From Mesorhizobium onobrychidis (GTDB lineage: Bacteria > Pseudomonadota > Alphaproteobacteria > Rhizobiales > Rhizobiaceae): DNA of 64,000 nt. The stretch covers positions 3,515,501 through 3,579,500 of the forward strand of contig NZ_CP062229.1 in NCBI RefSeq assembly GCF_024707545.1, given 5' to 3'. Each line of letters opens with the position of its first letter. The first letter of the stretch is position 1. The notes beneath the pieces are model-generated. The model searched no databases. It was given only the letters and a program-made list of their open reading frames with translations, and was not told the origin of the DNA. Made by a program: the position numbers and the translations under genes. This document shows, piece after piece, positions 1 to 64,000 of this stretch.

Positions 1-182
1 AACCAGGCCGGCTTGTTGGCGAGATCGATGGTGAAGCGTTCGAACGGCACGTCTTTTTCGGCGAGTGAGATCGCCGCGCGCTGCACATAGGGACAAAGGT
101 GGTGGCTGACGAGAACGAGCTTGTCGGACACCAGGCTGCCCGTCTCCGGGATGTCGCCGATCTTGCAGATTTCATGTTTCAT
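1..182 (-). CDS. Glutathione S-transferase family protein, N-terminal part (cut by window edge)
   Basis: The minus strand is open from an ATG at 182 to the window edge. About 60 residues are visible. The segment SHHLCPYVQRAAISLAEKDV followed by PFERFTIDLANKPAWF is the thioredoxin-like N-terminal fold of glutathione S-transferases, with the CPYVQR motif at the usual active-site position. The gene is too short for most gene finders here because it runs off the window. It diverges from the marR gene at 282, and the operator-like repeats lie between them, so MarR control of this gene is a reasonable inference. The exact GST class and substrate cannot be told. Confidence 0.8.
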   Translation of the reverse strand, partial: MKHEICKIGDIPETGSLVSDKLVLVSHHLCPYVQRAAISLAEKDVPFERFTIDLANKPAW

Positions 183-202
183 GGCAGTGTCTTCGGATAT
201 CA

Positions 203-261
203 ATGCAGTTGCATGTATATAGATGCATTTGCATTCACGTGCAAGCTTGATGCAATTGCAT
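203..261. promoter_or_regulatory. Three operator-like palindromes between GST and marR genes
   Basis: Three near-identical 12-mers lie in the 99-bp divergent intergenic region: ATGCAGTTGCAT (203-214), ATGCATTTGCAT (223-234) and ATGCAATTGCAT (250-261). The third is the core of the perfect palindrome GATGCAATTGCATC (249-262). Start-to-start spacings are 20 and 27 bp. MarR-family proteins bind such short palindromes in their own divergent promoter regions, so these are the likely binding sites of the regulator encoded at 282-740. That assignment is inference from position. Confidence 0.65.
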
Positions 262-281
262 CTATCCCCTATGCTGCAATC

Positions 282-740
282 ATGACGGAGAAAACCAATC
301 CTTCGCCCGCGGCCATCAAGGCCTGGGCGCGCCTGATGCGCGTTTCGCGCCAGCTGGTGGAAAGAGCCGAAGATGCGCTGAAGGACAGCAGCTTACCGCC
401 GCTTGCCTGGTACGATGTGCTGCATGAGCTTGCCGAAGCCGGCGAGGGCGGCCTGCGGCCGTTCCAGCTGATCGAGCGCACACTGTTTGCGCAATATAAC
501 ATCTCCCGGCTACTGGCGCGGCTCGAAGCGGACGGGCTGGTCGAGAAGCTCAGGGTTGCCGATGACGGGCGAGGACAGACTATCCGCATCACCGGCAAGG
601 GGCGCGAGATGCGCCGCCGCATGTGGGCCGTCTACGGACTGTCGATCGCGGAGCTGGTCGGCGCCAGGCTTTCAGATGATGACCTCGACACCTTGTCGGC
701 TCTGCTTGGTCGGCTGCGCCATCCAGCCGCCCTCGAGTGA
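282..740 (+). CDS. MarR family winged-helix transcriptional regulator
   Basis: The product has 152 residues, the normal MarR size. The central winged helix runs over roughly residues 55-100, with a recognition-helix region around QYNISRLLARLEADGLVEK and the wing RVADDGRGQTIRIT, both typical of the family. An upstream in-frame ATG at 99 was rejected because it would place the start inside the divergent GST gene and across the operator repeats. The ATG at 282 fits family length. It is probably autoregulated through the three palindromes upstream and controls the divergent GST gene. The ligand is unknown. Confidence 0.85.
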   Translation: MTEKTNPSPAAIKAWARLMRVSRQLVERAEDALKDSSLPPLAWYDVLHELAEAGEGGLRPFQLIERTLFAQYNISRLLARLEADGLVEKLRVADDGRGQTIRITGKGREMRRRMWAVYGLSIAELVGARLSDDDLDTLSALLGRLRHPAALE

Positions 741-766
741 TGTGGCCTTTGCTGAACGTCGCGACG

Positions 767-1195
767 TCAGACACTTCCCCAGAGGAATGCCAGTGCCGCC
801 AGCACGCCAAGCATGACGCGAACCAGATGCAGATTGCCCCATTTGACGATCAGCGCCCTCGCTTGCGGATTGACGGCAGCCGCGTCCATCGCCTCCAGCA
901 ATCGGTTTGTCGGCATCATTGCGATCAGCGTCCATGGCCAGGGCAGGATGATCAGCACCGCCGCGAGCAGATAGGCGAGACTGCCCGTCTGCCACCAGGC
1001 AACGACACCAAGAACACAGGCGACGACGGCGATCGACGCCTGCATGGCGGCGCCGCGCTTGTAGGCGGGCTGCCATTCCTGCAGCAGTGCCCTGTCATCG
1101 AGGCGAAGCCGCGCCGGCTGCTCGGCGACGCTGACATAGATGGCGGCGCCCGCGAAAGCGGCGGTAACGGTCAGTGCAAGCAGGCCGACGAGCAT
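767..1195 (-). CDS. DUF1772-like small membrane protein
   Basis: The 142-residue protein begins MLVGLLALTVTAAFAGAAIY and has about four hydrophobic segments, with the AIYVSVAEQPARL and YKRGAAMQASIA elements seen in DUF1772 (anthrone-oxygenase-like) proteins. The start at 1195 is chosen because GGAGGCAAG immediately precedes the ATG; a longer upstream frame would run back into the tetR gene. It is divergent from the TetR-type regulator at 1374, a common arrangement in which the repressor controls the membrane protein. The biochemical role is unknown. Confidence 0.75.
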   Translation of the reverse strand: MLVGLLALTVTAAFAGAAIYVSVAEQPARLRLDDRALLQEWQPAYKRGAAMQASIAVVACVLGVVAWWQTGSLAYLLAAVLIILPWPWTLIAMMPTNRLLEAMDAAAVNPQARALIVKWGNLHLVRVMLGVLAALAFLWGSV

Positions 1196-1211
1196 CTTGC
1201 CTCCGTGACAT

Positions 1212-1241
1212 GCCGTTCCAGTGGAGGCCGTTCCAGTGGAG
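1212..1241. repeat. 15-bp tandem duplication upstream of the DUF1772 gene
   Basis: The unit GCCGTTCCAGTGGAG occurs twice in tandem (1212-1226 and 1227-1241), followed by a diverging third partial copy. It lies in the divergent promoter region and may be a small slippage expansion. Confidence 0.7.
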
Positions 1242-1320
1242 GCCGTTCCGGTCTGGAAGGCGTCAAAAAGCGGAGATAGGGCTTGCACCGGGTCCGACAA
1301 TACGTCATAGACATGCCGAA

Positions 1321-1333
1321 CCGTAACGTACGG
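1321..1333. promoter_or_regulatory. Putative TetR operator CCGTA-ACG-TACGG
   Basis: An inverted repeat with 5-bp arms and a 3-bp spacer sits about 40 bp before the TetR start, in the divergent region shared with the DUF1772 gene. TetR repressors usually bind such short palindromes between themselves and their target. The assignment rests on position and symmetry only. Confidence 0.4.
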
Positions 1334-1373
1334 TACGGACCTGGCTGCCGCCGTCATCGAGCAGGAAAAGAGT

Positions 1374-2042
1374 TTGTTGCAGGCAAGCGTCGACATCGAC
1401 ACCGGCGAAGCGCTGACGGAGCGGCAGAAAGCCGTGCTCGACGCCGCACTTCGCCTGCTGGTCGAGGAGGGCGACCAGTTGACCATGACCGCCGTGGCGC
1501 GGCGGGCGAGCTGTTCCAAGGAAACGCTCTACAAATGGTTCGACGATCGCGACGGGCTTTTGACGGCAACGGTGCAATGGCAGGCGTCCAAGGTGCGGGT
1601 GGTGCCGGTCGACCGCAAGGGGCTCGATCTTGCCTCGCTGACGGCGAGCCTAGAACGCTTCGCCTCGGACTGGCTCAAGGTGATTTCGAGCGATACCTCG
1701 ATCGCGCTCAACCGGGTGGCGGTCGGCCGTGCCGGCCCAATCCGGCGCAAAGACGGCAAGAACGATCTTGGCGCCATCGTGCTGGAGAACGGCCGCTTCG
1801 CGCTGGCCAGACGCCTGAAACCGGTGCTGGAGGCCGGTCGGCAGGCGCGGCTTCTCGAGTTCTCGGATGCCGAAACGGCATTCCGCACCTTTTTCGGGCT
1901 GGTCGCCCGTGACGTGCAGATCCGCCTGCTGCTCGGCGACCGGCTGGAATTGACTGATGCGGCGATCGGCGGCGATGCCGTCCGGGCGACGCAGCAGTTT
2001 CTCGCTCTTTACGGAGCAAAAACCGGGCCGCAAGGCCTCTGA
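1374..2042 (+). CDS. TetR/AcrR family transcriptional regulator
   Basis: The product has 222 residues with a TetR-type N-terminal helix-turn-helix at about residues 15-62 (TERQKAVLDAALRLL, then MTAVARRASCSKETLYKWF). The remaining ~160 residues would form the ligand-binding and dimer domain. The start is TTG at 1374, preceded by the purine-rich GCAGGAAAAG; no better ATG lies before the HTH. The gene is divergent from the DUF1772 gene and only 24 bp before ilvC, so read-through into ilvC is possible although a functional link is not evident. Confidence 0.85.
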   Translation: MLQASVDIDTGEALTERQKAVLDAALRLLVEEGDQLTMTAVARRASCSKETLYKWFDDRDGLLTATVQWQASKVRVVPVDRKGLDLASLTASLERFASDWLKVISSDTSIALNRVAVGRAGPIRRKDGKNDLGAIVLENGRFALARRLKPVLEAGRQARLLEFSDAETAFRTFFGLVARDVQIRLLLGDRLELTDAAIGGDAVRATQQFLALYGAKTGPQGL

Positions 2043-3086
<1,044 letters not shown>

Positions 3087-3145
3087 TCGAAATCCACGTT
3101 CGTTTTCTTGCGCGTCCTCGGGCTTCGCCCTGCGGGCGCGCGGGA

Positions 3146-3185
3146 GATTTCGAAGAACAAGCTGGTCGGACAGGGCCAAAAAATT
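3146..3185 (+). repeat. Degenerate duplicate of the ilvC 3' end
   Basis: The stretch from GATTTCGAAGAACAAGCTGG onward matches the last ~40 bp of ilvC (3047-3086), which encode [12 protein letters not shown], with a few substitutions and small indels. The two copies are offset by 99 bp. The intervening segment starts with TCGAAATCCACG (3087-3098), the exact reverse complement of 3043-3054 in ilvC. It looks like an old insertion or duplication at the gene tail; the second copy is not translated. Confidence 0.75.
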
Positions 3186-3210
3186 AATTCGCAATTTATC
3201 ATTGCACAGG

Positions 3211-3240
3211 AAAAGCCGGCGGATCGCTCCGCCGGCTTTT
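3211..3240 (+). terminator. Rho-independent terminator of ilvC
   Basis: A perfect 13-bp stem, AAAAGCCGGCGGA / TCCGCCGGCTTTT, encloses the loop TCGC and ends in T4. It lies about 125 bp after the ilvC stop, past the duplicated tail. Confidence 0.85.
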
Positions 3241-3280
3241 CCGCGAACGTGACAGGGCGCGTTGTCCTCGCCATCGTGGT

Positions 3281-4396
3281 ATGCGTGTGCTGGGCAGCGT
3301 ACGCCTTGCCGAGGGGGCAGGTTTGGAACTCAAATTTCTGTTGATCGGGTTTGCATGCGTGGTCGCCGGCATGCTGACCGTTGTCACACTGTTGAAGTGC
3401 AGAGAGGTGAGGGCGGTCAGCCGCTGGTTTCCGACTCCTGGAAAGATCCTCTCGTCACGAGTGGAGGCTCGCGAAGTGACCAGTTCGGGATCCGGCTCGG
3501 GACGCAGAGGTTCAACCGAGACTCGAAGCTTCCCGGCGATCACCTTCGAGTACAAGGTGGGCGGGAAAACGTTCCGCAGTTCGCGCTACAGCGTGCAGGA
3601 GAATGTCGGAAACTTCGCCGTTCCCGAAACCCTTGCGCGGTTTCCCAAGGGAGCCGACGTAACCGTTTTCTATGACCCTTCCGATCCGGCCAAGGCCGTG
3701 ATCGAGCGCAACCTGCCCGATGGCGCCCTCAAGTTCATGGTCCAGCTTTCGGCGGGGCTGTTGATTGGCGCCGTTGTGTTGGTCTTCTCCATCGGCGGCG
3801 TCCTGGAGGCGATCAGGCCGCATTTGCCCAAGCCGCAGAACCTCGGCGCGGAGGCCCTGCTGCTTGTGATGGGGCTATTTACCTTGCGCATGCGCTTTGC
3901 CCACAAGTCGCTAGCGGAACAGGCGGCCAGATGGCCTGTCACCACGGGACGCATCGACGCATCGGGCCTGCAGAAATTCCAGATCCGCGACAGGTTGAAG
4001 GGCGGTGGGTACCGGCCTTGGCGAACGGTCTTCAAATCCCGCGTCGTCTATAGCTATAGCGTCGCCGGCCAGCGCTATGCCGCCGACCGCGTCGCTTTCG
4101 GCTCGAATCTGACGGCCTCGCTGCCAAGCCTCGTCAGCGGTCAATCGCAGCGCTACCTCCAGGGCGACAAGGTCGAGGTCCACTACGATCCCGCCAATCC
4201 CGCTGCGGCCGTTCTCGAATGCAGGGTGCGAGGACTTTGGGTCCTGTGGGCCTCCGCCTCTGCCTTCCTTGTCGGGCCGCACTGCTCGTCGGGGTATTCT
4301 AGGAGATTTTCTCTCCTAACTTCGTCGACTGCTCAGAGGACGCGGTTCGGGGGATTTAGCCGTAGTGCCAGTGGGGCTTTGGCTCGGTGCCGATGA
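3281..4396 (+). CDS. DUF3592 family membrane protein, probable C-terminal frameshift
   Basis: The product has two DUF3592-like repeats, each ending in a typical pattern: VTVFYDPSDPAKAVIER and VEVHYDPANPAAAVLECR. Hydrophobic segments lie near the N-terminus and between the repeats. The last ~40 residues look out of frame. Adding one G to the GGG run at 4274-4276 would give VGAALLVGVF and a stop at 4300-4302, completing a C-terminal membrane helix. This suggests a one-base deletion or sequencing error. The start is uncertain: ATG 3281, or TTG 3323 preceded by GAGGGGG. Function unknown. Confidence 0.7.
   Translation: MRVLGSVRLAEGAGLELKFLLIGFACVVAGMLTVVTLLKCREVRAVSRWFPTPGKILSSRVEAREVTSSGSGSGRRGSTETRSFPAITFEYKVGGKTFRSSRYSVQENVGNFAVPETLARFPKGADVTVFYDPSDPAKAVIERNLPDGALKFMVQLSAGLLIGAVVLVFSIGGVLEAIRPHLPKPQNLGAEALLLVMGLFTLRMRFAHKSLAEQAARWPVTTGRIDASGLQKFQIRDRLKGGGYRPWRTVFKSRVVYSYSVAGQRYAADRVAFGSNLTASLPSLVSGQSQRYLQGDKVEVHYDPANPAAAVLECRVRGLWVLWASASAFLVGPHCSSGYSRRFSLLTSSTAQRTRFGGFSRSASGALARCR
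4300..4318. terminator. Weak hairpin after the DUF3592 gene
   Basis: TAGGAGA (4300-4306) and TCTCCTA (4312-4318) form a 7-bp stem around TTTTC. It directly overlaps the stop codon restored by the frameshift correction of the DUF3592 gene, so it may be its terminator, but no long T-run follows. Confidence 0.4.
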
Positions 4397-4640
4397 ACAT
4401 GATGCCGATGCGGTCCTCGCGGCGCCAGCGGACCACTGCCTTGTAGGCGATGCCGTCGGTCGGCACATAGAGCAGGAATTCGTCGGGCACGCGAGCATCG
4501 ATCGAGACCTTCAGTTCGGCGCCGCCGTCATGCATGTTGCGCACCGTGCACGTGACCTCGGACCTGGTCATGCCGGTCAGGATCGTCGCGCCCTTGAAGA
4601 CGCGCTGCCTGCGTTTGTCCCGGTGTTCGTCTTCAGCCAT
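4356..4640 (-). CDS. PilZ domain protein
   Basis: The 94-residue single-domain protein has the PilZ signature: an Arg-rich N-terminal motif (KRRQRVFKGA, RxxxR) followed by the NMHDGGAEL segment that occupies the D/NxSxxG position. PilZ domains bind cyclic di-GMP. Here the second motif is imperfect (Asp-Gly-Gly instead of Ser-x-x-Gly), so binding should not be assumed. Small free-standing PilZ proteins are numerous in rhizobia. The 3' end overlaps the out-of-frame tail of the convergent DUF3592 gene, supporting the idea that the latter really ends at 4302. Confidence 0.8.
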   Translation of the reverse strand: MAEDEHRDKRRQRVFKGATILTGMTRSEVTCTVRNMHDGGAELKVSIDARVPDEFLLYVPTDGIAYKAVVRWRREDRIGIMFIGTEPKPHWHYG

Positions 4641-4799
4641 CGCGCGCCAATCCCCGGCGATCGTCGCATTTCATGTGGTGCGATCGGCAAGATAACTAGG
4701 CCTGCCGGATAAACATAGCGTTATCGTCGGCGGCGAAACGATTTCGCGGTGCCCTGGCCGGACAAAGAACAGTTCAGAAGAAGGCTGAGCCAGACGGAA

Positions 4800-4824
4800 A
4801 CGGCGCCGCGAGGAGCGGCGCCGT
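4800..4824 (-). terminator. Hairpin terminator of the BA14K-family gene
   Basis: ACGGCGCCGC (4800-4809) pairs perfectly with GCGGCGCCGT (4815-4824) around a 5-base loop, 18 bases past the stop of the minus-strand gene. CCAGACGG and CCGTCTGG further out can extend the stem. Confidence 0.65.
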
Positions 4825-4842
4825 CTGGAATGCATCAGTCGA

Positions 4843-5439
4843 TCAGCGATAGGGCGACCAGCATTGCTGGCGCGGGCCGTTATAGGGTTGGAACGTGTTG
4901 TCCCAGGTGCGATACGACCGGTAACGATTGTAGCACCAGCGGACATGGGCGCTCGAATAGTAACCGTTGTTGTAGTAGCCCCGGTTGTAGTAGCCCTGGT
5001 TGTAGTAGCCCTGGTACAGGCTGCCAAGGCCGAACCCAAGGCCCAAACCGAGAAGCGCGGCGGCGCCGTCGTCGTCGTCGTAGTAACGGCCGTAATAGCC
5101 GCCACCGTAGTAACGGCCGTAATTGCCGCCACCGTAGTACCGGCCACGATTCTGGCGCCAGTGCCGCCCACCGTTCCAGTTGCCACGGTTCCAGTTGCCA
5201 CGGTTCCAATTGCCACGGTTCCAGTTCCTGGCTCCTGAGAAATTACGGCCACGCATCCAGACGTTATTATTGCCGCCAGCCCAGCCATCGCGCACCGGCA
5301 CGATTTCGCGTGCCGCGGCAGCAGTTGGGAGCGGGACGTCAGGCTGAATGGGCCCGGCCATGGAAGGCGCCGAGAGGCCGGAAACAAGACCCAAGGCCAA
5401 CATGCCCGATCGAATGGTAGTCAAAAAGAGCGGTTTCAT
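4843..5439 (-). CDS. BA14K family secreted protein, Gly/Tyr/Asn-rich
   Basis: The 198-residue protein starts with a signal peptide ([17 protein letters not shown], cleavage probably near SMA|GP). The middle holds NWNRG tandem repeats and [11 protein letters not shown] and [15 protein letters not shown] runs. The C-terminus, [19 protein letters not shown] with QQCWSPY, is the BA14K domain first described as a Brucella immunoreactive lectin-like protein. The start at 5439 is supported by CGGAGAG upstream and by the signal peptide. A 15-bp tandem DNA repeat near 5175-5225 encodes the NWNRG units. Envelope or surface location is inferred. Confidence 0.85.
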
Positions 5440-5595
5440 TTCACTCTCCGAAGTTTCAGGCCCCACGCTCAGGTTAACCCTAATCATGGACCTTTGCGTC
5501 TGAACGGAAGATGAACGGAAAGGTTCCATCAACCATGAATGGGCATCGCCCAGCCCCCTTGTTTTCGGCTGCGCTTGTGGGCAAAGGTCACCGCC

Positions 5596-6708
5596 ATGTC
5601 CCTGCGCCTCGCCACCTTCAATGTCGAAAACCTGATGAACAGGTTCGATTTTTCCGGATACCGCAACCAGCTCAACGAAGATCGCACGCTGGCGCTTTTC
5701 GACATCCAGAGCGAGGCCGAGTACAAAATGCTGGAACAGGCGCGGGAGATCGCGCTATCCGACGATACGCGCCAGCTGACGGCACTGGCCATCGCAGCCA
5801 CCCGCGCCGACATCATCTGCATGCAGGAGGTCGACAATATCGAGGCGCTGAAGGCTTTCGAATATGGCTATCTGTTCAAGATGGTTGGGCATGGCTACCG
5901 CCAGAAATACACCACCGCCGGCAATGATTCGCGCGGCATCGACGTCGCCGTGATGATGCGCAACGAGACCGCGCAGGGCCACCCGATCGAATTCGTGCGC
6001 ATGACAAGCCACGCCTATGTCACGTTCGAGCAGTTCGGCTTGTACACGCCGGAACTGGCAGCGTTAGGGCATCAGGCCAACCAGCGCATCTTCCGGCGCG
6101 ACTGCCTGGAAATCGACCTGACCGTCGGTGGCGTGCCGCTGACGCTGTATCTGGTGCACTTCAAGTCGATGGGCTCGCCCCGCAACGGTCTCGACGGGCG
6201 CCAGGCGACAATGCCGCTGCGCATCGCCGAGGCGCAAGCGGTGCGCCGGATCATCGAGGAGCGTTTCGGTGGGGATCATGCCGCCGACAAAAGCTGGGCG
6301 ATCTGCGGCGACATGAATGACTATCGGCAGCGCGTGAAGATATCCGGCGACGCCTTTGACGGCTACCGCTTCGAGGTGATCGATGAGAGCCAGTCCTGCC
6401 TCAGCGTGCTCACCGCCGGCGGCTTTTGCGAGAATGCGGTCGAGCGGCGCCCGGAGATGGACCGTTGGACCTTATACCATACGCGCGGACCGCAAGAGCG
6501 GCATCTGTGCCAGCTCGACTACATCCTGTTGTCGAAGGCACTGGCAGCCAAGAATGCGACCGCCGTTCCCGACATCATCCGCAACGGCCAGCCCTGGCGC
6601 ACGATCTTTCCGGCGGGCCAGGAGGTGGACCGCTTTCCGCGTGCCGGCTGGGACCGGCCGAAGGCGTCGGATCATTGTCCGGTGGCGATCACCCTGGAAA
6701 TAGCCTGA
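5596..6708 (+). CDS. Endonuclease/exonuclease/phosphatase family protein
   Basis: The 370-residue product shows the full EEP set of motifs: [11 protein letters not shown] near the N-terminus, MQEVDN, CGDMNDY, LDYILL and the C-terminal SDHCPVAI with the catalytic Asp-His. Family members cleave phosphodiesters or phosphate esters with Mg2+; the substrate cannot be told. No signal peptide is evident. The ATG at 5596 is preceded by AAAGG, and the conserved fold begins immediately after it. The Nudix gene follows after 12 bp, so the two are probably cotranscribed. Confidence 0.88.
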
Positions 6709-6720
6709 GGATCGTTTTCG

Positions 6721-7437
6721 TTGAGCTTCGACCTGCCACGCAACATCATCCTGCCGGTCGACGCCGTCGACGTCAGGCTCGACCCCGGCCCGCATCCGTT
6801 CGAACGCGATAATGCGCAAGCGATCGCCGAGAATTGGCGGCGTGAGACGGTGGCCAACCCGGCGCTGTTCGACGGCACCGTGGTGCTGCTTTCGGCGCTC
6901 AGTTATCGCGACAACAGCCTCGTCGGCCGCTGCCATGCGGTGCGCTACTCGACCTTCATGCTTTGGCGCGGCAATCGCCATGTGGCTGGGGCCGAGCACG
7001 CCTATGCCCATGCCATGCTGGTCGCCGGCGACAATGCGCTGGTGGCGATCCGCATGGCGCGGCACACGGTCAATGCTGGCCGCGTCTACTTCGCCGCCGG
7101 CTCGTTCGAGCCGACCGATTTCCGCGATGGCCTTGTCGATGTCGACTTCAACATGATCCGCGAGGTGCGGGAAGAAACCGGCCTCGACCTTGCCGGCGCG
7201 ACACGCGGCAGGCGCTACTATGCCCTGTCGACGGCAACCGGCACGGTGATCTTTCGTCGCTATCGCGAGACGGCATCCGCCGACGAGGTCGCGCAGCGCA
7301 TCAGTGCCTTTGTCGCCACCGAGGCAGAGCCAGAAATCGACGGGCCTGTCATCATCCGCAATGCCGACGAGCTGCCGGGCGGGCTGATGCCGCACATGAA
7401 GCCACTGATCGAGTGGCATTTTGCCGGCCAGGACTGA
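6721..7437 (+). CDS. Nudix hydrolase
   Basis: The 238-residue protein carries a Nudix box near residues 127-152: GSFEPTDF, then FNMIREVREETGLDL, matching GX5EX7REUXEEXGU with some variation in spacing. Nudix enzymes hydrolyse nucleoside diphosphates linked to another moiety. The start is TTG at 6721; no ATG is available before the conserved region. It lies in a two-gene unit with the upstream EEP-family gene, which suggests nucleotide or phosphate-ester turnover as a common theme, though no substrate is evident. Confidence 0.85.
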   Translation: MSFDLPRNIILPVDAVDVRLDPGPHPFERDNAQAIAENWRRETVANPALFDGTVVLLSALSYRDNSLVGRCHAVRYSTFMLWRGNRHVAGAEHAYAHAMLVAGDNALVAIRMARHTVNAGRVYFAAGSFEPTDFRDGLVDVDFNMIREVREETGLDLAGATRGRRYYALSTATGTVIFRRYRETASADEVAQRISAFVATEAEPEIDGPVIIRNADELPGGLMPHMKPLIEWHFAGQD

Positions 7438-7438
7438 C

Positions 7439-7482
7439 GCATCGGCCCGAAAATCGGAATCGATTTTCGAAAAGCACGATGC
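7439..7482. repeat. Rhizobiales-type palindromic repeat element
   Basis: GCATCG (7439-7444) pairs with CGATGC (7477-7482), and inside it GAAAATCG (7449-7456) pairs with CGATTTTC (7461-7468). This layout is recalled as a common dispersed intergenic palindrome in Mesorhizobium and relatives. It begins two bases after the Nudix stop and could end that transcript. Confidence 0.65.
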
Positions 7483-7497
7483 AAAGATTCAAAGTGC

Positions 7498-7539
7498 TAG
7501 AGCGTACTTTGTGCGTCCAAGTGGACGCACGTCGCTCTA
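7498..7539. terminator. Long hairpin overlapping the stop of the small membrane protein gene
   Basis: TAGAGCG (7498-7504) pairs with CGCTCTA (7533-7539), enclosing a perfect GTGCGTCCA / TGGACGCAC stem (7511-7519, 7522-7530). The outer arm includes the TAG stop of the minus-strand gene. It may act as a bidirectional terminator or stabilise mRNA 3' ends. Confidence 0.5.
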
Positions 7540-7779
7540 ACGACGCATTTTGTTTTCGATGGTTTTGCGGTCGTTGCGGGCAGCGACGAAAAACAGCACG
7601 ACGCCGACACCCAGCAGCGCACCCATCGCCGTTCCCATCGTCTGACCGACAACCTGCTGGAAATCAGCGGTGACGCGATCAGGATTGTCCATGCCGTAAC
7701 TGGCCAGATACCACCAGAGGCCTGCCAAGGCGGCCTCAACGATCACCACCGCCAGAATCAGGCGCTCTTTCTTGCTCAT
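7537..7779 (-). CDS. Small two-helix membrane protein, unknown function
   Basis: The 80-residue protein starts MSKKERLILAVVIVEAALAG and has two hydrophobic segments, roughly residues 7-28 and 46-66, separated by a short polar stretch, and ends in a basic tail. The start at 7779 is chosen because GGTGGGAAG precedes it closely. It is not recognised beyond its being a small inner-membrane protein. Its stop codon lies in the arm of a hairpin. Confidence 0.65.
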   Translation of the reverse strand: MSKKERLILAVVIVEAALAGLWWYLASYGMDNPDRVTADFQQVVGQTMGTAMGALLGVGVVLFFVAARNDRKTIENKMRR

Positions 7780-7907
7780 ACTTCCCACCCCCCCTGAGGT
7801 CATATTAGCCCTGGCGATTATACTAGCACCGCAGATTGAGCGGCGACAGGGAAGAGGCGAAAGACCACCAAAAAAGCTTAAACAGCCGAAACGTCGCGTG
7901 ACGCCCT

Positions 7908-9125
7908 CTATTCATGCCTGAGCGCGTCGATCGGATCGAGCCGCGCGCCGCGCAGCGCCGGGAAGAAACCGAACACCATGCCGATCAGCGCCGAGAAGCC
8001 GACAGCGAGCAGGATCACCGCCGGGCTTGGTGCGAACGGGATGGCCAGCGTCAGCGAGGCGAGGCCGGCCAGTGCCAGGCCGATCAGGATGCCGATAATG
8101 CCGCCGAGCAGCGACAGCACGGTCGCCTCGACCAGGAACTGGATGAGAATGTGCCTTTCATGCGCGCCGATGGCCAGCCGGATGCCGATCTCGCGGGTGC
8201 GCTCGGTGACCGACACCAGCATGATGTTCATGATACCGATGCCGCCGACGAGCAGACTGACGCCGGCGACCGCGCCCAGCATGCCGGTCATCGTCGTGGT
8301 GGCGCTGGCCATGGCGTCGGCGATCTGGGTCATGTCGCGGATCGAGAAATCGTCCTCGCGGTCGGGCGTGATGCGGCGTGTGTCGCGCAAGATGTCCTCG
8401 ACGCGTGGCAGCAGCTCGGTGGTCGACGTCCGGTCGTCGGCGGCGACGTAGATCGAGTCGATGTCGCGGTTGCCGGCGATGCGGCGCTGGTAGGCGGCGA
8501 GCGGCATCAGCACGACATTGTCCTGGTCCTGGCCGAAGCCGGTATAGCCCTTCGGCTCGAGCAGGCCGATGATCTTGCACGAGGTGCGGTTGACGCGAAT
8601 GATCTCGCCTTCGGGGTCGCCGGCGCCGAAGAACTGCTGGCGCACGGTTTCGCCGATCAGGCAGACGCCGGTACCCGAGCGGATTTCCGAATCGCTGAAT
8701 GGGCGGCCCGAAACCAGCTTCCAGTCGCGCGCATCGAGATAGGCGCTGTCGGTGCCGGTGACACCCGACGTCAGGCTCTCGGTGCCGAAGATGACGCGGA
8801 CCTGCTTTTGCGATGCGGGCGAGATGGCGCGGGCGCCGCTCAGGTGTGCGACAAGCGCGGCAAGTTCCTTGCTGCCGAGCGGACGTGTGGCCTGGTCGAG
8901 CCCTCCCGGTCCGCCGGGCCCGGCTGGGCGGCCGGGACGGACAACGAGCAAATTGCTGCCCAGCTTGGAGATATCGGCCTTGACCTTTTCGGTGGTGCCC
9001 GAGCCGATGGTGAGCATGGCGATGACGGCGGCGACACCGATGACGATGCCGAGCAGCGTTAGGAACGAGCGCAGCACGTTGCGGCGGACCGAAAGCAGCG
9101 AGAGGCGGACGGTTTCCCAGATCAC
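7908..9125 (-). CDS. MacB-like ABC transporter permease
   Basis: The 405-residue protein has the MacB/FtsX permease plan: an N-terminal helix (SFLTLLGIVIGVAAVIAML), a large periplasmic MacB-type core domain at about residues 45-270, then three C-terminal helices including GIGIMNIMLVSVTERTREIG, a hallmark of the family. It begins with GTG at 9125. The partner ATPase ends 2 bp upstream and the adaptor gene precedes that, so the three genes form one operon for a tripartite export system. The substrate (macrolide, peptide or lipid) cannot be told. Confidence 0.9.
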   Translation of the reverse strand: MIWETVRLSLLSVRRNVLRSFLTLLGIVIGVAAVIAMLTIGSGTTEKVKADISKLGSNLLVVRPGRPAGPGGPGGLDQATRPLGSKELAALVAHLSGARAISPASQKQVRVIFGTESLTSGVTGTDSAYLDARDWKLVSGRPFSDSEIRSGTGVCLIGETVRQQFFGAGDPEGEIIRVNRTSCKIIGLLEPKGYTGFGQDQDNVVLMPLAAYQRRIAGNRDIDSIYVAADDRTSTTELLPRVEDILRDTRRITPDREDDFSIRDMTQIADAMASATTTMTGMLGAVAGVSLLVGGIGIMNIMLVSVTERTREIGIRLAIGAHERHILIQFLVEATVLSLLGGIIGILIGLALAGLASLTLAIPFAPSPAVILLAVGFSALIGMVFGFFPALRGARLDPIDALRHE

Positions 9126-9127
9126 GG

Positions 9128-9832
9128 TTACACCACCTCAAGGTTCATGGCGTCGGAGGCGACGTGGCCGTCGAGGAAGCGAATTGTGCGCTCGGCGTAG
9201 CCGGCGACGTCGGCCTCGTGGGTGACCATGGCGATGGTCAGGCCAAGCTCGGTGTTCAGCCGCGTCAGGAGTTCCATGATCTCATGCGTGCGTGCGGTGT
9301 CGAGGTTGCCGGTCGGTTCGTCGGCGACGAGCAGGGTTGGCCTGGTGACGATGGCGCGTGCGATCGCCACGCGCTGCTGTTGGCCGCCGGAGAGCTCGGC
9401 TGGCGTGTGGTGCTCGCGGCCGACAAGGCCGACCTCGGCCAGCGCCTTCATGGCGAGATCGTGACGCTCGCGGGCGGCGACGCCGCGATAGATCAGCGGC
9501 AGTTCGACATTCTCCACCGCGGTGGTGCGCGGCAGGAGATTGTAGCCCTGGAAGACGAAGCCGACATAGCGATTGCGCAGCAAGGCGCGGCGGTTGCGGT
9601 CGAGACGGCCAGCATCGATGCCCATGAAGCTGTAGGTTCCTGCCGTCGGCGTGTCGAGGCAGCCGATGATGTTCATTGCCGTCGACTTGCCCGAACCGGA
9701 CGGGCCCATGATGGCGACGAATTCGCCGCGGCGGATAGCAAGGTCGACGCCAGCCAGCGCATGGACCGTGGCTTCGCCCTGGCCATAGCTTTTCCAGACC
9801 TTGTCGAACGTGATGAGCAGCGAGCCTGACAT
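9128..9832 (-). CDS. MacB-like ABC transporter ATPase
   Basis: The 234-residue ATPase has Walker A GPSGSGKS at residues 43-50, the signature LSGGQQQR at 147-154, and Walker B LLVADEP at 167-173. The DEPTGNLD and THE(A) switch motifs are those of the LolD/MacB/FtsE group. Unlike E. coli MacB, where ATPase and permease are fused, the two are separate proteins here. The gene starts 4 bp after the adaptor gene, in the same operon. Confidence 0.92.
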   Translation of the reverse strand: MSGSLLITFDKVWKSYGQGEATVHALAGVDLAIRRGEFVAIMGPSGSGKSTAMNIIGCLDTPTAGTYSFMGIDAGRLDRNRRALLRNRYVGFVFQGYNLLPRTTAVENVELPLIYRGVAARERHDLAMKALAEVGLVGREHHTPAELSGGQQQRVAIARAIVTRPTLLVADEPTGNLDTARTHEIMELLTRLNTELGLTIAMVTHEADVAGYAERTIRFLDGHVASDAMNLEVV

Positions 9833-9836
9833 GATT

Positions 9837-11129
9837 TCAGCTCCGCTGCTGCGCTGCGGTGATGACTTGCGCGCCTTCTGCGAGACCGGAGGTGATCTCG
9901 GTCAGTTCGCCGTCGGTGGAGCCGATCTTGACGCTGACCGGCCGGGGCCGGCCATTCTCCAGCACGTAGAGCGTGCGCGAGCCGTCGGTAGGCTGCGCCG
10001 TCGGCTGGCGCTGGCGGTTGCCGCCTGGACGGCCCATACGGCCCGTGAACAGGTCGCTCAGGCTCCACGCGCGGGCGGCTGTTTGCGCCGGCCGATAGCG
10101 AAAAGCGATGGCCGGCACGGTGAGCACGCCCTTGGCCTGCCTGGTGACGACCGAAACGGTGGCAGTCATCCCAGGCCGTAACAGAAGCTCGTTGTTGTCG
10201 ACCTCGAACCGCGCGTCGTAGGTGACGACGCCGTCGGTGGTGACCGAAGCATAGGAGATGTCGCGGATCTCGGCATCGAACGGCCGTTCCGGAAAGGCGT
10301 CGACAGTAAAGCGCGCATGCTGGCCGGGCTTGACCGCGCCGATGTCGGCCTCGTCGACCGCTGCCTTCAACTCCATGTTTCTGAGGTCGGCGGCAATGAC
10401 GAACAGCACTGGCGCCTGCAGCGAGGAGGCAACCGTCTGGCCGGGATCGACCGAGCGCGTCAGAACAATGCCGTCGATGGGCGCATAGATGGTGCTCTTG
10501 GCGAAGTCCGTCTGCTGCGCCTTGAGATCGGCATTGGCGATGGCAAGATTGGCTTTGGCGCTGTCGAGTGCTGCCTTGGAGCGGTCGCGCGTCGCTGTCG
10601 CCGCTTCAAGCGACTGGTCCGTCGCCATGCCGCGTTTGGTGAGCGCCGCCGCGCGCACAAGCGCCCTTTCGTTTTCGGTGAGGGTTACGGTGGCGTCCTC
10701 GACATTGGCGGCCGCCGCCTTGGCGGAAGCCTCGGCGCGCTCGATCTGCACCTCCAGCTTGGCGGTGTCGAGCGCCGCCAGCACATCGCCCTTCTTCACC
10801 TGCTGGTTCTCGTTGACCGCGACCGAGCGAACGACGCCGGACAGTTCGCTCGAAATGTCGACTTGGGTGAGCGGCTGCAGCGTGCCGGTGGCCGATACCT
10901 CGACGGTGAGGTCGGCGACTGCGGCCGGCACCGTGGTATAGTCGATCTTGGCTGGAGACCCGGCATACCACTGGTAGCCGGCGAGGCTTGCGGCGATGAC
11001 CACCAGCACAAGCAGGCCATAAAGCCAGCCGCGACGGCGCTTCTTCTTCAGACCAAGATGGTCAAGTCCGAGTGCCGTCTCTATGTCGGAAGTGGATTCC
11101 GTCTTTGGCAGATTGACAATCTGGTCCAC
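9837..11129 (-). CDS. MacA-like periplasmic adaptor (HlyD/RND-type)
   Basis: The 430-residue protein has a cytoplasmic N-terminus, one membrane anchor (GWLYGLLVLVVIAASLAGY, about residues 34-52), then lipoyl half-motifs around a long Ala-rich coiled coil (about residues 115-200) and beta-barrel domains. This is the architecture of MacA-type adaptors that link an inner-membrane MacB pump to an outer-membrane channel. The start is GTG at 11129, preceded by AGGGG. It is the first gene of the operon; no outer-membrane channel gene is adjacent. Confidence 0.9.
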   Translation of the reverse strand: MDQIVNLPKTESTSDIETALGLDHLGLKKKRRRGWLYGLLVLVVIAASLAGYQWYAGSPAKIDYTTVPAAVADLTVEVSATGTLQPLTQVDISSELSGVVRSVAVNENQQVKKGDVLAALDTAKLEVQIERAEASAKAAAANVEDATVTLTENERALVRAAALTKRGMATDQSLEAATATRDRSKAALDSAKANLAIANADLKAQQTDFAKSTIYAPIDGIVLTRSVDPGQTVASSLQAPVLFVIAADLRNMELKAAVDEADIGAVKPGQHARFTVDAFPERPFDAEIRDISYASVTTDGVVTYDARFEVDNNELLLRPGMTATVSVVTRQAKGVLTVPAIAFRYRPAQTAARAWSLSDLFTGRMGRPGGNRQRQPTAQPTDGSRTLYVLENGRPRPVSVKIGSTDGELTEITSGLAEGAQVITAAQQRS

Positions 11130-11241
11130 GCCGGACCCCTATAAACAGTGATGATCCCATCAGTGCACAGATCAGGCCTAATGGTTCAAATATCAAATTA
11201 AATTTCGCCCATGTTGGGATTGAGGCAGAAGGCTTTCTACA

Positions 11242-12153
11242 ATGCTGACCCGGAATTACTTACTTTACGACGTGTTCACCACCGAGCGGCTGGCCGGCAA
11301 TCCGCTGGCCGTCGTGCTTGACAGCAAGGGGCTGGACACGGCCGCGATGCAGGCCACCGCTCGCGAGTTCAACCTGTCGGAAACCGTTTTCGTGCTGCCG
11401 CCTGACAATCCCAAGCATCGCGCCCGCATCCGCATCTTCACGCCCGATTATGAGATGCCGTTCGCTGGCCATCCGACTGTCGGTTCCGCGATCGCGCTTG
11501 CCGAAATGGCTGGCGATGGCGACACCGCCGGCATCTTCGTCCTGGAGGAGAATATCGGCCCGGTGCGCTGCGCCGTCAGCAAGCACGATGGCGCCACCTT
11601 TGCCGAGTTCGACCTGGCCAAACTGCCGGAGCCACTGGAACTTGTCGCTGACCCGGAGGCGATCGGCGCGGCACTTGGGCTGGGGCCGCACGAAGTCGGC
11701 TTCGAAAACCACCGCGTCTCGTTCTGGTCGGCCGGCGTGCCTTATGTGACCATCCCCGTCGCTGGCCTTGAGGCGGCGGCGCGGATAAGGCTGGACAACC
11801 AGGCGTGGTCGGAACTGGCACCCCGCAAGAGCGAATGGGCCCTTGCCAGCCCGTATGTCTATTGCCGCGAGACGGTGAACTACGACAGCGCCTTCCATGT
11901 CCGCATGATCGTGCCGGGCAATCCTTCCTATGAAGATCCGGCGACCGGTTCGGCGGCCGCGGCCTTCGCCGGCGCGATCATGCACTACGATGGCCCGAGG
12001 GAGGGTGTTTCCCAACTCTGGATCGAGCAAGGCTTGGAGATGGGCCGGCCTTCGCGCATTCGCCTCGAACTGAATGTCGAAGGCGGCAAACTGGCCGCCG
12101 CCCGCATCGGGGGCCATGCGGTAAAAGTGGCGGAAGGCAAGCTGTTTGTCTGA
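11242..12153 (+). CDS. PhzF family isomerase/epimerase
   Basis: The 303-residue protein has the two-lobed PhzF/diaminopimelate-epimerase fold. FNLSETVFVLPP contains the family's catalytic Glu (residue 47), and the C-terminal half has YEDPATGSAAAAFAG. The known PhzF isomerises a phenazine precursor, but most members in bacteria without phenazine genes are of unknown substrate, and no phenazine genes are here. It is divergent from the MacA-like operon, with 112 bp between start codons. Confidence 0.88.
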   Translation: MLTRNYLLYDVFTTERLAGNPLAVVLDSKGLDTAAMQATAREFNLSETVFVLPPDNPKHRARIRIFTPDYEMPFAGHPTVGSAIALAEMAGDGDTAGIFVLEENIGPVRCAVSKHDGATFAEFDLAKLPEPLELVADPEAIGAALGLGPHEVGFENHRVSFWSAGVPYVTIPVAGLEAAARIRLDNQAWSELAPRKSEWALASPYVYCRETVNYDSAFHVRMIVPGNPSYEDPATGSAAAAFAGAIMHYDGPREGVSQLWIEQGLEMGRPSRIRLELNVEGGKLAAARIGGHAVKVAEGKLFV

Positions 12154-12165
12154 CAAACCATGCTC

Positions 12166-12218
12166 CGTCATCCTAGGGTCTCTGCTCCGCTTCGCGTTCG
12201 CTCCGCCCTAGGACGACG
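12166..12218. repeat. Imperfect palindrome with CCTAGG arms
   Basis: CGTCATCCTAGGG (12166-12178) and CCCTAGGACGACG (12206-12218) pair with one mismatch, with TCCGCTTCGCG in the loop. It lies just after the phzF-like gene and resembles dispersed rhizobial intergenic repeats; it may also serve as a terminator. Confidence 0.55.
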
Positions 12219-12315
12219 AAACCCGGCGCGATTTGTCGGGAAATGAATCCGGCAGGGCTGGACATGGCGGATGGCGGCGGCTATATGCCCGCCGACGCTG
12301 GTTTTACCGGCGAGT

Positions 12316-12391
<76 letters not shown>

Positions 12392-12438
12392 AAGATTTCA
12401 AAGACTTAGGTGGAAAGTTCCCTGGAACAGGGTGAGAA

Positions 12439-12464
12439 CGTGAGACGATAAATGCCGTCTCACG
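12439..12464 (-). terminator. Candidate terminator at the end of the cob operon
   Basis: CGTGAGACG (12439-12447) and CGTCTCACG (12456-12464) form a perfect 9-bp stem with an 8-base loop, 43 bp past the cobT stop. The following T-run on the minus strand is poor, so strength is uncertain. Confidence 0.5.
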
Positions 12465-12507
12465 CCCCTGTATCGAGCCGTGTCGCCTCTCATGAGTTTG
12501 CGAGCAT

Positions 12508-13518
12508 TTACTTCTCCGAAACACCAGCCTCTGCAAAACTTGCCATACGGGCATGACATTCGAGCGCCGAACGGACGATGTTGACGGCGAGGCAGGCGCC
12601 TGAGCCTTCGCCGAGCCGCATGCCGAGATCGAGCAGCGGCGGCAGGCCGAGCGCTTCGAGCAGGCGGCGATGGCCGGATTCGGCAGAGACATGGGCGGCA
12701 AGCGTGTGGGCGAGGCCGGCGGGGTGCAATCTTGCCAAGGGTGCGGCGGCGGCGGTGCAGACGAAGCCGTCGAGCAGCACTGGCACGCCGTGATGGCGCG
12801 CGGCCAGCGTCGCACCGAAAATGGCGGCGAGTTCGCGCCCGCCAATGGCTGCTGCGATCTTCAGCGGGTCGGCAAAGCCCTCGGCATGGCGCTGGAGGCC
12901 GGCCTCGATGGCGGTGATCTTGCGCACCAGGCCGGCATCGTCGACGCCGGTGCCGCGCCCGGTCCATTTTTCCGCACCACCACCGAACAGGGCGGCTGAA
13001 ATGGCCGCCGCCGGTGTAGTGTTGCCGATGCCCATCTCGCCGAAACAGACGAGGTCGAGGTCTTTCGTCACTGCGCCGTAGCCGGCCGTAACCGCGGCGA
13101 GGAAGACCTCGTCGTCCATTGCCGGCACTTGCGTGAAATCGCCGGTCGGACGGTCGAGGTCGAGCGGAATGACGTCGAGTTCGGCGCCGGCGATGCGGGC
13201 CAACTGGTTGATGGCGGCGCCGCCGCCGGCGAAATTCGCCACCATCTGCACGGTGACCTCCGACGGGAAGGCCGACACGCCCTGTGCGGTGACGCCGTGG
13301 TTGCCGGCAAAGACGAAGACTTTGACGCGGTCGAGCTTCGGCATGTCGCGGCCCTGCCAGCGAGCAAGCCATGCCACGATGGTTTCCAGCCGGCCGAGGC
13401 TGCCTTGCGGCTTGGTCAGCGTGTCCTGGCGGCGGGCGACTGCATTTGCCGCGGCGTCGCTGCCGGCAGGCAGGTCGAGGCAGGCCGCGCGCAATTCATC
13501 AAGCGATTTGAAAGGCAT
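12508..13518 (-). CDS. cobT: Nicotinate-nucleotide--dimethylbenzimidazole phosphoribosyltransferase
   Basis: The 336-residue enzyme makes alpha-ribazole phosphate, the activated lower ligand of cobalamin, from nicotinate mononucleotide and dimethylbenzimidazole. It contains FAGNHGVTAQGVSAFP, EMGIGNTTPAAA and a C-terminal RLGEGSGACLA with the expected catalytic Glu. It is called cobU in Pseudomonas denitrificans naming. It is the last gene of the leftward cob operon, 24 bp after cobS. Confidence 0.95.
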   Translation of the reverse strand: MPFKSLDELRAACLDLPAGSDAAANAVARRQDTLTKPQGSLGRLETIVAWLARWQGRDMPKLDRVKVFVFAGNHGVTAQGVSAFPSEVTVQMVANFAGGGAAINQLARIAGAELDVIPLDLDRPTGDFTQVPAMDDEVFLAAVTAGYGAVTKDLDLVCFGEMGIGNTTPAAAISAALFGGGAEKWTGRGTGVDDAGLVRKITAIEAGLQRHAEGFADPLKIAAAIGGRELAAIFGATLAARHHGVPVLLDGFVCTAAAAPLARLHPAGLAHTLAAHVSAESGHRRLLEALGLPPLLDLGMRLGEGSGACLAVNIVRSALECHARMASFAEAGVSEK

Positions 13519-13542
13519 GGGGGCAAAGTCTCCGAAACAGAG

Positions 13543-14304
13543 TCAGGGAAGGCAAACGGAAGCGACGAGCAGGATTGCGATTTCGCCAAACTGCTGCAGC
13601 GCGCCGACCGTGTCGCCGGTTTGGCCGCCGATCTGGCTGAGGCACAGCATACGGAAGGCGGCAAACAACAGGCCGAGCAGGATGAGCGCGGCGACCGCGC
13701 CACCGAACCCTAGCGTCAGCAGCGCGACGGCGCCGAGCACGGCACCGGCAATGGCGGTTTCGGCCGACACGGGGCCTGCATCGGCCGAGAGGCCGTCGCT
13801 GCGCGCCGCCGGCAACAGATGCATGAAAGCGCCGAACAAGCCGCGCGAAGCGGCATGCGCGGCAATGAGAGCCCAGAACACGTGGGCCGGGCCGGCGAAT
13901 TCCGAAAGCACGCTCCAGCGGATCAGCAGCGACAGAGCGAGCGCGCAGGCGCCGTAGGCGCCGATGCGGCTGTCGCGCATGATCTCCAGTTTTTTCTCGC
14001 GTGTCTTGCCGCCGCCAAAACCGTCGGCGACATCCGAAAGTCCGTCCTCATGCATGCAGCCGGTGGCGAGCAAGGTTGCGGCCAGGGTCAGTGCTGCTGC
14101 CGGACCGACGGCAAGGCCGAGCCAGGTCCCGATCGCGTAAACCAAGGCGCCAAACAGAGCGACGGCGAGGCCGGAGACCGGCGCTGCCCAGATCGCGGCA
14201 GCAAGGCTGCGGTCCCGGAAATCGACGACCGGCAGCGGCAGCCGGGTGAAGAAGACGAAGCAGAGCGCGATGTCATCGAGCGCTTGGCGGGGCGAGGCGG
14301 TCAT
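13543..14304 (-). CDS. cobS: Adenosylcobinamide-GDP ribazoletransferase (cobalamin synthase)
   Basis: The 253-residue integral membrane protein has about six hydrophobic segments. It carries the family motif HEDGLSDVADGFGGGKTREKKLEIMRDSR in two blocks (HEDGLSDVADG, then KLEIMRDSRIGAYG). It joins alpha-ribazole to adenosylcobinamide-GDP at the inner membrane. The P. denitrificans name is cobV. Its start overlaps the cobB stop by 4 bp, indicating translational coupling. Confidence 0.94.
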   Translation of the reverse strand: MTASPRQALDDIALCFVFFTRLPLPVVDFRDRSLAAAIWAAPVSGLAVALFGALVYAIGTWLGLAVGPAAALTLAATLLATGCMHEDGLSDVADGFGGGKTREKKLEIMRDSRIGAYGACALALSLLIRWSVLSEFAGPAHVFWALIAAHAASRGLFGAFMHLLPAARSDGLSADAGPVSAETAIAGAVLGAVALLTLGFGGAVAALILLGLLFAAFRMLCLSQIGGQTGDTVGALQQFGEIAILLVASVCLP

Positions 14305-15614
14305 TCGCCCCTCGCAATGGCATGGAAGAATGTGCCGCTGACATGGCCGCGGCGATAACCGGAGGCACCGAGCTGATTGCCTTGGCCGTCAGCGAGGTCG
14401 GCTAGGGGTTCGTCGTTGCCGGTGGCAATCATCTGCGCATAGTGGAATTCGTGGCCGCGGATCAGCGTGCCGTCGGCTCCGAGGGGGCAATCGGCACGCA
14501 GTCGCGCCTCGCGATAGCCGAGGTTCATCTTCCGTTTGGCAAAACTGGTCGAGTGACCAAGCAGGCCGAGCATCCTGTGCGTCTCGCCCGATGCGTCCTC
14601 CAGCGCCTCGCCCAGAACCATGAAGCCGCCGCACTCGCCATGCACCGGCCGTGTTGCCGAAAACGCCTCAATGCCGGCGCTGAAATTTGCAGCCGCTGCA
14701 AGTCGGCCGGCGTGAAGCTCGGGATAGCCGCCGGGCAGCCAGCAGACGTCGCAATTGCCGGCCGGCGCTTCGTCGGCGAGTGGCGAGAAGGGGACGATTT
14801 CCGCCCCGGCCTTGCGCCAATGTGTGGCGACATGCGGATAGAGGAAGGTGAAGGCAGCGTCCTCGGCCAGCGCGATGCGCTGGCCCGGCGGCGGCAGCGC
14901 ATCGCCGAAACTGCCGGGAGCGGGCGCCAATGGCGCCGCCAGCGCCATGATGGCGTCGAGGTCGAGCGATCTTTCGGCCATGTCGGCCAGCCGGTCGAGG
15001 TGGGCCATCAAATTCTCATATTCGCCGGCCTGGACGAGGCCAAGATGCCGCTCCGGCAGGTTGAGCTTCGGGTCGCGCAATATCGCGCCAACGACAGGCA
15101 ACCCGAGCGCCTCAATGGCATCGCTGCACAGCCGCCGGTGGCGTTCACTGCCCAGCCGGTTGAGCACCACACCGGCCATGCGCACATCGGGGTCATATGT
15201 AGCAAAACCCTTCGCGATGGCCGCCGCCGTGGTCGACTGTCCGGAAACGTCGAGCACCAGCAGCACCGGCAGCCCGTAAAGCCGGGCAAGATCTGCAGCC
15301 GCGCCGGTGCGGCCCCGAGCAGCGGGAATCCCGTCGAACAAGCCCATCGCGCTTTCGAGGAAGATGAAATCGGCGTCTTCAGTTGCGTCGCCTGCCAGCG
15401 CGTTGAGCAGCGCAGGTGGCATCGCCCAGCTGTCGAGATTGACACCGGAAAGGCCTGTCGCGGCGGTGTGGAAGCCGGGATCGATATAGTCGGGGCCCGA
15501 CTTGGCGCCGCGCACTTTCAGGCCGCGCCTGGCGAGCGCGCGCAGGATACCGATTGTGACGCTGGTCTTGCCCGAGCCCGAGCGCGGCGCGCCGATGATG
15601 ATCGCGCGGGTCAT
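14301..15614 (-). CDS. cobB: Cobyrinate (hydrogenobyrinate) a,c-diamide synthase
   Basis: The 437-residue enzyme amidates positions a and c of the corrin ring using glutamine and ATP. The N-terminal half has the P-loop APRSGSGKTS; the C-terminal class I-like amidotransferase half has GECGGFMVLG with the nucleophilic Cys, and a terminal RGHEFHY segment. Because the pathway here is aerobic (cobG, cobN), the natural substrate is probably hydrogenobyrinate. It overlaps cobA and cobS by 4 bp each. Confidence 0.95.
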   Translation of the reverse strand: MTRAIIIGAPRSGSGKTSVTIGILRALARRGLKVRGAKSGPDYIDPGFHTAATGLSGVNLDSWAMPPALLNALAGDATEDADFIFLESAMGLFDGIPAARGRTGAAADLARLYGLPVLLVLDVSGQSTTAAAIAKGFATYDPDVRMAGVVLNRLGSERHRRLCSDAIEALGLPVVGAILRDPKLNLPERHLGLVQAGEYENLMAHLDRLADMAERSLDLDAIMALAAPLAPAPGSFGDALPPPGQRIALAEDAAFTFLYPHVATHWRKAGAEIVPFSPLADEAPAGNCDVCWLPGGYPELHAGRLAAAANFSAGIEAFSATRPVHGECGGFMVLGEALEDASGETHRMLGLLGHSTSFAKRKMNLGYREARLRADCPLGADGTLIRGHEFHYAQMIATGNDEPLADLADGQGNQLGASGYRRGHVSGTFFHAIARGE

Positions 15615-16429
15615 GGCTCGCCCGCCAATGCCGCGCGCATCGCGACGATGCCGCCGACGACGATCAGCGCCGGCGCGGCAAGGCCGGCGGCAGCCGCTTC
15701 CTCGGCGATGGTGGCGAGCGTGGCGACGACGATACGCTCCTGCGGCGTCGTCGCGGCAACGATCACTGCCGCCGGCGTCGACGGCGCCAGTCCGCCCCCG
15801 AGCAGCGAGGCTGATATCAGCGGCAGATTGGCCATGCCCATATAGACGACGACCGGCTGGCCGGTGCGGGCGATTGCTGCCCAGTCGAGGTCGTCATCGG
15901 TGCCGGCGGCGTGGCCGGTGGCCAGGATCACCGCCTTGTTGATGCCGCGCATGGTGGCCGGGATGCCGGCACCGGCAAGCGCGCTGAGGCCCGAAGTCAG
16001 GCCGGACAGGACGCGGAACGGGATGTTTTCGCGCGCCAGCGCCAGCGCCTCTTCGCCGCCGCGACCGAAAATATAGGGGTCGCCACCCTTCAGCCTGACG
16101 ACGCGGCGACCTTCTCGCGCCAGCCGAACCAGCAGAGCGGTGATGTCGTCCTGCTTCATCGATGGCTGGCCGCCGCGCTTGCCGGCGTAGAACAGCTCCG
16201 CGGCCTCGGCGACAGCGACGATATCGGGCGATACCAGCGCGTCGTAGACGAGCGCATCGCACTGCCCAAGCGCGGCCAGCACTTCCAGCGTCAGGCAGCC
16301 GGGATCGCCGGGGCCGGCGCCGGCCAGCCAGACATGGCCCGGCTCCAGCTGGCGCGGCTTGAAGTTCAGCCGGACCAAAGCCTGTTCGATCGTGGCGTTT
16401 CCGCTGTTGTTTCCGGTGCCGTCGTTCAC
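15611..16429 (-). CDS. cobA: Uroporphyrinogen-III C-methyltransferase
   Basis: The 272-residue SUMT methylates uroporphyrinogen III at C2 and C7 to precorrin-2, the entry point to cobalamin and siroheme. Motifs include [17 protein letters not shown], the [17 protein letters not shown] block, and GRG-region residues of the family. The start is GTG at 16429, which overlaps the cobM stop (GTGA). A longer upstream frame lies entirely inside cobM and is not supported. No CysG oxidase/chelatase domain is fused. Confidence 0.94.
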
Positions 16430-17190
16430 AATCCGTCCCGCCCGCGAAAACGCCGCTGGTAGTGGGCGTCGTAAAGTGAACTCTCGCGAAAGCCTTCCGC
16501 TGCCAGCGAACGGCCGACGAAGATGATTGCCGTGCGCTCCATCGGATCGGCGGCCAATTGCGCCTCGATCGTCGCGAGCGTGCCGGTCAGCACGCGCTCG
16601 TCCGGCCAGGAGGCACGGAAGACGACCGCTACCGGGCACTCGGCGCCATAGCATGGCGTCAGCTCGGCGACGACACGGTCGATCGCGTGGACGGCAAGGT
16701 GTATGGCGAGCGTGGCGCCGGTGCGGCCGAAGCCGGCCAGGGTTTCGCCGGGCGGCATTTTCGAGGCACGACCGGAGATGCGGGTCAGCACCAGGCTTTG
16801 CGCGACTTCGGGAACGGTCAGCTCGCGGCGCAGCGCTGCCGCGGCGGCTGCGAAAGAGGGCACGCCCGGCGTCAGCGTATAGGCGATGCCGTGCTTCTCC
16901 AGCCGGCGGATCTGCTCGGCGACAGCGCTCCACACTGACAGGTCGCCGGAATGCAGGCGGGAGACATCATGGCCGGCCTGGTGGGCCGCCAGGTACTCCG
17001 CTTCGATCTCGTCGAGCGACATCGGCGCGGTGTCGATCAATTTCGTGCCGGGCGCGCAGTGCTGCAACAGTTCCGGGGCGACGATCGAGCCGGCATAGAG
17101 GCAGATTGGGCAGCTTGCCAGCAGCCGGCTGCCGCGCAAGGTGATGAGGTCGGCCGCGCCCGGTCCGGCGCCGATGAAGTGGACGGTCAT
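16426..17190 (-). CDS. cobM: Precorrin-4 C(11)-methyltransferase
   Basis: The 254-residue SAM-dependent methyltransferase starts [18 protein letters not shown], has the LYAGSIV and [13 protein letters not shown] blocks of CobM/CbiF, and ends with [25 protein letters not shown], a CobM-type tail. It adds the C11 methyl group to precorrin-4. It is coupled to cobE upstream and cobA downstream by 4-bp overlaps. Confidence 0.95.
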
Positions 17191-17573
17191 GCCGCATCTC
17201 CGCTGATGGCGATGGCGCAGGTGACCGGGCCAAGCACGGTTCGCGGCCCAAGCAGTTTCGCGCCTTTCCCTGCGGCGGCAAGCGCGGAGGCTTCGGAAAC
17301 CGACGGCGTGCCGGCGCGCTCCTGTGACAGGCTCGAGTGGCTGATGACGCGCGACGACGCAGCCTTGAGTTCATCGTCCTCGACAACGATCACTGGCAGG
17401 GCGAGTTCGCGCCCCGCCGAAAAGATTGCCTGCTCGTCCTGCTTCGGAGAAGCAGTTGCGAGCGCCGAAAGCGCCGTCATCGCCAGCCCTTGGGCTTCCA
17501 GCGCGGTTTCTATCGCCGCAAGAATGTCTTGCACACCCACGCCTTTGCGGCTGCCGATGCCCGCGATCATCAT
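17187..17573 (-). CDS. cobE: CobE/CbiG C-terminal family protein
   Basis: The 128-residue product starts [20 protein letters not shown], the typical beginning of the CbiG C-terminal domain, and has the [10 protein letters not shown] and [17 protein letters not shown] elements. CobE is needed for aerobic cobalamin synthesis, but its exact biochemical role is debated. The start at 17573 gives an ATGA overlap with the cobL stop; an in-frame ATG at 17591 is an alternative. It sits between cobL and cobM, the usual rhizobial place. Confidence 0.85.
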
Positions 17574-18814
17574 GGCTTGACCCAGCTCCATTGGGTGACC
17601 GGCATAGCCGGCCGCCATGCCTGCATCGAACCAACCGGTGAAGCACGAGATATAGAGATGCGGGTGAGATCGCCGCCGAGCGCGGCGTGACGGGCGAGAA
17701 GCAGCGCCTCCATCTCCAGCGTCACCGCGTTGGCGACCAGCCGGCCGCCAACACGCAGGGCCTTGATCGCCGCGCCCAGCACGCCGGTATCGCTGCCGCC
17801 GCCGCCGATGAAGATCGCATCGGGCGTGCCTAGCTTGGCAAGCGCCTTTGGTGCCGAACCTTCGACCACCACAAGGCCGGGCACGCCGCAATGTGAAGCA
17901 TTGCGGTGGATGCGGGCGGCGCGGGTTGGATCGGCCTCGATGGCAATGGCGCGCATCGTGGGATGGGCCAGCATCCATTCGATGCCAATTGAGCCCGAGC
18001 CGGCGCCGATGTCCCACAGCAATTCGCCGCGCTTGGGGGCGAGGGCGGACAGGGTGATGGCGCGGATCTCGCGCTTGGTGATCTGGCCGTCATGCTCGAA
18101 CAAATGATCGGCAAGGCCCGATGTCAGCGGCAGGATGCGTGCTTCCGAAGTTGAGTCAACTTCGATTGCCAGAACGTTGAGCGGATTGATCTTTTCGAGG
18201 TCGAAGGCGTCCGCGCGCGCCGAACGCAGCCTTTCGTTCGGGCCGCCCAGCGCCTCCAGGATCGTCAGCTGCGAGGCGCCGAAATCGAGTTCGGTCAACA
18301 GGCGCGCAATCGCCGCCGGCGCATCGCCGTCCGAGGTCAGCACGAGGATACGGCTGCCCGGATGCAGCAACGGCCGGATGAGGTCAAGCGAGCGGCCGTG
18401 CAGCGAAATGGTCTCGATATCCTGCAGCGCCCAGCCGAGGCGGGCGGCGGCCAGCGACATGGCCGAAGGCGCAGGAATCACCTGCATCTCTTGGGAAGGA
18501 ATCTTGCGAGCAAGGGTGACGCCGACACCGTGGAAGAACGGATCGCCCGACGCCAGCACGCAGACTCGCCTGCCGGAAAACGCCAGCACGTCGCGCATCT
18601 CGGCATCGAAAGGGATCGGCCAGGCACGTGCCTCGCCTTTGGCGAGTGACGCGACAAGGGCAAGGTGGCGCGTGCCGCCGAAGACGAATTCGGCCTCGGC
18701 GATCAGCCGCTTGGCCTCTTCGCCGAGACCCGCTACACCGTCCTCGCCGATACCGACGATTGTTAGCCATTTTTCGGTGAGCCAGGCGGCGCGCGATTGA
18801 GCTTCAGCAGGCAT
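17570..18814 (-). CDS. cobL: Precorrin-6Y C(5,15)-methyltransferase (decarboxylating)
   Basis: The 414-residue fusion has an N-terminal CbiE-type methyltransferase (WLTIVGIGEDGVAGL, LASGDPFFHGVG) and a C-terminal CbiT-type Rossmann methyltransferase (ELLWDIGAGSGSIGIEWM). Together they methylate C5 and C15 and decarboxylate the C12 acetate of precorrin-6B. The ATG at 18814 lies in the sequence CATG, so it shares bases with the divergent start of cobK. The next upstream gene in the same direction, cobJ, ends 747 bp away. Confidence 0.93.
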   Translation of the reverse strand: MPAEAQSRAAWLTEKWLTIVGIGEDGVAGLGEEAKRLIAEAEFVFGGTRHLALVASLAKGEARAWPIPFDAEMRDVLAFSGRRVCVLASGDPFFHGVGVTLARKIPSQEMQVIPAPSAMSLAAARLGWALQDIETISLHGRSLDLIRPLLHPGSRILVLTSDGDAPAAIARLLTELDFGASQLTILEALGGPNERLRSARADAFDLEKINPLNVLAIEVDSTSEARILPLTSGLADHLFEHDGQITKREIRAITLSALAPKRGELLWDIGAGSGSIGIEWMLAHPTMRAIAIEADPTRAARIHRNASHCGVPGLVVVEGSAPKALAKLGTPDAIFIGGGGSDTGVLGAAIKALRVGGRLVANAVTLEMEALLLARHAALGGDLTRISISRASPVGSMQAWRPAMPVTQWSWVKP

Positions 18815-19598
18815 GATGACCCACCGCATTCTGATCCTTGGCGGAACCACCGAAGCCCGGCAACTGGCGGGAAAGCTGGCCGCGCGCACCGATCTCGCGA
18901 TCACATTGTCGCTGGCCGGCCGCACTGAAAGCCCGGCGGCGCAGGGCGTGCCGACGAGGGTGGGTGGGTTCGGCGGCGCCGATGGACTGGCGGCGTATCT
19001 CCGCGAGACCGACGTCGGCCTGCTGATCGACGCCACGCATCCCTATGCGGCGAAAATCTCCGCCAATGCCGCGGAAGCGGCGCATGGGGCCGGTGTGCCG
19101 ATCGTTGCGCTCAGGCGCCCAGGTTGGGAGCCAGCCGAATGCGACCGCTGGACGCTCGTCGATGGAGTAACCGACGCGTTGAAGGTGCTGGGATCGGCTC
19201 CACGCCGCGTCTTCCTGGCGCTCGGACGGCAGGAGGTCGCCGCCTTTGAGGCCGCACCCCAACATCACTATCTTGTCCGCAGCGTCGATCCGGTCGAGCC
19301 AAGGCTCGCTGTGCCCGATGCGACCTATCTCTTGGCGCGCGGGCCGTTCCGGGAAGCCGACGAACGTGCACTGCTTCTGCAACACCGCATCGACGTCGTC
19401 GTTTCCAAGAACAGCGGCGGCGAAGCGACTTACGGCAAGATCGCCGCAGCGCGGGCACTCGCCATTGAGGTGGTCATGATCCGCAGGCCGGCGCTGCCGG
19501 ATGTCCCGTCGGCGGAAACCGTCGAAGCGCTTGCCGCAATGGTCGATCATTTTCTGGTCAGTCATTTTCTTAGGCCCGCCGCCGAACGCGGCGTGTAG
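18813..19598 (+). CDS. cobK: Precorrin-6A reductase
   Basis: The 261-residue NADPH-dependent enzyme reduces precorrin-6A to 6B. It has the N-terminal ILILGGTTEARQLA, DATHPYA, RSVDP and VSKNSGG blocks of CobK/CbiJ. It is the only cob gene on the plus strand: its 5' end overlaps the cobL start codon and its 3' end overlaps the convergent cobJ by 37 bp, so it is wholly antisense to any cobJ-cobL message. ATG at 18816 is an alternative start. No promoter of its own is evident; it would have to lie within cobL. Confidence 0.94.
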   Translation: MMTHRILILGGTTEARQLAGKLAARTDLAITLSLAGRTESPAAQGVPTRVGGFGGADGLAAYLRETDVGLLIDATHPYAAKISANAAEAAHGAGVPIVALRRPGWEPAECDRWTLVDGVTDALKVLGSAPRRVFLALGRQEVAAFEAAPQHHYLVRSVDPVEPRLAVPDATYLLARGPFREADERALLLQHRIDVVVSKNSGGEATYGKIAAARALAIEVVMIRRPALPDVPSAETVEALAAMVDHFLVSHFLRPAAERGV

Positions 19599-20326
19599 AC
19601 CAGCGCCGGTTTTTCACCGCGCTTGATGATCCTGGTTTCCGGCGAGCCGATGATGATGCAGGTTGCCATATCGGCCTTTTCCGCGTCGGCGTCCGCCAGC
19701 AGAAAAACCTCGATGCGCTCGTCGGGGCGGCCGGCGGCGCGGCCGAAGACGACCGGCGTGGTGCCGGGCAGGATCGCCGTCAGGCATTCGAAGGCGCGGC
19801 CAAGCTGCCAGGGGCGACCCTTGCTGATCGGATTGTAGAGCGCGATGACGAAGCCGGCGCCCGCCGCCGCCAGCAGCCGTAGCTCGATCAGGTCCCAGGG
19901 TTTTAGATTGTCGGACAACGAGATGGCGCAGAAATCATGGCCGAGCGGTGCGCCGATGCGGGCAGCGACCGCGAGCATGGCGGTGATGCCCGGCAGCATC
20001 GCAACGTCAACGGCACGCCATTCGGCCGGGCCGGCCTCGATCGCCTCGCAGACGGCTGCCGCCATGGCAAAGACGCCGGGATCGCCGCCCGAGACGACGG
20101 CGACATCGTGGCCCTGCGCAGCCTTTGCCAGCGCGTCCTTGGCGCGGGTCAACTCCTCGCGATTGTCCGAGGCGACACGGGTCTGGTCGGGGCGGAGATC
20201 GAGCCGGTCGAGGTACGGCTTGTAGCCGTAGAAGAATTTTGCCTCGGCAACGGCGCGGCTCGCTTCCGGCGTCACCTGGTCGGCATTGCCGGGTCCAAGG
20301 CCGATGACGGTCAGGCGGCCGCTCAT
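19562..20326 (-). CDS. cobJ: Precorrin-3B C(17)-methyltransferase
   Basis: The 254-residue SAM methyltransferase begins LTVIGLGPGNADQVTPEA and has VSGGDPGVFAMAAA, DFCAISLSDNLKPW and ALYNPISKGRPWQL, the diagnostic CobJ/CbiH blocks. It contracts the ring and methylates C17 of precorrin-3B to give precorrin-4. It overlaps cobI by 4 bp and is convergent with cobK over 37 bp at its 3' end. Confidence 0.95.
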   Translation of the reverse strand: MSGRLTVIGLGPGNADQVTPEASRAVAEAKFFYGYKPYLDRLDLRPDQTRVASDNREELTRAKDALAKAAQGHDVAVVSGGDPGVFAMAAAVCEAIEAGPAEWRAVDVAMLPGITAMLAVAARIGAPLGHDFCAISLSDNLKPWDLIELRLLAAAGAGFVIALYNPISKGRPWQLGRAFECLTAILPGTTPVVFGRAAGRPDERIEVFLLADADAEKADMATCIIIGSPETRIIKRGEKPALVYTPRSAAGLRK

Positions 20327-21084
20327 GCTCCGGCCTCCATCAACGCGTCAGGGCGGCCGGACCAGCCGGCCACCAGCACGATGGCGAAATAGGGCGCCTT
20401 GTCGTCCTGCTTTTCGGCCAGCCGCATCGAGACGCCGCCCGGCATGGTGCCGCGCTCGACATAGACGGCACGCGCCAGCTTGTCGGTCGCTTCCAGCGCG
20501 CGCCTGATCTTGGGCAGGTTGCGGCCGACCTTCATGATGACGGCGGCATCGGTGTCGGCGAGGCGGCGCGTCAGCTCGAATTCGCTCATTGTGCCCGGCA
20601 ATACGGTCAGCACATCGTCGCCCTGGACGATTGGTGTTCCGGTCGCCGACCAGCAGCCGGACATGGCGGTGACGCCGGGAATGACCTCTGTCGGATAGCG
20701 GTGCGCCAGCCGGACATGCAGATGCATGTAGGAGCCGTAGAAAAGCGGGTCGCCTTCCGAAAGCACCGCGACCATCCTGCCGGCGCTGAGATGCACGGCG
20801 ACCTTTTCGGCCGACTCTTCGTAGAAATCCGCTATCTGCGACCGGTAATCGCTGTGATCCTTGTCGATTTCGGTGGTCACGGGATAGAGCAGCGGCAACT
20901 CTATCAAATCGGGACGAAAATGCGCTCCGACGATGGCGCGCGCGTTGCTGTTGTTGCCGCGCTTGGCGAAATGCGCCACCACGTCGGCCTCGGCCAGCGC
21001 GCGCACGGCCTTGAGCGTCAGCAGTTCGGGGTCGCCGGGACCGGTTCCGACGCCGACAAGCCGGCCTTTTGCGATCGCGTTCAC
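20323..21084 (-). CDS. cobI: Precorrin-2 C(20)-methyltransferase
   Basis: The 253-residue protein starts GRLVGVGTGPGDPELLTLKAV and has VLSEGDPLFYGSYMH and VIPGVTAMSGCWSATG, diagnostic of CobI/CbiL. It methylates precorrin-2 at C20 to precorrin-3A. The start is GTG at 21084, overlapping the cobH stop as GTGA; a much longer frame upstream would read through cobH and is rejected. Confidence 0.94.
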   Translation of the reverse strand: MNAIAKGRLVGVGTGPGDPELLTLKAVRALAEADVVAHFAKRGNNSNARAIVGAHFRPDLIELPLLYPVTTEIDKDHSDYRSQIADFYEESAEKVAVHLSAGRMVAVLSEGDPLFYGSYMHLHVRLAHRYPTEVIPGVTAMSGCWSATGTPIVQGDDVLTVLPGTMSEFELTRRLADTDAAVIMKVGRNLPKIRRALEATDKLARAVYVERGTMPGGVSMRLAEKQDDKAPYFAIVLVAGWSGRPDALMEAGA

Positions 21085-21728
21085 AGGCCCGGCCTCGCCA
21101 GTGCGTTGAGTGCGGCGGCGGTCATGGCGCTGCCGCCCAGCCTGCCGCGCACGATCGCGTAGGGCACGCCATAGGAATTCTCGGCCAGCGCGTCCTTCGA
21201 TTCGGCAGCACCGACGAACCCGACCGGCATGCCGATAATAACAGCCGGTTTCGGCGCGCCGTCGCGCAGCCTTTCCAGCAGGTAGAAAAGTGCTGTCGGC
21301 GCATTGCCAATGGCGACGACCGAACCCGCCATCCGCTCGCCCCACAGGTCGATGGCTGCAGCCGAGCGGGTGTTGCCGATCTTTTTCGCGATCTCGGACG
21401 TCCGCGCGTCGCGAAGCGTGCAGATCACCTCGTTGCCGGCCGGCAGCCGGGCGCGCGTGACACCGTGTGAGACCATCTCGGCATCGCAGAAGATCGGCGC
21501 TTCGGCTACCAGCGCCGTGCGCGCGGCGGCAACAAAATCCTCCGAAAAAACAAAGTGCTTGGCAGCCTCGACCTGGCCGCAGGCATGGATCATGCGGATG
21601 GCAACATCGGCTTCGGCATCGGAAAACCGCGACAGGTCGGCCTCGGCGCGAATGATGGCGAAGGAGCGCTCATAGATCGCCGTGCCGTCATGGATGTAGT
21701 CGTAGGCGGTGCGGGCGGGCATGTTCAT
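21081..21728 (-). CDS. cobH: Precorrin-8X methylmutase
   Basis: The 215-residue protein moves the methyl group from C11 to C12 to give hydrogenobyrinate. It has RMIHACGQVEAAKHFVFSED with the catalytic His, then AEMVSHGVTRARLPAGNEVI, IGNAPTALFYLLE and the final GRLGGSAMTAAALNAL. Length matches the family. It is coupled by 4-bp overlaps to cobG and cobI. Confidence 0.96.
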   Translation of the reverse strand: MNMPARTAYDYIHDGTAIYERSFAIIRAEADLSRFSDAEADVAIRMIHACGQVEAAKHFVFSEDFVAAARTALVAEAPIFCDAEMVSHGVTRARLPAGNEVICTLRDARTSEIAKKIGNTRSAAAIDLWGERMAGSVVAIGNAPTALFYLLERLRDGAPKPAVIIGMPVGFVGAAESKDALAENSYGVPYAIVRGRLGGSAMTAAALNALARPGL

Positions 21729-23065
21729 TCCTGTCGGTAGAGTTCGGTGACACCGGCCGCGCCAAGCCTTGTCAGGCAGGCGGCGGTGGTCTCGTCGGGA
21801 TGTCGTGTGCCGCGGATCGCGGCTGCAATGCCGCCGACACCGCGCGCGGCGTCATAGCCTGGCCTGTATCCGGCGGGAAGGACCTTTGCCGTCCCGTCCA
21901 CGACAAGTCCGGCCCCGTTTTCGCCGCCGACCAGTGTCAGCGCCGCCGGGCCGGGATGGGCACAGCCCTTGGCGCAGCCGGAAATGTGCAGGGTGACGGA
22001 GGCATCGAGGAGGTCGCGGTTTTCTGCGGCGATGGTCTCGGCGATGTCGCGCGTGGCGATCCGGCCGGAGGCGCAGGCCGGCGCACCGGGGCAAGCGGCG
22101 ATCCTGGTGCGCGGATCGGCTGCGTCGGTGACGAAGCCGAGGGTGGTGGCGGCTTGCTGAAGCGAGTGGCAGGCGGTCGGGGAGAGGCCGATGAAAAGCA
22201 GCGCGCGTTGTGGCGCGAGGCGGATTTCCGTGACGCCCAAGGTGAGGGCGTGTTGCGTGAGCTTGATGAATTTTTGCGCTGGCATGCTGCCGAAGGGGAG
22301 GCCGATGCCGAGGGCGATGCCGGTGGCGGCCAGATCGATAACTCCGATGGGCCGGCGTTCCTTCGCGCCCCCCTCTGTCCTGCCAGAGGGGGGCGCGAAG
22401 GATCGCCAGCTTGCGAGAGATATCAATTGCCTCTCCGTCAAATCCCTTGCATGAGCTTCGCGGCCTTTTTCGGCAACCATCCTCAGCATCGCGACGGCGA
22501 TATCACGGGCCGCATCGTCTTCCACCGTAACGAGCGGCTTCGCATTCTGCCCATCACCCGCGACAGACACCTGCCACTTGATTCCCGTATCGATCCGCAC
22601 CGCGATCAACCTGACGTCGGCGGTCACTCCGTCCATCCTCAATTGCCCGCCGCCGTCGACGATCATCGAAACCTTCGGGCCAAGGCGTTGCGCCAGCCCG
22701 GCATCCTCGATGGCTTTGCGAATCCGCTCCGCCAGCGGGCGCGGGTCAGCAATTTCTTCCGGGTCCAGCCCCGCTAGCGGTCCGTGCTCCACCGGCACGC
22801 CGGTGCGCACGGCGATGCCGAGTGCATCGACCTCGACGGCCAGAAGCCGGGCGCTGGCCGGCGTCAGGCCGCGTATCTGCAGGCTGCCACGGGCGGTCAC
22901 TTCCATGATGCCGTTGCCATGCCGCAAGGCGGATTCACCGAGTCCGATCAAGGATTTCGGCGAGAGTCCTCCAGCGACCGGGTTGAGCCGCACCAGAAGC
23001 CCGTCGCCGGTCTGCATCGGCGCGGACAAAGCGGGGCAGGCGCCGCGACGTGAGAGGGCGTTCAT
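21725..23065 (-). CDS. cobG: Precorrin-3B synthase with an in-frame palindromic insertion
   Basis: The 446-residue protein is related to nitrite and sulfite reductases. It has C-terminal Fe-S/siroheme-type Cys motifs (ACPGAPACASG and CAKGCAHPGPA). CobG uses O2 to make precorrin-3B, which marks the aerobic pathway. A palindromic element at 22359-22402 is read through in frame and encodes the extra stretch around SFAPPSGRTEGGAKER, which breaks the link between the two sulfite-reductase-like halves. There are no stops, so the protein is probably still functional. Confidence 0.92.
   Translation of the reverse strand: MNALSRRGACPALSAPMQTGDGLLVRLNPVAGGLSPKSLIGLGESALRHGNGIMEVTARGSLQIRGLTPASARLLAVEVDALGIAVRTGVPVEHGPLAGLDPEEIADPRPLAERIRKAIEDAGLAQRLGPKVSMIVDGGGQLRMDGVTADVRLIAVRIDTGIKWQVSVAGDGQNAKPLVTVEDDAARDIAVAMLRMVAEKGREAHARDLTERQLISLASWRSFAPPSGRTEGGAKERRPIGVIDLAATGIALGIGLPFGSMPAQKFIKLTQHALTLGVTEIRLAPQRALLFIGLSPTACHSLQQAATTLGFVTDAADPRTRIAACPGAPACASGRIATRDIAETIAAENRDLLDASVTLHISGCAKGCAHPGPAALTLVGGENGAGLVVDGTAKVLPAGYRPGYDAARGVGGIAAAIRGTRHPDETTAACLTRLGAAGVTELYRQE
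22359..22402. repeat. In-frame palindromic element inside cobG
   Basis: Perfect 18-bp arms, TCCTTCGCGCCCCCCTCT (22359-22376) and AGAGGGGGGCGCGAAGGA (22385-22402), enclose GTCCTGCC. The CCCCCCTCTGTCCTGCC core is shared with the larger element in cobN, so both belong to one repeat family. Confidence 0.85.
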
Positions 23066-26000
23066 GCGGCCACCCCCAGCGCATGGGCCTCGGCGATCAG
23101 TGCGGCGAGATCGTCATCGATGGAATTGCGCAGCGGATGCCAGAGACCGCGCCGGCGCGCCGACAGCAAACGCTCGGCGATGACTTTCGCGGCCGCCGGA
23201 TTTTCGCGCAGCATGAACGCCCGGACCGTGGGGTCGCCGAGATAGGCGTCGTGCACGGCTTCGATCAGCGTGCCCGGTATGCCATGGGTGGTCTCGGCGA
23301 AACCGATCAGCCGGTCGACCGTCTCGGCGAATTCCGAGGCGCCGCGCGGCCCGTGTCGCATCTGGCCGGCAATGAAGCGCGGGTTGACCGCGCGGGCGCG
23401 AACTACCCGAGATACGGCTTCTCCAACCGAGCGCGGCTTCGGCTTTTGCGGATCTGTGGTGTCGAGGACGATGACGTCGGCGTTCTTGCCGAGGGCCGCA
23501 AGCGCCGCTGAAAAACCGCCGATGAAGGCGACATCGGCGGAGCCTTCCAAAATGTCGCGGCCGGGGTCGTCTCCCGTATGGACGAGAAGGTCGGCCTCGG
23601 CAACGCGGCCCTCGAACGCGCCGGGCGCCGAAATCCCTTCGCCCTCGGCGCCGCCATAGGCGTGCGACGTTGCGTCGAGGTAGGCGCGACCGATTTCTTC
23701 GCGCGCGGCCCAGTCGCCGCTCGACAGCAACTCCTCGACACCGGCGCCGTAAGTGCCGGGCGAGGTGCCGAATATGCGCGGGCTGACCTTGCCATCCGCG
23801 CGGGTTTTTGCGGCGAGCGGGTTTTCCGACGCATCCTCGTTGCGGGCGGCGACGGCATTGGCGGCCGCATCGATCAGGGCGATCTGGGTCGGGAACATGT
23901 CGCGGAACAGGCCAGATATGCGCCAGGTGACATCGACGCGCGGCCGGCCGAACGTTGCCGGCGGCAGCACCTCGATGCCGGTGACGCGGCCGGTGGCGGA
24001 ATCCCATTGCGGCCGGCAGCCCATCAGCGCCAGGCCTTGCGCGATTTCCTCGCCGCCGGTGCGCAGCGAGGCCGAGCCCCAGAGGTCGATGACCAGCGAG
24101 CGCGGCCAGTCGCCATGCGATTGCATGTAGCTGCGCAAGACCTCGTCGGAGGCCGCCCTGCCGAGATCGAAGGATGTCGGCGTCGGCATGGTGCGTGGAT
24201 CCGATGTGAACAGGTTGCGGCCGGTTGGCAGGACATCGCGCCGGCCACGCGCCGGCGCGCCGGCAGGACCGGCAGCGACATGGCGGCCGTCGAGGGCCGC
24301 GATCAGCGCAGACTTCTCGGCCGCCGCACTTTGCTGGCGCAAAGGATCGGTTTCGCCCTCGGGCGAGCGGCCATAGATGTGCAGGCCGTCCTTGATGGCG
24401 AAATCCTTCAGGTCGCAGAGCCAGGCGTCGATGCGGCGCAGCGCTTCATCGGGCGCGTCGGTTCCGGCGACGCCGGCCTCGGAGGCGAGGCCGGTCTTTT
24501 GCGCGGTTTCGACGATCAGCCTCGCCAGGCGATCGCGGCGGCGGCGGTCGAGCCCGTCGGCCTGGGCATATTCGTCGACCAGCCGCTCAAGCTGGCGCTG
24601 GTTTTCGTCCAGACCGGCGCCGGTCAGCGGCGGCGGCAAATGGCCAAGGGTGACGGCGGCAATGCGCCGCTTGGCCTGCGCGGCCTCTCCCGGGTTGGAG
24701 ACGATGAACGGATAGACGACGGGCAGGGGACCGGTGACGATCTCGGGAAAACAGGATTCGCTGAGCGCAACGGTTTTGCCGGGCAGCCATTCCAGCGTGC
24801 CGTGGGCACCGACATGGATGAGGGCATGGACACCAAGCGACTTTCGCAGCCAGAGGCCAAAGGCGATCAGCGCATGGCGCGGTGGTAAGGTCGGGTCGTG
24901 GTAGTCGGCGCGGCGATCGGCCGAGCGCCCGCGATCGGGGGCGAGTGCTACGGTGATGTTGCCGAAGGTGGCGGCGCGGAAGGGGAAATTTGCCGCGGTA
25001 GGCGCTTGAACACCCCCCTCTGTCCTGCCGATCTCCCCCTTTGAGGGGGAGATGTCCGGCAGGACAGAGGGGGGTGCCTCGCACAAACCTGTCTCATCTG
25101 CCGCATTCCCCCACGCGGCCGTCACGGCAGCCATTGCTTCAGCCGGCAATTCCGTCGAAAGGTCGAGATAGTCCCCTAGTCCCAATCCACCTTCACTGCG
25201 CTCCAACTCACCCAGCAACTCACGCGGCGTTCGCGGAATCCCTTCAACGTTGTAGCCCTGTTCGCTCAGGTCGTGCAGCATCGCCAGCACGCTGGACGGC
25301 ACGTCGAGGCCGACGGCGTAGCCGGTGCGGCCGGGGGCGCTCGGATAGTCGGGGATCAGGATGGCCAGCTTGCGTTCCGCGCGCGGCGTCCGCTGCAGGC
25401 GGATGAAAGCTTCGACACGGTTCGCCACCTGCGCCACGCGGTCAGGCTCCGGCCGGTTGGAGAACGCGCGGAAAGCCAATGCGGGATCGACCTCGCTTTC
25501 GCCCTTGAAGGAAATGGCGCCGGCGAGAATGCGGCCGTCGAGTTCGGGCAGGACGACATGCATGGCCAGGTCGGCGGGCGCCAGGCCGCGCTGATTGTTT
25601 TGCCAGACATCGCGGCGTGTCGTCGCCACAATGACCTGGAATACCGGCACGCCGGCGCGGTCGAACAGGGTTTCGACGCCGGGCTCGGCACCGGAGGCGA
25701 AAGCAGTCGCGGTGATGATGGCGGCAGGGTTTAGCGCGGCAAGTGCGGTCTCGACAAAGGCCAGCAATGTCGGGTCTTTGAGGCTCGAGACGAAGATCGG
25801 CATGGGGGCCATACCGCGCTGCCGCAGGGCTTCAAAAAGGGCGTCGATCGGCGCCACGTCGGCGGCGAGCAGCATCGAGCGGTAGAAGAGAATGGGGATG
25901 ACGGGGGCGGATTCTACGGCTGGGGGGCGCGAAGGAATGCCGACATTTGATAAGTCCGGTCTTTCTATGACACCACGTGCGGGTTCGTAAAATCCCGCCT

Positions 26001-26526
26001 TCGGCACGACAACCGGCTCCACGACGGCCGTGTCCTGTCCCGCCAGCCGCGCCAGCCTCTGCACCAATGCCGTCATATTCTCCGGGCCGCCCTCGCGGAA
26101 ATAGTCGAGCAGGCCGTCCAACTCTTCCCGCGGCAGCGTCGAGCATTCGATCAGCCGCAGGTCCTCGTCGCGGCATTCGCCAGGCAGCAGCGCCAGCTTT
26201 ATGCCGCGTGCGTGGGCGGTCGAGGCGAGCTGGTCGCAGCCATAGCGCCACCAATCATAGCCACCGAGAATGCGAACCAAAATAACCCTGGCGTGCCGGG
26301 CGACACTGTCGATCCACAGGTCGACTGACATCGGATGGCGCAGGTCGCGCAAGGCCGCCAGCCGCATCGACGGCAGGCGATCTGCATCTGCTTTCCACGC
26401 CGCCGCCAGCCCGGCCAGATCGCTGTCAGTGAAGGACAGCGCCACGACATCCGCAGGCGTCTGCCTGAGATCAACAGGCTCGGCGAGATCGTCGAGCGAG
26501 GCGGACGTGGTGGTGAGGATGTGCAT
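23062..26526 (-). CDS. cobN: Cobaltochelatase large subunit, with an in-frame palindromic insertion
   Basis: The 1154-residue subunit inserts Co2+ into hydrogenobyrinate a,c-diamide, working with CobS/CobT-type AAA subunits not present here. Family landmarks are the N-terminal DLRQTPADVVALSFTD, HPMSVDLW, HVGAHGTLEWLPGK, FTSDPRTMPT, SPGTYGAGVEELLSSG and the C-terminal WHPLRNSIDDDLAALI. It is somewhat shorter than the ~1275 residues recalled for P. denitrificans CobN. A 66-bp palindrome at 25011-25076 is read in frame, adding 22 codons around PPSVLPDISPSKGEIGRTEG. It overlaps cobG by 4 bp and follows cobW by 18 bp. Confidence 0.94.
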   Translation of the reverse strand: MHILTTTSASLDDLAEPVDLRQTPADVVALSFTDSDLAGLAAAWKADADRLPSMRLAALRDLRHPMSVDLWIDSVARHARVILVRILGGYDWWRYGCDQLASTAHARGIKLALLPGECRDEDLRLIECSTLPREELDGLLDYFREGGPENMTALVQRLARLAGQDTAVVEPVVVPKAGFYEPARGVIERPDLSNVGIPSRPPAVESAPVIPILFYRSMLLAADVAPIDALFEALRQRGMAPMPIFVSSLKDPTLLAFVETALAALNPAAIITATAFASGAEPGVETLFDRAGVPVFQVIVATTRRDVWQNNQRGLAPADLAMHVVLPELDGRILAGAISFKGESEVDPALAFRAFSNRPEPDRVAQVANRVEAFIRLQRTPRAERKLAILIPDYPSAPGRTGYAVGLDVPSSVLAMLHDLSEQGYNVEGIPRTPRELLGELERSEGGLGLGDYLDLSTELPAEAMAAVTAAWGNAADETGLCEAPPSVLPDISPSKGEIGRTEGGVQAPTAANFPFRAATFGNITVALAPDRGRSADRRADYHDPTLPPRHALIAFGLWLRKSLGVHALIHVGAHGTLEWLPGKTVALSESCFPEIVTGPLPVVYPFIVSNPGEAAQAKRRIAAVTLGHLPPPLTGAGLDENQRQLERLVDEYAQADGLDRRRRDRLARLIVETAQKTGLASEAGVAGTDAPDEALRRIDAWLCDLKDFAIKDGLHIYGRSPEGETDPLRQQSAAAEKSALIAALDGRHVAAGPAGAPARGRRDVLPTGRNLFTSDPRTMPTPTSFDLGRAASDEVLRSYMQSHGDWPRSLVIDLWGSASLRTGGEEIAQGLALMGCRPQWDSATGRVTGIEVLPPATFGRPRVDVTWRISGLFRDMFPTQIALIDAAANAVAARNEDASENPLAAKTRADGKVSPRIFGTSPGTYGAGVEELLSSGDWAAREEIGRAYLDATSHAYGGAEGEGISAPGAFEGRVAEADLLVHTGDDPGRDILEGSADVAFIGGFSAALAALGKNADVIVLDTTDPQKPKPRSVGEAVSRVVRARAVNPRFIAGQMRHGPRGASEFAETVDRLIGFAETTHGIPGTLIEAVHDAYLGDPTVRAFMLRENPAAAKVIAERLLSARRRGLWHPLRNSIDDDLAALIAEAHALGVAA
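25011..25076. repeat. 66-bp in-frame palindromic element inside cobN
   Basis: Outer arms of 19 bp are perfect: CACCCCCCTCTGTCCTGCC (25011-25029) and GGCAGGACAGAGGGGGGTG (25058-25076). Inside, ATCTCCCCCT (25031-25040) and AGGGGGAGAT (25044-25053) form a second perfect stem. The length is 22 codons and there is no stop in the cobN frame. Confidence 0.9.
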
Positions 26527-26544
26527 CGCGGCTCGTGCCTGGGG

Positions 26545-27582
26545 TCAGCCGGCGAGGATACGCTCGATTGCCGGGCGGTTCAGCCCTTTCAGGCCGATGA
26601 CGACGAGGCGCGAGCGGCGATCGTCCTCAGTGGTCCAGGCGCGGTCGTAATAGTGATTGACGCGCGGACCGACAGCCTGCAGCAACAGCCGCATCGGCTT
26701 GCCTCCGACGTCGACGAAACCCTTGACGCGCAGCACGTTTTCTTCCTCGGCCGCCGTGGCGACGCGCAACGCCAGCTCATCGGGATTGGCGATCGACGGA
26801 ATGTCGATGACGAACGAGTCGAAGTCGTCATGCTCGTGATCGAGTTCGTCGTCGTGATGAGTCTTGCGGTTCTCGATGTCGTCCTCGACGGCAAGGCCAA
26901 GGCCGAGCAGCACAGACGGATCGACCTTACCCTGCGAGGTCGGTACGATCTTCACCGCGCGCGCGGTGTGCTCGCCGATGATGGCATTGGCACGGGCTGA
27001 GCCGGCGGCGTCCATCAGGTCGCTCTTCGACAATATAATCAGGTCGGCGCAGGCGAGCTGGTCCTCGAACACCTCCTCGACCGGATCGTCATGGTCGAGT
27101 GTCTCGTCCTGCGCGCGCTGCGCCTGCAGGGCGTCCATGTCGTTGGCGACGCGGCCATCGGCCAGCGCCGGTCCGTCGACCACGGCGATGACGCCGTCGA
27201 CCGTCACACGGCTCTTCACCGTCGGCCACTGGAAGGCCTGGACCAGCGGCTTGGGCAAAGCGAGGCCGGAGGTTTCGATCAGGATGTGGTCGACCCTCGG
27301 CGACAGCGACAGGATCTGGTCGAGCGCCGGGACAAAATCGTCGGCGACGGTGCAGCAGATGCAGCCATTGGCCAGCTCGACGATGTTTTCCTCAGGGCAA
27401 GTGTCGATGCCGCATCCCCTGAGGATCTCACCATCGATGCCGATGTCGCCGAACTCGTTGACGATGATGGCCAGCCGCTTGCCGCCGGCGTTTTCGAGCA
27501 GATGGCGGATCAGCGTCGTCTTGCCGGCGCCGAGGAAGCCGGTGACGACGGTGCAGGGCACGCGGGAGAGCGAGGCGGTCAT
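26545..27582 (-). CDS. cobW: CobW family GTPase / cobalt chaperone
   Basis: The 345-residue protein has a P-loop (GFLGAGKTTLI, near residue 15), the metal-binding GCICC motif in ELANGCICCTVADDF, and a His/Asp-rich loop (HHDDELDHEHDDFDS) before the C-terminal CobW_C domain. G3E GTPases of this kind deliver metals; next to cobN it is expected to supply cobalt. The start at 27582 overlaps the stop of the upstream gene as ATGA; a longer frame would read antisense to nothing recognisable and was rejected. Confidence 0.93.
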   Translation of the reverse strand: MTASLSRVPCTVVTGFLGAGKTTLIRHLLENAGGKRLAIIVNEFGDIGIDGEILRGCGIDTCPEENIVELANGCICCTVADDFVPALDQILSLSPRVDHILIETSGLALPKPLVQAFQWPTVKSRVTVDGVIAVVDGPALADGRVANDMDALQAQRAQDETLDHDDPVEEVFEDQLACADLIILSKSDLMDAAGSARANAIIGEHTARAVKIVPTSQGKVDPSVLLGLGLAVEDDIENRKTHHDDELDHEHDDFDSFVIDIPSIANPDELALRVATAAEEENVLRVKGFVDVGGKPMRLLLQAVGPRVNHYYDRAWTTEDDRRSRLVVIGLKGLNRPAIERILAG

Positions 27583-28013
27583 ATCTGATCCTTCAAAAGG
27601 TCGAGGGGAGGGATGCGGGCGACAAGGCCGCGCTTCAGGCAATCGGGGCGGCCGCGCCATGGAATGAGGCCGTCCGTCGAGGTGGCGAAGAGTTTTGCGC
27701 CAGCGACGAGATCGGCGCCGCTGGTCGCGGTCAGGTCGCCAAAGACATAGCTCCAGCAGCCGTCGCGCAGGATCGCGGCGCTCAGCCGGCGCTTGCAATT
27801 GCCGAGGCATTCGACGGTGCGGATATGGATATTTTCGCCGGATGCGGCGCGGCCCGTGTCTTCTGCGAGCAATTCGCCGGCGCGGGGATGGGCATCGGAG
27901 CCGGTCTCGTCACGACAGGAGGCGCAGACAATCACGGTGACGCCGGCCAAGGCTTCCCTATCGCCGGACAATACGCCCGCTGTCTCAGCCGGAAAACTGC
28001 TGTCGCGTTCCAA
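27579..28013 (-). CDS. DUF1636 family metal-binding protein
   Basis: The 144-residue product has paired Cys motifs, VIVCASCRDE and ECLGNCKRR, in a thioredoxin-like ferredoxin arrangement, so it may bind an Fe-S cluster or other metal. It is the first gene of the cob operon. The start is placed at TTG 28013, six bases after AAGGAG (28020-28025). An ATG at 28094 in the same frame was rejected because it lies inside the B12 riboswitch. DUF1636 genes often accompany cobW/cobN, but the role is unknown. Confidence 0.8.
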   Translation of the reverse strand: MERDSSFPAETAGVLSGDREALAGVTVIVCASCRDETGSDAHPRAGELLAEDTGRAASGENIHIRTVECLGNCKRRLSAAILRDGCWSYVFGDLTATSGADLVAGAKLFATSTDGLIPWRGRPDCLKRGLVARIPPLDLLKDQI

Positions 28014-28065
28014 ATCAGGCTCCTTGCCCGGAAAACCCGCCAGGCGATCGGATTCTATTGTCCTA

Positions 28066-28243
28066 GACGGCAGGTCTCCTGGCTCGCGGGTCATCGCCTT
28101 GGTGCCGCCTTCCCGGGATTTTCCCAGTGGTTATCGGCCTTGGCTCGTCGCTTACAGTTGCGGGGACAGCCGCGGATTTGAAATCGGGATTTCGCACCGC
28201 ATTCCCTCTTGGCTCCTCCCTTTGCCGAGAGGAGACCGTCTGA
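28066..28243 (-). promoter_or_regulatory. Cobalamin (B12) riboswitch controlling the cob operon
   Basis: Read on the minus strand the segment has the conserved blocks of the cobalamin riboswitch in order: GGTGCGAAATCCCG, the core GCTGTCCCCGCAACTGTAAG (28151-28170 region), and the B12 box GCCAGGAGACCTGCC (28069-28083). Adenosylcobalamin binding normally represses translation or elongation. The DUF1636 ribosome binding site lies about 45 bases downstream, so the switch can control the whole operon. Confidence 0.95.
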
Positions 28244-28248
28244 ACCGG

Positions 28249-28277
28249 ATTTAGTCTTGTGCAGGCAGTCGTGTCAA
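28249..28277 (-). promoter_or_regulatory. Promoter of the cob operon
   Basis: On the minus strand, TTGACA (28272-28277) is followed after 17 bp by CTAAAT (28249-28254). The predicted transcription start, near 28242, falls exactly at the 5' edge of the riboswitch and inside the 40-bp gap after the upstream gene. Confidence 0.65.
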
Positions 28278-28284
28278 CGCACGT

Positions 28285-29484
28285 CTACGACGCGGCAATG
28301 TTGGCGAGAGCCGAACCCAGATCACCGGCCGGCGTCACTTCGATGCGTTCCAGGCCGAGCCAATCCTGCATCAGCTTCAACTCTTCGAAGAGTTCGGCGG
28401 CGGTTTGCGGCGGGGCGCCGGGCTCGGCATAGGCGGCATGGACGCGCAGCACGCCGGCGGGGCGGTCGGCCTTGAGGTCGACGCGCGCCACGATCCCTTC
28501 GCCGAGCAGGAACGGCAGCACATAATAGCCGTACTGGCGTTTTTCGGCCGGGGTGTAGATCTCGATGCGATAGCGGAAGTCGAACAGTCTTTCCGTGCGC
28601 GCTCGCTCGAAGACGACCGGATCGAACGGCGCAAGCAAGGCGCGCGCCTCGATCTTGCGCGGAAAACGGGCGTCCTTATGAAGATAGGCGGGCTTGTCCC
28701 AGCCTTCGACGCCAACCGGCAAAAGGTCGCCTGCCTCGACCAGTTCCTCAATGCGGCCCTTGATGTCGGCGGGAGAGAGGCGGAAATAGTCGCGCAGGTC
28801 GCCCGCCGTCGCAACGCCGTGGGCGCGGGCGGAGATGCGCAGCAATTCGCGATGCGCATTTTCAGGGGAGGGCACTGGCAGGCCGAGTATTGCCGGCGGC
28901 AGTACGCGTTCCGGCAGATCATAAAGCCGCTCGAAGCCACGACGCGACGCGGTGGTGATACGGCCGGCCCAGAACAGCCATTCGAAAGCGTGCTTGGCGT
29001 CGCTCCAGCCCCACCAGCCGCCCGAGCCTTTCTGGCCTTCGAGGGCGGACGCGGCGATTGGGCCGCGCGACACTACCTCGCGGTAAATGTCTTCGATGTA
29101 AGTGGTGCGTTCGCGCCCCCATTTGGCCAGCCCGTTATACATTTCCTCGCCACGTTCGGCCCGCTCCATGCGCCAGCGCATCAGCGGATAGGTTTCAACC
29201 GGCAGAAAGGAGGCTTCGTGCGCCCAATATTCGAAGACCGTGCGCTTGCGCGTCACGGCGGCGTTGTCGAGCAGGGCAAGCGGGTAGGGGCCAAGCCGTG
29301 AATAAAGCGGCATATAGTGGGCACGCACCACCGCACTGACGGAATCGATCTGCAGCAGGCCGGTCCGGCCAAGCACACGGGCCAGATGGCGGCGATCGGG
29401 CGTGCTGCTGGGGCGAGGATCGGCAAACCCCTGTGCGGCAAGCGCGGTGCGCCGGGCCATGGCGAGCGAGATTTTTTCCTTCAT
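28285..29484 (-). CDS. YcaQ/AlkZ-like winged-helix DNA glycosylase
   Basis: The ~399-residue protein belongs to the HTH_42 family. Near residue 45 it has GLLQIDSVSAVVRAHYMPLYSRLG with the QID catalytic motif of YcaQ-type enzymes, then FEYWAHEASFLP and, at the C-terminus, APFDPVVFERARTERLFDFRYRIE and KRQYGYYVLPFLLGE. E. coli YcaQ removes interstrand crosslinks and bulky N7 adducts; the same role is likely here. The start is uncertain: ATG 29484 is used, with TTG 29514 and ATG 29460 possible. None has a strong ribosome binding site. Confidence 0.85.
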   Translation of the reverse strand: MKEKISLAMARRTALAAQGFADPRPSSTPDRRHLARVLGRTGLLQIDSVSAVVRAHYMPLYSRLGPYPLALLDNAAVTRKRTVFEYWAHEASFLPVETYPLMRWRMERAERGEEMYNGLAKWGRERTTYIEDIYREVVSRGPIAASALEGQKGSGGWWGWSDAKHAFEWLFWAGRITTASRRGFERLYDLPERVLPPAILGLPVPSPENAHRELLRISARAHGVATAGDLRDYFRLSPADIKGRIEELVEAGDLLPVGVEGWDKPAYLHKDARFPRKIEARALLAPFDPVVFERARTERLFDFRYRIEIYTPAEKRQYGYYVLPFLLGEGIVARVDLKADRPAGVLRVHAAYAEPGAPPQTAAELFEELKLMQDWLGLERIEVTPAGDLGSALANIAAS

Positions 29485-29819
29485 GCAGACGGCACTCTGT
29501 TGGCCTTCGACCAAGGTTGGGGCGAATGATTCCGCGTCATGCTAGCAGGGTTTTGGCGGCATCTATGTCAGGAGAGAAAACTGGAGTAAAAAGTGAAGGA
29601 AATCAAACAGGAGCGGATCGGACCAGTTTATCCCGATATGCCGCCCAGCACCGTGTTTTGAGCAAGGTTTGACTTGCTTCGCCGAAAGCGCTGCGCTAAC
29701 CCTCGCCGCGTTGCAGCATAGAGCCCCCTAAAACGGTTCAGTGGTTAAACTGTCACGCTTCCGCAAGTGGGTTCGGTGCTGTAATCAGAGTGGATTGGCC
29801 GCCAACGGAAAGCCGCAGC
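29485..29819. other. Intergenic region upstream of the nuo operon
   Basis: This 335-bp stretch separates the divergent ycaQ-like gene and nuoA and should hold the nuo promoter. A TTGACT at 29669-29674 is seen but no convincing -10 follows at normal spacing. A 36-codon frame from ATG 29565 exists but has no recognisable features. No hairpins or repeats stand out. Confidence 0.5.
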
Positions 29820-30753
<934 letters not shown>

Positions 30754-30757
<4 letters not shown>

Positions 30758-31365
30758 GCGGGATGATGAGCCTGAATGAACTCTCGACCTATCTCGGCGA
30801 GAAGCTGAGCGGCCGGATCGGCGAGGCGGTGTTTGCCTATAGCGAACTCACCATCTCGGTCGAGCCGCACGATCTGATCGAGGTGGTGACCTTCCTGCGC
30901 GACGATAAAAATTGCCAGTTCATCTCGATCATCGACGTGTGCGGCGCCGATTACCCGTCGCGGGCCAAGCGCTTCGATGTCGTCTATCATCTGCTGTCGC
31001 CGAAGCAGAATATTCGCATCCGCATCAAGGTCCAGGCCGACGAGGAAACGGTGGTGCCGTCGATCACCGGCGTTTATCTCGGCGCCGACTGGTTCGAACG
31101 CGAAACCTACGATCTCTATGGAGTGCTGTTTTCGGGCCATCCCGACCTGCGGCGGATTCTGACTGATTATGGCTTCGAGGGTCATCCGCTGCGCAAGGAT
31201 TTCCCGCTGACCGGTTTCGTCGAGGTGCGCTACGACGACGAGGCCAAGCGGGTCATCTACGAGCCGGTGGAGCTCAAGCAGGAATTCCGCAATTTCGATT
31301 TTCTCAGCCCTTGGGAGGGGACGGATTACGTCCTTCCAGGCGACGAAAAAGCCAAGACGAATTGA
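30754..31365 (+). CDS. nuoC: NADH-quinone oxidoreductase subunit C
   Basis: The 203-residue 30-kDa-type subunit has the signature [22 protein letters not shown] and [15 protein letters not shown]. It is separate from NuoD, unlike the NuoCD fusion of enterobacteria. The start is GTG 30754 overlapping the nuoB stop; ATG 30763 or 30766 are possible and would shorten it by three or four residues. Confidence 0.96.
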
Positions 31366-31374
31366 GACGCCAAA

Positions 31375-32565
31375 ATGGCTGAAACTTCCGTCCGCAACTT
31401 CAATATCAACTTTGGGCCTCAGCACCCTGCTGCCCATGGTGTTTTGCGGTTGGTTCTAGAACTCGATGGCGAAGTCGTCGATCGCGTCGATCCGCATATC
31501 GGGCTGTTGCATCGCGGCACCGAAAAGCTGATCGAAGCCAAAACCTATCTGCAAGCCGTGCCCTATCTCGACCGGCTCGACTATTGCGCGCCGATGAACC
31601 AGGAGCATGCCTTTGCGCTGGCCGCAGAGCGGCTGCTCGGCATCGAGGTGCCGAAGCGGGGCCAGCTGATCCGCGTGCTCTATTGCGAGATCGGCCGCAT
31701 CATGTCGCACATCCTCAATGTGACGACGCAGGCGATGGATGTCGGAGCGCTGACGCCGCCTCTCTGGGGTTTTGTCGAGCGCGAAAAACTGATGGTGTTC
31801 TACGAGCGGGCCAGCGGATCGCGCATGCATGCGGCCTATTTCCGGCCCGGCGGCGTCCATCAGGACCTGCCGCAGCAGCTGGTCGAGGATATCGGCAACT
31901 GGATCGACCCGTTCCTGAAATCGCTCGACGACCTCGACGCACTGCTGACCGGCAACCGCATCTTCAAGCAGCGCAATGTTGACATCGGTACCGTCTCCCT
32001 GGCCGACGCCTGGGCCTGGGGCTTTTCGGGCGTCATGGTGCGCGGCTCCGGCGTCGCCTGGGACCTCCGCAAATCGCAGCCTTATGAATGCTATGCCGAG
32101 ATGGATTTCGACATTCCGATCGGCAAGAACGGCGACTGCTTCGACCGTTACCTCGTGCGCATGGAAGAGATGCGCCAGTCGGCGAAAATCATGCGCCAGT
32201 GCGTCGACCTGCTGCTTGGCAAGGAAGGCAGCGGGCCGGTGTCAAACCTCGACGGCAAGGTGGTGCCGCCGAAGCGCGCGGCGATGAAGCGCTCGATGGA
32301 AGCGCTGATCCATCACTTCAAGCTCTACACCGAAGGCTACCGCGTGCCGGCGGGCGAGGTCTATGCGGCGGTCGAAGCGCCGAAGGGCGAGTTCGGCGTC
32401 TATCTCGTCTCGGACGGGACCAACAAGCCCTACCGCTGCAAGCTGCGCGCGCCGGGCTTCGCGCATCTACAAGCCATGGACTTTTTGTGCCGTGGCCACA
32501 TGCTGGCCGACGTCACCGCCGTTCTCGGCTCCCTCGATATTGTGTTTGGTGAGGTCGATCGGTGA
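31375..32565 (+). CDS. nuoD: NADH-quinone oxidoreductase subunit D
   Basis: The 396-residue 49-kDa-type subunit forms the quinone pocket with NuoB. It has [21 protein letters not shown] in two parts, [14 protein letters not shown] and a C-terminal [12 protein letters not shown]. The last seven codons, VFGEVDR, lie in a 20-bp sequence (32542-32561) repeated exactly at 32981-33000, beyond a small inserted gene. The TGA stop therefore seems to belong to the insert, and the ancestral stop is probably the TAG at 33002. Confidence 0.96.
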
Positions 32566-33000
32566 TTCGCCTTCTGAGCCCAACGTTAATCTTCATTGCT
32601 GTCGCAATGCACCCTGCATATGCATTCGAGTGCGGGGCGTCTATCGTTGCTTCCGACCTTGTGAAGCAGCACTTCAAGCTGAGCTACGTCACGCTTGGCA
32701 TGCAAGAAAGTGCGACAGCTGAATCTGCCGATGTCGATGCTTTCTATTTTAAGAGAGATACGTGCGAGTGTAGCGTCGCAGCGCCGGATGGCGCGAGTTT
32801 CTCTAAGGCGGAAGTATCAGCAGCCGCTTCCGGCAAAGCAGGGCTCGTGCGGCTAGTCGCTCGATTGACTGGCAAGTCCGGCGTTTGCCCGCCTGTCATG
32901 ACAAATTCGCCGACTTTCCACTGTTTCGACGGTACGGCGAAACTTTGTAAGGAGGCTGCAGCAAGATGACGAACCTATACGTGTTTGGTGAGGTCGATCG
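32542..33000. repeat. 20-bp direct repeats bounding an insertion between nuoD and nuoE
   Basis: GTGTTTGGTGAGGTCGATCG occurs at 32542-32561 (end of nuoD) and again at 32981-33000, immediately before the nuoE start. The repeat unit is exact, and flanking bases differ on both sides. Offset is 439 bp. The enclosed DNA is visibly less G+C-rich than the nuo genes. Confidence 0.9.
32562..32969 (+). CDS. Small secreted Cys-containing protein inserted in the nuo operon
   Basis: The 135-residue product has a clear signal peptide ([20 protein letters not shown], cleavage likely AYA|FE) and six cysteines in the mature part, including DTCECS, GVCPP, FHCF and KLCKE. This suggests a periplasmic disulfide-bonded protein. 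It is not a known complex I subunit and I do not recognise it. It starts with GTG overlapping the nuoD TGA (GTGA) and ends with an ATGA overlap to a mini-ORF. Composition and flanking repeats point to acquisition. Confidence 0.7.
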
Positions 33001-33004
33001 CTAG
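32966..33004 (+). CDS. 12-residue mini-ORF carrying the duplicated nuoD tail
   Basis: ATG at 32966 overlaps the preceding stop (ATGA) and reads [12 protein letters not shown], ending at TAG 33002-33004, directly against the nuoE ATG at 33005. The perfect Shine-Dalgarno TAAGGAGG (32948-32955) stands 10 bases before it. The peptide itself is the nuoD tail; the likely role is delivering ribosomes to nuoE by coupling. Confidence 0.5.
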   Translation: MTNLYVFGEVDR

Positions 33005-34330
33005 ATGTCAGTCCGCCGTCTCGCAGAAGCCAGCCTCCAGCCAGCCGCCTTCGCCTTCAACCGGGCGAATGCGGCAGCGGCGAAGCAATGGATCAAGAAG
33101 TATCCCAAGGGCCGCGAGCAGTCGGCGATCATCCCCTTGCTGATGCTGGCGCAGGAGCAGGAAGGCTGGGTGACCAAGGCGGCGATCGAGACGATCTCCG
33201 ACATGCTCGGCATGCCCTACATCAGGGGGCTCGAAGTCGCGACCTTCTACACCCAGTACCAGCTCAATCCGGTCGGCACCCGCGCGCATATCCAGGTCTG
33301 CGGCACCACGCCCTGCATGCTGCGCGGCTCGGAAGCGCTGATGGATGTATGCCGCTCGAAGATCCATCACGACCAGTTCCACACCAACGACAAGGGCACG
33401 CTGTCGTGGGAAGAGGTGGAATGCCTCGGCGCCTGCGTCAATGCGCCGATGGTGATGATTTTCAAGGACACGTTCGAGGACCTGACGCCGGAGCGGCTTG
33501 CCGAGATCATCGATCTCTATGACGCCGGCAAGGGCGCCTCGGTGAAGCCGGGGCCGCAGAACGGCCGCATCACCTCCGAGCCGATCACCGGCCTGACGAC
33601 ACTGAAGAGCGAAAAGGCGATCCTGAAGACGACCCGCGACAGGGAAGCCAAGGCAGCCGCCAAGGCCGCCAGGGAGGCAGCACCAGCGGCAATTGTCGCG
33701 ACGCCGGCGGCTCCGGCCGTACAGGCACCTGCTGCCCCCGTTGCGCCGTCGAAAGCCAGCAAGCCGAAGACCGATGCGCCCGAAACCAGCCCGGCGCTGG
33801 AGACGCCTTCTCCGGCAAAGGTCGCACCAGAGACGGAAAAGGCGGCGAGCGTCAGAGCACCGCGGCATTCGGCCGCCAATGCCAACAAGGCCGCGCCGGA
33901 AGTCGAAAAGGTTTTGAAACAGCGCAGCGGTCCCATCACAAAGGCTGAACCAGCGGCCGCTTTCAAGGCGCCGGAAGCCAAGGGCACGCAGCTCGGCGCT
34001 GCCGGTAAGACGGCCGCCGCGAAGACGACCAATGCCAAGCCTTCGCTCGAGGACAAGAACCGTCCGGCCGGCATCGCAAGGCCGGCACTGGTCGACGATC
34101 TCAAGCTGATCTCGGGGGTCGGCCCGAGAACCGAAGGCGTCCTGCATTCGCTTGGCATTTTCACTTATGCGCAAGTCGCGTCCTGGAAGAAGGCCGAGCG
34201 CGAGTGGGTCGACGGCTATCTCAGCTTCCACGGCCGCATCGAGCGCGAAGACTGGGTCAAGCAGGCCAAGGCGCTCGCCAAGGGCGGGATCGCCGAATAT
34301 ATCCGCGTCTTCGGCAAGAAGCCGGTCTGA
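33005..34330 (+). CDS. nuoE: NADH-quinone oxidoreductase subunit E with C-terminal extension
   Basis: Residues 1-185 are the normal thioredoxin-fold NuoE with its [2Fe-2S] cluster N1a ([10 protein letters not shown] and CLGACVNAP). Then follow an Ala/Pro/Lys-rich linker (about 205-350) and a helix-hairpin-helix-like domain at about 361-441 ([20 protein letters not shown]). The total of 441 is more than double the E. coli subunit. The tail is shared with the protein at 35774-36463. No obvious ribosome binding site precedes the start; translation probably depends on coupling to the mini-ORF. Confidence 0.95.
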
Positions 34331-34340
34331 GGAACGAACA

Positions 34341-35645
34341 ATGCTTCAGGACAGAGACCGCATCTTCAACAACATCTACGGCCGCTTCGACAAGTCGCTG
34401 GCCGGCGCGATGGCGCGCGGCGCCTGGGACAACACGCCCGGCATCATCGCCAAGGGGCGCGACTGGATCGTCAACGAGATGAAGGCTTCAGGCTTGCGCG
34501 GCCGCGGCGGCGCCGGCTTCCCGACCGGGCTGAAATGGTCGTTCATGCCCAAGCAGAGCGACGGCCGGCCGAGCTATCTGGTCGTCAATGCCGACGAATC
34601 CGAGCCCGGCACCTGCAAGGACCGCGACATATTGCGCCACGACCCGCACACGCTGGTCGAGGGCTGCCTGATCGCCGGCTTCGCCATGGGCGCGGTCGCC
34701 GCCTACATCTATGTGCGCGGAGAATTCATCCGCGAGCGCGAGGCGCTGCAGCGCGCCATCGACGAGGCCTATGAGGCCAAGCTGATCGGCAAGAACAACA
34801 CGTCCGGCTATGATTTCGACATCTACATGCACCATGGCGCTGGCGCCTATATCTGCGGCGAGGAAACGGCGCTGCTCGAAAGCCTCGAAGGCAAGAAGGG
34901 CCAGCCGCGGCTGAAGCCGCCATTTCCGGCCAATGTCGGCCTCTATGGCTGCCCGACGACGGTCAACAATGTCGAGTCGATCGCTGTTGCGCCGACCATT
35001 TTGCGCCGCGGCGCTGCCTGGTTCTCGTCCATCGGCCGGCCCAACAATGTCGGCACCAAGCTGTTCTGCATCTCCGGCCACGTCAACAATCCGTGCACCG
35101 TCGAAGAAGCGATGTCGATCCCGTTCCGCGAACTGATCGAGACGCATTGCGGCGGCATTCGCGGCGGCTGGGACAATCTGCTGGCGGTCATTCCGGGCGG
35201 CGCTTCGGTGCCGCTGGTGCCGGCGGAGCAGATCATCGACGCACCGATGGATTTCGATGCGCTGCGCGACCTGAAATCGGGCCTCGGCACGGCGGCTGTC
35301 ATCGTCATGGACAAATCGACCGACATCGTGAAGGCGATTGCCCGGCTTTCCTACTTCTACAAGCACGAGAGCTGCGGCCAGTGCACGCCGTGCCGCGAAG
35401 GCACCGGCTGGATGTGGCGGGTGATGGAGCGGCTGGTGCGTGGCGAGGCGCAGAAGCGTGAGATCGACATGCTGCTCGACGTGACCAAACAGGTCGAAGG
35501 CCACACGATCTGCGCGCTTGGCGACGCTGCGGCATGGCCGATCCAGGGCCTGATCCGGCATTTCCGCGGCGAGGTGGAGCGGCGTATCGACGAGTTTTCG
35601 CGCAATGCGCACCGGGCGGAGCCGGTGATGGTGGCTGCGGAATAG
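34341..35645 (+). CDS. nuoF: NADH-quinone oxidoreductase subunit F
   Basis: The 434-residue subunit binds NADH and FMN and cluster N3. It shows [16 protein letters not shown] (NADH), the FMN-site [13 protein letters not shown] and [13 protein letters not shown], and the cluster ligands [12 protein letters not shown]. The ATG at 34341 matches the family; an in-frame start at 34152 lies within nuoE and is rejected. Confidence 0.97.
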
Positions 35646-35661
35646 AGACGAATTCGAAATA

Positions 35662-35722
35662 CGGGCGAGTGCCCGATTGGAATGCGGGCGAGTGCCCGAT
35701 TTGAAATACGGGCAAACGCCCG
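35662..35722 (+). repeat. Three tandem short hairpins after nuoF
   Basis: CGGGC-N4-GCCCG hairpins recur at 35662-35675, 35685-35698 and 35709-35722, within imperfect 23-24-bp units of the type GAAATACGGGCGAGTGCCCG. The loops are GAGT, GAGT and AAAC. They lie between the nuoF stop and the next gene in the operon. Confidence 0.8.
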
Positions 35723-35773
35723 ATTTGAGGAAACAGGCCGAGGCATACGGAAGAAACGACCAGGAGACCACCT

Positions 35774-36463
35774 ATGTCGCTGCATTCGAGACCCGATTAT
35801 TTGATGCCAGATTTGGACCCGTTCGAGAAGATGAACCAGGACCTGACCAGGCTGATGCCGAAGGAGATGGCCAGCGCCGTCAATCTTCTGGCGCACCCTG
35901 TCGCGGGTGCGGCAGCGATGTCGGCGCTCGGTATCGGGCTTGCCAATCATGCCTTTGGGGTGTGGATGGGCGTGCTCTCGGGCGCCGCCGAGGCCTCGCA
36001 GCGGCTCTTCCAGCCGATGGTCGACGATTTCGATGCCAGGATCGAACGCTTTTCGGAAACAGGGACAAGCTCCTCGACCAAGGCGCGGGCGGCGACGAAA
36101 ACCTTGATCGCCGAGGCGAAGTCCTTCGCCAGGGACGTGAATGACATAGCGGCGAACAGCATGGATGATGCACCGAGCGTGGTGGATGCGGCTGCCGCCC
36201 CGGCCGGGTTGATGCCCGAGGATTTCAAGCAGCCCAAGGCCATGGATCGCCCGGAAAATCCGGCCGACCTCAAGGCGATATCGGGCATCGGGCCGAAGCT
36301 GGAAGAGGTGCTGAACGGCTTGGGCATCTGGACTTACGGCCAAATCGCGGCATGGACGCCGGAAGAGATCGCCTGGGTCGACGATTATCTGTCGTTCAAG
36401 GGCCGCATCGGTCGTGACGACTGGCTTGGCCAGGCGGCGGTGCTGGCCGCGGCCAAACGTTGA
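35774..36463 (+). CDS. NuoE-tail paralogue encoded between nuoF and nuoG
   Basis: The 229-residue protein has an N-terminal helical, phasin-like part (about residues 20-130, with LMPKEMASAVNLLAHPVAGAA), a short linker, and at 165-229 a domain (DLKAISGIGPKLEEVLNGLGI ... YLSFKGRIGRDDWL in sense) clearly homologous to the NuoE C-terminal extension. Both contain the helix-hairpin-helix-like GxGPxxExVLxxLGI core. It is not one of the 14 canonical subunits. Its place inside the operon suggests an accessory or assembly role for complex I; this is inference. Confidence 0.8.
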   Translation: MSLHSRPDYLMPDLDPFEKMNQDLTRLMPKEMASAVNLLAHPVAGAAAMSALGIGLANHAFGVWMGVLSGAAEASQRLFQPMVDDFDARIERFSETGTSSSTKARAATKTLIAEAKSFARDVNDIAANSMDDAPSVVDAAAAPAGLMPEDFKQPKAMDRPENPADLKAISGIGPKLEEVLNGLGIWTYGQIAAWTPEEIAWVDDYLSFKGRIGRDDWLGQAAVLAAAKR

Positions 36464-36537
36464 ATTCAATGCCGGGCGCGGTTTCGGCTGCGCCCGGAAA
36501 GAAAGATTGCGGAATGTCCGCAGGGGTTTGAGACGAA

Positions 36538-38619
36538 ATGGCAAAGCTCAAGGTCGACGGGAAAGAGATTACTGTACCCGACCACTACACGCTGCTGCAG
36601 GCAGCCGAGGACGCCGGCGCGGAAGTGCCGCGCTTCTGCTTCCATGAGCGTCTGTCGATCGCCGGCAATTGCCGCATGTGCTTGATCGAGGTGAAGGGCG
36701 GGCCGCCCAAGCCGCAGGCGTCCTGCGCCATGGGCGTGCGCGACCTGCGCCCCGGACCGAATGGCGAAACGCCGGAAATCTTCACCAACACGCCGATGGT
36801 CAAGAAGGCCCGGGAAGGCGTGATGGAATTCCTGCTGATCAACCATCCGCTGGACTGCCCGATCTGCGACCAGGGCGGCGAGTGCGACCTACAGGACCAG
36901 GCGATGGCGTTCGGCGTCGATTCCTCGCGCTATCACGAGAACAAGCGGGCGGTCGAAGACAAGTATATCGGGCCGCTGGTCAAGACGATCATGAACCGCT
37001 GCATCCATTGCACGCGCTGCGTCCGCTTCACCACCGAAATCGCCGGCATTTCAGAGCTCGGCCTGATCGGCCGCGGCGAGGACGCCGAGATCACCACCTA
37101 TCTCGAAAGCGCGATGACCTCGGAACTGCAGGGTAACGTCATCGACCTTTGCCCGGTCGGTGCGCTGACCTCCAAACCCTACGCCTTCCAGGCGCGGCCG
37201 TGGGAACTGACCAAGACCGAATCCATCGACGTGATGGACGCCGTTGGCTCGGCGATCCGCGTCGATAGCCGGGGCCGCGAGGTAATGCGCATCCTGCCGC
37301 GTACCAACGAGGCGGTGAACGAGGAGTGGATTTCCGATAAGACCCGCTTCATCTGGGACGGCTTGCGCACCCAGCGCCTCGACCGGCCATACGTCCGCAA
37401 GAACGGCAAGCTGGCCCCGGCAAGCTGGGCCGAGGCTTTCTCCGCGATCAAGGAAGCGGTGTCGAGTAGCGCACCCGACAAGATCGGCGCCATATCAGGC
37501 GATCTTGCCGCCGTCGAGGAGATCTATGCGCTGAAGCTGCTGATGGCGTCGCTCGGCTCGAAGAACACCGACTGCCGTCAGGATGGCGCCGCGCTCGATC
37601 CATCGCTCGGCCGGGCAAGCTATATCTTCAACCCGACCATCGAGGGGATCGAGCAGGCCGACGCGGTGCTGATCATCGGCGCCAATCCGCGCTTCGAGGC
37701 GTCCTTGCTCAACGCCCGCATCCGCAAGCGCTGGCGGGTCGGCAACCTGCCGGTCGGCGTCATCGGTGATGTCGGCGATACGCGCTATGACTATGAGCAG
37801 CTCGGCGCCGGAACGGAATCGCTGAAGGATCTGGCTGACGGCAATGGCAAGTTCTTCCAGGTGCTGAAGAAGGCGACGCATCCGCTTGTTATCGTCGGTC
37901 AGGGCGCGCTGTCGCGCTCCGACGGCGCGGCCGTGCTCGGCCAGGCGGCGAAGCTTAGCCTGGCCGTCAATGCCGCGAGAGCCGACTGGAACGGCTTTGC
38001 CGTGCTGCACACTGCGGCCGGGCGTGTCGGCGGTCTCGATGTCGGCTTCGTGCCGGGCGAGGGCGGCAAGAACGTCGCCGGCATGCTGGGCGACATGGAC
38101 GTGCTGTTCCTGCTCGGCGCCGATGAGATCGACATGGCCAAGACCGGCGGCGCCTTCGTCGTCTATATCGGCACGCATGGCGACCACGGCGCGCACCGCG
38201 CCGACGTCATCCTGCCGGGCGCCGCCTATACCGAAAAGTCGGGCACCTACGTCAACACCGAGGGCCGCGTGCAGCAGACCAACCGTGCCGGCTTCGCGCC
38301 GGGCGATGCGCGCGAGGACTGGGCGATCCTGCGGGCGCTGTCGGATGTGCTGGGCAAGAAGCTGTCGTTCGATTCACTGCCGCAGCTTCGCGCAAAACTC
38401 TTTGGCGAATACCCGCATCTTGCCCGCATCGACCAGGTCGCGGCCGGCAACGCTGACGATGTCGCCAGGCTGGCGAAGCTCGGCGGGCGGCTTAACAAGG
38501 GCACCTTCACCTCGCCGGTCAAGGATTTCTACCTGACCAACCCGATCGCGCGGGCTTCCGCGGTGATGGCGGAATGCTCGGCGCTGGCGAAAAACGGCTT
38601 CAGGCAGGCGGCGGAATAA
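36538..38619 (+). CDS. nuoG: NADH-quinone oxidoreductase subunit G
   Basis: The 693-residue 75-kDa-type subunit begins with a ferredoxin domain ([15 protein letters not shown]), then a His-Cys cluster region and two [4Fe-4S] sites ([15 protein letters not shown] and [10 protein letters not shown]), followed by a molybdopterin-oxidoreductase-like domain that does not bind Mo in this family. Length matches the alphaproteobacterial and mitochondrial form, not the ~900-residue enterobacterial one. Confidence 0.97.
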
Positions 38620-38621
38620 GC

Positions 38622-39665
38622 ATGGACACCTTCTTCTCCTTTTACGTGCTGCCGGCGCTGCTCATCGTGCTGAAGTCAGTCGTGCTGATCGTCGTGCTGT
38701 TGATCTTCGTCGCCTACATCCTGTACGCGGATCGCAAGATCTGGGCAGCGGTGCAATTGCGCCGCGGCCCCAATGTGGTCGGCCCATGGGGCACGCTGCA
38801 GGCTTTCGCCGACCTTCTGAAGTTCGTGTTCAAGGAGCCGGTGATTCCGTCCGGCGCCAACAAGGGCGTTTTTCTGCTGGCGCCGCTGGTTTCGGCGGTG
38901 CTGGCGATCTCGGCCTGGGCGGTGATCCCGGTCAATGAGGGCTGGGCGATCGCCAACGTCAATGTCGGCATCCTTTATGTCTTCGCCATCTCCTCGCTCG
39001 AGGTCTATGGCGTAATCATGGGCGGCTGGGCGTCCAACTCGAAATATCCGTTCCTCGGCGCGCTGCGCTCGGCGGCGCAAATGGTGTCCTACGAAGTCTC
39101 GATCGGTTTCGTCATCGTCACCGTGCTGCTTTGCGTCGGCTCGCTCAACCTCTCCGACATCGTGCTGTCGCAGCAGGATGGGCTGGGCACGCGGGTTGGC
39201 CTGCCCAACACCTTCCTCGACTGGCATTGGCTGTCGCTGTTCCCGATGTTCGTCATCTTCTTCATCTCGGCGCTGGCCGAGACGAACCGCCCGCCTTTCG
39301 ACCTTGTGGAAGCCGAATCGGAACTCGTCGCCGGCCATATGGTCGAGTATTCGTCGACGCCGTTCCTGCTGTTCTTCCTCGGCGAATATGTCGCCATCGT
39401 GCTGATGTGCGCGCTGGCCACCATCCTGTTCCTCGGCGGCTGGCTGCCGCCCTTCGACTTCGCTCCCTTCACCTGGGTGCCGGGCCTGATCTGGTTCGTC
39501 CTCAAGGTCTGCCTGGTGTTCTTCATGATCTCGATGGTGAAGGCCTTCGTGCCGCGCTACCGCTACGACCAGTTGATGCGGCTCGGCTGGAAGGTCTTCC
39601 TGCCGATCTCGCTGGCGATGGTGGTGATTGTCGCCGCGTTCCTCAAGATCACGGGGTTTGCGTGA
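38622..39665 (+). CDS. nuoH: NADH-quinone oxidoreductase subunit H
   Basis: The 347-residue membrane subunit has eight or so helices and the conserved loops [20 protein letters not shown] and [20 protein letters not shown] that help shape the quinone channel. The ATG at 38622 lies 2 bp after the nuoG stop. Its stop overlaps the nuoI start (TGATG). Confidence 0.97.
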
Positions 39666-40156
39666 TGTCTGCTCTAGCCCAAGCCGCAAAATCGCTGCTC
39701 CTGCAGGACTTCGTCAGCGCTTTCTTCCTGTCGATGCGCCAGTTCTTCGCGCCGAAGGAAACGATCAACTATCCGCACGAGAAGGGGCCGACCAGCCCGC
39801 GCTTTCGCGGCGAGCATGCACTGCGCCGCTATCCGAACGGCGAGGAACGCTGCATCGCCTGCAAACTGTGCGAGGCGATCTGCCCGGCGCAGGCCATCAC
39901 CATCGAGGCCGGCCCGCGCCGCAACGACGGCACGCGCCGCACCGTGCGCTACGATATCGATATGGTGAAGTGCATCTATTGCGGCTTCTGCCAGGAGGCC
40001 TGCCCGGTCGACGCCATCGTCGAGGGGCCGAATTTCGAGTTCGCGACCGAGACGCGCGAGGAACTTTATTACGACAAGGACAAGCTGCTGGCCAATGGCG
40101 ACCGCTGGGAGCGCGAACTGGCGCGCAACATCTCGCTGGATGCGCCGTACCGCTGA
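39665..40156 (+). CDS. nuoI: NADH-quinone oxidoreductase subunit I
   Basis: The 163-residue subunit carries clusters N6a and N6b in two ferredoxin motifs, [12 protein letters not shown] and [12 protein letters not shown]. The start at 39665 shares a base with the nuoH stop; a much longer frame upstream lies inside nuoH and is rejected. The 124 bp to nuoJ contain no gene. Confidence 0.97.
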
Positions 40157-40280
40157 CATTTGACGCATGGACGAGGCGAAGGGCCTCGTTTAAGGAACAC
40201 ACGGCTTCGGCACCGGAGGCGGAACGAAGCACACAACGGACAGTGCGAAAGCCGGTCCGACAGGAACCCCGGGGGAACCC

Positions 40281-40901
40281 ATGCTGAATGGACTAGAGGC
40301 GGCCTTTTTCTACCTCTTCGCCTTTTTCGCGGTGGCGTCGGCGTTCATGGTCATTTCGGCGCGCAATCCCGTGCATTCGGTGCTGTTCCTGATCCTGACC
40401 TTCTTCAATGCCGCCGGCCTGTTCATGCTGACCGGCGCCGAGTTCCTGGCGATGATCCTGCTCGTCGTCTATGTCGGCGCGGTCATGGTGCTGTTCCTGT
40501 TCGTCGTCATGATGCTCGACGTCGATTTCGCCGAAATGAAGGAAGGCGCCCTGCAATATGCGCCGATCGGCGCGCTGGTCGGGCTGATCCTGGCGGCTGA
40601 GCTGATCATCGTGCTCGGCGGCTATACGTTCGCGCCGCAACTGGCGGCGACGGTTTCGAAGCCCATTCCGGACCTTGCCGCGCGCTCGAACACCGCAGCA
40701 CTCGGCGACATCCTCTATACCGACTACCTCTACTATTTCCAGATTGCGGGCCTTGTGCTGCTGGTCGCCATGATCGGCGCCATCGTGCTGACGCTGCGCC
40801 ACAAGCCGGGCATTAAGCGGCAGTCAATCGCCGCCCAGGTCGGCCGCACGCCGGCAACGGGAATGGAAATCCGCAAGGTCAAGACGGGCGAAGGAATCTG
40901 A
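40281..40901 (+). CDS. nuoJ: NADH-quinone oxidoreductase subunit J
   Basis: The 206-residue membrane subunit has five helices with the [20 protein letters not shown] and [18 protein letters not shown] segments that contain the pi-bulge helix important for coupling. The ribosome binding site GGGGGAA precedes the ATG. Confidence 0.96.
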
Positions 40902-40902
40902 G

Positions 40903-41211
40903 ATGGTTGTCGGCATCGCACACTATCTGACCGTATCGGCGATCCTGTTCACGCTCGGCGTGTTCGGCATTTTCCTGAACCGCAGGAACATCATCGTCAT
41001 CCTGATGTCGATCGAGCTGATCCTGCTCGCGGTCAACATCAATTTCGTCGCCTTCTCGGCAGCACTCGGCGATCTCGTCGGACAGGTGTTCGCGATGTTC
41101 GTGCTGACGGTCGCAGCGGCTGAAGCGGCGATCGGCCTCGCCATTCTCGTCGTCTTCTTCCGCAACCGCGGTTCGATCGCGGTCGAAGACGTGAACATGA
41201 TGAAGGGTTGA
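40903..41211 (+). CDS. nuoK: NADH-quinone oxidoreductase subunit K
   Basis: The 102-residue three-helix subunit has the conserved [15 protein letters not shown] with the key Glu, and [13 protein letters not shown] with the second. Both Glu residues belong to the proton path. It starts one base after the nuoJ stop. Confidence 0.97.
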
Positions 41212-41222
41212 CGGAAACCACC

Positions 41223-43196
41223 ATGTATCAGGCCATCGTCTTCCTTCCGCTGCTCGGCTTCCTGATCGTCGGCCTGTTCGGCACGTCGCTCGGTGCCAAG
41301 GCGTCCGAATACATCACCTCCGGCTTCCTGGTGATATCAGCCGTGCTGTCGTGGGTCGCCTTCTTCGCCGTCGGCTTCGGCGAAGGCGAGGTGTTCACCG
41401 TGCCGGTGCTGCGCTGGATCCAGTCGGGCGGGTTAGAGGCCGCTTGGGCGCTGCGCATCGATACGCTGACGGTGGTGATGCTGGTCGTGGTCAACACGGT
41501 GTCGTCGCTGGTCCACATCTACTCGATCGGCTACATGCATCACGACCCGGACCGGCCGCGTTTCTTCGCCTATCTGTCATTGTTCACCTTTGCCATGCTG
41601 ATGCTGGTGACGGCCGACAACCTCGTGCAGATGTACTTCGGCTGGGAAGGCGTCGGCCTCGCCTCCTATCTCTTGATCGGCTTCTGGTACAAGAAGCCAT
41701 CGGCCAATGCCGCCGCGATCAAGGCCTTCGTCGTCAACCGTGTCGGCGATTTCGGCTTCGCGCTCGGCATCTTCGGTGTGTTCGTGCTGTTCGGCTCGGT
41801 CAATCTCGGCACCATCTTTGCCAATGCGGCGACGTTCATTCCGGCTGAAGGCGCGCCGCAAGGTGCGGCCGTATTGACCTTCCTCGGCTATGCGCTCGAC
41901 AAGCAGTCGGCGATGACCGTCGTCTGCCTGCTGTTGTTCATGGGCGCCATGGGCAAGTCGGCACAGGTGCCGCTGCACACTTGGCTGCCGGATGCCATGG
42001 AAGGCCCGACGCCAGTCTCGGCGCTCATCCATGCCGCCACCATGGTGACGGCCGGCGTGTTCATGCTGGCGCGGCTGTCGCCGCTGTTCGAACTGTCACA
42101 TTCGGCGCTGATCGTGGTCACCTTCATCGGTGCCTTTACCGCATTCTTCGCGGCGACCGTCGGCCTCGTCCAGAACGACATCAAGCGCGTCATCGCCTAT
42201 TCGACCTGCTCGCAGCTCGGCTACATGTTCGTGGCGCTCGGCGTCGGCGCCTATGGCGCGGCGATCTTCCATCTGTTCACGCATGCCTTCTTCAAGGCGC
42301 TGCTGTTCCTCGGCTCGGGCTCGGTGATCCACGCCGTCTCCGACGAGCAGGACATGCGCAAGATGGGTGGCCTGCGGACGCTCATTCCAAAGACCTACTG
42401 GATGATGGTGATCGGCACGCTGGCGCTGACCGGCGTCGGAATTCCAGTGACGGTCATCGGCACCGCCGGCTTCTTCTCCAAGGACGCGATCATCGAAAGC
42501 GCCTTTGCCGCGCACAATCCGGTCGCCGGCCTTGCCTTCGTGCTGTTGGTCGTCGCCGCCTGCTTCACCAGCTTCTATTCCTGGCGGCTGATCTTCATGA
42601 CCTTCCACGGCAAGCCGCGGGCGAGCCACGAGGTGATGCACCATGTCCATGAATCGCCGCCAGTCATGCTGGTGCCGCTGTTCATCCTGGCGGCGGGCTC
42701 GCTGTTCGCCGGCGTGATCTTCCATGGCGCTTTCATCGGCGAGGGCTATGCCGAGTTCTGGAAGGCGTCGCTGTTCACGCTGCCGGAAAACCACATCCTG
42801 CACGACATCCACGAAGTGCCGTTGTGGGTGAAGCTGGCGCCGTTCATCGCCATGCTGATCGGCTTTGCGATTGCCTGGCAATTCTACATTCGCGCGCCGG
42901 AAATGCCGAAGAACCTGGCGGCGCAGCATCGCGGGCTCTACGCCTTCCTGCTCAACAAGTGGTATTTCGACGAACTCTACGACCTCCTGTTCGTGCGGCC
43001 GGCAAAACGCCTCGGCCACTTCCTGTGGAAGACCGGTGACGGCACCGTCATCGATGGGCTCGGTCCGGACGGCGTTTCGGCGCGCGTCGTCGACGTCACC
43101 AACCGGGTCGTCAAGCTGCAGACCGGCTACCTCTATCACTACGCCTTCGCCATGCTGATCGGCGTTGCCGCACTCGTCACCTGGATGATGCTCTGA
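41223..43196 (+). CDS. nuoL: NADH-quinone oxidoreductase subunit L
   Basis: The 657-residue antiporter-like subunit has about 16 helices and the long C-terminal lateral helix. Conserved parts include [35 protein letters not shown] and [23 protein letters not shown] 41223 is preferred over TTG 41208, which overlaps the nuoK stop, because the protein family begins with [16 protein letters not shown] sequence. Confidence 0.96.
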
Positions 43197-44701
43197 TGAC
43201 CGCCTGGCCGATCCTCTCGCTGGTCACCTTCCTGCCGCTGGTTGGTGTGCTGTTCATTCTGCTGATCAATGACGACAGCGAGAATGCTCGCCGCAATATC
43301 CGCGCCATCGCGTTGTGGACGACGAGCATCACCTTCATCATCTCGCTGTTCATCTGGACCGGCTTCGACAATTCGGAGCCTGGCTTCCAGTTCGTCGAGA
43401 AGTTTGCCTGGCTTGATTCCGGCATCTCCTACCATATGGGCGTCGACGGCATCTCCATGCTGTTCGTCATCCTGACCACCTTCCTGATGCCGCTCTGCAT
43501 CCTGGCTTCGTGGGAAGCGATCGAAAAGCGCGTCAAGGCCTACATGATCGCCTTCCTGTTGCTGGAGACGCTGATGATCGGCGTCTTCTGCGCGCTCGAC
43601 ATCGTGCTGTTCTACGTCTTCTTCGAAGCCGGCCTGATCCCGATGTTCATCATCATCGGCGTGTGGGGCGGCAAGCGGCGCGTCTACGCCTCGTTCAAGT
43701 TCTTCCTCTATACGCTGGCCGGCTCGGTGCTGATGCTGCTCGCCATCATGGCGATGTTCTTCCAGTCCGGCACCACCGACATCCCGACGCTTCTGACGCA
43801 CAACTTCCCGGCCACCATGCAGACTTGGCTATGGCTCGCCTTCTTCGCCTCCTTTGCCGTGAAGATGCCGATGTGGCCGGTGCACACCTGGCTGCCGGAC
43901 GCCCATGTCGAGGCGCCGACGGCCGGTTCGGTGATCCTGGCCGCGATCCTGCTCAAGATGGGCGGATATGGGTTCCTGCGCTTCTCGCTGCCGATGTTTC
44001 CGATCGCCTCGGAGATGTTTGCGCCGCTGGTCTTCGCGCTGTCCGTCGTCGCCATCATCTACACCTCGCTGGTGGCGCTGATGCAGGAGGACATGAAGAA
44101 GTTGATCGCCTATTCGTCGGTCGCCCATATGGGCTTCGTCACCATGGGCATCTTCGCGATGAACCAGGAAGGCGTCCAGGGGGCGATCTTCCAGATGCTG
44201 TCGCACGGCCTGGTCTCCGGCGCGCTGTTCCTCTGCGTCGGCGTCATCTACGACCGCATGCACACGCGCGACATCGACGCCTATGGCGGGCTGGTCAACA
44301 ACATGCCGAAATACGCCACCGTGTTCATGATCTTCACCATGGCCAATGTCGGCCTGCCAGGCACCAGCGGCTTCGTCGGCGAGTTCCTGACCATGCTCGG
44401 CGTGTTCCGGGTCAACACCTGGGTGGCGTTCTTCGCCGCCACCGGCGTCATCCTGTCGGCGGCCTATGCGCTCTGGCTCTATCGCCGGGTGATCTTCGGC
44501 GCGCTGACCAAGGACAGCCTGAAAGGCCTGCTCGACCTGTCGGCGCGCGAGAAGGTGATCATCTATCCGCTGGCCGCGCTGGTCATCTTCTTCGGCGTCT
44601 ACCCGGCGCCGGTCTTCGACGCGACGGCCGAATCGGTCAAGGCGCTCGTTACCAATGTCACCGCATCCATCGACACCGCGCAGACCGCAGCGGCGAACTG
44701 A
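43196..44701 (+). CDS. nuoM: NADH-quinone oxidoreductase subunit M
   Basis: The 501-residue antiporter-like subunit has about 14 helices, the [20 protein letters not shown] segment, [19 protein letters not shown] with a key Glu, and [20 protein letters not shown] with a key Lys. It starts within the nuoL stop (TGATG). Confidence 0.97.
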
Positions 44702-44719
44702 CTGAGAGGTTTGCGAACC

Positions 44720-46156
44720 ATGACGCCGGACCTTCTCTCCAGCCTGTCGCTGTCGACACCAGAGCTGATCCTCGCAGTCGGCGCCCTGGCGCTGCTGATG
44801 CTCGGCGCCTATTCGCGCGCCAACACCACCACCACGGTGAGCGGCCTTGCCGTCGCCTTCCTGGTGGTTGCTGGCGTCTGGACGATCGTTTCCACCGGGC
44901 AGGGCAACGCTTACGGCGAAGCCTTCGTCCAGGATCCCTTCGCCCGTTTCATGAAGGTGCTGGCGCTGACCGGGTCGGCGGTGACGCTGGTCATGTCGAT
45001 GCGCTTCGCCAAGGCGGAGCATTTCGATAAGTTCGAATATCCGGTGCTGATCCTGCTGTGCACGCTCGGCATGATGCTGATGATCTCGGCCAACGGCATG
45101 ATCGGGCTTTATCTCGGCCTCGAACTGCAGTCGTTGGCGATCTATGTGCTGGCGGCGATCAACCGGGACAATCTGCGCTCGACCGAGGCGGGTTTGAAAT
45201 ATTTTGTCCTCGGCGCGCTGTCGTCGGGCATGCTGCTTTACGGCATCAGTCTCGTCTACGGCTACACCGGCAACACCGGGTTCCAGGAAATCGCCACGGC
45301 GCTGGGCGGCGGCGAGCGGCAGCTTGGACTCGTCTTCGGCCTGGTCTTTGTGCTGGCCGGTCTCGCCTTCAAGATATCGGCGGTGCCGTTCCACATGTGG
45401 ACGCCCGACGTCTATGAAGGCGCGCCGACGCCGGTGACGGCCTTCCTCGCTGCGGCGCCGAAAATGGCGGCGATGGCGCTGATCGTGCGCGTCACCATGG
45501 GCGCGTTCAAGCCGATCGCCGCCGACTGGCAGCAGATCATCGTCTTCATCTCGATCGCCTCGATGGTGCTCGGCGCCTTCGCGGCTATCGGTCAGACCAA
45601 CATCAAGCGGCTGATGGCCTATTCCTCCATCGGCCATATGGGCTACGCGCTGGTCGGCCTCGCCGCCAACAGCCAGGCCGGCGTGCGCGGCGTTGCTATC
45701 TACATGCTGATCTATCTGGTGATGACGCTCGGCACCTTCGCCTTCATCCTCGCCATGCGGCGCAAGGAGGGCAATGTCGAGCAGATCAGCGATCTCGCCG
45801 GCCTGTCGTCGACCAATCCGATCATGGCGACGATCCTGACCATCCTGATGTTCTCGCTGGCCGGCATCCCGCCGCTCGCCGGCTTCTGGGGGAAGTGGTA
45901 CGTGTTCCTCGCCGCCATCAACGCCAACCTCTACGCGCTGGCGATCATCGGCGTGCTGGCCTCGGTGGTGGGCGCCTATTATTATCTGCGCATCATCAAG
46001 ATCATGTGGTTCGACGAACCGGTCGGCGGCTTCGTGCCGATGGCGACCGAGCTTCGCGTCGTGCTCGGCGTCTGCGGCGCCTTCGTGCTGTTCTACGTGC
46101 TGATCGGCGGGCCGATCGGCACCTATGCCGAAGCCGCCGCCAAGACATTTTTCTGA
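44720..46156 (+). CDS. nuoN: NADH-quinone oxidoreductase subunit N
   Basis: The 478-residue antiporter-like subunit closes the nuo operon. Conserved parts include [37 protein letters not shown] and [20 protein letters not shown] 44720 is chosen because GAGAGG stands 10 bases upstream; TTG 44711 is in frame and possible. birA follows after 4 bp, so it is cotranscribed. Confidence 0.96.
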
Positions 46157-46160
46157 CGGG

Positions 46161-46997
46161 ATGGCATTTCGGCTGGCTCCAACGGCGGCCTCGGAAGGGT
46201 TCCGGCTCGAGGCACACGACACGGTCGGCTCCACCAATGCGCTGGCGCTGGACCATGCGCGGGCGGGGGATCCGGGCAAGCTCTGGGTCGTTTCAAAAAA
46301 ACAGGAAAGCGGGCGTGGCCGGCGAGGCCGGGTCTGGGCGACGCCCGAGGGCAATCTGGCGGCGACGCTGCTGGTCGTCACCAATGCCGAACTTCGCTTG
46401 GCCGCGACGCTCGGCTTCGTCGCCGGCCTGGCGCTGGCCGATGCGCTCGACGCCGTCGTGCCGAAGGGCCGGATCGCAATCGGCCTCGACGGCGGCAGCG
46501 ATGGAAGAAACCGTTTCGAGCTGAAATGGCCAAACGATGTGCTCGCCTCCGGCGCCAAGCTAGCTGGCATCCTGCTGGAATCGGCGATACTCGAAGGCGA
46601 TCGCTTCGCGGTGGCGGTGGGCATCGGTGTCAATGTTGTGGCTTATCCTGAGGATTTGCCTTATCCGGCGACATCGCTCAGCGCGCTGGGCGCTGCTTGC
46701 GATGCCGAGACGTTGTTTCTGGCGCTGTCGGATGCCTGGAGCGAGAATGCGCGGCTGTGGAATGATGGGCGCGGGCTTTCCGCCGTCAGGCGGCGCTGGC
46801 TGGCGCGCGCGGCAGGGCTTGGCGGGCAGGTTGCTGTCAGAATTGACGGTAATGTGGTGCGCGGCACGTTCGAGACCATTGACGAGGACTGCCGTTTCGT
46901 GATCCGCGACGATAAGGGTTCGGTTCTGACGATCGCCGCCGGCGATGTGCATTTCGGTGCAGTCGCGTCGGCCCAGTTTTTGACGGGTCAGGTTTGA
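46161..46997 (+). CDS. birA: Biotin--[acetyl-CoA-carboxylase] ligase
   Basis: The 278-residue enzyme attaches biotin to the biotin carboxyl carrier protein. It has ESGRGRRGRVWATPEGNL (biotinyl-AMP site), LKWPNDVLASGAKLAGIL with the catalytic Lys, and a small C-terminal SH3-like domain. There is no N-terminal winged helix, so it is a ligase without repressor function. It directly follows nuoN, as in related rhizobia. Confidence 0.94.
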   Translation: MAFRLAPTAASEGFRLEAHDTVGSTNALALDHARAGDPGKLWVVSKKQESGRGRRGRVWATPEGNLAATLLVVTNAELRLAATLGFVAGLALADALDAVVPKGRIAIGLDGGSDGRNRFELKWPNDVLASGAKLAGILLESAILEGDRFAVAVGIGVNVVAYPEDLPYPATSLSALGAACDAETLFLALSDAWSENARLWNDGRGLSAVRRRWLARAAGLGGQVAVRIDGNVVRGTFETIDEDCRFVIRDDKGSVLTIAAGDVHFGAVASAQFLTGQV

Positions 46998-47047
46998 CAG
47001 GCCCCGTTTGGAAGGGCTTGGCTTGACCGGCCAGGAAAGGAAAGATC

Positions 47048-48718
47048 ATGGCGACAGCGGAAAACGCCGAACTTGTCTTCGTGCCGCTCGGCGGCGTCGG
47101 CGAGATCGGCATGAACTTCGCCCTCTATGGCTACGGCCCGGCCAATGCGCGCGAATGGATCGTCGTCGATGTCGGTGTCACCTTTCCCGATGCCAGCCTG
47201 CCTGGCGTCGACCTGGTGCTGCCCGACACGCGCTTCATCGAGGAGAATATCGCCAACCTGCGCGGCATCGTCATCACGCACGCGCATGAGGACCATTACG
47301 GCGCGCTGCTCGACACATGGCCGAAGCTCAAGGCGCCGGTCTGGATGACGCCGTTCGGCGCCGGATTGCTGGAAGCCAAGCGGCAGGGCGAGCAGGGTGC
47401 ACCGAAAATCCCGGTGACGATCTACCGCGCCGGCGAAAAATTCAGCGTCGGCCCGTTCGAGATCGAGGCCATCCCGGTCGCGCATTCGATCCCCGAACCG
47501 ATGTCGCTGGCGATCACCTCGCCGGCCGGCACCGTCATCCACACCGGCGACTGGAAGATCGATCCGGCGCCGACGATCGGGCCGATGACCGACGAGGCCC
47601 GCTTCCGCGCCTATGGCGACAAGGGCGTGCTGGCGCTGATCTGCGATTCCACAAATGCGCTGCGGGAAGGGGAGTCGCCGTCGGAAGTGGCGGTGGGCGA
47701 GGGCCTCAAGGGCGTCATCCAGAGCGCCAAGGGCCGTGTCGCGGTCACCACTTTTTCCTCCAATGTCGGGCGCATCGTCTCCATCGCCAAGGCGGCACGC
47801 GATGCCGGCCGCCAGTGCCTGGTGCTCGGCCGCTCGCTGAAGCGCGTCATCGATGTTGCCGGCGAGCTCGGCTATATGGATGGGCTGCCCGAATTCATCG
47901 CCGAGGAGGACTTTGGCTTCATCCCGCGCGAAAACCTCGTCATCATCTGCACCGGCAGCCAGGGCGAGCCGCTTGCGGCCTTGGCAAAACTGTCGCGCGA
48001 GGAGATGAAATCGGTGTCGCTGACGGCAGGCGACACGGTGGTGTTTTCCTCGCGCACCATTCCCGGCAACGAGAAGGGCATCCTCGAGATCAAGAACCGC
48101 CTGATCGATCTCGGCATCAAGATCATCGAGGACGGCGATGCGCTGGTGCATGTCTCCGGCCATCCGCGCCGCAGCGAGTTGCGCAAGATGTATCAATGGG
48201 TGCGCCCGCAGATCGGCGTACCGGTGCATGGCGAGGCGGCGCATCTGGTGGCGCAGGGCTCGCTGATGTCGGTGTCGGGCATCGGCCAGGTGGCGCAGGT
48301 GCGCGACGGCGACATGCTGCGGCTCTACCCCGGTGCGGCGACGATCATCGACCAGGTGCCGTTCGGCCGCATCTACAAGGACGGCAGGCTGATCGGCACT
48401 GACCAGGCGATGGGCATTCGCGACCGGCGCAAGCTGTCCTTTGCCGGCCATGTCGCGGTCAATGTCGTGCTCGACGACAAATATGAGCTCGCCGGCGATC
48501 CCGATCTGGTCGCGATCGGCGTCGCCGAGGCCGACGCCCGCGGCGAGAGCCTGGAAGACCTGATGATCGATGCGGCAATCGGCGCCGTGGACTCCATCCC
48601 GCGTCAGCGCCGAAGAGATCTCGACCTCGTGCAGGAGGCAGTGCGCCGCGCCGTCCGCGGCGCCGCCAATGAAGCCTGGGGCAAGAAGCCGCTGGTGACG
48701 GTGTTCGTCACAAGGTAA
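47048..48718 (+). CDS. rnj: Ribonuclease J
   Basis: The 556-residue metallo-beta-lactamase/beta-CASP nuclease has the metal site THAHEDHYGAL (HxHxDH at 78-83), GDWKIDPAP, and beta-CASP motifs such as CTGSQGEPLAAL and SGHPRRSEL. RNase J has 5'-3' exonuclease and endonuclease activity in RNA processing; many alphaproteobacteria have it beside RNase E. RBS AGGAAAGG precedes the ATG. Confidence 0.93.
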   Translation: MATAENAELVFVPLGGVGEIGMNFALYGYGPANAREWIVVDVGVTFPDASLPGVDLVLPDTRFIEENIANLRGIVITHAHEDHYGALLDTWPKLKAPVWMTPFGAGLLEAKRQGEQGAPKIPVTIYRAGEKFSVGPFEIEAIPVAHSIPEPMSLAITSPAGTVIHTGDWKIDPAPTIGPMTDEARFRAYGDKGVLALICDSTNALREGESPSEVAVGEGLKGVIQSAKGRVAVTTFSSNVGRIVSIAKAARDAGRQCLVLGRSLKRVIDVAGELGYMDGLPEFIAEEDFGFIPRENLVIICTGSQGEPLAALAKLSREEMKSVSLTAGDTVVFSSRTIPGNEKGILEIKNRLIDLGIKIIEDGDALVHVSGHPRRSELRKMYQWVRPQIGVPVHGEAAHLVAQGSLMSVSGIGQVAQVRDGDMLRLYPGAATIIDQVPFGRIYKDGRLIGTDQAMGIRDRRKLSFAGHVAVNVVLDDKYELAGDPDLVAIGVAEADARGESLEDLMIDAAIGAVDSIPRQRRRDLDLVQEAVRRAVRGAANEAWGKKPLVTVFVTR

Positions 48719-48732
48719 GGGAATAGGGGAGT

Positions 48733-48804
48733 AGGGCAGTACGGCAGTAGGGGGAGAAAGTAGTTTTTCCCTACTCCCATGCTGCCCTATTGCCTTACTG
48801 CCCT
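48733..48804. repeat. Large imperfect palindrome between rnj and mce
   Basis: AGGGCAGTACGGCAGTAGGG (48733-48752) pairs with CCCTATTGCCTTACTGCCCT (48785-48804) at 18 of 20 positions. The loop contains AGTAGTTTTTCCCTACT. It is a dispersed-type repeat and possibly a terminator of rnj. The mce ribosome binding site GAGGAA begins right at its end. Confidence 0.7.
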
Positions 48805-48815
48805 GAGGAAAACCT

Positions 48816-49220
48816 ATGCTCGGACGCCTGAACCATGTCGCGCTTGCCGTGCCGGATCTGGCCGCGGCGACAGCGGCCTATCGCGATACGCTCGGCGCTC
48901 GGGTGAGCGCGCCACAGGCGCTGCCGGAGCATGGCGTGACGGTGGTGTTCGTCGATGTCGGCAACACCAAGATCGAATTGCTGGAGCCGCTCGGCGAGGA
49001 TTCGCCGATCGCGGCATTCCTCGAGAAGAACCCCTCGGGGGGCATGCATCATGTCTGCTACGAGGTCGACGACATTCTTGCCGCGCGTGATCACCTCAAG
49101 GCCAGCGGCGCCCGCGTCCTTGGCGACGCCGATCCGAAGATCGGCGCGCATGGCAAGCCGGTGCTGTTCCTGCATCCCAAGGATTTCTTCGGCACGCTGG
49201 TCGAACTGGAGCAAGCATGA
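48816..49220 (+). CDS. mce: Methylmalonyl-CoA epimerase
   Basis: The 134-residue protein of the vicinal oxygen chelate fold starts LGRLNHVALAVPDLAAATAAY, with metal-ligand His in NHVA and GGMHHVCYEVDD and Glu near the end (TLVELEQA). It interconverts the (2S) and (2R) forms of methylmalonyl-CoA, a step in propionyl-CoA use whose mutase needs adenosylcobalamin, the product of the cob genes in this window. It overlaps the DUF1467 gene by 4 bp. Confidence 0.92.
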   Translation: MLGRLNHVALAVPDLAAATAAYRDTLGARVSAPQALPEHGVTVVFVDVGNTKIELLEPLGEDSPIAAFLEKNPSGGMHHVCYEVDDILAARDHLKASGARVLGDADPKIGAHGKPVLFLHPKDFFGTLVELEQA

Positions 49221-49501
49221 GCTGGGTTTCGTTTCTCGCCCTGTTCTTCATCACATGGTGGGTAGTGCTGTTCGCCATCCTGCCGTTCAGTCTGAGGACG
49301 CAGGACGAGGATGACGACGTGACGCTGGGCACGGTACCCAGCGCGCCGCGCGGACCGCATATGCTGCGCGCCGTGCTGCGGACTACGATCGTCACGATGG
49401 TTCTTCTTGGCATCTTCTATGGCATTACGAGGGGGCTCGGCCTCGGCATCGACGACATCCCGCATATCGTACCGGATTTCAGCCAGAGACCCGAAAATTA
49501 G
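49217..49501 (+). CDS. DUF1467 family membrane protein
   Basis: The 94-residue protein has two helices (SFLALFFITWWVVLFAILPF and AVLRTTIVTMVLLGIFYGI) with a short acidic loop (TQDEDDDVTLG) between. DUF1467 proteins are small alphaproteobacterial membrane proteins often next to mce or proS. The function is unknown. It is translationally coupled to mce (ATGA). Confidence 0.85.
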   Translation: MSWVSFLALFFITWWVVLFAILPFSLRTQDEDDDVTLGTVPSAPRGPHMLRAVLRTTIVTMVLLGIFYGITRGLGLGIDDIPHIVPDFSQRPEN

Positions 49502-49617
49502 ACCGCCGGGACGGCTGGCCACATCTTGCATGCGAGCACCAATCCGGTTCCGAACCCGCTGTGCTGACGCTAGGTAAAGTGGTTTATCAATTTGTCGTGC
49601 TAACCAAATGATTGCAC

Positions 49618-49646
49618 AAAAAAAATGCAAGGCACGAGGCCTTGCA
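49618..49646 (-). terminator. Rho-independent terminator of the sRNA candidate
   Basis: Perfect 8-bp stem GCCTTGCA/TGCAAGGC (extendable), loop CTCGT on the minus strand, followed by eight T. Confidence 0.85.
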
Positions 49647-49768
49647 ATTTAAACGCGTCCGATCTGTTTCCGGTGTCCGGCGGCAGCGAATAACCGCGCC
49701 TAGATCGCATCCTCCCAAGACTTTGACCGCGTAGGAGGGCAGATTTCTTTCCGCCCTCTCGGTTATCG
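49618..49768 (-). ncRNA. Candidate ~150-nt sRNA upstream of proS
   Basis: The minus strand has a promoter (below), then about 150 nt that can fold (GATAACCG near the 5' end with CGGTTATT; GAGGGC with GCCCTC) and a strong terminator: TGCAAGGC / GCCTTGCA with a 5-base loop followed by T8 (49618-49646). No good coding frame with a ribosome binding site is seen. It may be a member of a conserved rhizobial sRNA family such as alpha-r9, which I recall near proS; this identification is tentative. Confidence 0.6.
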
Positions 49769-49774
49769 GGGCAC

Positions 49775-49802
49775 ATTAGACCAAGGCGGGTGAAAATGTC
49801 AC
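49775..49802 (-). promoter_or_regulatory. Promoter of the sRNA candidate
   Basis: On the minus strand GTGACA (49797-49802) is followed after 16 bp by TCTAAT (49775-49780); transcription would begin near 49768. Confidence 0.5.
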
Positions 49803-50026
49803 GCAGAATTTTGCCTGGAAATAAGCAATCTCGTGCTGCAGTGCACAATAGTATGGCAGGCGTTGCTTGCGAAACGACCAGCAAGGCGGATGAGGCACTG
49901 CGGACCCTTTGCGGCGTCCCGAGGGGCGGGTTTCCATTCCGTCATGAAATGGCTATGAAGCCGGGGCAAGCAAGCCTGCGCTGCGCCGATTCCGGTGCGG
50001 CAATCCTCTCTCTCACGGACCAGTCC

Positions 50027-51355
50027 ATGCGTTTGTCGCGCTATTTCCTGCCTATCCTCAAAGAAAATCCGCGCGAGGCCGAAATCGTCTCGCACCGGCT
50101 GATGCTGCGCGCCGGCATGATCCGCCAGCAGGGGCAAGGCAGTTTTTCGTGGCTGCCGCTCGGCAAAAGGGTGCTGGACAAGGTCTGCCGCATCATTCGC
50201 GAGGAGCAGGACCGCGCCGGCGCGCTCGAGATCCTGATGCCGACCATCCAGTCCGCCGAGCTGTGGCGCGAAAGCGGCCGCTATGACGACTACGGCAAGG
50301 AGATGCTGCGCATCAAGGACCGGCAAGACCGGGACATGCTCTATGGACCGACCAACGAGGAGGTGGTCACCGAGATTTTCCGCGCCTATGTGAAGTCCTA
50401 TAAGGATCTGCCGCTCAATCTCTATCACATCCAGTGGAAATTCCGCGACGAGGTGCGGCCGCGCTTCGGCGTCATGCGTTCGCGCGAGTTCCTGATGAAG
50501 GACGCCTATTCCTTCGATCTCGATTTCGAAGGCGCCAAGGCGGCCTATAACAGGATGTTCGTGTCCTATCTCAGGACGTTCACGCGCATGGGGCTGCAGG
50601 CAATCCCGATGCGTGCCGACACCGGGCCGATCGGCGGCGACCTCAGCCACGAATTCATCATCCTGGCCGACACCGGCGAGAGCCAGGTCTATTGCCATCG
50701 CGATTACCTCGCGCTTGATGTGCCGGGGGCGGACACCGACTTCTCCAACGATGCCGAGATCGGCGACATCGTCAAGGAATGGACGACGCCCTATGCCGCG
50801 ACTGACGAGATGCACGACGAGGCGGCGTGGGAGAAGGTTGCGACGAGCGACCGGGTCTCGGCCCGCGGCATCGAGGTCGGCCACATCTTCCATTTCGGCG
50901 ACAAATATTCGAAACCGATGGGCGCCAAGGTGACCGGGCCCGACGGCAAGGATCATTTTGTTTCCGGGGGTTCCTACGGCATCGGCCCGACGCGGCTAGT
51001 CGCGGCGATCATCGAGGCTAGCCATGACGACAACGGCATCATCTGGCCGGAGGCGGTGGCGCCTTTCGACATCGGCCTGATCAACATGAAAGCCGGCGAC
51101 GCCGACTGCGACCGCGTCTGCGACGAACTCCATGCGGCGTTTGTCGCCGTCGGCAAGGACGTGCTCTACGACGACACCGACCAGCGGCCAGGCGGCAAGT
51201 TCGCCACCGCCGACCTGATCGGCCTGCCGTGGCAAGTGATCGTCGGGCCGCGCGGCGTGGCGGCCGGCGAGGTCGAGATCAAGAATCGTAGGACCGGCGA
51301 GCGTGAGACGCTGCCGATCGAGGAGGTGAAGAAACGCTTCGGTTTTGCCACATGA
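50027..51355 (+). CDS. proS: Prolyl-tRNA synthetase (short alphaproteobacterial type)
   Basis: The 442-residue enzyme lacks the editing insertion of the E. coli form, as is usual in Rhizobiales. It has class II motif 2 ([20 protein letters not shown]) and motif 3 ([14 protein letters not shown]), and a C-terminal anticodon-binding domain. The start at 50027 ([14 protein letters not shown]) matches the family. An in-frame ATG at 49790 would add ~79 residues of no recognisable character that cross the sRNA promoter, and is rejected. It overlaps lolC by 4 bp. Confidence 0.95.
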
Positions 51356-52638
51356 GCGAAGCGGCAGCAGCGAAACCCCCGGCCGCCGGACCTTTTTCCG
51401 TGTTCGAACGCATGGTCGCGTGGCGTTATCTGCGCTCGCGCCGCAAGGAGACGGTGATCTCCGTCATCGCCTCGATCTCCTTCCTCGGCATCATGCTGGG
51501 CGTCGCCACGCTGATCGTCGTGATGGCTGTCATGAACGGGTTTCGCGCCGAGCTCCTAACGCGCATCCTCGGCGTCAACGGCCATCTGATCGTGCAGCCG
51601 CTCGACATGCCGCTGGAGGACTATGCGCAGGTTGCCGGCCGCATCAACGGCGTGCCCGGCGTCCAATACGCCATTCCGCTGATCGACGGGCAGGTCCTGG
51701 CGCAAGGCAATATCGGCGGCGGATCAGGGGCGCTGGTGCGCGGCATACGCGGCGAAGATCTGGGCAAGATTTCAATCGTCGCCAGCAATATCAAGCAGGG
51801 CTCGATCGCCGGCTTCGACACAGGCGAGGGCGTCGCCATCGGCAGCCGCATGGCCGACAATCTCGGTCTTGTGCTCGGCGACACCATCACGCTTATCGCG
51901 CCCGACGGCGATGTGACGCCGCTCGGCACGACACCGCGCATGAAAGGCTATCCGGTCACGGCGATCTTCGAGGTCGGCATGTCAGAATATGACAGCTCCA
52001 TCGTCTACATGCCGTTTTCGGAAGCGCAGCTCTATTTCAACATGGATGGCCGGGCTCAGGCGATCGAGATCTATGTCGACAATCCCGACAATGTCGATGC
52101 GCTGAAGCCGAAGGTCGAGGAGGCGTCGCAGCGGCCGATCACCATGGTCGACTGGCGAGAACGCAACAGGACTTTCTTCGATGCGCTGCAAGTGGAGCGC
52201 AATGTCATGTTCATGATCCTGACGCTGATCGTGCTGGTGGCGGCGCTCAACATCATTTCGGGCCTGATCATGCTGGTAAAGGACAAGGGCCACGACATCG
52301 CCATCCTGCGCACCATGGGCGCCACCCGGGGCGCGATCCTGCGCATATTCCTGATGACGGGCGCGGCGATTGGCGTAGTAGGCACCATCGCCGGGGTGCT
52401 GCTCGGCGTCGTAATCTGCCTGAACGTCGAGCGAATCCGCCAGTTCTTCTCCTGGCTGGCCGGCGAGAGGCTGTTCAATCCCGAGCTCTATTTCCTGAGC
52501 CAGCTGCCTGCCCGCATGGACGCCAGCGAGACGATCTCGGTGATCCTGATGGCGCTGGTGCTGTCGTTCCTGGCGACGCTGTTTCCGGCATGGCGCGCGG
52601 CCAGGCTCGATCCGGTCGAAGCGCTGAGGTACGAATGA
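51352..52638 (+). CDS. lolC: Lipoprotein-releasing ABC transporter permease LolC/LolE type
   Basis: The 428-residue inner-membrane permease has the N-terminal [20 protein letters not shown] and [22 protein letters not shown], a periplasmic domain at about residues 55-280, and three C-terminal helices. It forms LolCDE with the next gene, extracting lipoproteins from the inner membrane. Only one permease is present, so it presumably acts as a homodimer (LolF-like). Confidence 0.93.
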
Positions 52639-53318
52639 TGGCCGAGGCCATTATCGAGCTGAAGAGCGTCGAGCGGCACTATGTGCAGGGGCCGCGCAAG
52701 CTCACCATTCTCAACGGCGCCGATTTTTCGCTGAAGCGCGGCGAGATCGTGGCGCTGGTGGCGCCTTCGGGCACCGGCAAATCGACGCTGTTGCACACCG
52801 CCGGACTGCTGGAGCGGCCGGACGCCGGCGATGTCATTCTGGCCGGCCGCGCCTGCGGGCGGCTTTCCGACGACGAGCGCACGGCGATCCGGCGCAACGA
52901 TGTCGGCTTCGTCTATCAGTTCCATCACCTGCTGCCGGAGTTCACGGCGCTGGAAAACATCATGATGCCGCAGCTGATAAAAGGCCTGACGCGCAAGGAG
53001 GCTGCCGAGCGGTCGGCGCAACTGCTCGACTACATGCAGATCGGCAAGCGCGCGCAGCACCGCCCCTCCGAACTGTCCGGCGGCGAGCAGCAGCGCGTCG
53101 CCATCGCGCGCGCCGTCGCCAATGCGCCGCTGGTGCTGCTTGCCGACGAGCCGACCGGCAACCTCGACCCGGTCACCGCCTCCTATGTGTTCGAGGCATT
53201 GGGAGCGCTGGTCCGGCAATCGGGGCTGGCGGCGCTGATCGCTACCCACAATCACGAGCTTGCCTCGCGCATGGACCGTCGCGTCACGCTGGCCGACGGC
53301 AAGGTTGTTCCGCTTTAG
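52635..53318 (+). CDS. lolD: Lipoprotein-releasing ABC transporter ATPase
   Basis: The 227-residue ATPase has Walker [10 protein letters not shown] (43-51), signature LSGGEQQR and Walker [13 protein letters not shown]. The start at 52635 overlaps the lolC stop (ATGA); ATG 52638 is an equal alternative. The partner is the preceding permease. The 238 bp to the next gene hold no recognisable feature. Confidence 0.94.
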
Positions 53319-53556
53319 GGAGCTCGCACAGCGCTCCCCTTGTCGACGGCTTCGCTGCGGTCGCAAATGTGCGCCGCGCTGGCGGCAGGCCTGACGCGTC
53401 GCTGTCCGCTGCCCGTGCCCGACCGGGCTTAGCGCAGGCCCTGCCGATCGCCGTAGAAGATTTCTGACGTCGCACCGATGATTTCCGCCCGTCTGTGTTG
53501 TCCTGATCAATGGGCGCGCCTGGATGGTCCAGCGGCCCGGATAGCGAGGTGACCCC

Positions 53557-54303
53557 ATGGGATCGTTACAAGGTCGGAATGTCGTCGTCGTTGGAGGGAG
53601 CCGTGGTGTCGGCCGCTCAATCGTAGAAGCCGCCTTCTGCGAGAGAGCGACGGTCATGGCTGTCGCCCGCGGCGAGCCGGGGCTGGCGCAATTTGCCTGG
53701 GAAGCTTCGGGCGTGAAGACGTTCGCGGTCGATGCAACCGTGGAGTCCGCCCCTGACGAGGTCTTCGCCGCGCTGGAGCCGGACGTCCTGGTGATCTGCG
53801 CGGGTGCCCTTGCCCCCTCCGCGCCCCTACATGAACAGAACTGGAAGGCGTTCTCCGCAAACTGGGAAACGGACGTCAAGGTATCGTTCCTGTTTTGCAA
53901 GGCCGCGCTCCGACGTCCGCTCAAACCGGGCGCCCGGATTGTTCTGATCTCCAGTGGCGCAGCGTTGACCGGGGGGCCACCGAATTCCGGCGGCTATGCC
54001 GGCGCAAAACGCATGCAGATGTTCCTGGCCCATCATAGCCAGAAGGAATCCGATCGGCTGGGCCTGGACCTGCGCTTCGTGGCGCTTGCGCCTATGCGCA
54101 TCATGCCAGGGACCGGCGTGGGCAACGCCGGCATCGAGAGCATTTCGGCCTATATGGGGATCCGGCCCGCGGAGTTCATCGCCGGTTTGACCGACATGCA
54201 GACGCCAGCCGACGTGGGACGGGCGGTGGTGGCACTCGCCACCCAACAATTGCAAGGGTGTTCCTTCGCAGTGAGCGGGAGCGGGCTTGCGCCGGCGGGC
54301 TGA
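53557..54303 (+). CDS. Short-chain dehydrogenase/reductase
   Basis: The 248-residue SDR has the cofactor motif GGSRGVGRSI near residue 14, the ICAGA core, an IVLISSGAAL strand with the catalytic Ser, and the YxxxK pair in GGYAGAKRMQ. The substrate is unknown. The ECF sigma gene begins 42 bp downstream on the same strand, so the two probably form one transcript and perhaps one regulatory unit. Confidence 0.88.
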   Translation: MGSLQGRNVVVVGGSRGVGRSIVEAAFCERATVMAVARGEPGLAQFAWEASGVKTFAVDATVESAPDEVFAALEPDVLVICAGALAPSAPLHEQNWKAFSANWETDVKVSFLFCKAALRRPLKPGARIVLISSGAALTGGPPNSGGYAGAKRMQMFLAHHSQKESDRLGLDLRFVALAPMRIMPGTGVGNAGIESISAYMGIRPAEFIAGLTDMQTPADVGRAVVALATQQLQGCSFAVSGSGLAPAG

Positions 54304-54345
54304 GGCGCGCGTAATGCAAACCGGACTCAAAATTGCCGGATCCGC

Positions 54346-55380
54346 ATGACAGACGCCCAGGCACCTCTCAAGCCGATACGCCAGCCGGGCCAGCCGATCC
54401 TCGATCGGCTGGCCTTCGAGCAGTTCACGGTGGCCCATCGCCGGGAGCTCAAGCTCCATTGCTATCGCATGATGGGTTCGCTGCACGAGGCGGACGACCT
54501 CGTCCAGGACACGTTTCTGCGCGCCTGGCGTGCAAGGTCGGAGTTCGACGGGCGGGGTTCGATTCGCGGTTGGCTCTACACGATCGCGACCAACTCCTGC
54601 CTCAACGCCCTCAAGGCCAGGTCGAGGACGCGTCGCATTCTCCAGCAGCCCGGACGGCCGGCCTCCCACGGGCGCGCCACAGACGGGCCTGCAGCCGAGG
54701 TCACCTGGTTGGAGCCTTACCCGGATGCGGAGCTGCCAGGGCTCACTGATGGTGAGCCGGGTCCGGAAGCGCGGTACGAGACCCGCGAAGCCGTCCAGCT
54801 CGCCTTCGTCGCCGCGATCCAGGACCTGCCACCCAGGCAGCGCGCCGCCCTGCTGCTTTCCGACGTGCTGGGATGGTCGGCTGTCGAGACGGCGGGATTG
54901 CTGGGTGGATCGACAGCATCGATCAACAGCGCATTGCAGCGGGCCCGCGCAACCCTCGCGGCGCGATATCCTGAGGGACGTCCCATGCAGCGATCGAAGC
55001 CCGGCCGGGAAGAAGGCCTGCTGCTCGAACGTTACATGCAGGCCTGGCAGGCCGCCAATCTCGACAGCCTGATCGAGCTGCTGCGGGAGGACGCGACCTA
55101 TCGCATGCCGCCCTGGCCGGAATGGTACCAAGGACGCGCAGCGATCCGCGGTTTCCTCGAGACCATCTGGGGTAACTTTGCGGGCTTCCGCACCATGGCA
55201 ACCGGTGCCAATGCCCAGCCGGCAGTCGGTGTCTATTCCCGCAGCCACAATGACCCTGCGTGGCGAGCCCATTCCCTGCATGTGATCGAGCCCGCTGACG
55301 GCGGAATCGCGGCTCTGACGATCTATGTGCCGCCGCTCGGCCCGAAATTGTTTCCCGCCTTCGGCCTGCCGCCGGCCTAG
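54346..55380 (+). CDS. ECF sigma factor with C-terminal SnoaL-like domain (SigG type)
   Basis: The 344-residue protein has sigma region 2 (LKLHCYRMMGSLHEADDLVQ, then TFLRAWRARSEFDGRGSIRGWLY in sense), region 4 (DLPPRQRAALLLSDVLGWSA with LGGSTASINSALQRAR), and a C-terminal NTF2/SnoaL-like domain from about residue 220 (YMQAWQAANLDSLIELLRED). ECF factors of this type lack a classical anti-sigma factor; the fused domain is thought to control activity. No anti-sigma gene is adjacent, in agreement. Confidence 0.9.
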   Translation: MTDAQAPLKPIRQPGQPILDRLAFEQFTVAHRRELKLHCYRMMGSLHEADDLVQDTFLRAWRARSEFDGRGSIRGWLYTIATNSCLNALKARSRTRRILQQPGRPASHGRATDGPAAEVTWLEPYPDAELPGLTDGEPGPEARYETREAVQLAFVAAIQDLPPRQRAALLLSDVLGWSAVETAGLLGGSTASINSALQRARATLAARYPEGRPMQRSKPGREEGLLLERYMQAWQAANLDSLIELLREDATYRMPPWPEWYQGRAAIRGFLETIWGNFAGFRTMATGANAQPAVGVYSRSHNDPAWRAHSLHVIEPADGGIAALTIYVPPLGPKLFPAFGLPPA

Positions 55381-55537
55381 CGTCTATATATGTTTAGAAG
55401 GCCTGGACTTCACATTCCCCAACGGGCCGACCGCGAGCCGCATTTTCCGGTCAGCGCGAGAACGGCGGCTCTCAACCTTTCCTTAACCCTGCCGAACTGA
55501 GCGCCCGGAATTTCGCGGCGCGCTCGGATTGCGGTCG

Positions 55538-55572
55538 TTGACATTCGAACAAAATTAGAACAAAATACGAAC
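55538..55572 (+). promoter_or_regulatory. SOS promoter with two overlapping LexA boxes
   Basis: TTGACA (55538-55543) is followed after 17 bp by CAAAAT (55561-55566). Across the -10 region lie GAAC at 55547, 55558 and 55569, each separated by exactly 7 bases. GAAC-N7-GAAC is the reverse complement of the alphaproteobacterial SOS box GTTC-N7-GTTC, so two boxes overlap in tandem. LexA binding here would block the promoter. Confidence 0.85.
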
Positions 55573-55594
55573 ATACTGAAAACAGGAGAGCGTT

Positions 55595-55681
55595 ATGACC
55601 GGTCTTGTTCAGGATGTCGTGTCACTGGTGTGCATGAGCACGTTTCTCATTTCCATGGCGATCTGGATCGGAGCGATGTGA
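55595..55681 (+). CDS. 28-residue SOS-controlled membrane peptide (SidA-like architecture)
   Basis: The ORF reads MTGLVQDVVSLVCMSTFLIS followed by MAIWIGAM, a single hydrophobic helix, with the strong ribosome binding site AGGAGAG (55584-55590) five bases before the ATG. Tandem LexA boxes overlap its promoter. In Caulobacter the SOS-induced SidA is a 29-residue inner-membrane peptide that blocks division, and the size, topology and control match; whether the sequences are homologous I cannot tell. A division-inhibitor role is inference. It is too short for standard gene finding. Confidence 0.8.
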   Translation: MTGLVQDVVSLVCMSTFLISMAIWIGAM

Positions 55682-55748
55682 GGCAGCGCGGCCCGTTCTT
55701 CACGGGGTGAGGGGCAGCGTCGGAGCTCGGTGGTTCAGCGCCGCTTTG

Positions 55749-56492
55749 TCAGCCGGCCCTGCGGGCCGTTTCGACAAGCAAAGGTGCCGCCGGTCCGAAG
55801 ACATCCTCGAAGGCGGATTTCAGCGCGAGATCGAGGTCGGCCATCCCCAGGGGAAGGCCGAGGTCGACGAGACTGGTGACGCCGTAATCCTGCACGCCGC
55901 ACGGCACGATGCCGCTGAAATGGCCGAGATCGGGCTCGACATTGATGGCGATGCCGTGAAAACTCACCCAGCGCCTCAGCCTGATGCCGATGGCGGCGAT
56001 CTTGTCCTCGGCGAGCGATCCGTCGGGCAGGGCGGGGCGATCCGGCCGCACCACCCAGACGCCGACGCGGTCCTCGCGCCGTTCGCCGCGCACGTTGAAG
56101 GCGGCGAGGGTGCCGATGATCCATTGTTCAAGGGCCGCGACGAAAGCACGGACATCCTCGCGCCGCCGCTTCAGGTCGAGCATCACATAAGCGACCCGCT
56201 GGCCTGGCCCATGATAGGTGTATTCGCCGCCGCGCCCGGCCGCGAACACTGGGAAACGGTCCGGCTCGATCAGGTCCTCGATGCGGGCGCTGGTGCCGGC
56301 GGTGTAGAGCGGCGGGTGCTCGACCAGCCAGACCATCTCGCCGGCGGCGCCGCTTCGGATCGCTTCGGCACGCGTCTCCATCACGGCAAGCGCATCCGGA
56401 TAGGCGGTGAGGCCGGGTTCGATCCGCCATTCGACCGGCGCCGAACCGGGCAGGGGCAGGAACGACGTGGCGATCTGGCTGCGTTCTGTCAT
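55749..56492 (-). CDS. lipB: Octanoyltransferase (lipoate biosynthesis)
   Basis: The 247-residue enzyme transfers octanoyl groups from acyl carrier protein to lipoate-dependent enzymes. It has [60 protein letters not shown] (in two parts) with the catalytic Lys, and [13 protein letters not shown] with the catalytic Cys. It is convergent with the SOS peptide gene. Confidence 0.95.
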
Positions 56493-56558
56493 GGTGTGTC
56501 TCGTCTAATGCGCGCCGCGTTTGAAGGGAACCGTGGGCGCGCTTTAGATTTTTGTTTT

Positions 56559-56607
56559 ATGCATGTCGTTGTCCCAAAACCGCTGCGCACTTTTGGGCGA
56601 CATGCAT
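56559..56607. repeat. Rhizobiales-type palindromic repeat with CCCAAAA arms
   Basis: ATGCATGTCG (56559-56568) pairs with CGACATGCAT (56598-56607), and CCCAAAA (56573-56579) with TTTTGGG (56591-56597). The CCCAAAACC(G) core recurs at 63880. This is a dispersed intergenic element common in rhizobia. The rest of the lipB-tRNA gap shows nothing further. Confidence 0.8.
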
Positions 56608-56774
56608 TAGCCTCACATATGGCGGCAATCGGCTGAAACGTCCAGTTCCGAGCGCGTTCCAACCCTTTGCAGGCTTATGGCGAATGCCGGGCAATTATTG
56701 CGCGACGCGCCCTTGTTTCGCCGGAAACGATTTGCTACACGCCGCGAGCCGGTTCGTTCCGGCTCCTACCACGT

Positions 56775-56859
56775 GCGGTCGTGGCGGAATTGGTAGACGC
56801 GCAGCGTTGAGGTCGCTGTGGGGCAACCCGTGGAAGTTCGAGTCTTCTCGACCGCACCA
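56775..56859 (+). tRNA. tRNA-Leu (anticodon GAG)
   Basis: The 85-nt gene has acceptor arms GCGGTCG / CGACCGC, an anticodon stem CAGCG / CGCTG with loop TTGAGGT and anticodon GAG, a long variable arm (class II) and an encoded CCA. T6 follows at 56861-56866 and may aid termination. The 277 bp to the next gene hold nothing recognisable. Confidence 0.97.
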
Positions 56860-57136
56860 GTTTTTTCCAATAAACTATTATTTTTATTGCGCAATTTTTG
56901 TTTCACTGCGGCTCTTCCTGGAACTGTTTACGCAAACTGAAACACTGCGCGAACCTGCGGCTGGTTGGGCGCGGAATGCCGCGCACTAACCGCGTGGTTT
57001 GACCCCATCAAATGCCAGCTGCTTCAAAGACCGAACCGTGCCGCGAAGCGGACCATTGGGAAAGCGCGCTTTTCACGCAAGCGCTCACGCGGCTATCTAT
57101 TGATGTGATTGCGCGGCAAATAGCCCGCTAGTTGCG

Positions 57137-58066
57137 TTATCTTGAGGCTTGTTTGCGGACACGACTTTCCAGCCGCGAAAGCAGGTAGTCGACCTCTTGT
57201 CTGGCCACCGCCGACAACGCACTGCCCGGCTTGCGCTGGGCGTCGGATGCGATGGCGCCGCGCTTCATCATCACATATTTGCGTACCGCAAGTCCCACAC
57301 CGGGTTGCTGCTCATAGCGCAGATAGGGCAGGTGGGCGTCGAAAAGATCGTGCGCCTTGTCGCGCTCGCCGGCAGCAGACAGTTTCACCACGTCGACCAG
57401 CATATCGGGGAAGGCATAGCCGGTCATCGCGCCGTCGGCACCGCGCTCCATCTCGAAGTCGAGGAAGAGGCCGCCATTGCCGGTGAGGATGGACAGCGGC
57501 CGCAGCGAGCCGTCCTTCTGGAAGCCGCGCAGCGCGCTGATCTTCTCCAGGCCCGGCCAGTCCTCGTGCTTGAGCATGAAGCAGGCAGGGTTGTCGGTGA
57601 CGATGCGGCGGATGACGGCCGGCGTCATGACGACCGAGAGGGTCAGCGGATAGTCCTGCAGCACGAAAGCAACATCCTCGCCGACCGCTTCGGATGCGTT
57701 GCGGAAATAGGTAACGATCTGGTCGTCGGTGCGCAGCGCCGGCGGCGGCGCAATCATCACGCCCTGCGCGCCAACCTCCATCGAGGCGCGCGCAAGGCTG
57801 CGCATGGCGGCGAAGCCAGGGGCGGAGACGCCGACGATGACCGGCAGCTTAGTGCGCGTCACGATACGCTTGACGATCTCGAGCGATTCGCCGGCGTCGA
57901 GCTTCGGGGCCTCGCCCATGATGCCGAGGATTGTCATTCCATCGACGCCGCAGCGCTCGTAAAAATCGACCATCGAATCAAGTGATTTCCAGTCGATCTT
58001 GCCATCCGCCTCGAACGGCGTCGGGGCAATGGTGTAGACACCTTTGGTGTCGGGACCGATGGCCAT
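57137..58066 (-). CDS. Dihydrodipicolinate synthase (DHDPS) family protein
   Basis: The 309-residue TIM barrel starts GVYTIAPTPFEADGKIDW and has the DHDPS/NAL family loop GIMGEAPKLDAGESLEIV in place of GTTGE, the Tyr in LQDYPL and the Schiff-base Lys in FMLKHEDWPG. The altered GIMGEA motif suggests that it is not the lysine-pathway DapA but a related aldolase or hydratase for another 2-keto acid. It stands alone, divergent from the PAP2 gene. Confidence 0.85.
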   Translation of the reverse strand: MAIGPDTKGVYTIAPTPFEADGKIDWKSLDSMVDFYERCGVDGMTILGIMGEAPKLDAGESLEIVKRIVTRTKLPVIVGVSAPGFAAMRSLARASMEVGAQGVMIAPPPALRTDDQIVTYFRNASEAVGEDVAFVLQDYPLTLSVVMTPAVIRRIVTDNPACFMLKHEDWPGLEKISALRGFQKDGSLRPLSILTGNGGLFLDFEMERGADGAMTGYAFPDMLVDVVKLSAAGERDKAHDLFDAHLPYLRYEQQPGVGLAVRKYVMMKRGAIASDAQRKPGSALSAVARQEVDYLLSRLESRVRKQASR

Positions 58067-58225
58067 GAGATCCTCCTAAATTCAGCTTTTAGCATAGCGC
58101 GGGACCGACGGTCCGATCCAACCGGCGGTTGGTCCGGACGGGCGCGAAGTAACCGCATGGTAAGCTTGCTTCGCTATCACATAGACAATGCCACCGATGG
58201 CGTATTTGAATCTTGGTAAATTAGT

Positions 58226-59245
58226 ATGTCCTTAACTATAGGGGTGGGGGAATACAGTCCATCGACGAGATGGTCATTGCGCCTTGCTTTCTTTGTAACA
58301 ATCTACGTGGCATGCGCGTCTGCACTAAGTCCACAGTCTTTCTTCCACCTAATCCTGGTTTACGCCCAGAAGTTCGCCGCCGGTATTCCGATCTTGTTTG
58401 TTGCTGGTGTCTGTTCCGCTGCGCTTATTTATGGTCGAGGAAAACCAACTCGCTACGCCGTAGATTTGGTCCGAGCGCGCTGGCGTGGCTGTTTGCTGGT
58501 GCTCCTGTTCTTCTTCGCCAGCTTGACCGCGTTCTCTACCTACAAGATGGCCATCCCGTCCGTCGTTCCATTCTATGCGGACAACTGGTTAGCCGATCTG
58601 GATGAATGGCTGCACGGGACAGCGCCGTGGGAACTCACGCACAAGCTCGACAGCAACACGTGGTCGATCGTCGTCTTCAACAGCTATGAGGTCATTTGGT
58701 TTTTCCAATGGTTCGGCACCATGCTTTTCGTGTCTCTCTGGTCGAACAAGATTGGCCGCATCCGCTACCTCTGGGCAGCCGCGCTGACGTTATCCATCCT
58801 CGGCACCATCTTGGCCTTGGCGCTGGCGTCGGTCGGACCGATCTACTACCACCAGTTTGTTGGTGAGGACCGCTTCAGCGGACTCAAGGTCGCCATGGAC
58901 GGTCTCGACTATAGCCACATGGTGCGCGAGCCCGCTGCATATCTGCTGACGGCTTACCAGAGCGGCCGGCCAGACCTTGGCGGTGGCATCTCGGCCATGC
59001 CAAGCATGCACGTCGCCTTTGCCACACTGAATGCCTATCTGCTTTCTTCCCTCAATCTCTGGCTCGGTATTCTCGGTTGGATGTTCGCAGCCCTGATAAT
59101 GTACGGTTCGGTATATACCGGATGGCACTACGCAGTTGACGGCTACGTCTCCATTATCGTGGTGTCGGTGATCTGGTGGGTGACCGGACGCCAGCCAGCG
59201 CAGATCGAGACACAGTTTGCGATACGCCAACCCATAGAAGGTTAG
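58226..59245 (+). CDS. PAP2-superfamily membrane protein
   Basis: The 339-residue protein has about eight helices. The catalytic motifs of the PAP2_3 (inositolphosphorylceramide-synthase-like) group are visible: SAMPSMHVAFATLNAYL and YTGWHYAVDGYVS with the paired His and Asp. It probably hydrolyses or transfers a lipid-linked phosphate at the membrane. The region is less G+C-rich than the nuo and cob genes. The start has no strong ribosome binding site, so it is uncertain. Confidence 0.8.
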   Translation: MSLTIGVGEYSPSTRWSLRLAFFVTIYVACASALSPQSFFHLILVYAQKFAAGIPILFVAGVCSAALIYGRGKPTRYAVDLVRARWRGCLLVLLFFFASLTAFSTYKMAIPSVVPFYADNWLADLDEWLHGTAPWELTHKLDSNTWSIVVFNSYEVIWFFQWFGTMLFVSLWSNKIGRIRYLWAAALTLSILGTILALALASVGPIYYHQFVGEDRFSGLKVAMDGLDYSHMVREPAAYLLTAYQSGRPDLGGGISAMPSMHVAFATLNAYLLSSLNLWLGILGWMFAALIMYGSVYTGWHYAVDGYVSIIVVSVIWWVTGRQPAQIETQFAIRQPIEG

Positions 59246-59577
59246 GTGCCTGGCAATGTCAGCCAGGGGCAACAGCGCTGGTTAACTGGGCGTCGCCCTC
59301 TGCATAAGGGACGACAAATCCGCGAGGTCGAAACTCGCGGAAAGAGAAGTCTTGCGCTGTCGGACAATGCAATCATGCTCTCCGGGCTATCATCCTTCTT
59401 CGGCCGCGAGATCAGGCGCGATCCGCGCAGCGATTGAAATCAAGAACTGTCGATCTGGGGAATGACTTTGCCAAAGTGAAAATCCAGCTTTAACCTTCTG
59501 CAACGCATTTCGAGGTTGAGAACCCGGTTTTGATACTCGATCTGCCTGGGAAAGCCGCACGAAACGGAGCCATCTTT
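59246..59577. other. Intergenic region between PAP2 and GH32 genes
   Basis: The stretch holds two hairpins and no supported gene: CCTGGC / GCCAGG (59249-59267) four bases after the PAP2 stop, and CCGCGAG / CTCGCGG (59320-59340), either of which may terminate the PAP2 transcript. A promoter for the GH32 gene is expected here but is not obvious. Confidence 0.5.
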
Positions 59578-61290
59578 ATGAGTGACATCCAGGTGAGGAT
59601 TGCGGGACGAGACACCATTCGAAGCCTGCATGCCGAGCTGCCTGTCAACGCCACCTTCCATATCTGGCTTAAGGCGACCAAGCCGGACGTTCCGGGCTCG
59701 CTGTCTTTTTCCAATGTCCGTGGCAAGTTCGGCGAGGTGAGCGTTACGAACGCCGAAGAGTATGAATTCAGAATTTTTCACGTCTTCGGCGGCGGCAGTG
59801 TCGAACTGGACTACGACACGGATCAAACCTCGGTATCGGTTGCCTACTGGTTCGCATTGGCCGACGTGCTGGAGACAGGTATTACAGTTCTCCACACCAA
59901 TCCGGGAAATGCCCCGCCGAAGATCCCTGACAGCTATCATTTTCGCCCGCCGTTCGGCTGGATGAACGATCCAAACGGATTTGGCCGGTTTGGAGGTCGC
60001 CCACATCTCTTCTATCAGCATTACTCCCATGGACTTCGGTGGAACACGATGCATTGGGGCCACGCCGTATCTTCCGATTATTTGCGGTGGCGTCACATGC
60101 CTATCTTCCTGTTCCCATCGGAAGATCTTACCGCAAGGCCCGACAAACGGGGTGGTGCATATTCCGGCTCAGCCGTCTCGCTTGCCGATGGCCCGGGCAT
60201 TCGCGTCTTTTTTACCGAGCAGGTACAGGACCGTATCCCGGAACAGCAAATCCAACTCACGGCCACTTCCAGCGACCTTATAATGGCGGGAAATGCGGAC
60301 GTCATCCTGCCCTACCGCCCACTCGACGAGGGACTGACAGCGGATTTTCGCGACCCATACGTCTTCAGGGGGCCGGACGGCCTTTGGAAAATGCTGCTGG
60401 GCAGCCAGAGCGATGAAGGCGGCGTTGTCCTGCTCTACGAAACCCATGACCATACGGCCGCCACCGGCTGGACATATATCGGCAAGCTTCTGGTCGAGAA
60501 ACACTATCGGACGACGGCGATCGAATGTCCCTGTCTGCTGCCGCTTGACGGGCCTGCGACCGATCCCGCGACGCGCTGGGTTCTAATTCTCGGGCTGATG
60601 AATAGTGAGGACCAGTCCACCCGGCGCAAGAACCTGACAATGGCCATTGTCGGCTGGTTCGATGGTCAGACCTTTGCCAAGGAATTCGAACAGGAACTGG
60701 ACTTCGGGACGGATAATTACGCCTTCCAGGCCTTCGTCGACGGTGATGCCATTGTCGGTATAGGATGGCTTGCCAACTGGGCCGATACCGGACCGGCGAT
60801 CGATTTCCCCACCGCCATGACCTTGCCTCGCAATATCCACCTGTCTGCAGGCGAGTTGCATACCCCGCCCATCGGAGCAGCCGAGAGCCTGCGGAGCCAT
60901 ATTCTAGACCGGACACGCCTCGCAGCCGGAGAACAGGTAAGCTTTATCAATGGCGCCGTCGAAATCCTGTTCGAGCTCGAAGAGCCGGGTGCCCATTTCC
61001 ACCTGAAGCTGCATCATCCAAGTGTTCGCCTCGAGGTTGTTGTCGACGACGAGGGACTTGCCATTCGTCACGGAGACGATGCAGCGGAATCTCCTCACTA
61101 CATTGCCAAGGGAGCCCGTCCAAAACGGCTGCGGATATTCCTCGACTACGGATCGATCGAAGTTTTCGCGGATCGCGGTCGTTGGGCTGGCACGAAGCGG
61201 ATCAGCGGTTTTGAGCCTATACAATCGGCACGTCTCATCGCTGAAACGGGTGCCATTCTACACGCGACGGTATGGGCGCTCAAACCGTGA
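59578..61290 (+). CDS. Glycoside hydrolase family 32 protein (sucrose/fructan hydrolase)
   Basis: The 570-residue protein has an unusual N-terminal ~115 residues, then the five-bladed propeller with GH32 motifs: FGWMNDPNGFG (nucleophile Asp131), FRDPYVF, and IECPC with the acid-base Glu. The C-terminal beta-sandwich ends LRIFLDYGSIEVFADRGR. No signal peptide is seen, so it is likely cytoplasmic. The start at 59578 has GGAG 8 bases upstream. It is convergent with the sucrose synthesis genes, which points to sucrose as the substrate. Confidence 0.9.
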   Translation: MSDIQVRIAGRDTIRSLHAELPVNATFHIWLKATKPDVPGSLSFSNVRGKFGEVSVTNAEEYEFRIFHVFGGGSVELDYDTDQTSVSVAYWFALADVLETGITVLHTNPGNAPPKIPDSYHFRPPFGWMNDPNGFGRFGGRPHLFYQHYSHGLRWNTMHWGHAVSSDYLRWRHMPIFLFPSEDLTARPDKRGGAYSGSAVSLADGPGIRVFFTEQVQDRIPEQQIQLTATSSDLIMAGNADVILPYRPLDEGLTADFRDPYVFRGPDGLWKMLLGSQSDEGGVVLLYETHDHTAATGWTYIGKLLVEKHYRTTAIECPCLLPLDGPATDPATRWVLILGLMNSEDQSTRRKNLTMAIVGWFDGQTFAKEFEQELDFGTDNYAFQAFVDGDAIVGIGWLANWADTGPAIDFPTAMTLPRNIHLSAGELHTPPIGAAESLRSHILDRTRLAAGEQVSFINGAVEILFELEEPGAHFHLKLHHPSVRLEVVVDDEGLAIRHGDDAAESPHYIAKGARPKRLRIFLDYGSIEVFADRGRWAGTKRISGFEPIQSARLIAETGAILHATVWALKP

Positions 61291-61312
61291 CAAGGAGATC
61301 AATATTTCCGGC

Positions 61313-62068
61313 TCAGGATTGAGCGTCCGCAAACACCGACCAATGAGCGAGGCCTTCGACGACGCCAAGGGCGAACTTTTTCTTCGCGCTGTAAATCAGC
61401 GGGTTGTCCCGCGCCATGTCAAGCAGTTCGGGAAGGGCATTGGCAACGACAATCCCACGCGCACCCGGCAGGTCGAACATACTGCGATCGTTGTTGGTAT
61501 CGCCGGCGACCACCACCTCATCCAGACCGATGCCGAGTTCATTGCAGAGCCAGGCCAGCGCCTGCCCCTTGTCTGCTGAACGCGGCAGGATGTCGAGATC
61601 GCGTCCACTCGAATAAATCATCGTCACTGACAGGCCGGCCTCGGCCAGAGCGCGCTCGATGCTGGCAAGGGCTTCCGGACTTGCGTCGTGCAGGTACCAA
61701 CTCGATTTGAAGGCGTGTTGATAGCCGTCGGGTTGGCGGACGGTGTCTTCGAGCGATCCGAGCACCGCATCGACCTTTTCAAGAGACCAGCCTTCCGAAA
61801 ACCTCTGGGTAAAATGCCCGAGGCGCGAGGTGTGCCGCGGACCGGCGAGCATCGTGCCGACACCCCCGATCACGTAGTCCGGCGCTGGCAGGCCGACTTT
61901 GTCGACGAAGTTCAAAATGTCGTCGGCCAGACGACCGCTGTTGTAGACGAGAACCGGCCGGTGCTCGGGGTCGAGCGCTTCCCATTTGGAACGGAAGCGT
62001 GATGTCGCCGGCGCATCGCCTGCCAGGGTCCCGTCGAGGTCACTCGATAGAAGCGCGATCGGTTTCAA
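61313..62068 (-). CDS. Sucrose-6F-phosphate phosphatase (HAD superfamily)
   Basis: The 251-residue HAD phosphatase begins LKPIALLSSDLDGTLAGD with the catalytic DxD, has YNSGRLADDI, and GDTNNDRSMFDLPGARGIVVANA near the C-terminus, as in SPP. It removes phosphate from sucrose-6F-phosphate. The start is TTG at 62068, overlapping the preceding stop (TTGA) and giving the typical family N-terminus. GTG 62083 is an alternative. Confidence 0.88.
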   Translation of the reverse strand: MKPIALLSSDLDGTLAGDAPATSRFRSKWEALDPEHRPVLVYNSGRLADDILNFVDKVGLPAPDYVIGGVGTMLAGPRHTSRLGHFTQRFSEGWSLEKVDAVLGSLEDTVRQPDGYQHAFKSSWYLHDASPEALASIERALAEAGLSVTMIYSSGRDLDILPRSADKGQALAWLCNELGIGLDEVVVAGDTNNDRSMFDLPGARGIVVANALPELLDMARDNPLIYSAKKKFALGVVEGLAHWSVFADAQS

Positions 62069-63402
62069 TCGCCGTCGTTCCACGGCTCGTCCCAATCATG
62101 GTCGTCGACCGCCTTCAGCACCGGACGTCCTTCGACAAGGCTGACAAGCTGCTGCGCGATACCTGTCCAGGTGAACAGGCTGCGCGCCTTGTGCGCACCC
62201 ATGCGGCCCAGTCGGCCGTAGAGGCGCTGGTGCTTCATAGGCTTGACGATCGTGATGCCGAGGTCTTCCTTGTCGAACGGATCGCCAAAAAGCGCGTGCC
62301 GGCCATAGCTGATCCCGCGATAGAGGCCGCCATGGATCGTAACCACGGTCGGCGTCCCGCAGGCCATCGCCTCGATCGCGGTCATGCCGAACGGCTCGTA
62401 GCGACTCGACAGGACGAACATGTCTGCCGCCCGATAAGTGTCGGCCAGATCCTCGTCGGCAACATAGCCTGAGAAGACGACACGATCCTGCAAGCCTAGC
62501 TGTTCAACCTGTTCCTTGAGCTGGTTCAGGATCTTCTGCTCCTGCTCGTCCATGTTCTCGCCGCCGACAGCGAGCCTCAGGACCGCATCCGGCACACGCG
62601 GCGCCACAACGGAAAACGCATCGATCAGCAGGTCGTAGCCCTTGTTGGTGGCGAGCCGGCCGAGCGCCAGGATCGTTCGCCCCTCGAAGCCGAGCCGATG
62701 GCGGATCAACCGGCGAGACGCCTCGCTGACGGGGAAGAACCGGTTGTCGTCGTAACCGGGCGGGATCATGTGCACGCGGTCGCGCTCGAGACTGTAGTCC
62801 TCGACCAGCATATCCACCTGCGGCGGCGTTGTTGCGATCACCATGGCGCAGCTTCGAAAGATGATCGTCTCGTGCTTTATGCGCTCGGTGAAATTGAACT
62901 CGGCCTCGAATGTATCGGCCTTGTCCGGGTAGTCCGTCTTCATCTGGCGCTGCTTCCATATGCCGAGCGAATGCGGCGTATGGATGTGCGGGATCGTGAG
63001 CGCTTCCGACAGTCGCTGCCCCGCCACGCCCGCATCCCAGTAATGACTGTTGATGAAGTCGTAGGAGAGGTTTTCCCTGCGAATCAGGCGCAGCGCGTTT
63101 TCACACCATTCCAGAAGGTGGCGGTGAAGATATTCCTTCGGAATAAAATCGGGTCCGCCACAGGCGACACGCAGAACGCGAACCCCGTCTGCCACCTCAT
63201 CGACAGGAGGCTGGTCTTCAAATCGCCGCGTCCAGATATCGACGGCATAGCCCAACTGGGCCAGCTTTTTGGCAAGTTCCAGGACGTAGACCACCTGTCC
63301 GCCGGTATCAGCCGCGCCGAGTGGTGGGTTGGCAGCTACGTAGCCGTGGGTTGAAATGAGTGCAATTCGAGGTTTCGCCGCATCCGAGTTGACGTCCGGC
63401 AT
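62065..63402 (-). CDS. Sucrose-phosphate synthase-like GT4 glycosyltransferase
   Basis: The 445-residue GT-B enzyme has the SPS/sucrose-synthase N-terminal ALISTHGY and GAADTGGQVVYVLELAKKLA, IHTPHSLGIWK, LGRLATNKGYDLLI, and the EPFGMTAIEAMACGTPTV donor-site motif. It would make sucrose-6-phosphate from UDP-glucose and fructose-6-phosphate. The downstream phosphatase overlaps by 4 bp, completing the two-step pathway. There is no plant-like regulatory extension. Confidence 0.9.
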   Translation of the reverse strand: MPDVNSDAAKPRIALISTHGYVAANPPLGAADTGGQVVYVLELAKKLAQLGYAVDIWTRRFEDQPPVDEVADGVRVLRVACGGPDFIPKEYLHRHLLEWCENALRLIRRENLSYDFINSHYWDAGVAGQRLSEALTIPHIHTPHSLGIWKQRQMKTDYPDKADTFEAEFNFTERIKHETIIFRSCAMVIATTPPQVDMLVEDYSLERDRVHMIPPGYDDNRFFPVSEASRRLIRHRLGFEGRTILALGRLATNKGYDLLIDAFSVVAPRVPDAVLRLAVGGENMDEQEQKILNQLKEQVEQLGLQDRVVFSGYVADEDLADTYRAADMFVLSSRYEPFGMTAIEAMACGTPTVVTIHGGLYRGISYGRHALFGDPFDKEDLGITIVKPMKHQRLYGRLGRMGAHKARSLFTWTGIAQQLVSLVEGRPVLKAVDDHDWDEPWNDGD

Positions 63403-63956
63403 CTGTATCCTTCTCTACGATTCTGCACGCCCACAGTCGAAAGCGTGCGCCAATTCATAACTATAAGGATTCCACCCCGCATCCGCAAATTCCGAGCACG
63501 CGCTCAGGTCAACGCATTTGACGTGATGGTAAGGCAAACCGGCTCTGTCGCATATTTCGGTCACCGAGTTGCCTGGAATCGACGTTCGACGGTTCTTCGA
63601 GGATTTACGGTATCCAACGGCTGCCATTTCGATCAGTCTGTCATCCCTTGCGCCCGTTGGTCTCTGACCTCATGGGCTGAGCCTTCGCGTCCTTGAGGAG
63701 AGGGCCGAGTGCGGCATCATCGTCTGTCCGGCGATCCGGTTGCACCAGCCTTCGCTCCGCGGCGGGGAAGGGTGCATTTCGTTTGATATTCCCGCGCGTT
63801 GCGCCATAGAGAGGCTGACTCTCAGGTCGAATCGTGCCGCCGCTCTATCTTTGTGTTTGAGCATCGGATTTTTCCCAAAACCGGTTTCCACTTCTGGGTC
63901 CAATGTTCTAGACGTGACAGGCACCTTTTCCGGAATTCTGATGGCGGGAGGCGCAG
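63403..63956. other. Intergenic region upstream of the sucrose-phosphate synthase gene
   Basis: No supported gene is seen; a 70-codon minus-strand frame at 63415-63627 lacks recognisable features. The right part contains a dispersed repeat at about 63865-63913. The promoter of the sucrose synthesis genes should be in the left part but could not be identified. Confidence 0.5.
63865..63913. repeat. Rhizobiales-type repeat around CCCAAAACCGG
   Basis: The sequence CATCGGATTTTTCCCAAAAC followed by CGGTTTCCACTTCTGGGTCC and ATGTTCTAG matches the recalled consensus of a very common rhizobial intergenic repeat. CCCA pairs with TGGG around AAACCGGTTT. The copy is degenerate. Confidence 0.7.
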
Positions 63957-64000
63957 GTGGAAGGCCAGGACGAACAGACGACCGGCGCCAGGGCCGCTGA
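63957..64000 (+). CDS. Possible start of a gene leaving the window
   Basis: GTG at 63957 is preceded at 5 bases by GGGAGG (63946-63951) and stays open to the window edge (VEGQDEQTTGARAA). It is too short to recognise. A competing frame from ATG 63941 stops at 63998-64000. Confidence 0.35.
   Translation, partial: MEGQDEQTTGARAA

Follow-up and report, generated by a model that had tools for sequence, protein, structure and literature searches.

A conserved 28-codon gene beneath overlapping LexA boxes in Mesorhizobium, a candidate SidA-like inhibitor of division

A frame of only 28 codons lies directly below two overlapping LexA boxes in the genome of Mesorhizobium onobrychidis. Is it a real gene, is it under LexA control, and what could so short a product do after DNA damage? 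We addressed these questions from the 64,000-nucleotide stretch of DNA that contains the locus (hereafter the window), and from searches for relatives of the encoded peptide in bacterial genomes and viral contigs.

The peptide gene, its promoter and its product

The initial annotation had read three GAAC tetramers here as two overlapping LexA boxes laid over a TTGACA-N17-CAAAAT promoter, followed by AGGAGAG and an ATG opening a 28-codon frame, and each of these elements is indeed in place (Table 1). The ATG opens MTGLVQDVVSLVCMSTFLISMAIWIGAM. In a simple consensus scan of both strands of 55380-55760, TTGACA-N17-CAAAAT was the sole promoter-like site (10/12 matches), and the LexA boxes cover its spacer as well as its -10 hexamer.

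Table 1. Features of the peptide locus and its surroundings, in coordinates of the window.
Feature	Position	Strand	Remark
lolC/E permease gene	51352..52638	+	NCBIfam TIGR02212 above cut-off
lolD	52590..53318	+	probably the ancestral upstream neighbour, now separated by two genes; TIGR02211 8.4e-77, below cut-off
SigX5-type ECF sigma factor gene	54346..55380	+	TIGR02960; between lolD and peptide gene
-35 hexamer TTGACA	55538..55543	+	consensus scan
LexA box 1, GAAC-N7-GAAC	55547..55561	+	GAACs at 55547 and 55558
LexA box 2, GAAC-N7-GAAC	55558..55572	+	GAACs at 55558 and 55569; one GAAC common with box 1
-10 hexamer CAAAAT	55561..55566	+	overlapped by LexA boxes
Ribosome-binding site AGGAGAG	55584..55590	+	conserved in Mesorhizobium alignment
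28-codon gene of putative SOS membrane peptide	55595..55681	+	ATG at 55595, stop ends at 55681; frame conserved, dN/dS 0.087
lipB	55749..56492	-	convergent downstream neighbour; NF010921 above cut-off

From the GAAC frequency, about 0.007 copies of the triple GAAC would be expected in the window, which contains one. A lone GAAC-N7-GAAC is weak evidence, with six in the window against 1.8 expected. Genome-wide, GAAC-N7-GAACA has 62 matches, compared with 33 for the reversed control pattern, and a pair of such matches 11 bases apart is found at the peptide locus only. Elsewhere in this genome, lexA (L132), ssb (L122) and an imuA-like gene (L096) are preceded by the same kind of box; these three genes were recognised from their translations and not by means of a family library. 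The genome also holds two more GAACAAAATGAGAACA sites, one per contig (G000:C1:1636098 and C2:55165; L101, L131).

A DNA search recovered the region in the window's own genome and in 59 of 60 same-genus genomes, and in the remaining one (G055) the peptide was recovered by protein profile. In a separate search, 77 of 80 loci (80 of the 162 confirmed loci) belonged to Mesorhizobium. The Mesorhizobium set used here comprises 60 loci, that of the window's genome and those of 59 relatives. All 60 retain the 28-codon frame, a GAAC-N7-GAAC upstream of the peptide and TTGAC[AT], and all three GAACs are present in 39 of them. Across this set (50 different DNA and 22 different protein sequences; dS usable in 1,085 pairs), the frame has a mean dN of 0.046 and a mean dS of 0.534, giving the ratio of 0.087; nonsynonymous changes thus lie well below synonymous ones, and equal rates were not seen. 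Third codon positions are the most variable in the alignment, and identity declines beyond the promoter on one side and the stop codon on the other. The peptide gene is a real gene. Its control by LexA, likewise proposed in the initial annotation, is well supported by the sequence of the promoter region, by its conservation and by the enrichment of boxes at distant homologues described below.

Judged by hydrophobicity, the 28-residue product consists of a single strongly hydrophobic stretch and no other domain, which agrees with the earlier proposal of one hydrophobic helix as far as a single such stretch is concerned. It has no match in Pfam or NCBIfam at E ≤ 10, nor in PHROGs at E ≤ 1. Among the protein-database matches listed (120 of 802 in one search), all are nameless or called 'hypothetical' or 'uncharacterized' protein, with the exception of P0025, whose UniRef name 'NADH dehydrogenase subunit 1' is probably a misannotation. 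D7 and F17 are the best-conserved residues, followed by A/S10, S/A13, S15 and W24. Conservation follows a weak period close to 105 degrees per residue (three alignments; P 0.025, 0.035 and 0.094), which would be compatible with one helix face contacting a partner. Of 104 peptides, 60 have more lysine and arginine on the N side and two on the C side, with 42 balanced (totals of 95 vs 19), and this bias alone would suggest an N-in helix. The topology is uncertain, since acidic residues are also richer on the N side (181 vs 32 in the 104 peptides) and the window peptide is without lysine or arginine.

Relatives beyond Mesorhizobium and their gene neighbourhood

Judged by profile matches, the peptide family is not peculiar to Mesorhizobium and extends to many genera of the order and to Parvibaculaceae, and weakly to two further families. 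The family searched was taken as Rhizobiaceae because it contains Mesorhizobium. Here, a DNA pattern combining box and N-terminus matched 46 of 297 genomes and 21 of 109 genera, its reversed control giving 0 among the matches listed, and protein profile A1 matched 123 of 247 genomes and 62 of 109 genera (E ≤ 0.01). From the 105 A1 matches that had no locus yet, 60 were fetched, these being weaker or second matches, and an exact box is present in 39 of the 60. The 21 others comprise five that have a box with one change, 11 second copies, one locus cut by a contig end (L323), one chance-like match (L318) and three that are outright without a box (L279, L287, L330). One genus (g91) has two related peptides, also without a box, whose hydrophilic C-terminal tails are longer (L291, L302).

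The wider profile A2 matched 98 of 297 genomes and 44 of 122 genera of the order (E ≤ 0.02). Fetching covered 40 of 76 order matches, with close repeats and some of the weakest passed over, and 54 of 65 A2 loci have the exact box (three of the 65 stem from the A2 class search). Taken together, 91 of 121 inspected A1 and A2 loci carry an exact box at most 160 bp upstream, compared with 30 of 14,419 windows placed at random in these loci (0.2%); two windows at fixed positions, one on each side, gave none. The seed of A2 included A1 order matches, most of which were already known to carry boxes; leaving out ten such loci, the count is 82 of 111. Since the boxes were no part of the protein searches, they constitute largely independent evidence.

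In Parvibaculaceae, named through Plav_3199, profile A3 had matches at E ≤ 1 in 35 of 40 genomes, with 34 scoring below 1e-3, and a box lies within 200 bp upstream in 29 of 30 loci. Several of these loci (L402, L404-L407, L411 and others) have two LexA boxes ahead of the peptide gene, spaced 26 bases apart, an arrangement that differs from the overlapping pair of Mesorhizobium. Copies are also present in Sinorhizobium other than S. meliloti Rm1021 according to the protein database.

Class-wide matches are scarce (A1, 11 of 337 genomes; A2, 3 of 327). None of the ten A1 class loci (L189-L198) has a box, and among the A2 class loci L339, L340 and L341 a box is found only at L339, which belongs to Parvibaculaceae; L341 comes from the window's own genome. 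A class search with profile A4 at the very loose threshold of E ≤ 2 gave 29 loci, three of them with a box (L435, L443, L456), and the other 26, lacking one, were discounted as chance matches. L443 and L456 are weak matches (E 0.31 and 0.48), and both combine a box with a position immediately ahead of dnaE; they were retained solely for the box, the adjacency to dnaE and the 33-residue peptides found in the protein database. The L456-type peptides include one named Rhizomicrobium. L318, L381 and L393 look like chance matches.

In the window, an SDR-like gene (recognised by eye) and the SigX5 sigma factor gene, together spanning 53557-55380, separate lolD from the peptide gene. At the 59 other loci of the genus, flanks of at most 1.0-1.5 kb showed neither gene. 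A LolD match is present in 49 of the 60 Mesorhizobium loci and a dnaE match in none of their flanks (up to 1.0-1.5 kb); the dnaE of the window's genome sits elsewhere. Outside Mesorhizobium's family, 57 of 58 distinct order loci have a dnaE match downstream in the same orientation as the peptide, beginning 98-722 bases past the start of the peptide match, and 30 of the 58 have a co-oriented LolD match upstream (flanks of 0.8-1.5 kb), which in some may be another ABC ATPase. All such calls are tblastn matches of at least 30% identity. The order count refers to 58 distinct places after L381 and L393 had been dropped, an earlier grouping of 66 having counted several twice. A dnaE match also accompanies the peptide in 26 of 30 Parvibaculaceae loci, and the family profile loci show dnaE in 26 of 59, LolD in 30 of 59 and none of the tested neighbours in 18 of 59. 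Based on the order-wide synteny and the rearrangement in Mesorhizobium, the ancestral gene order was probably lolC-lolD-peptide-dnaE, and the peptide gene does not depend on dnaE.

Copies in prophages and phages

Some genomes of the family have extra, box-less copies of the peptide, which often begin with MRD and carry a short tail. Box-less copies in prophage or phage surroundings were found at L284, L286, L292, L293, L303, L305, L314, L320 and L322, and on viral contigs at L465-L479. At L293, L303, L305 and L320 the neighbouring genes match phage families, namely a repressor, an Erf-like protein, an exonuclease and phrog_2045. The viral loci come from scans of viral contigs with two phage-type alignments, which yielded 15 loci (12 + 3) encoding such peptides, and in 0 of these 15 does a box lie within 160 bp upstream. 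The 15 are not all independent: the L477 and L478 peptides are those of L303 and L314, some peptides repeat, and the independence of L465 and L322 is doubtful because their contigs are equally long. Neighbours were tested against families at two viral loci, L468 and L477, and gave RecT-like, exonuclease and repressor families; the Erf-like proteins of L477 and L303 are identical over the tested stretch.

The phage copies are less constrained, with a dN/dS of 0.52 over 27 pairs (ten copies, eight distinct). Profile A1 detected no relative in the viral contigs, and tblastn with single peptides gave no match in plasmids or phages, perhaps because such queries are too short. These phage-borne relatives had not been foreseen in the initial annotation. 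Carriage by phages outside LexA control suggests that the activity of the peptide is useful in infection.

Proposed function and relation to known systems

We hold it to be rather probable that LexA represses the gene and that its product, a single helix in the inner membrane, delays division, most likely via FtsW. Division delay is the best reading because of the likely kinship with Caulobacter SidA, in size, control and probable place, and because the genome has no SulA above cut-off. The case for division inhibition rests on the size of the peptide, its single helix, the probable position of sidA near dnaE and a search for SulA (PF03846), which gave nothing above cut-off in the genome, the best match (E 0.82) having an internal stop. 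sulA is reported as not widely conserved outside gammaproteobacteria (PMC4211646).

The gene, its conservation, the LexA boxes and the synteny are results of computation, whereas damage induction, leader length, topology, target and division effect are inferred as follows. DNA damage would lead to RecA-stimulated cleavage of LexA and free the promoter under the boxes, and the peptide would be translated from a leader of about 20 bases. It would then enter the inner membrane, its N-terminus perhaps cytoplasmic, and bind a late divisome component that is itself integral to the membrane; FtsW, the target proposed for SidA, is the likeliest. Contact may be made through a conserved helix face of D7, A/S10, S13, F17 and W24, and septum synthesis would be held back until repair is complete. 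The peptide would probably represent the rhizobial branch of an alphaproteobacterial family with its ancestral place between lolD and dnaE, to which SidA may belong.

More tentatively, and with slightly less than even confidence, we propose a wider scenario. There might be an ancient, still unnamed family of SOS checkpoint peptides in Alphaproteobacteria, located between lolD and dnaE, that includes SidA or is ancestral to it. Temperate phages of Rhizobiaceae might have captured the peptide and moved it from LexA control into early recombination operons, in order to hold host division during replication.

As an unlikely alternative, the peptide might be membrane-active like TisB and DinQ: induced by the SOS response and controlled by an antisense RNA, it would depolarise the inner membrane and slow growth. 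The rhizobial peptide is indeed in the same size class as TisB and DinQ of E. coli, being very short, single-helix and LexA-controlled. However, TisB is a cationic amphipathic pore former with antisense control by istR, whereas the helix of the 28-residue members is nearly uncharged, with one charged residue at positions 8-26 across 45 peptides. Moreover, the leader would measure only about 20 bases as counted from the predicted -10 hexamer, the simple consensus scan found no promoter-like site on the opposite strand of 55380-55760, and little is conserved besides promoter, boxes, ribosome-binding site and frame. At the sequence level, the peptide locus bears no sign of antisense-RNA control, unlike TisB and DinQ. 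TisB is described as SOS-induced and depolarising (PMC8145889), and DinQ as a toxic peptide with a single transmembrane segment that has two antisense RNAs (PMC3567139).

We consider it quite unlikely that the peptide acts, without a direct role in division, on another envelope process such as LolCDE, a protease or an ion pump. The recurrent linkage to lolCD would fit this explanation. On the other hand, the 18 family profile loci without any tested neighbour argue against it, as do the phage copies near recombination genes, which is the setting of the phage lambda division inhibitor Kil.

A role as leader peptide or first cistron that puts dnaE, or lipoprotein export, under SOS control is very improbable. 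The near-constant dnaE match downstream in the order, often with a LolD match upstream, would favour such a role, but peptide and box are conserved in 60 Mesorhizobium loci with no dnaE match in their flanks (up to 1.0-1.5 kb), and we reject it because Mesorhizobium keeps the peptide gene with no dnaE nearby. In addition, two genes stand between lolD and the peptide gene in the window, lipB is convergent, and neither dnaE nor LolD was recognised beside the peptide in the three viral contigs, out of 15, for which neighbouring ORFs were listed. Finally, short ORFs are common here, with 105 of 25 or more codons overlapping 52000-59500, but a chance frame below LexA boxes is refuted by conservation, namely by the low dN/dS, the 28-codon length in all 60 loci and the box enrichment at protein-only matches.

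As a kind, SOS-induced small membrane peptides are known; this family, its extent, its usual place and its phage copies are apparently undescribed in the sources searched. Titles and abstract beginnings revealed no SOS division inhibitor or such peptide for rhizobia. Counting against the proposed role, the main text of a Sinorhizobium meliloti small-protein study contains neither LexA nor SOS by term counts (PMC10117765). The way in which rhizobia and their relatives halt division after DNA damage is likewise apparently undescribed in the sources searched, and the peptide provides one concrete candidate for it across many genera.

Among known systems, Kil of phage lambda resembles the phage members in its setting. 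Kil is a short division inhibitor that acts on FtsZ, and it is encoded in an early operon near recombination genes, surroundings similar to those of some of the phage members. The phage copies would show a host checkpoint taken over by phages. Damage-induced small membrane proteins that block late division have been described as YneA in Bacillus, SosA in Staphylococcus and ChiZ in Mycobacterium, and FtsW has been argued, from low-confidence models, to be the common target of such peptides (PMC13396833). Whereas YneA and ChiZ are described with a LysM domain and SosA with an extended helix (PMC13396833), the rhizobial peptide is a bare helix.

Another close likeness, drawn from published descriptions, is to SidA, with which the rhizobial family shares size, a putative inner-membrane helix and SOS-type control, and probably its usual place by dnaE. 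In this part of the Caulobacter genome we take the CC and CCNA numberings to be offset by about 76, judging from other gene pairs, which would put sidA within a gene or two of dnaE. With sidA numbered CCNA_02004 (PMC11034885) and dnaE numbered CC1926 (PMC1839093), sidA probably adjoins dnaE or lies very near it. A place beside dnaE is no established criterion of a SidA family, and the Mesorhizobium gene, unlike sidA in its probable place, is no longer near dnaE. No Caulobacter name appears among the listed matches of three protein-database searches (120 of 802 in one). SidA itself is described as a 29-residue, SOS-induced inner-membrane inhibitor of division that interacts with FtsW and FtsN (PMC4211646). 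By analogy in size, control and probable place, SidA is likely a relative of the rhizobial peptide family, and if it belongs to it, the Caulobacter peptide would become part of a deep alphaproteobacterial checkpoint.
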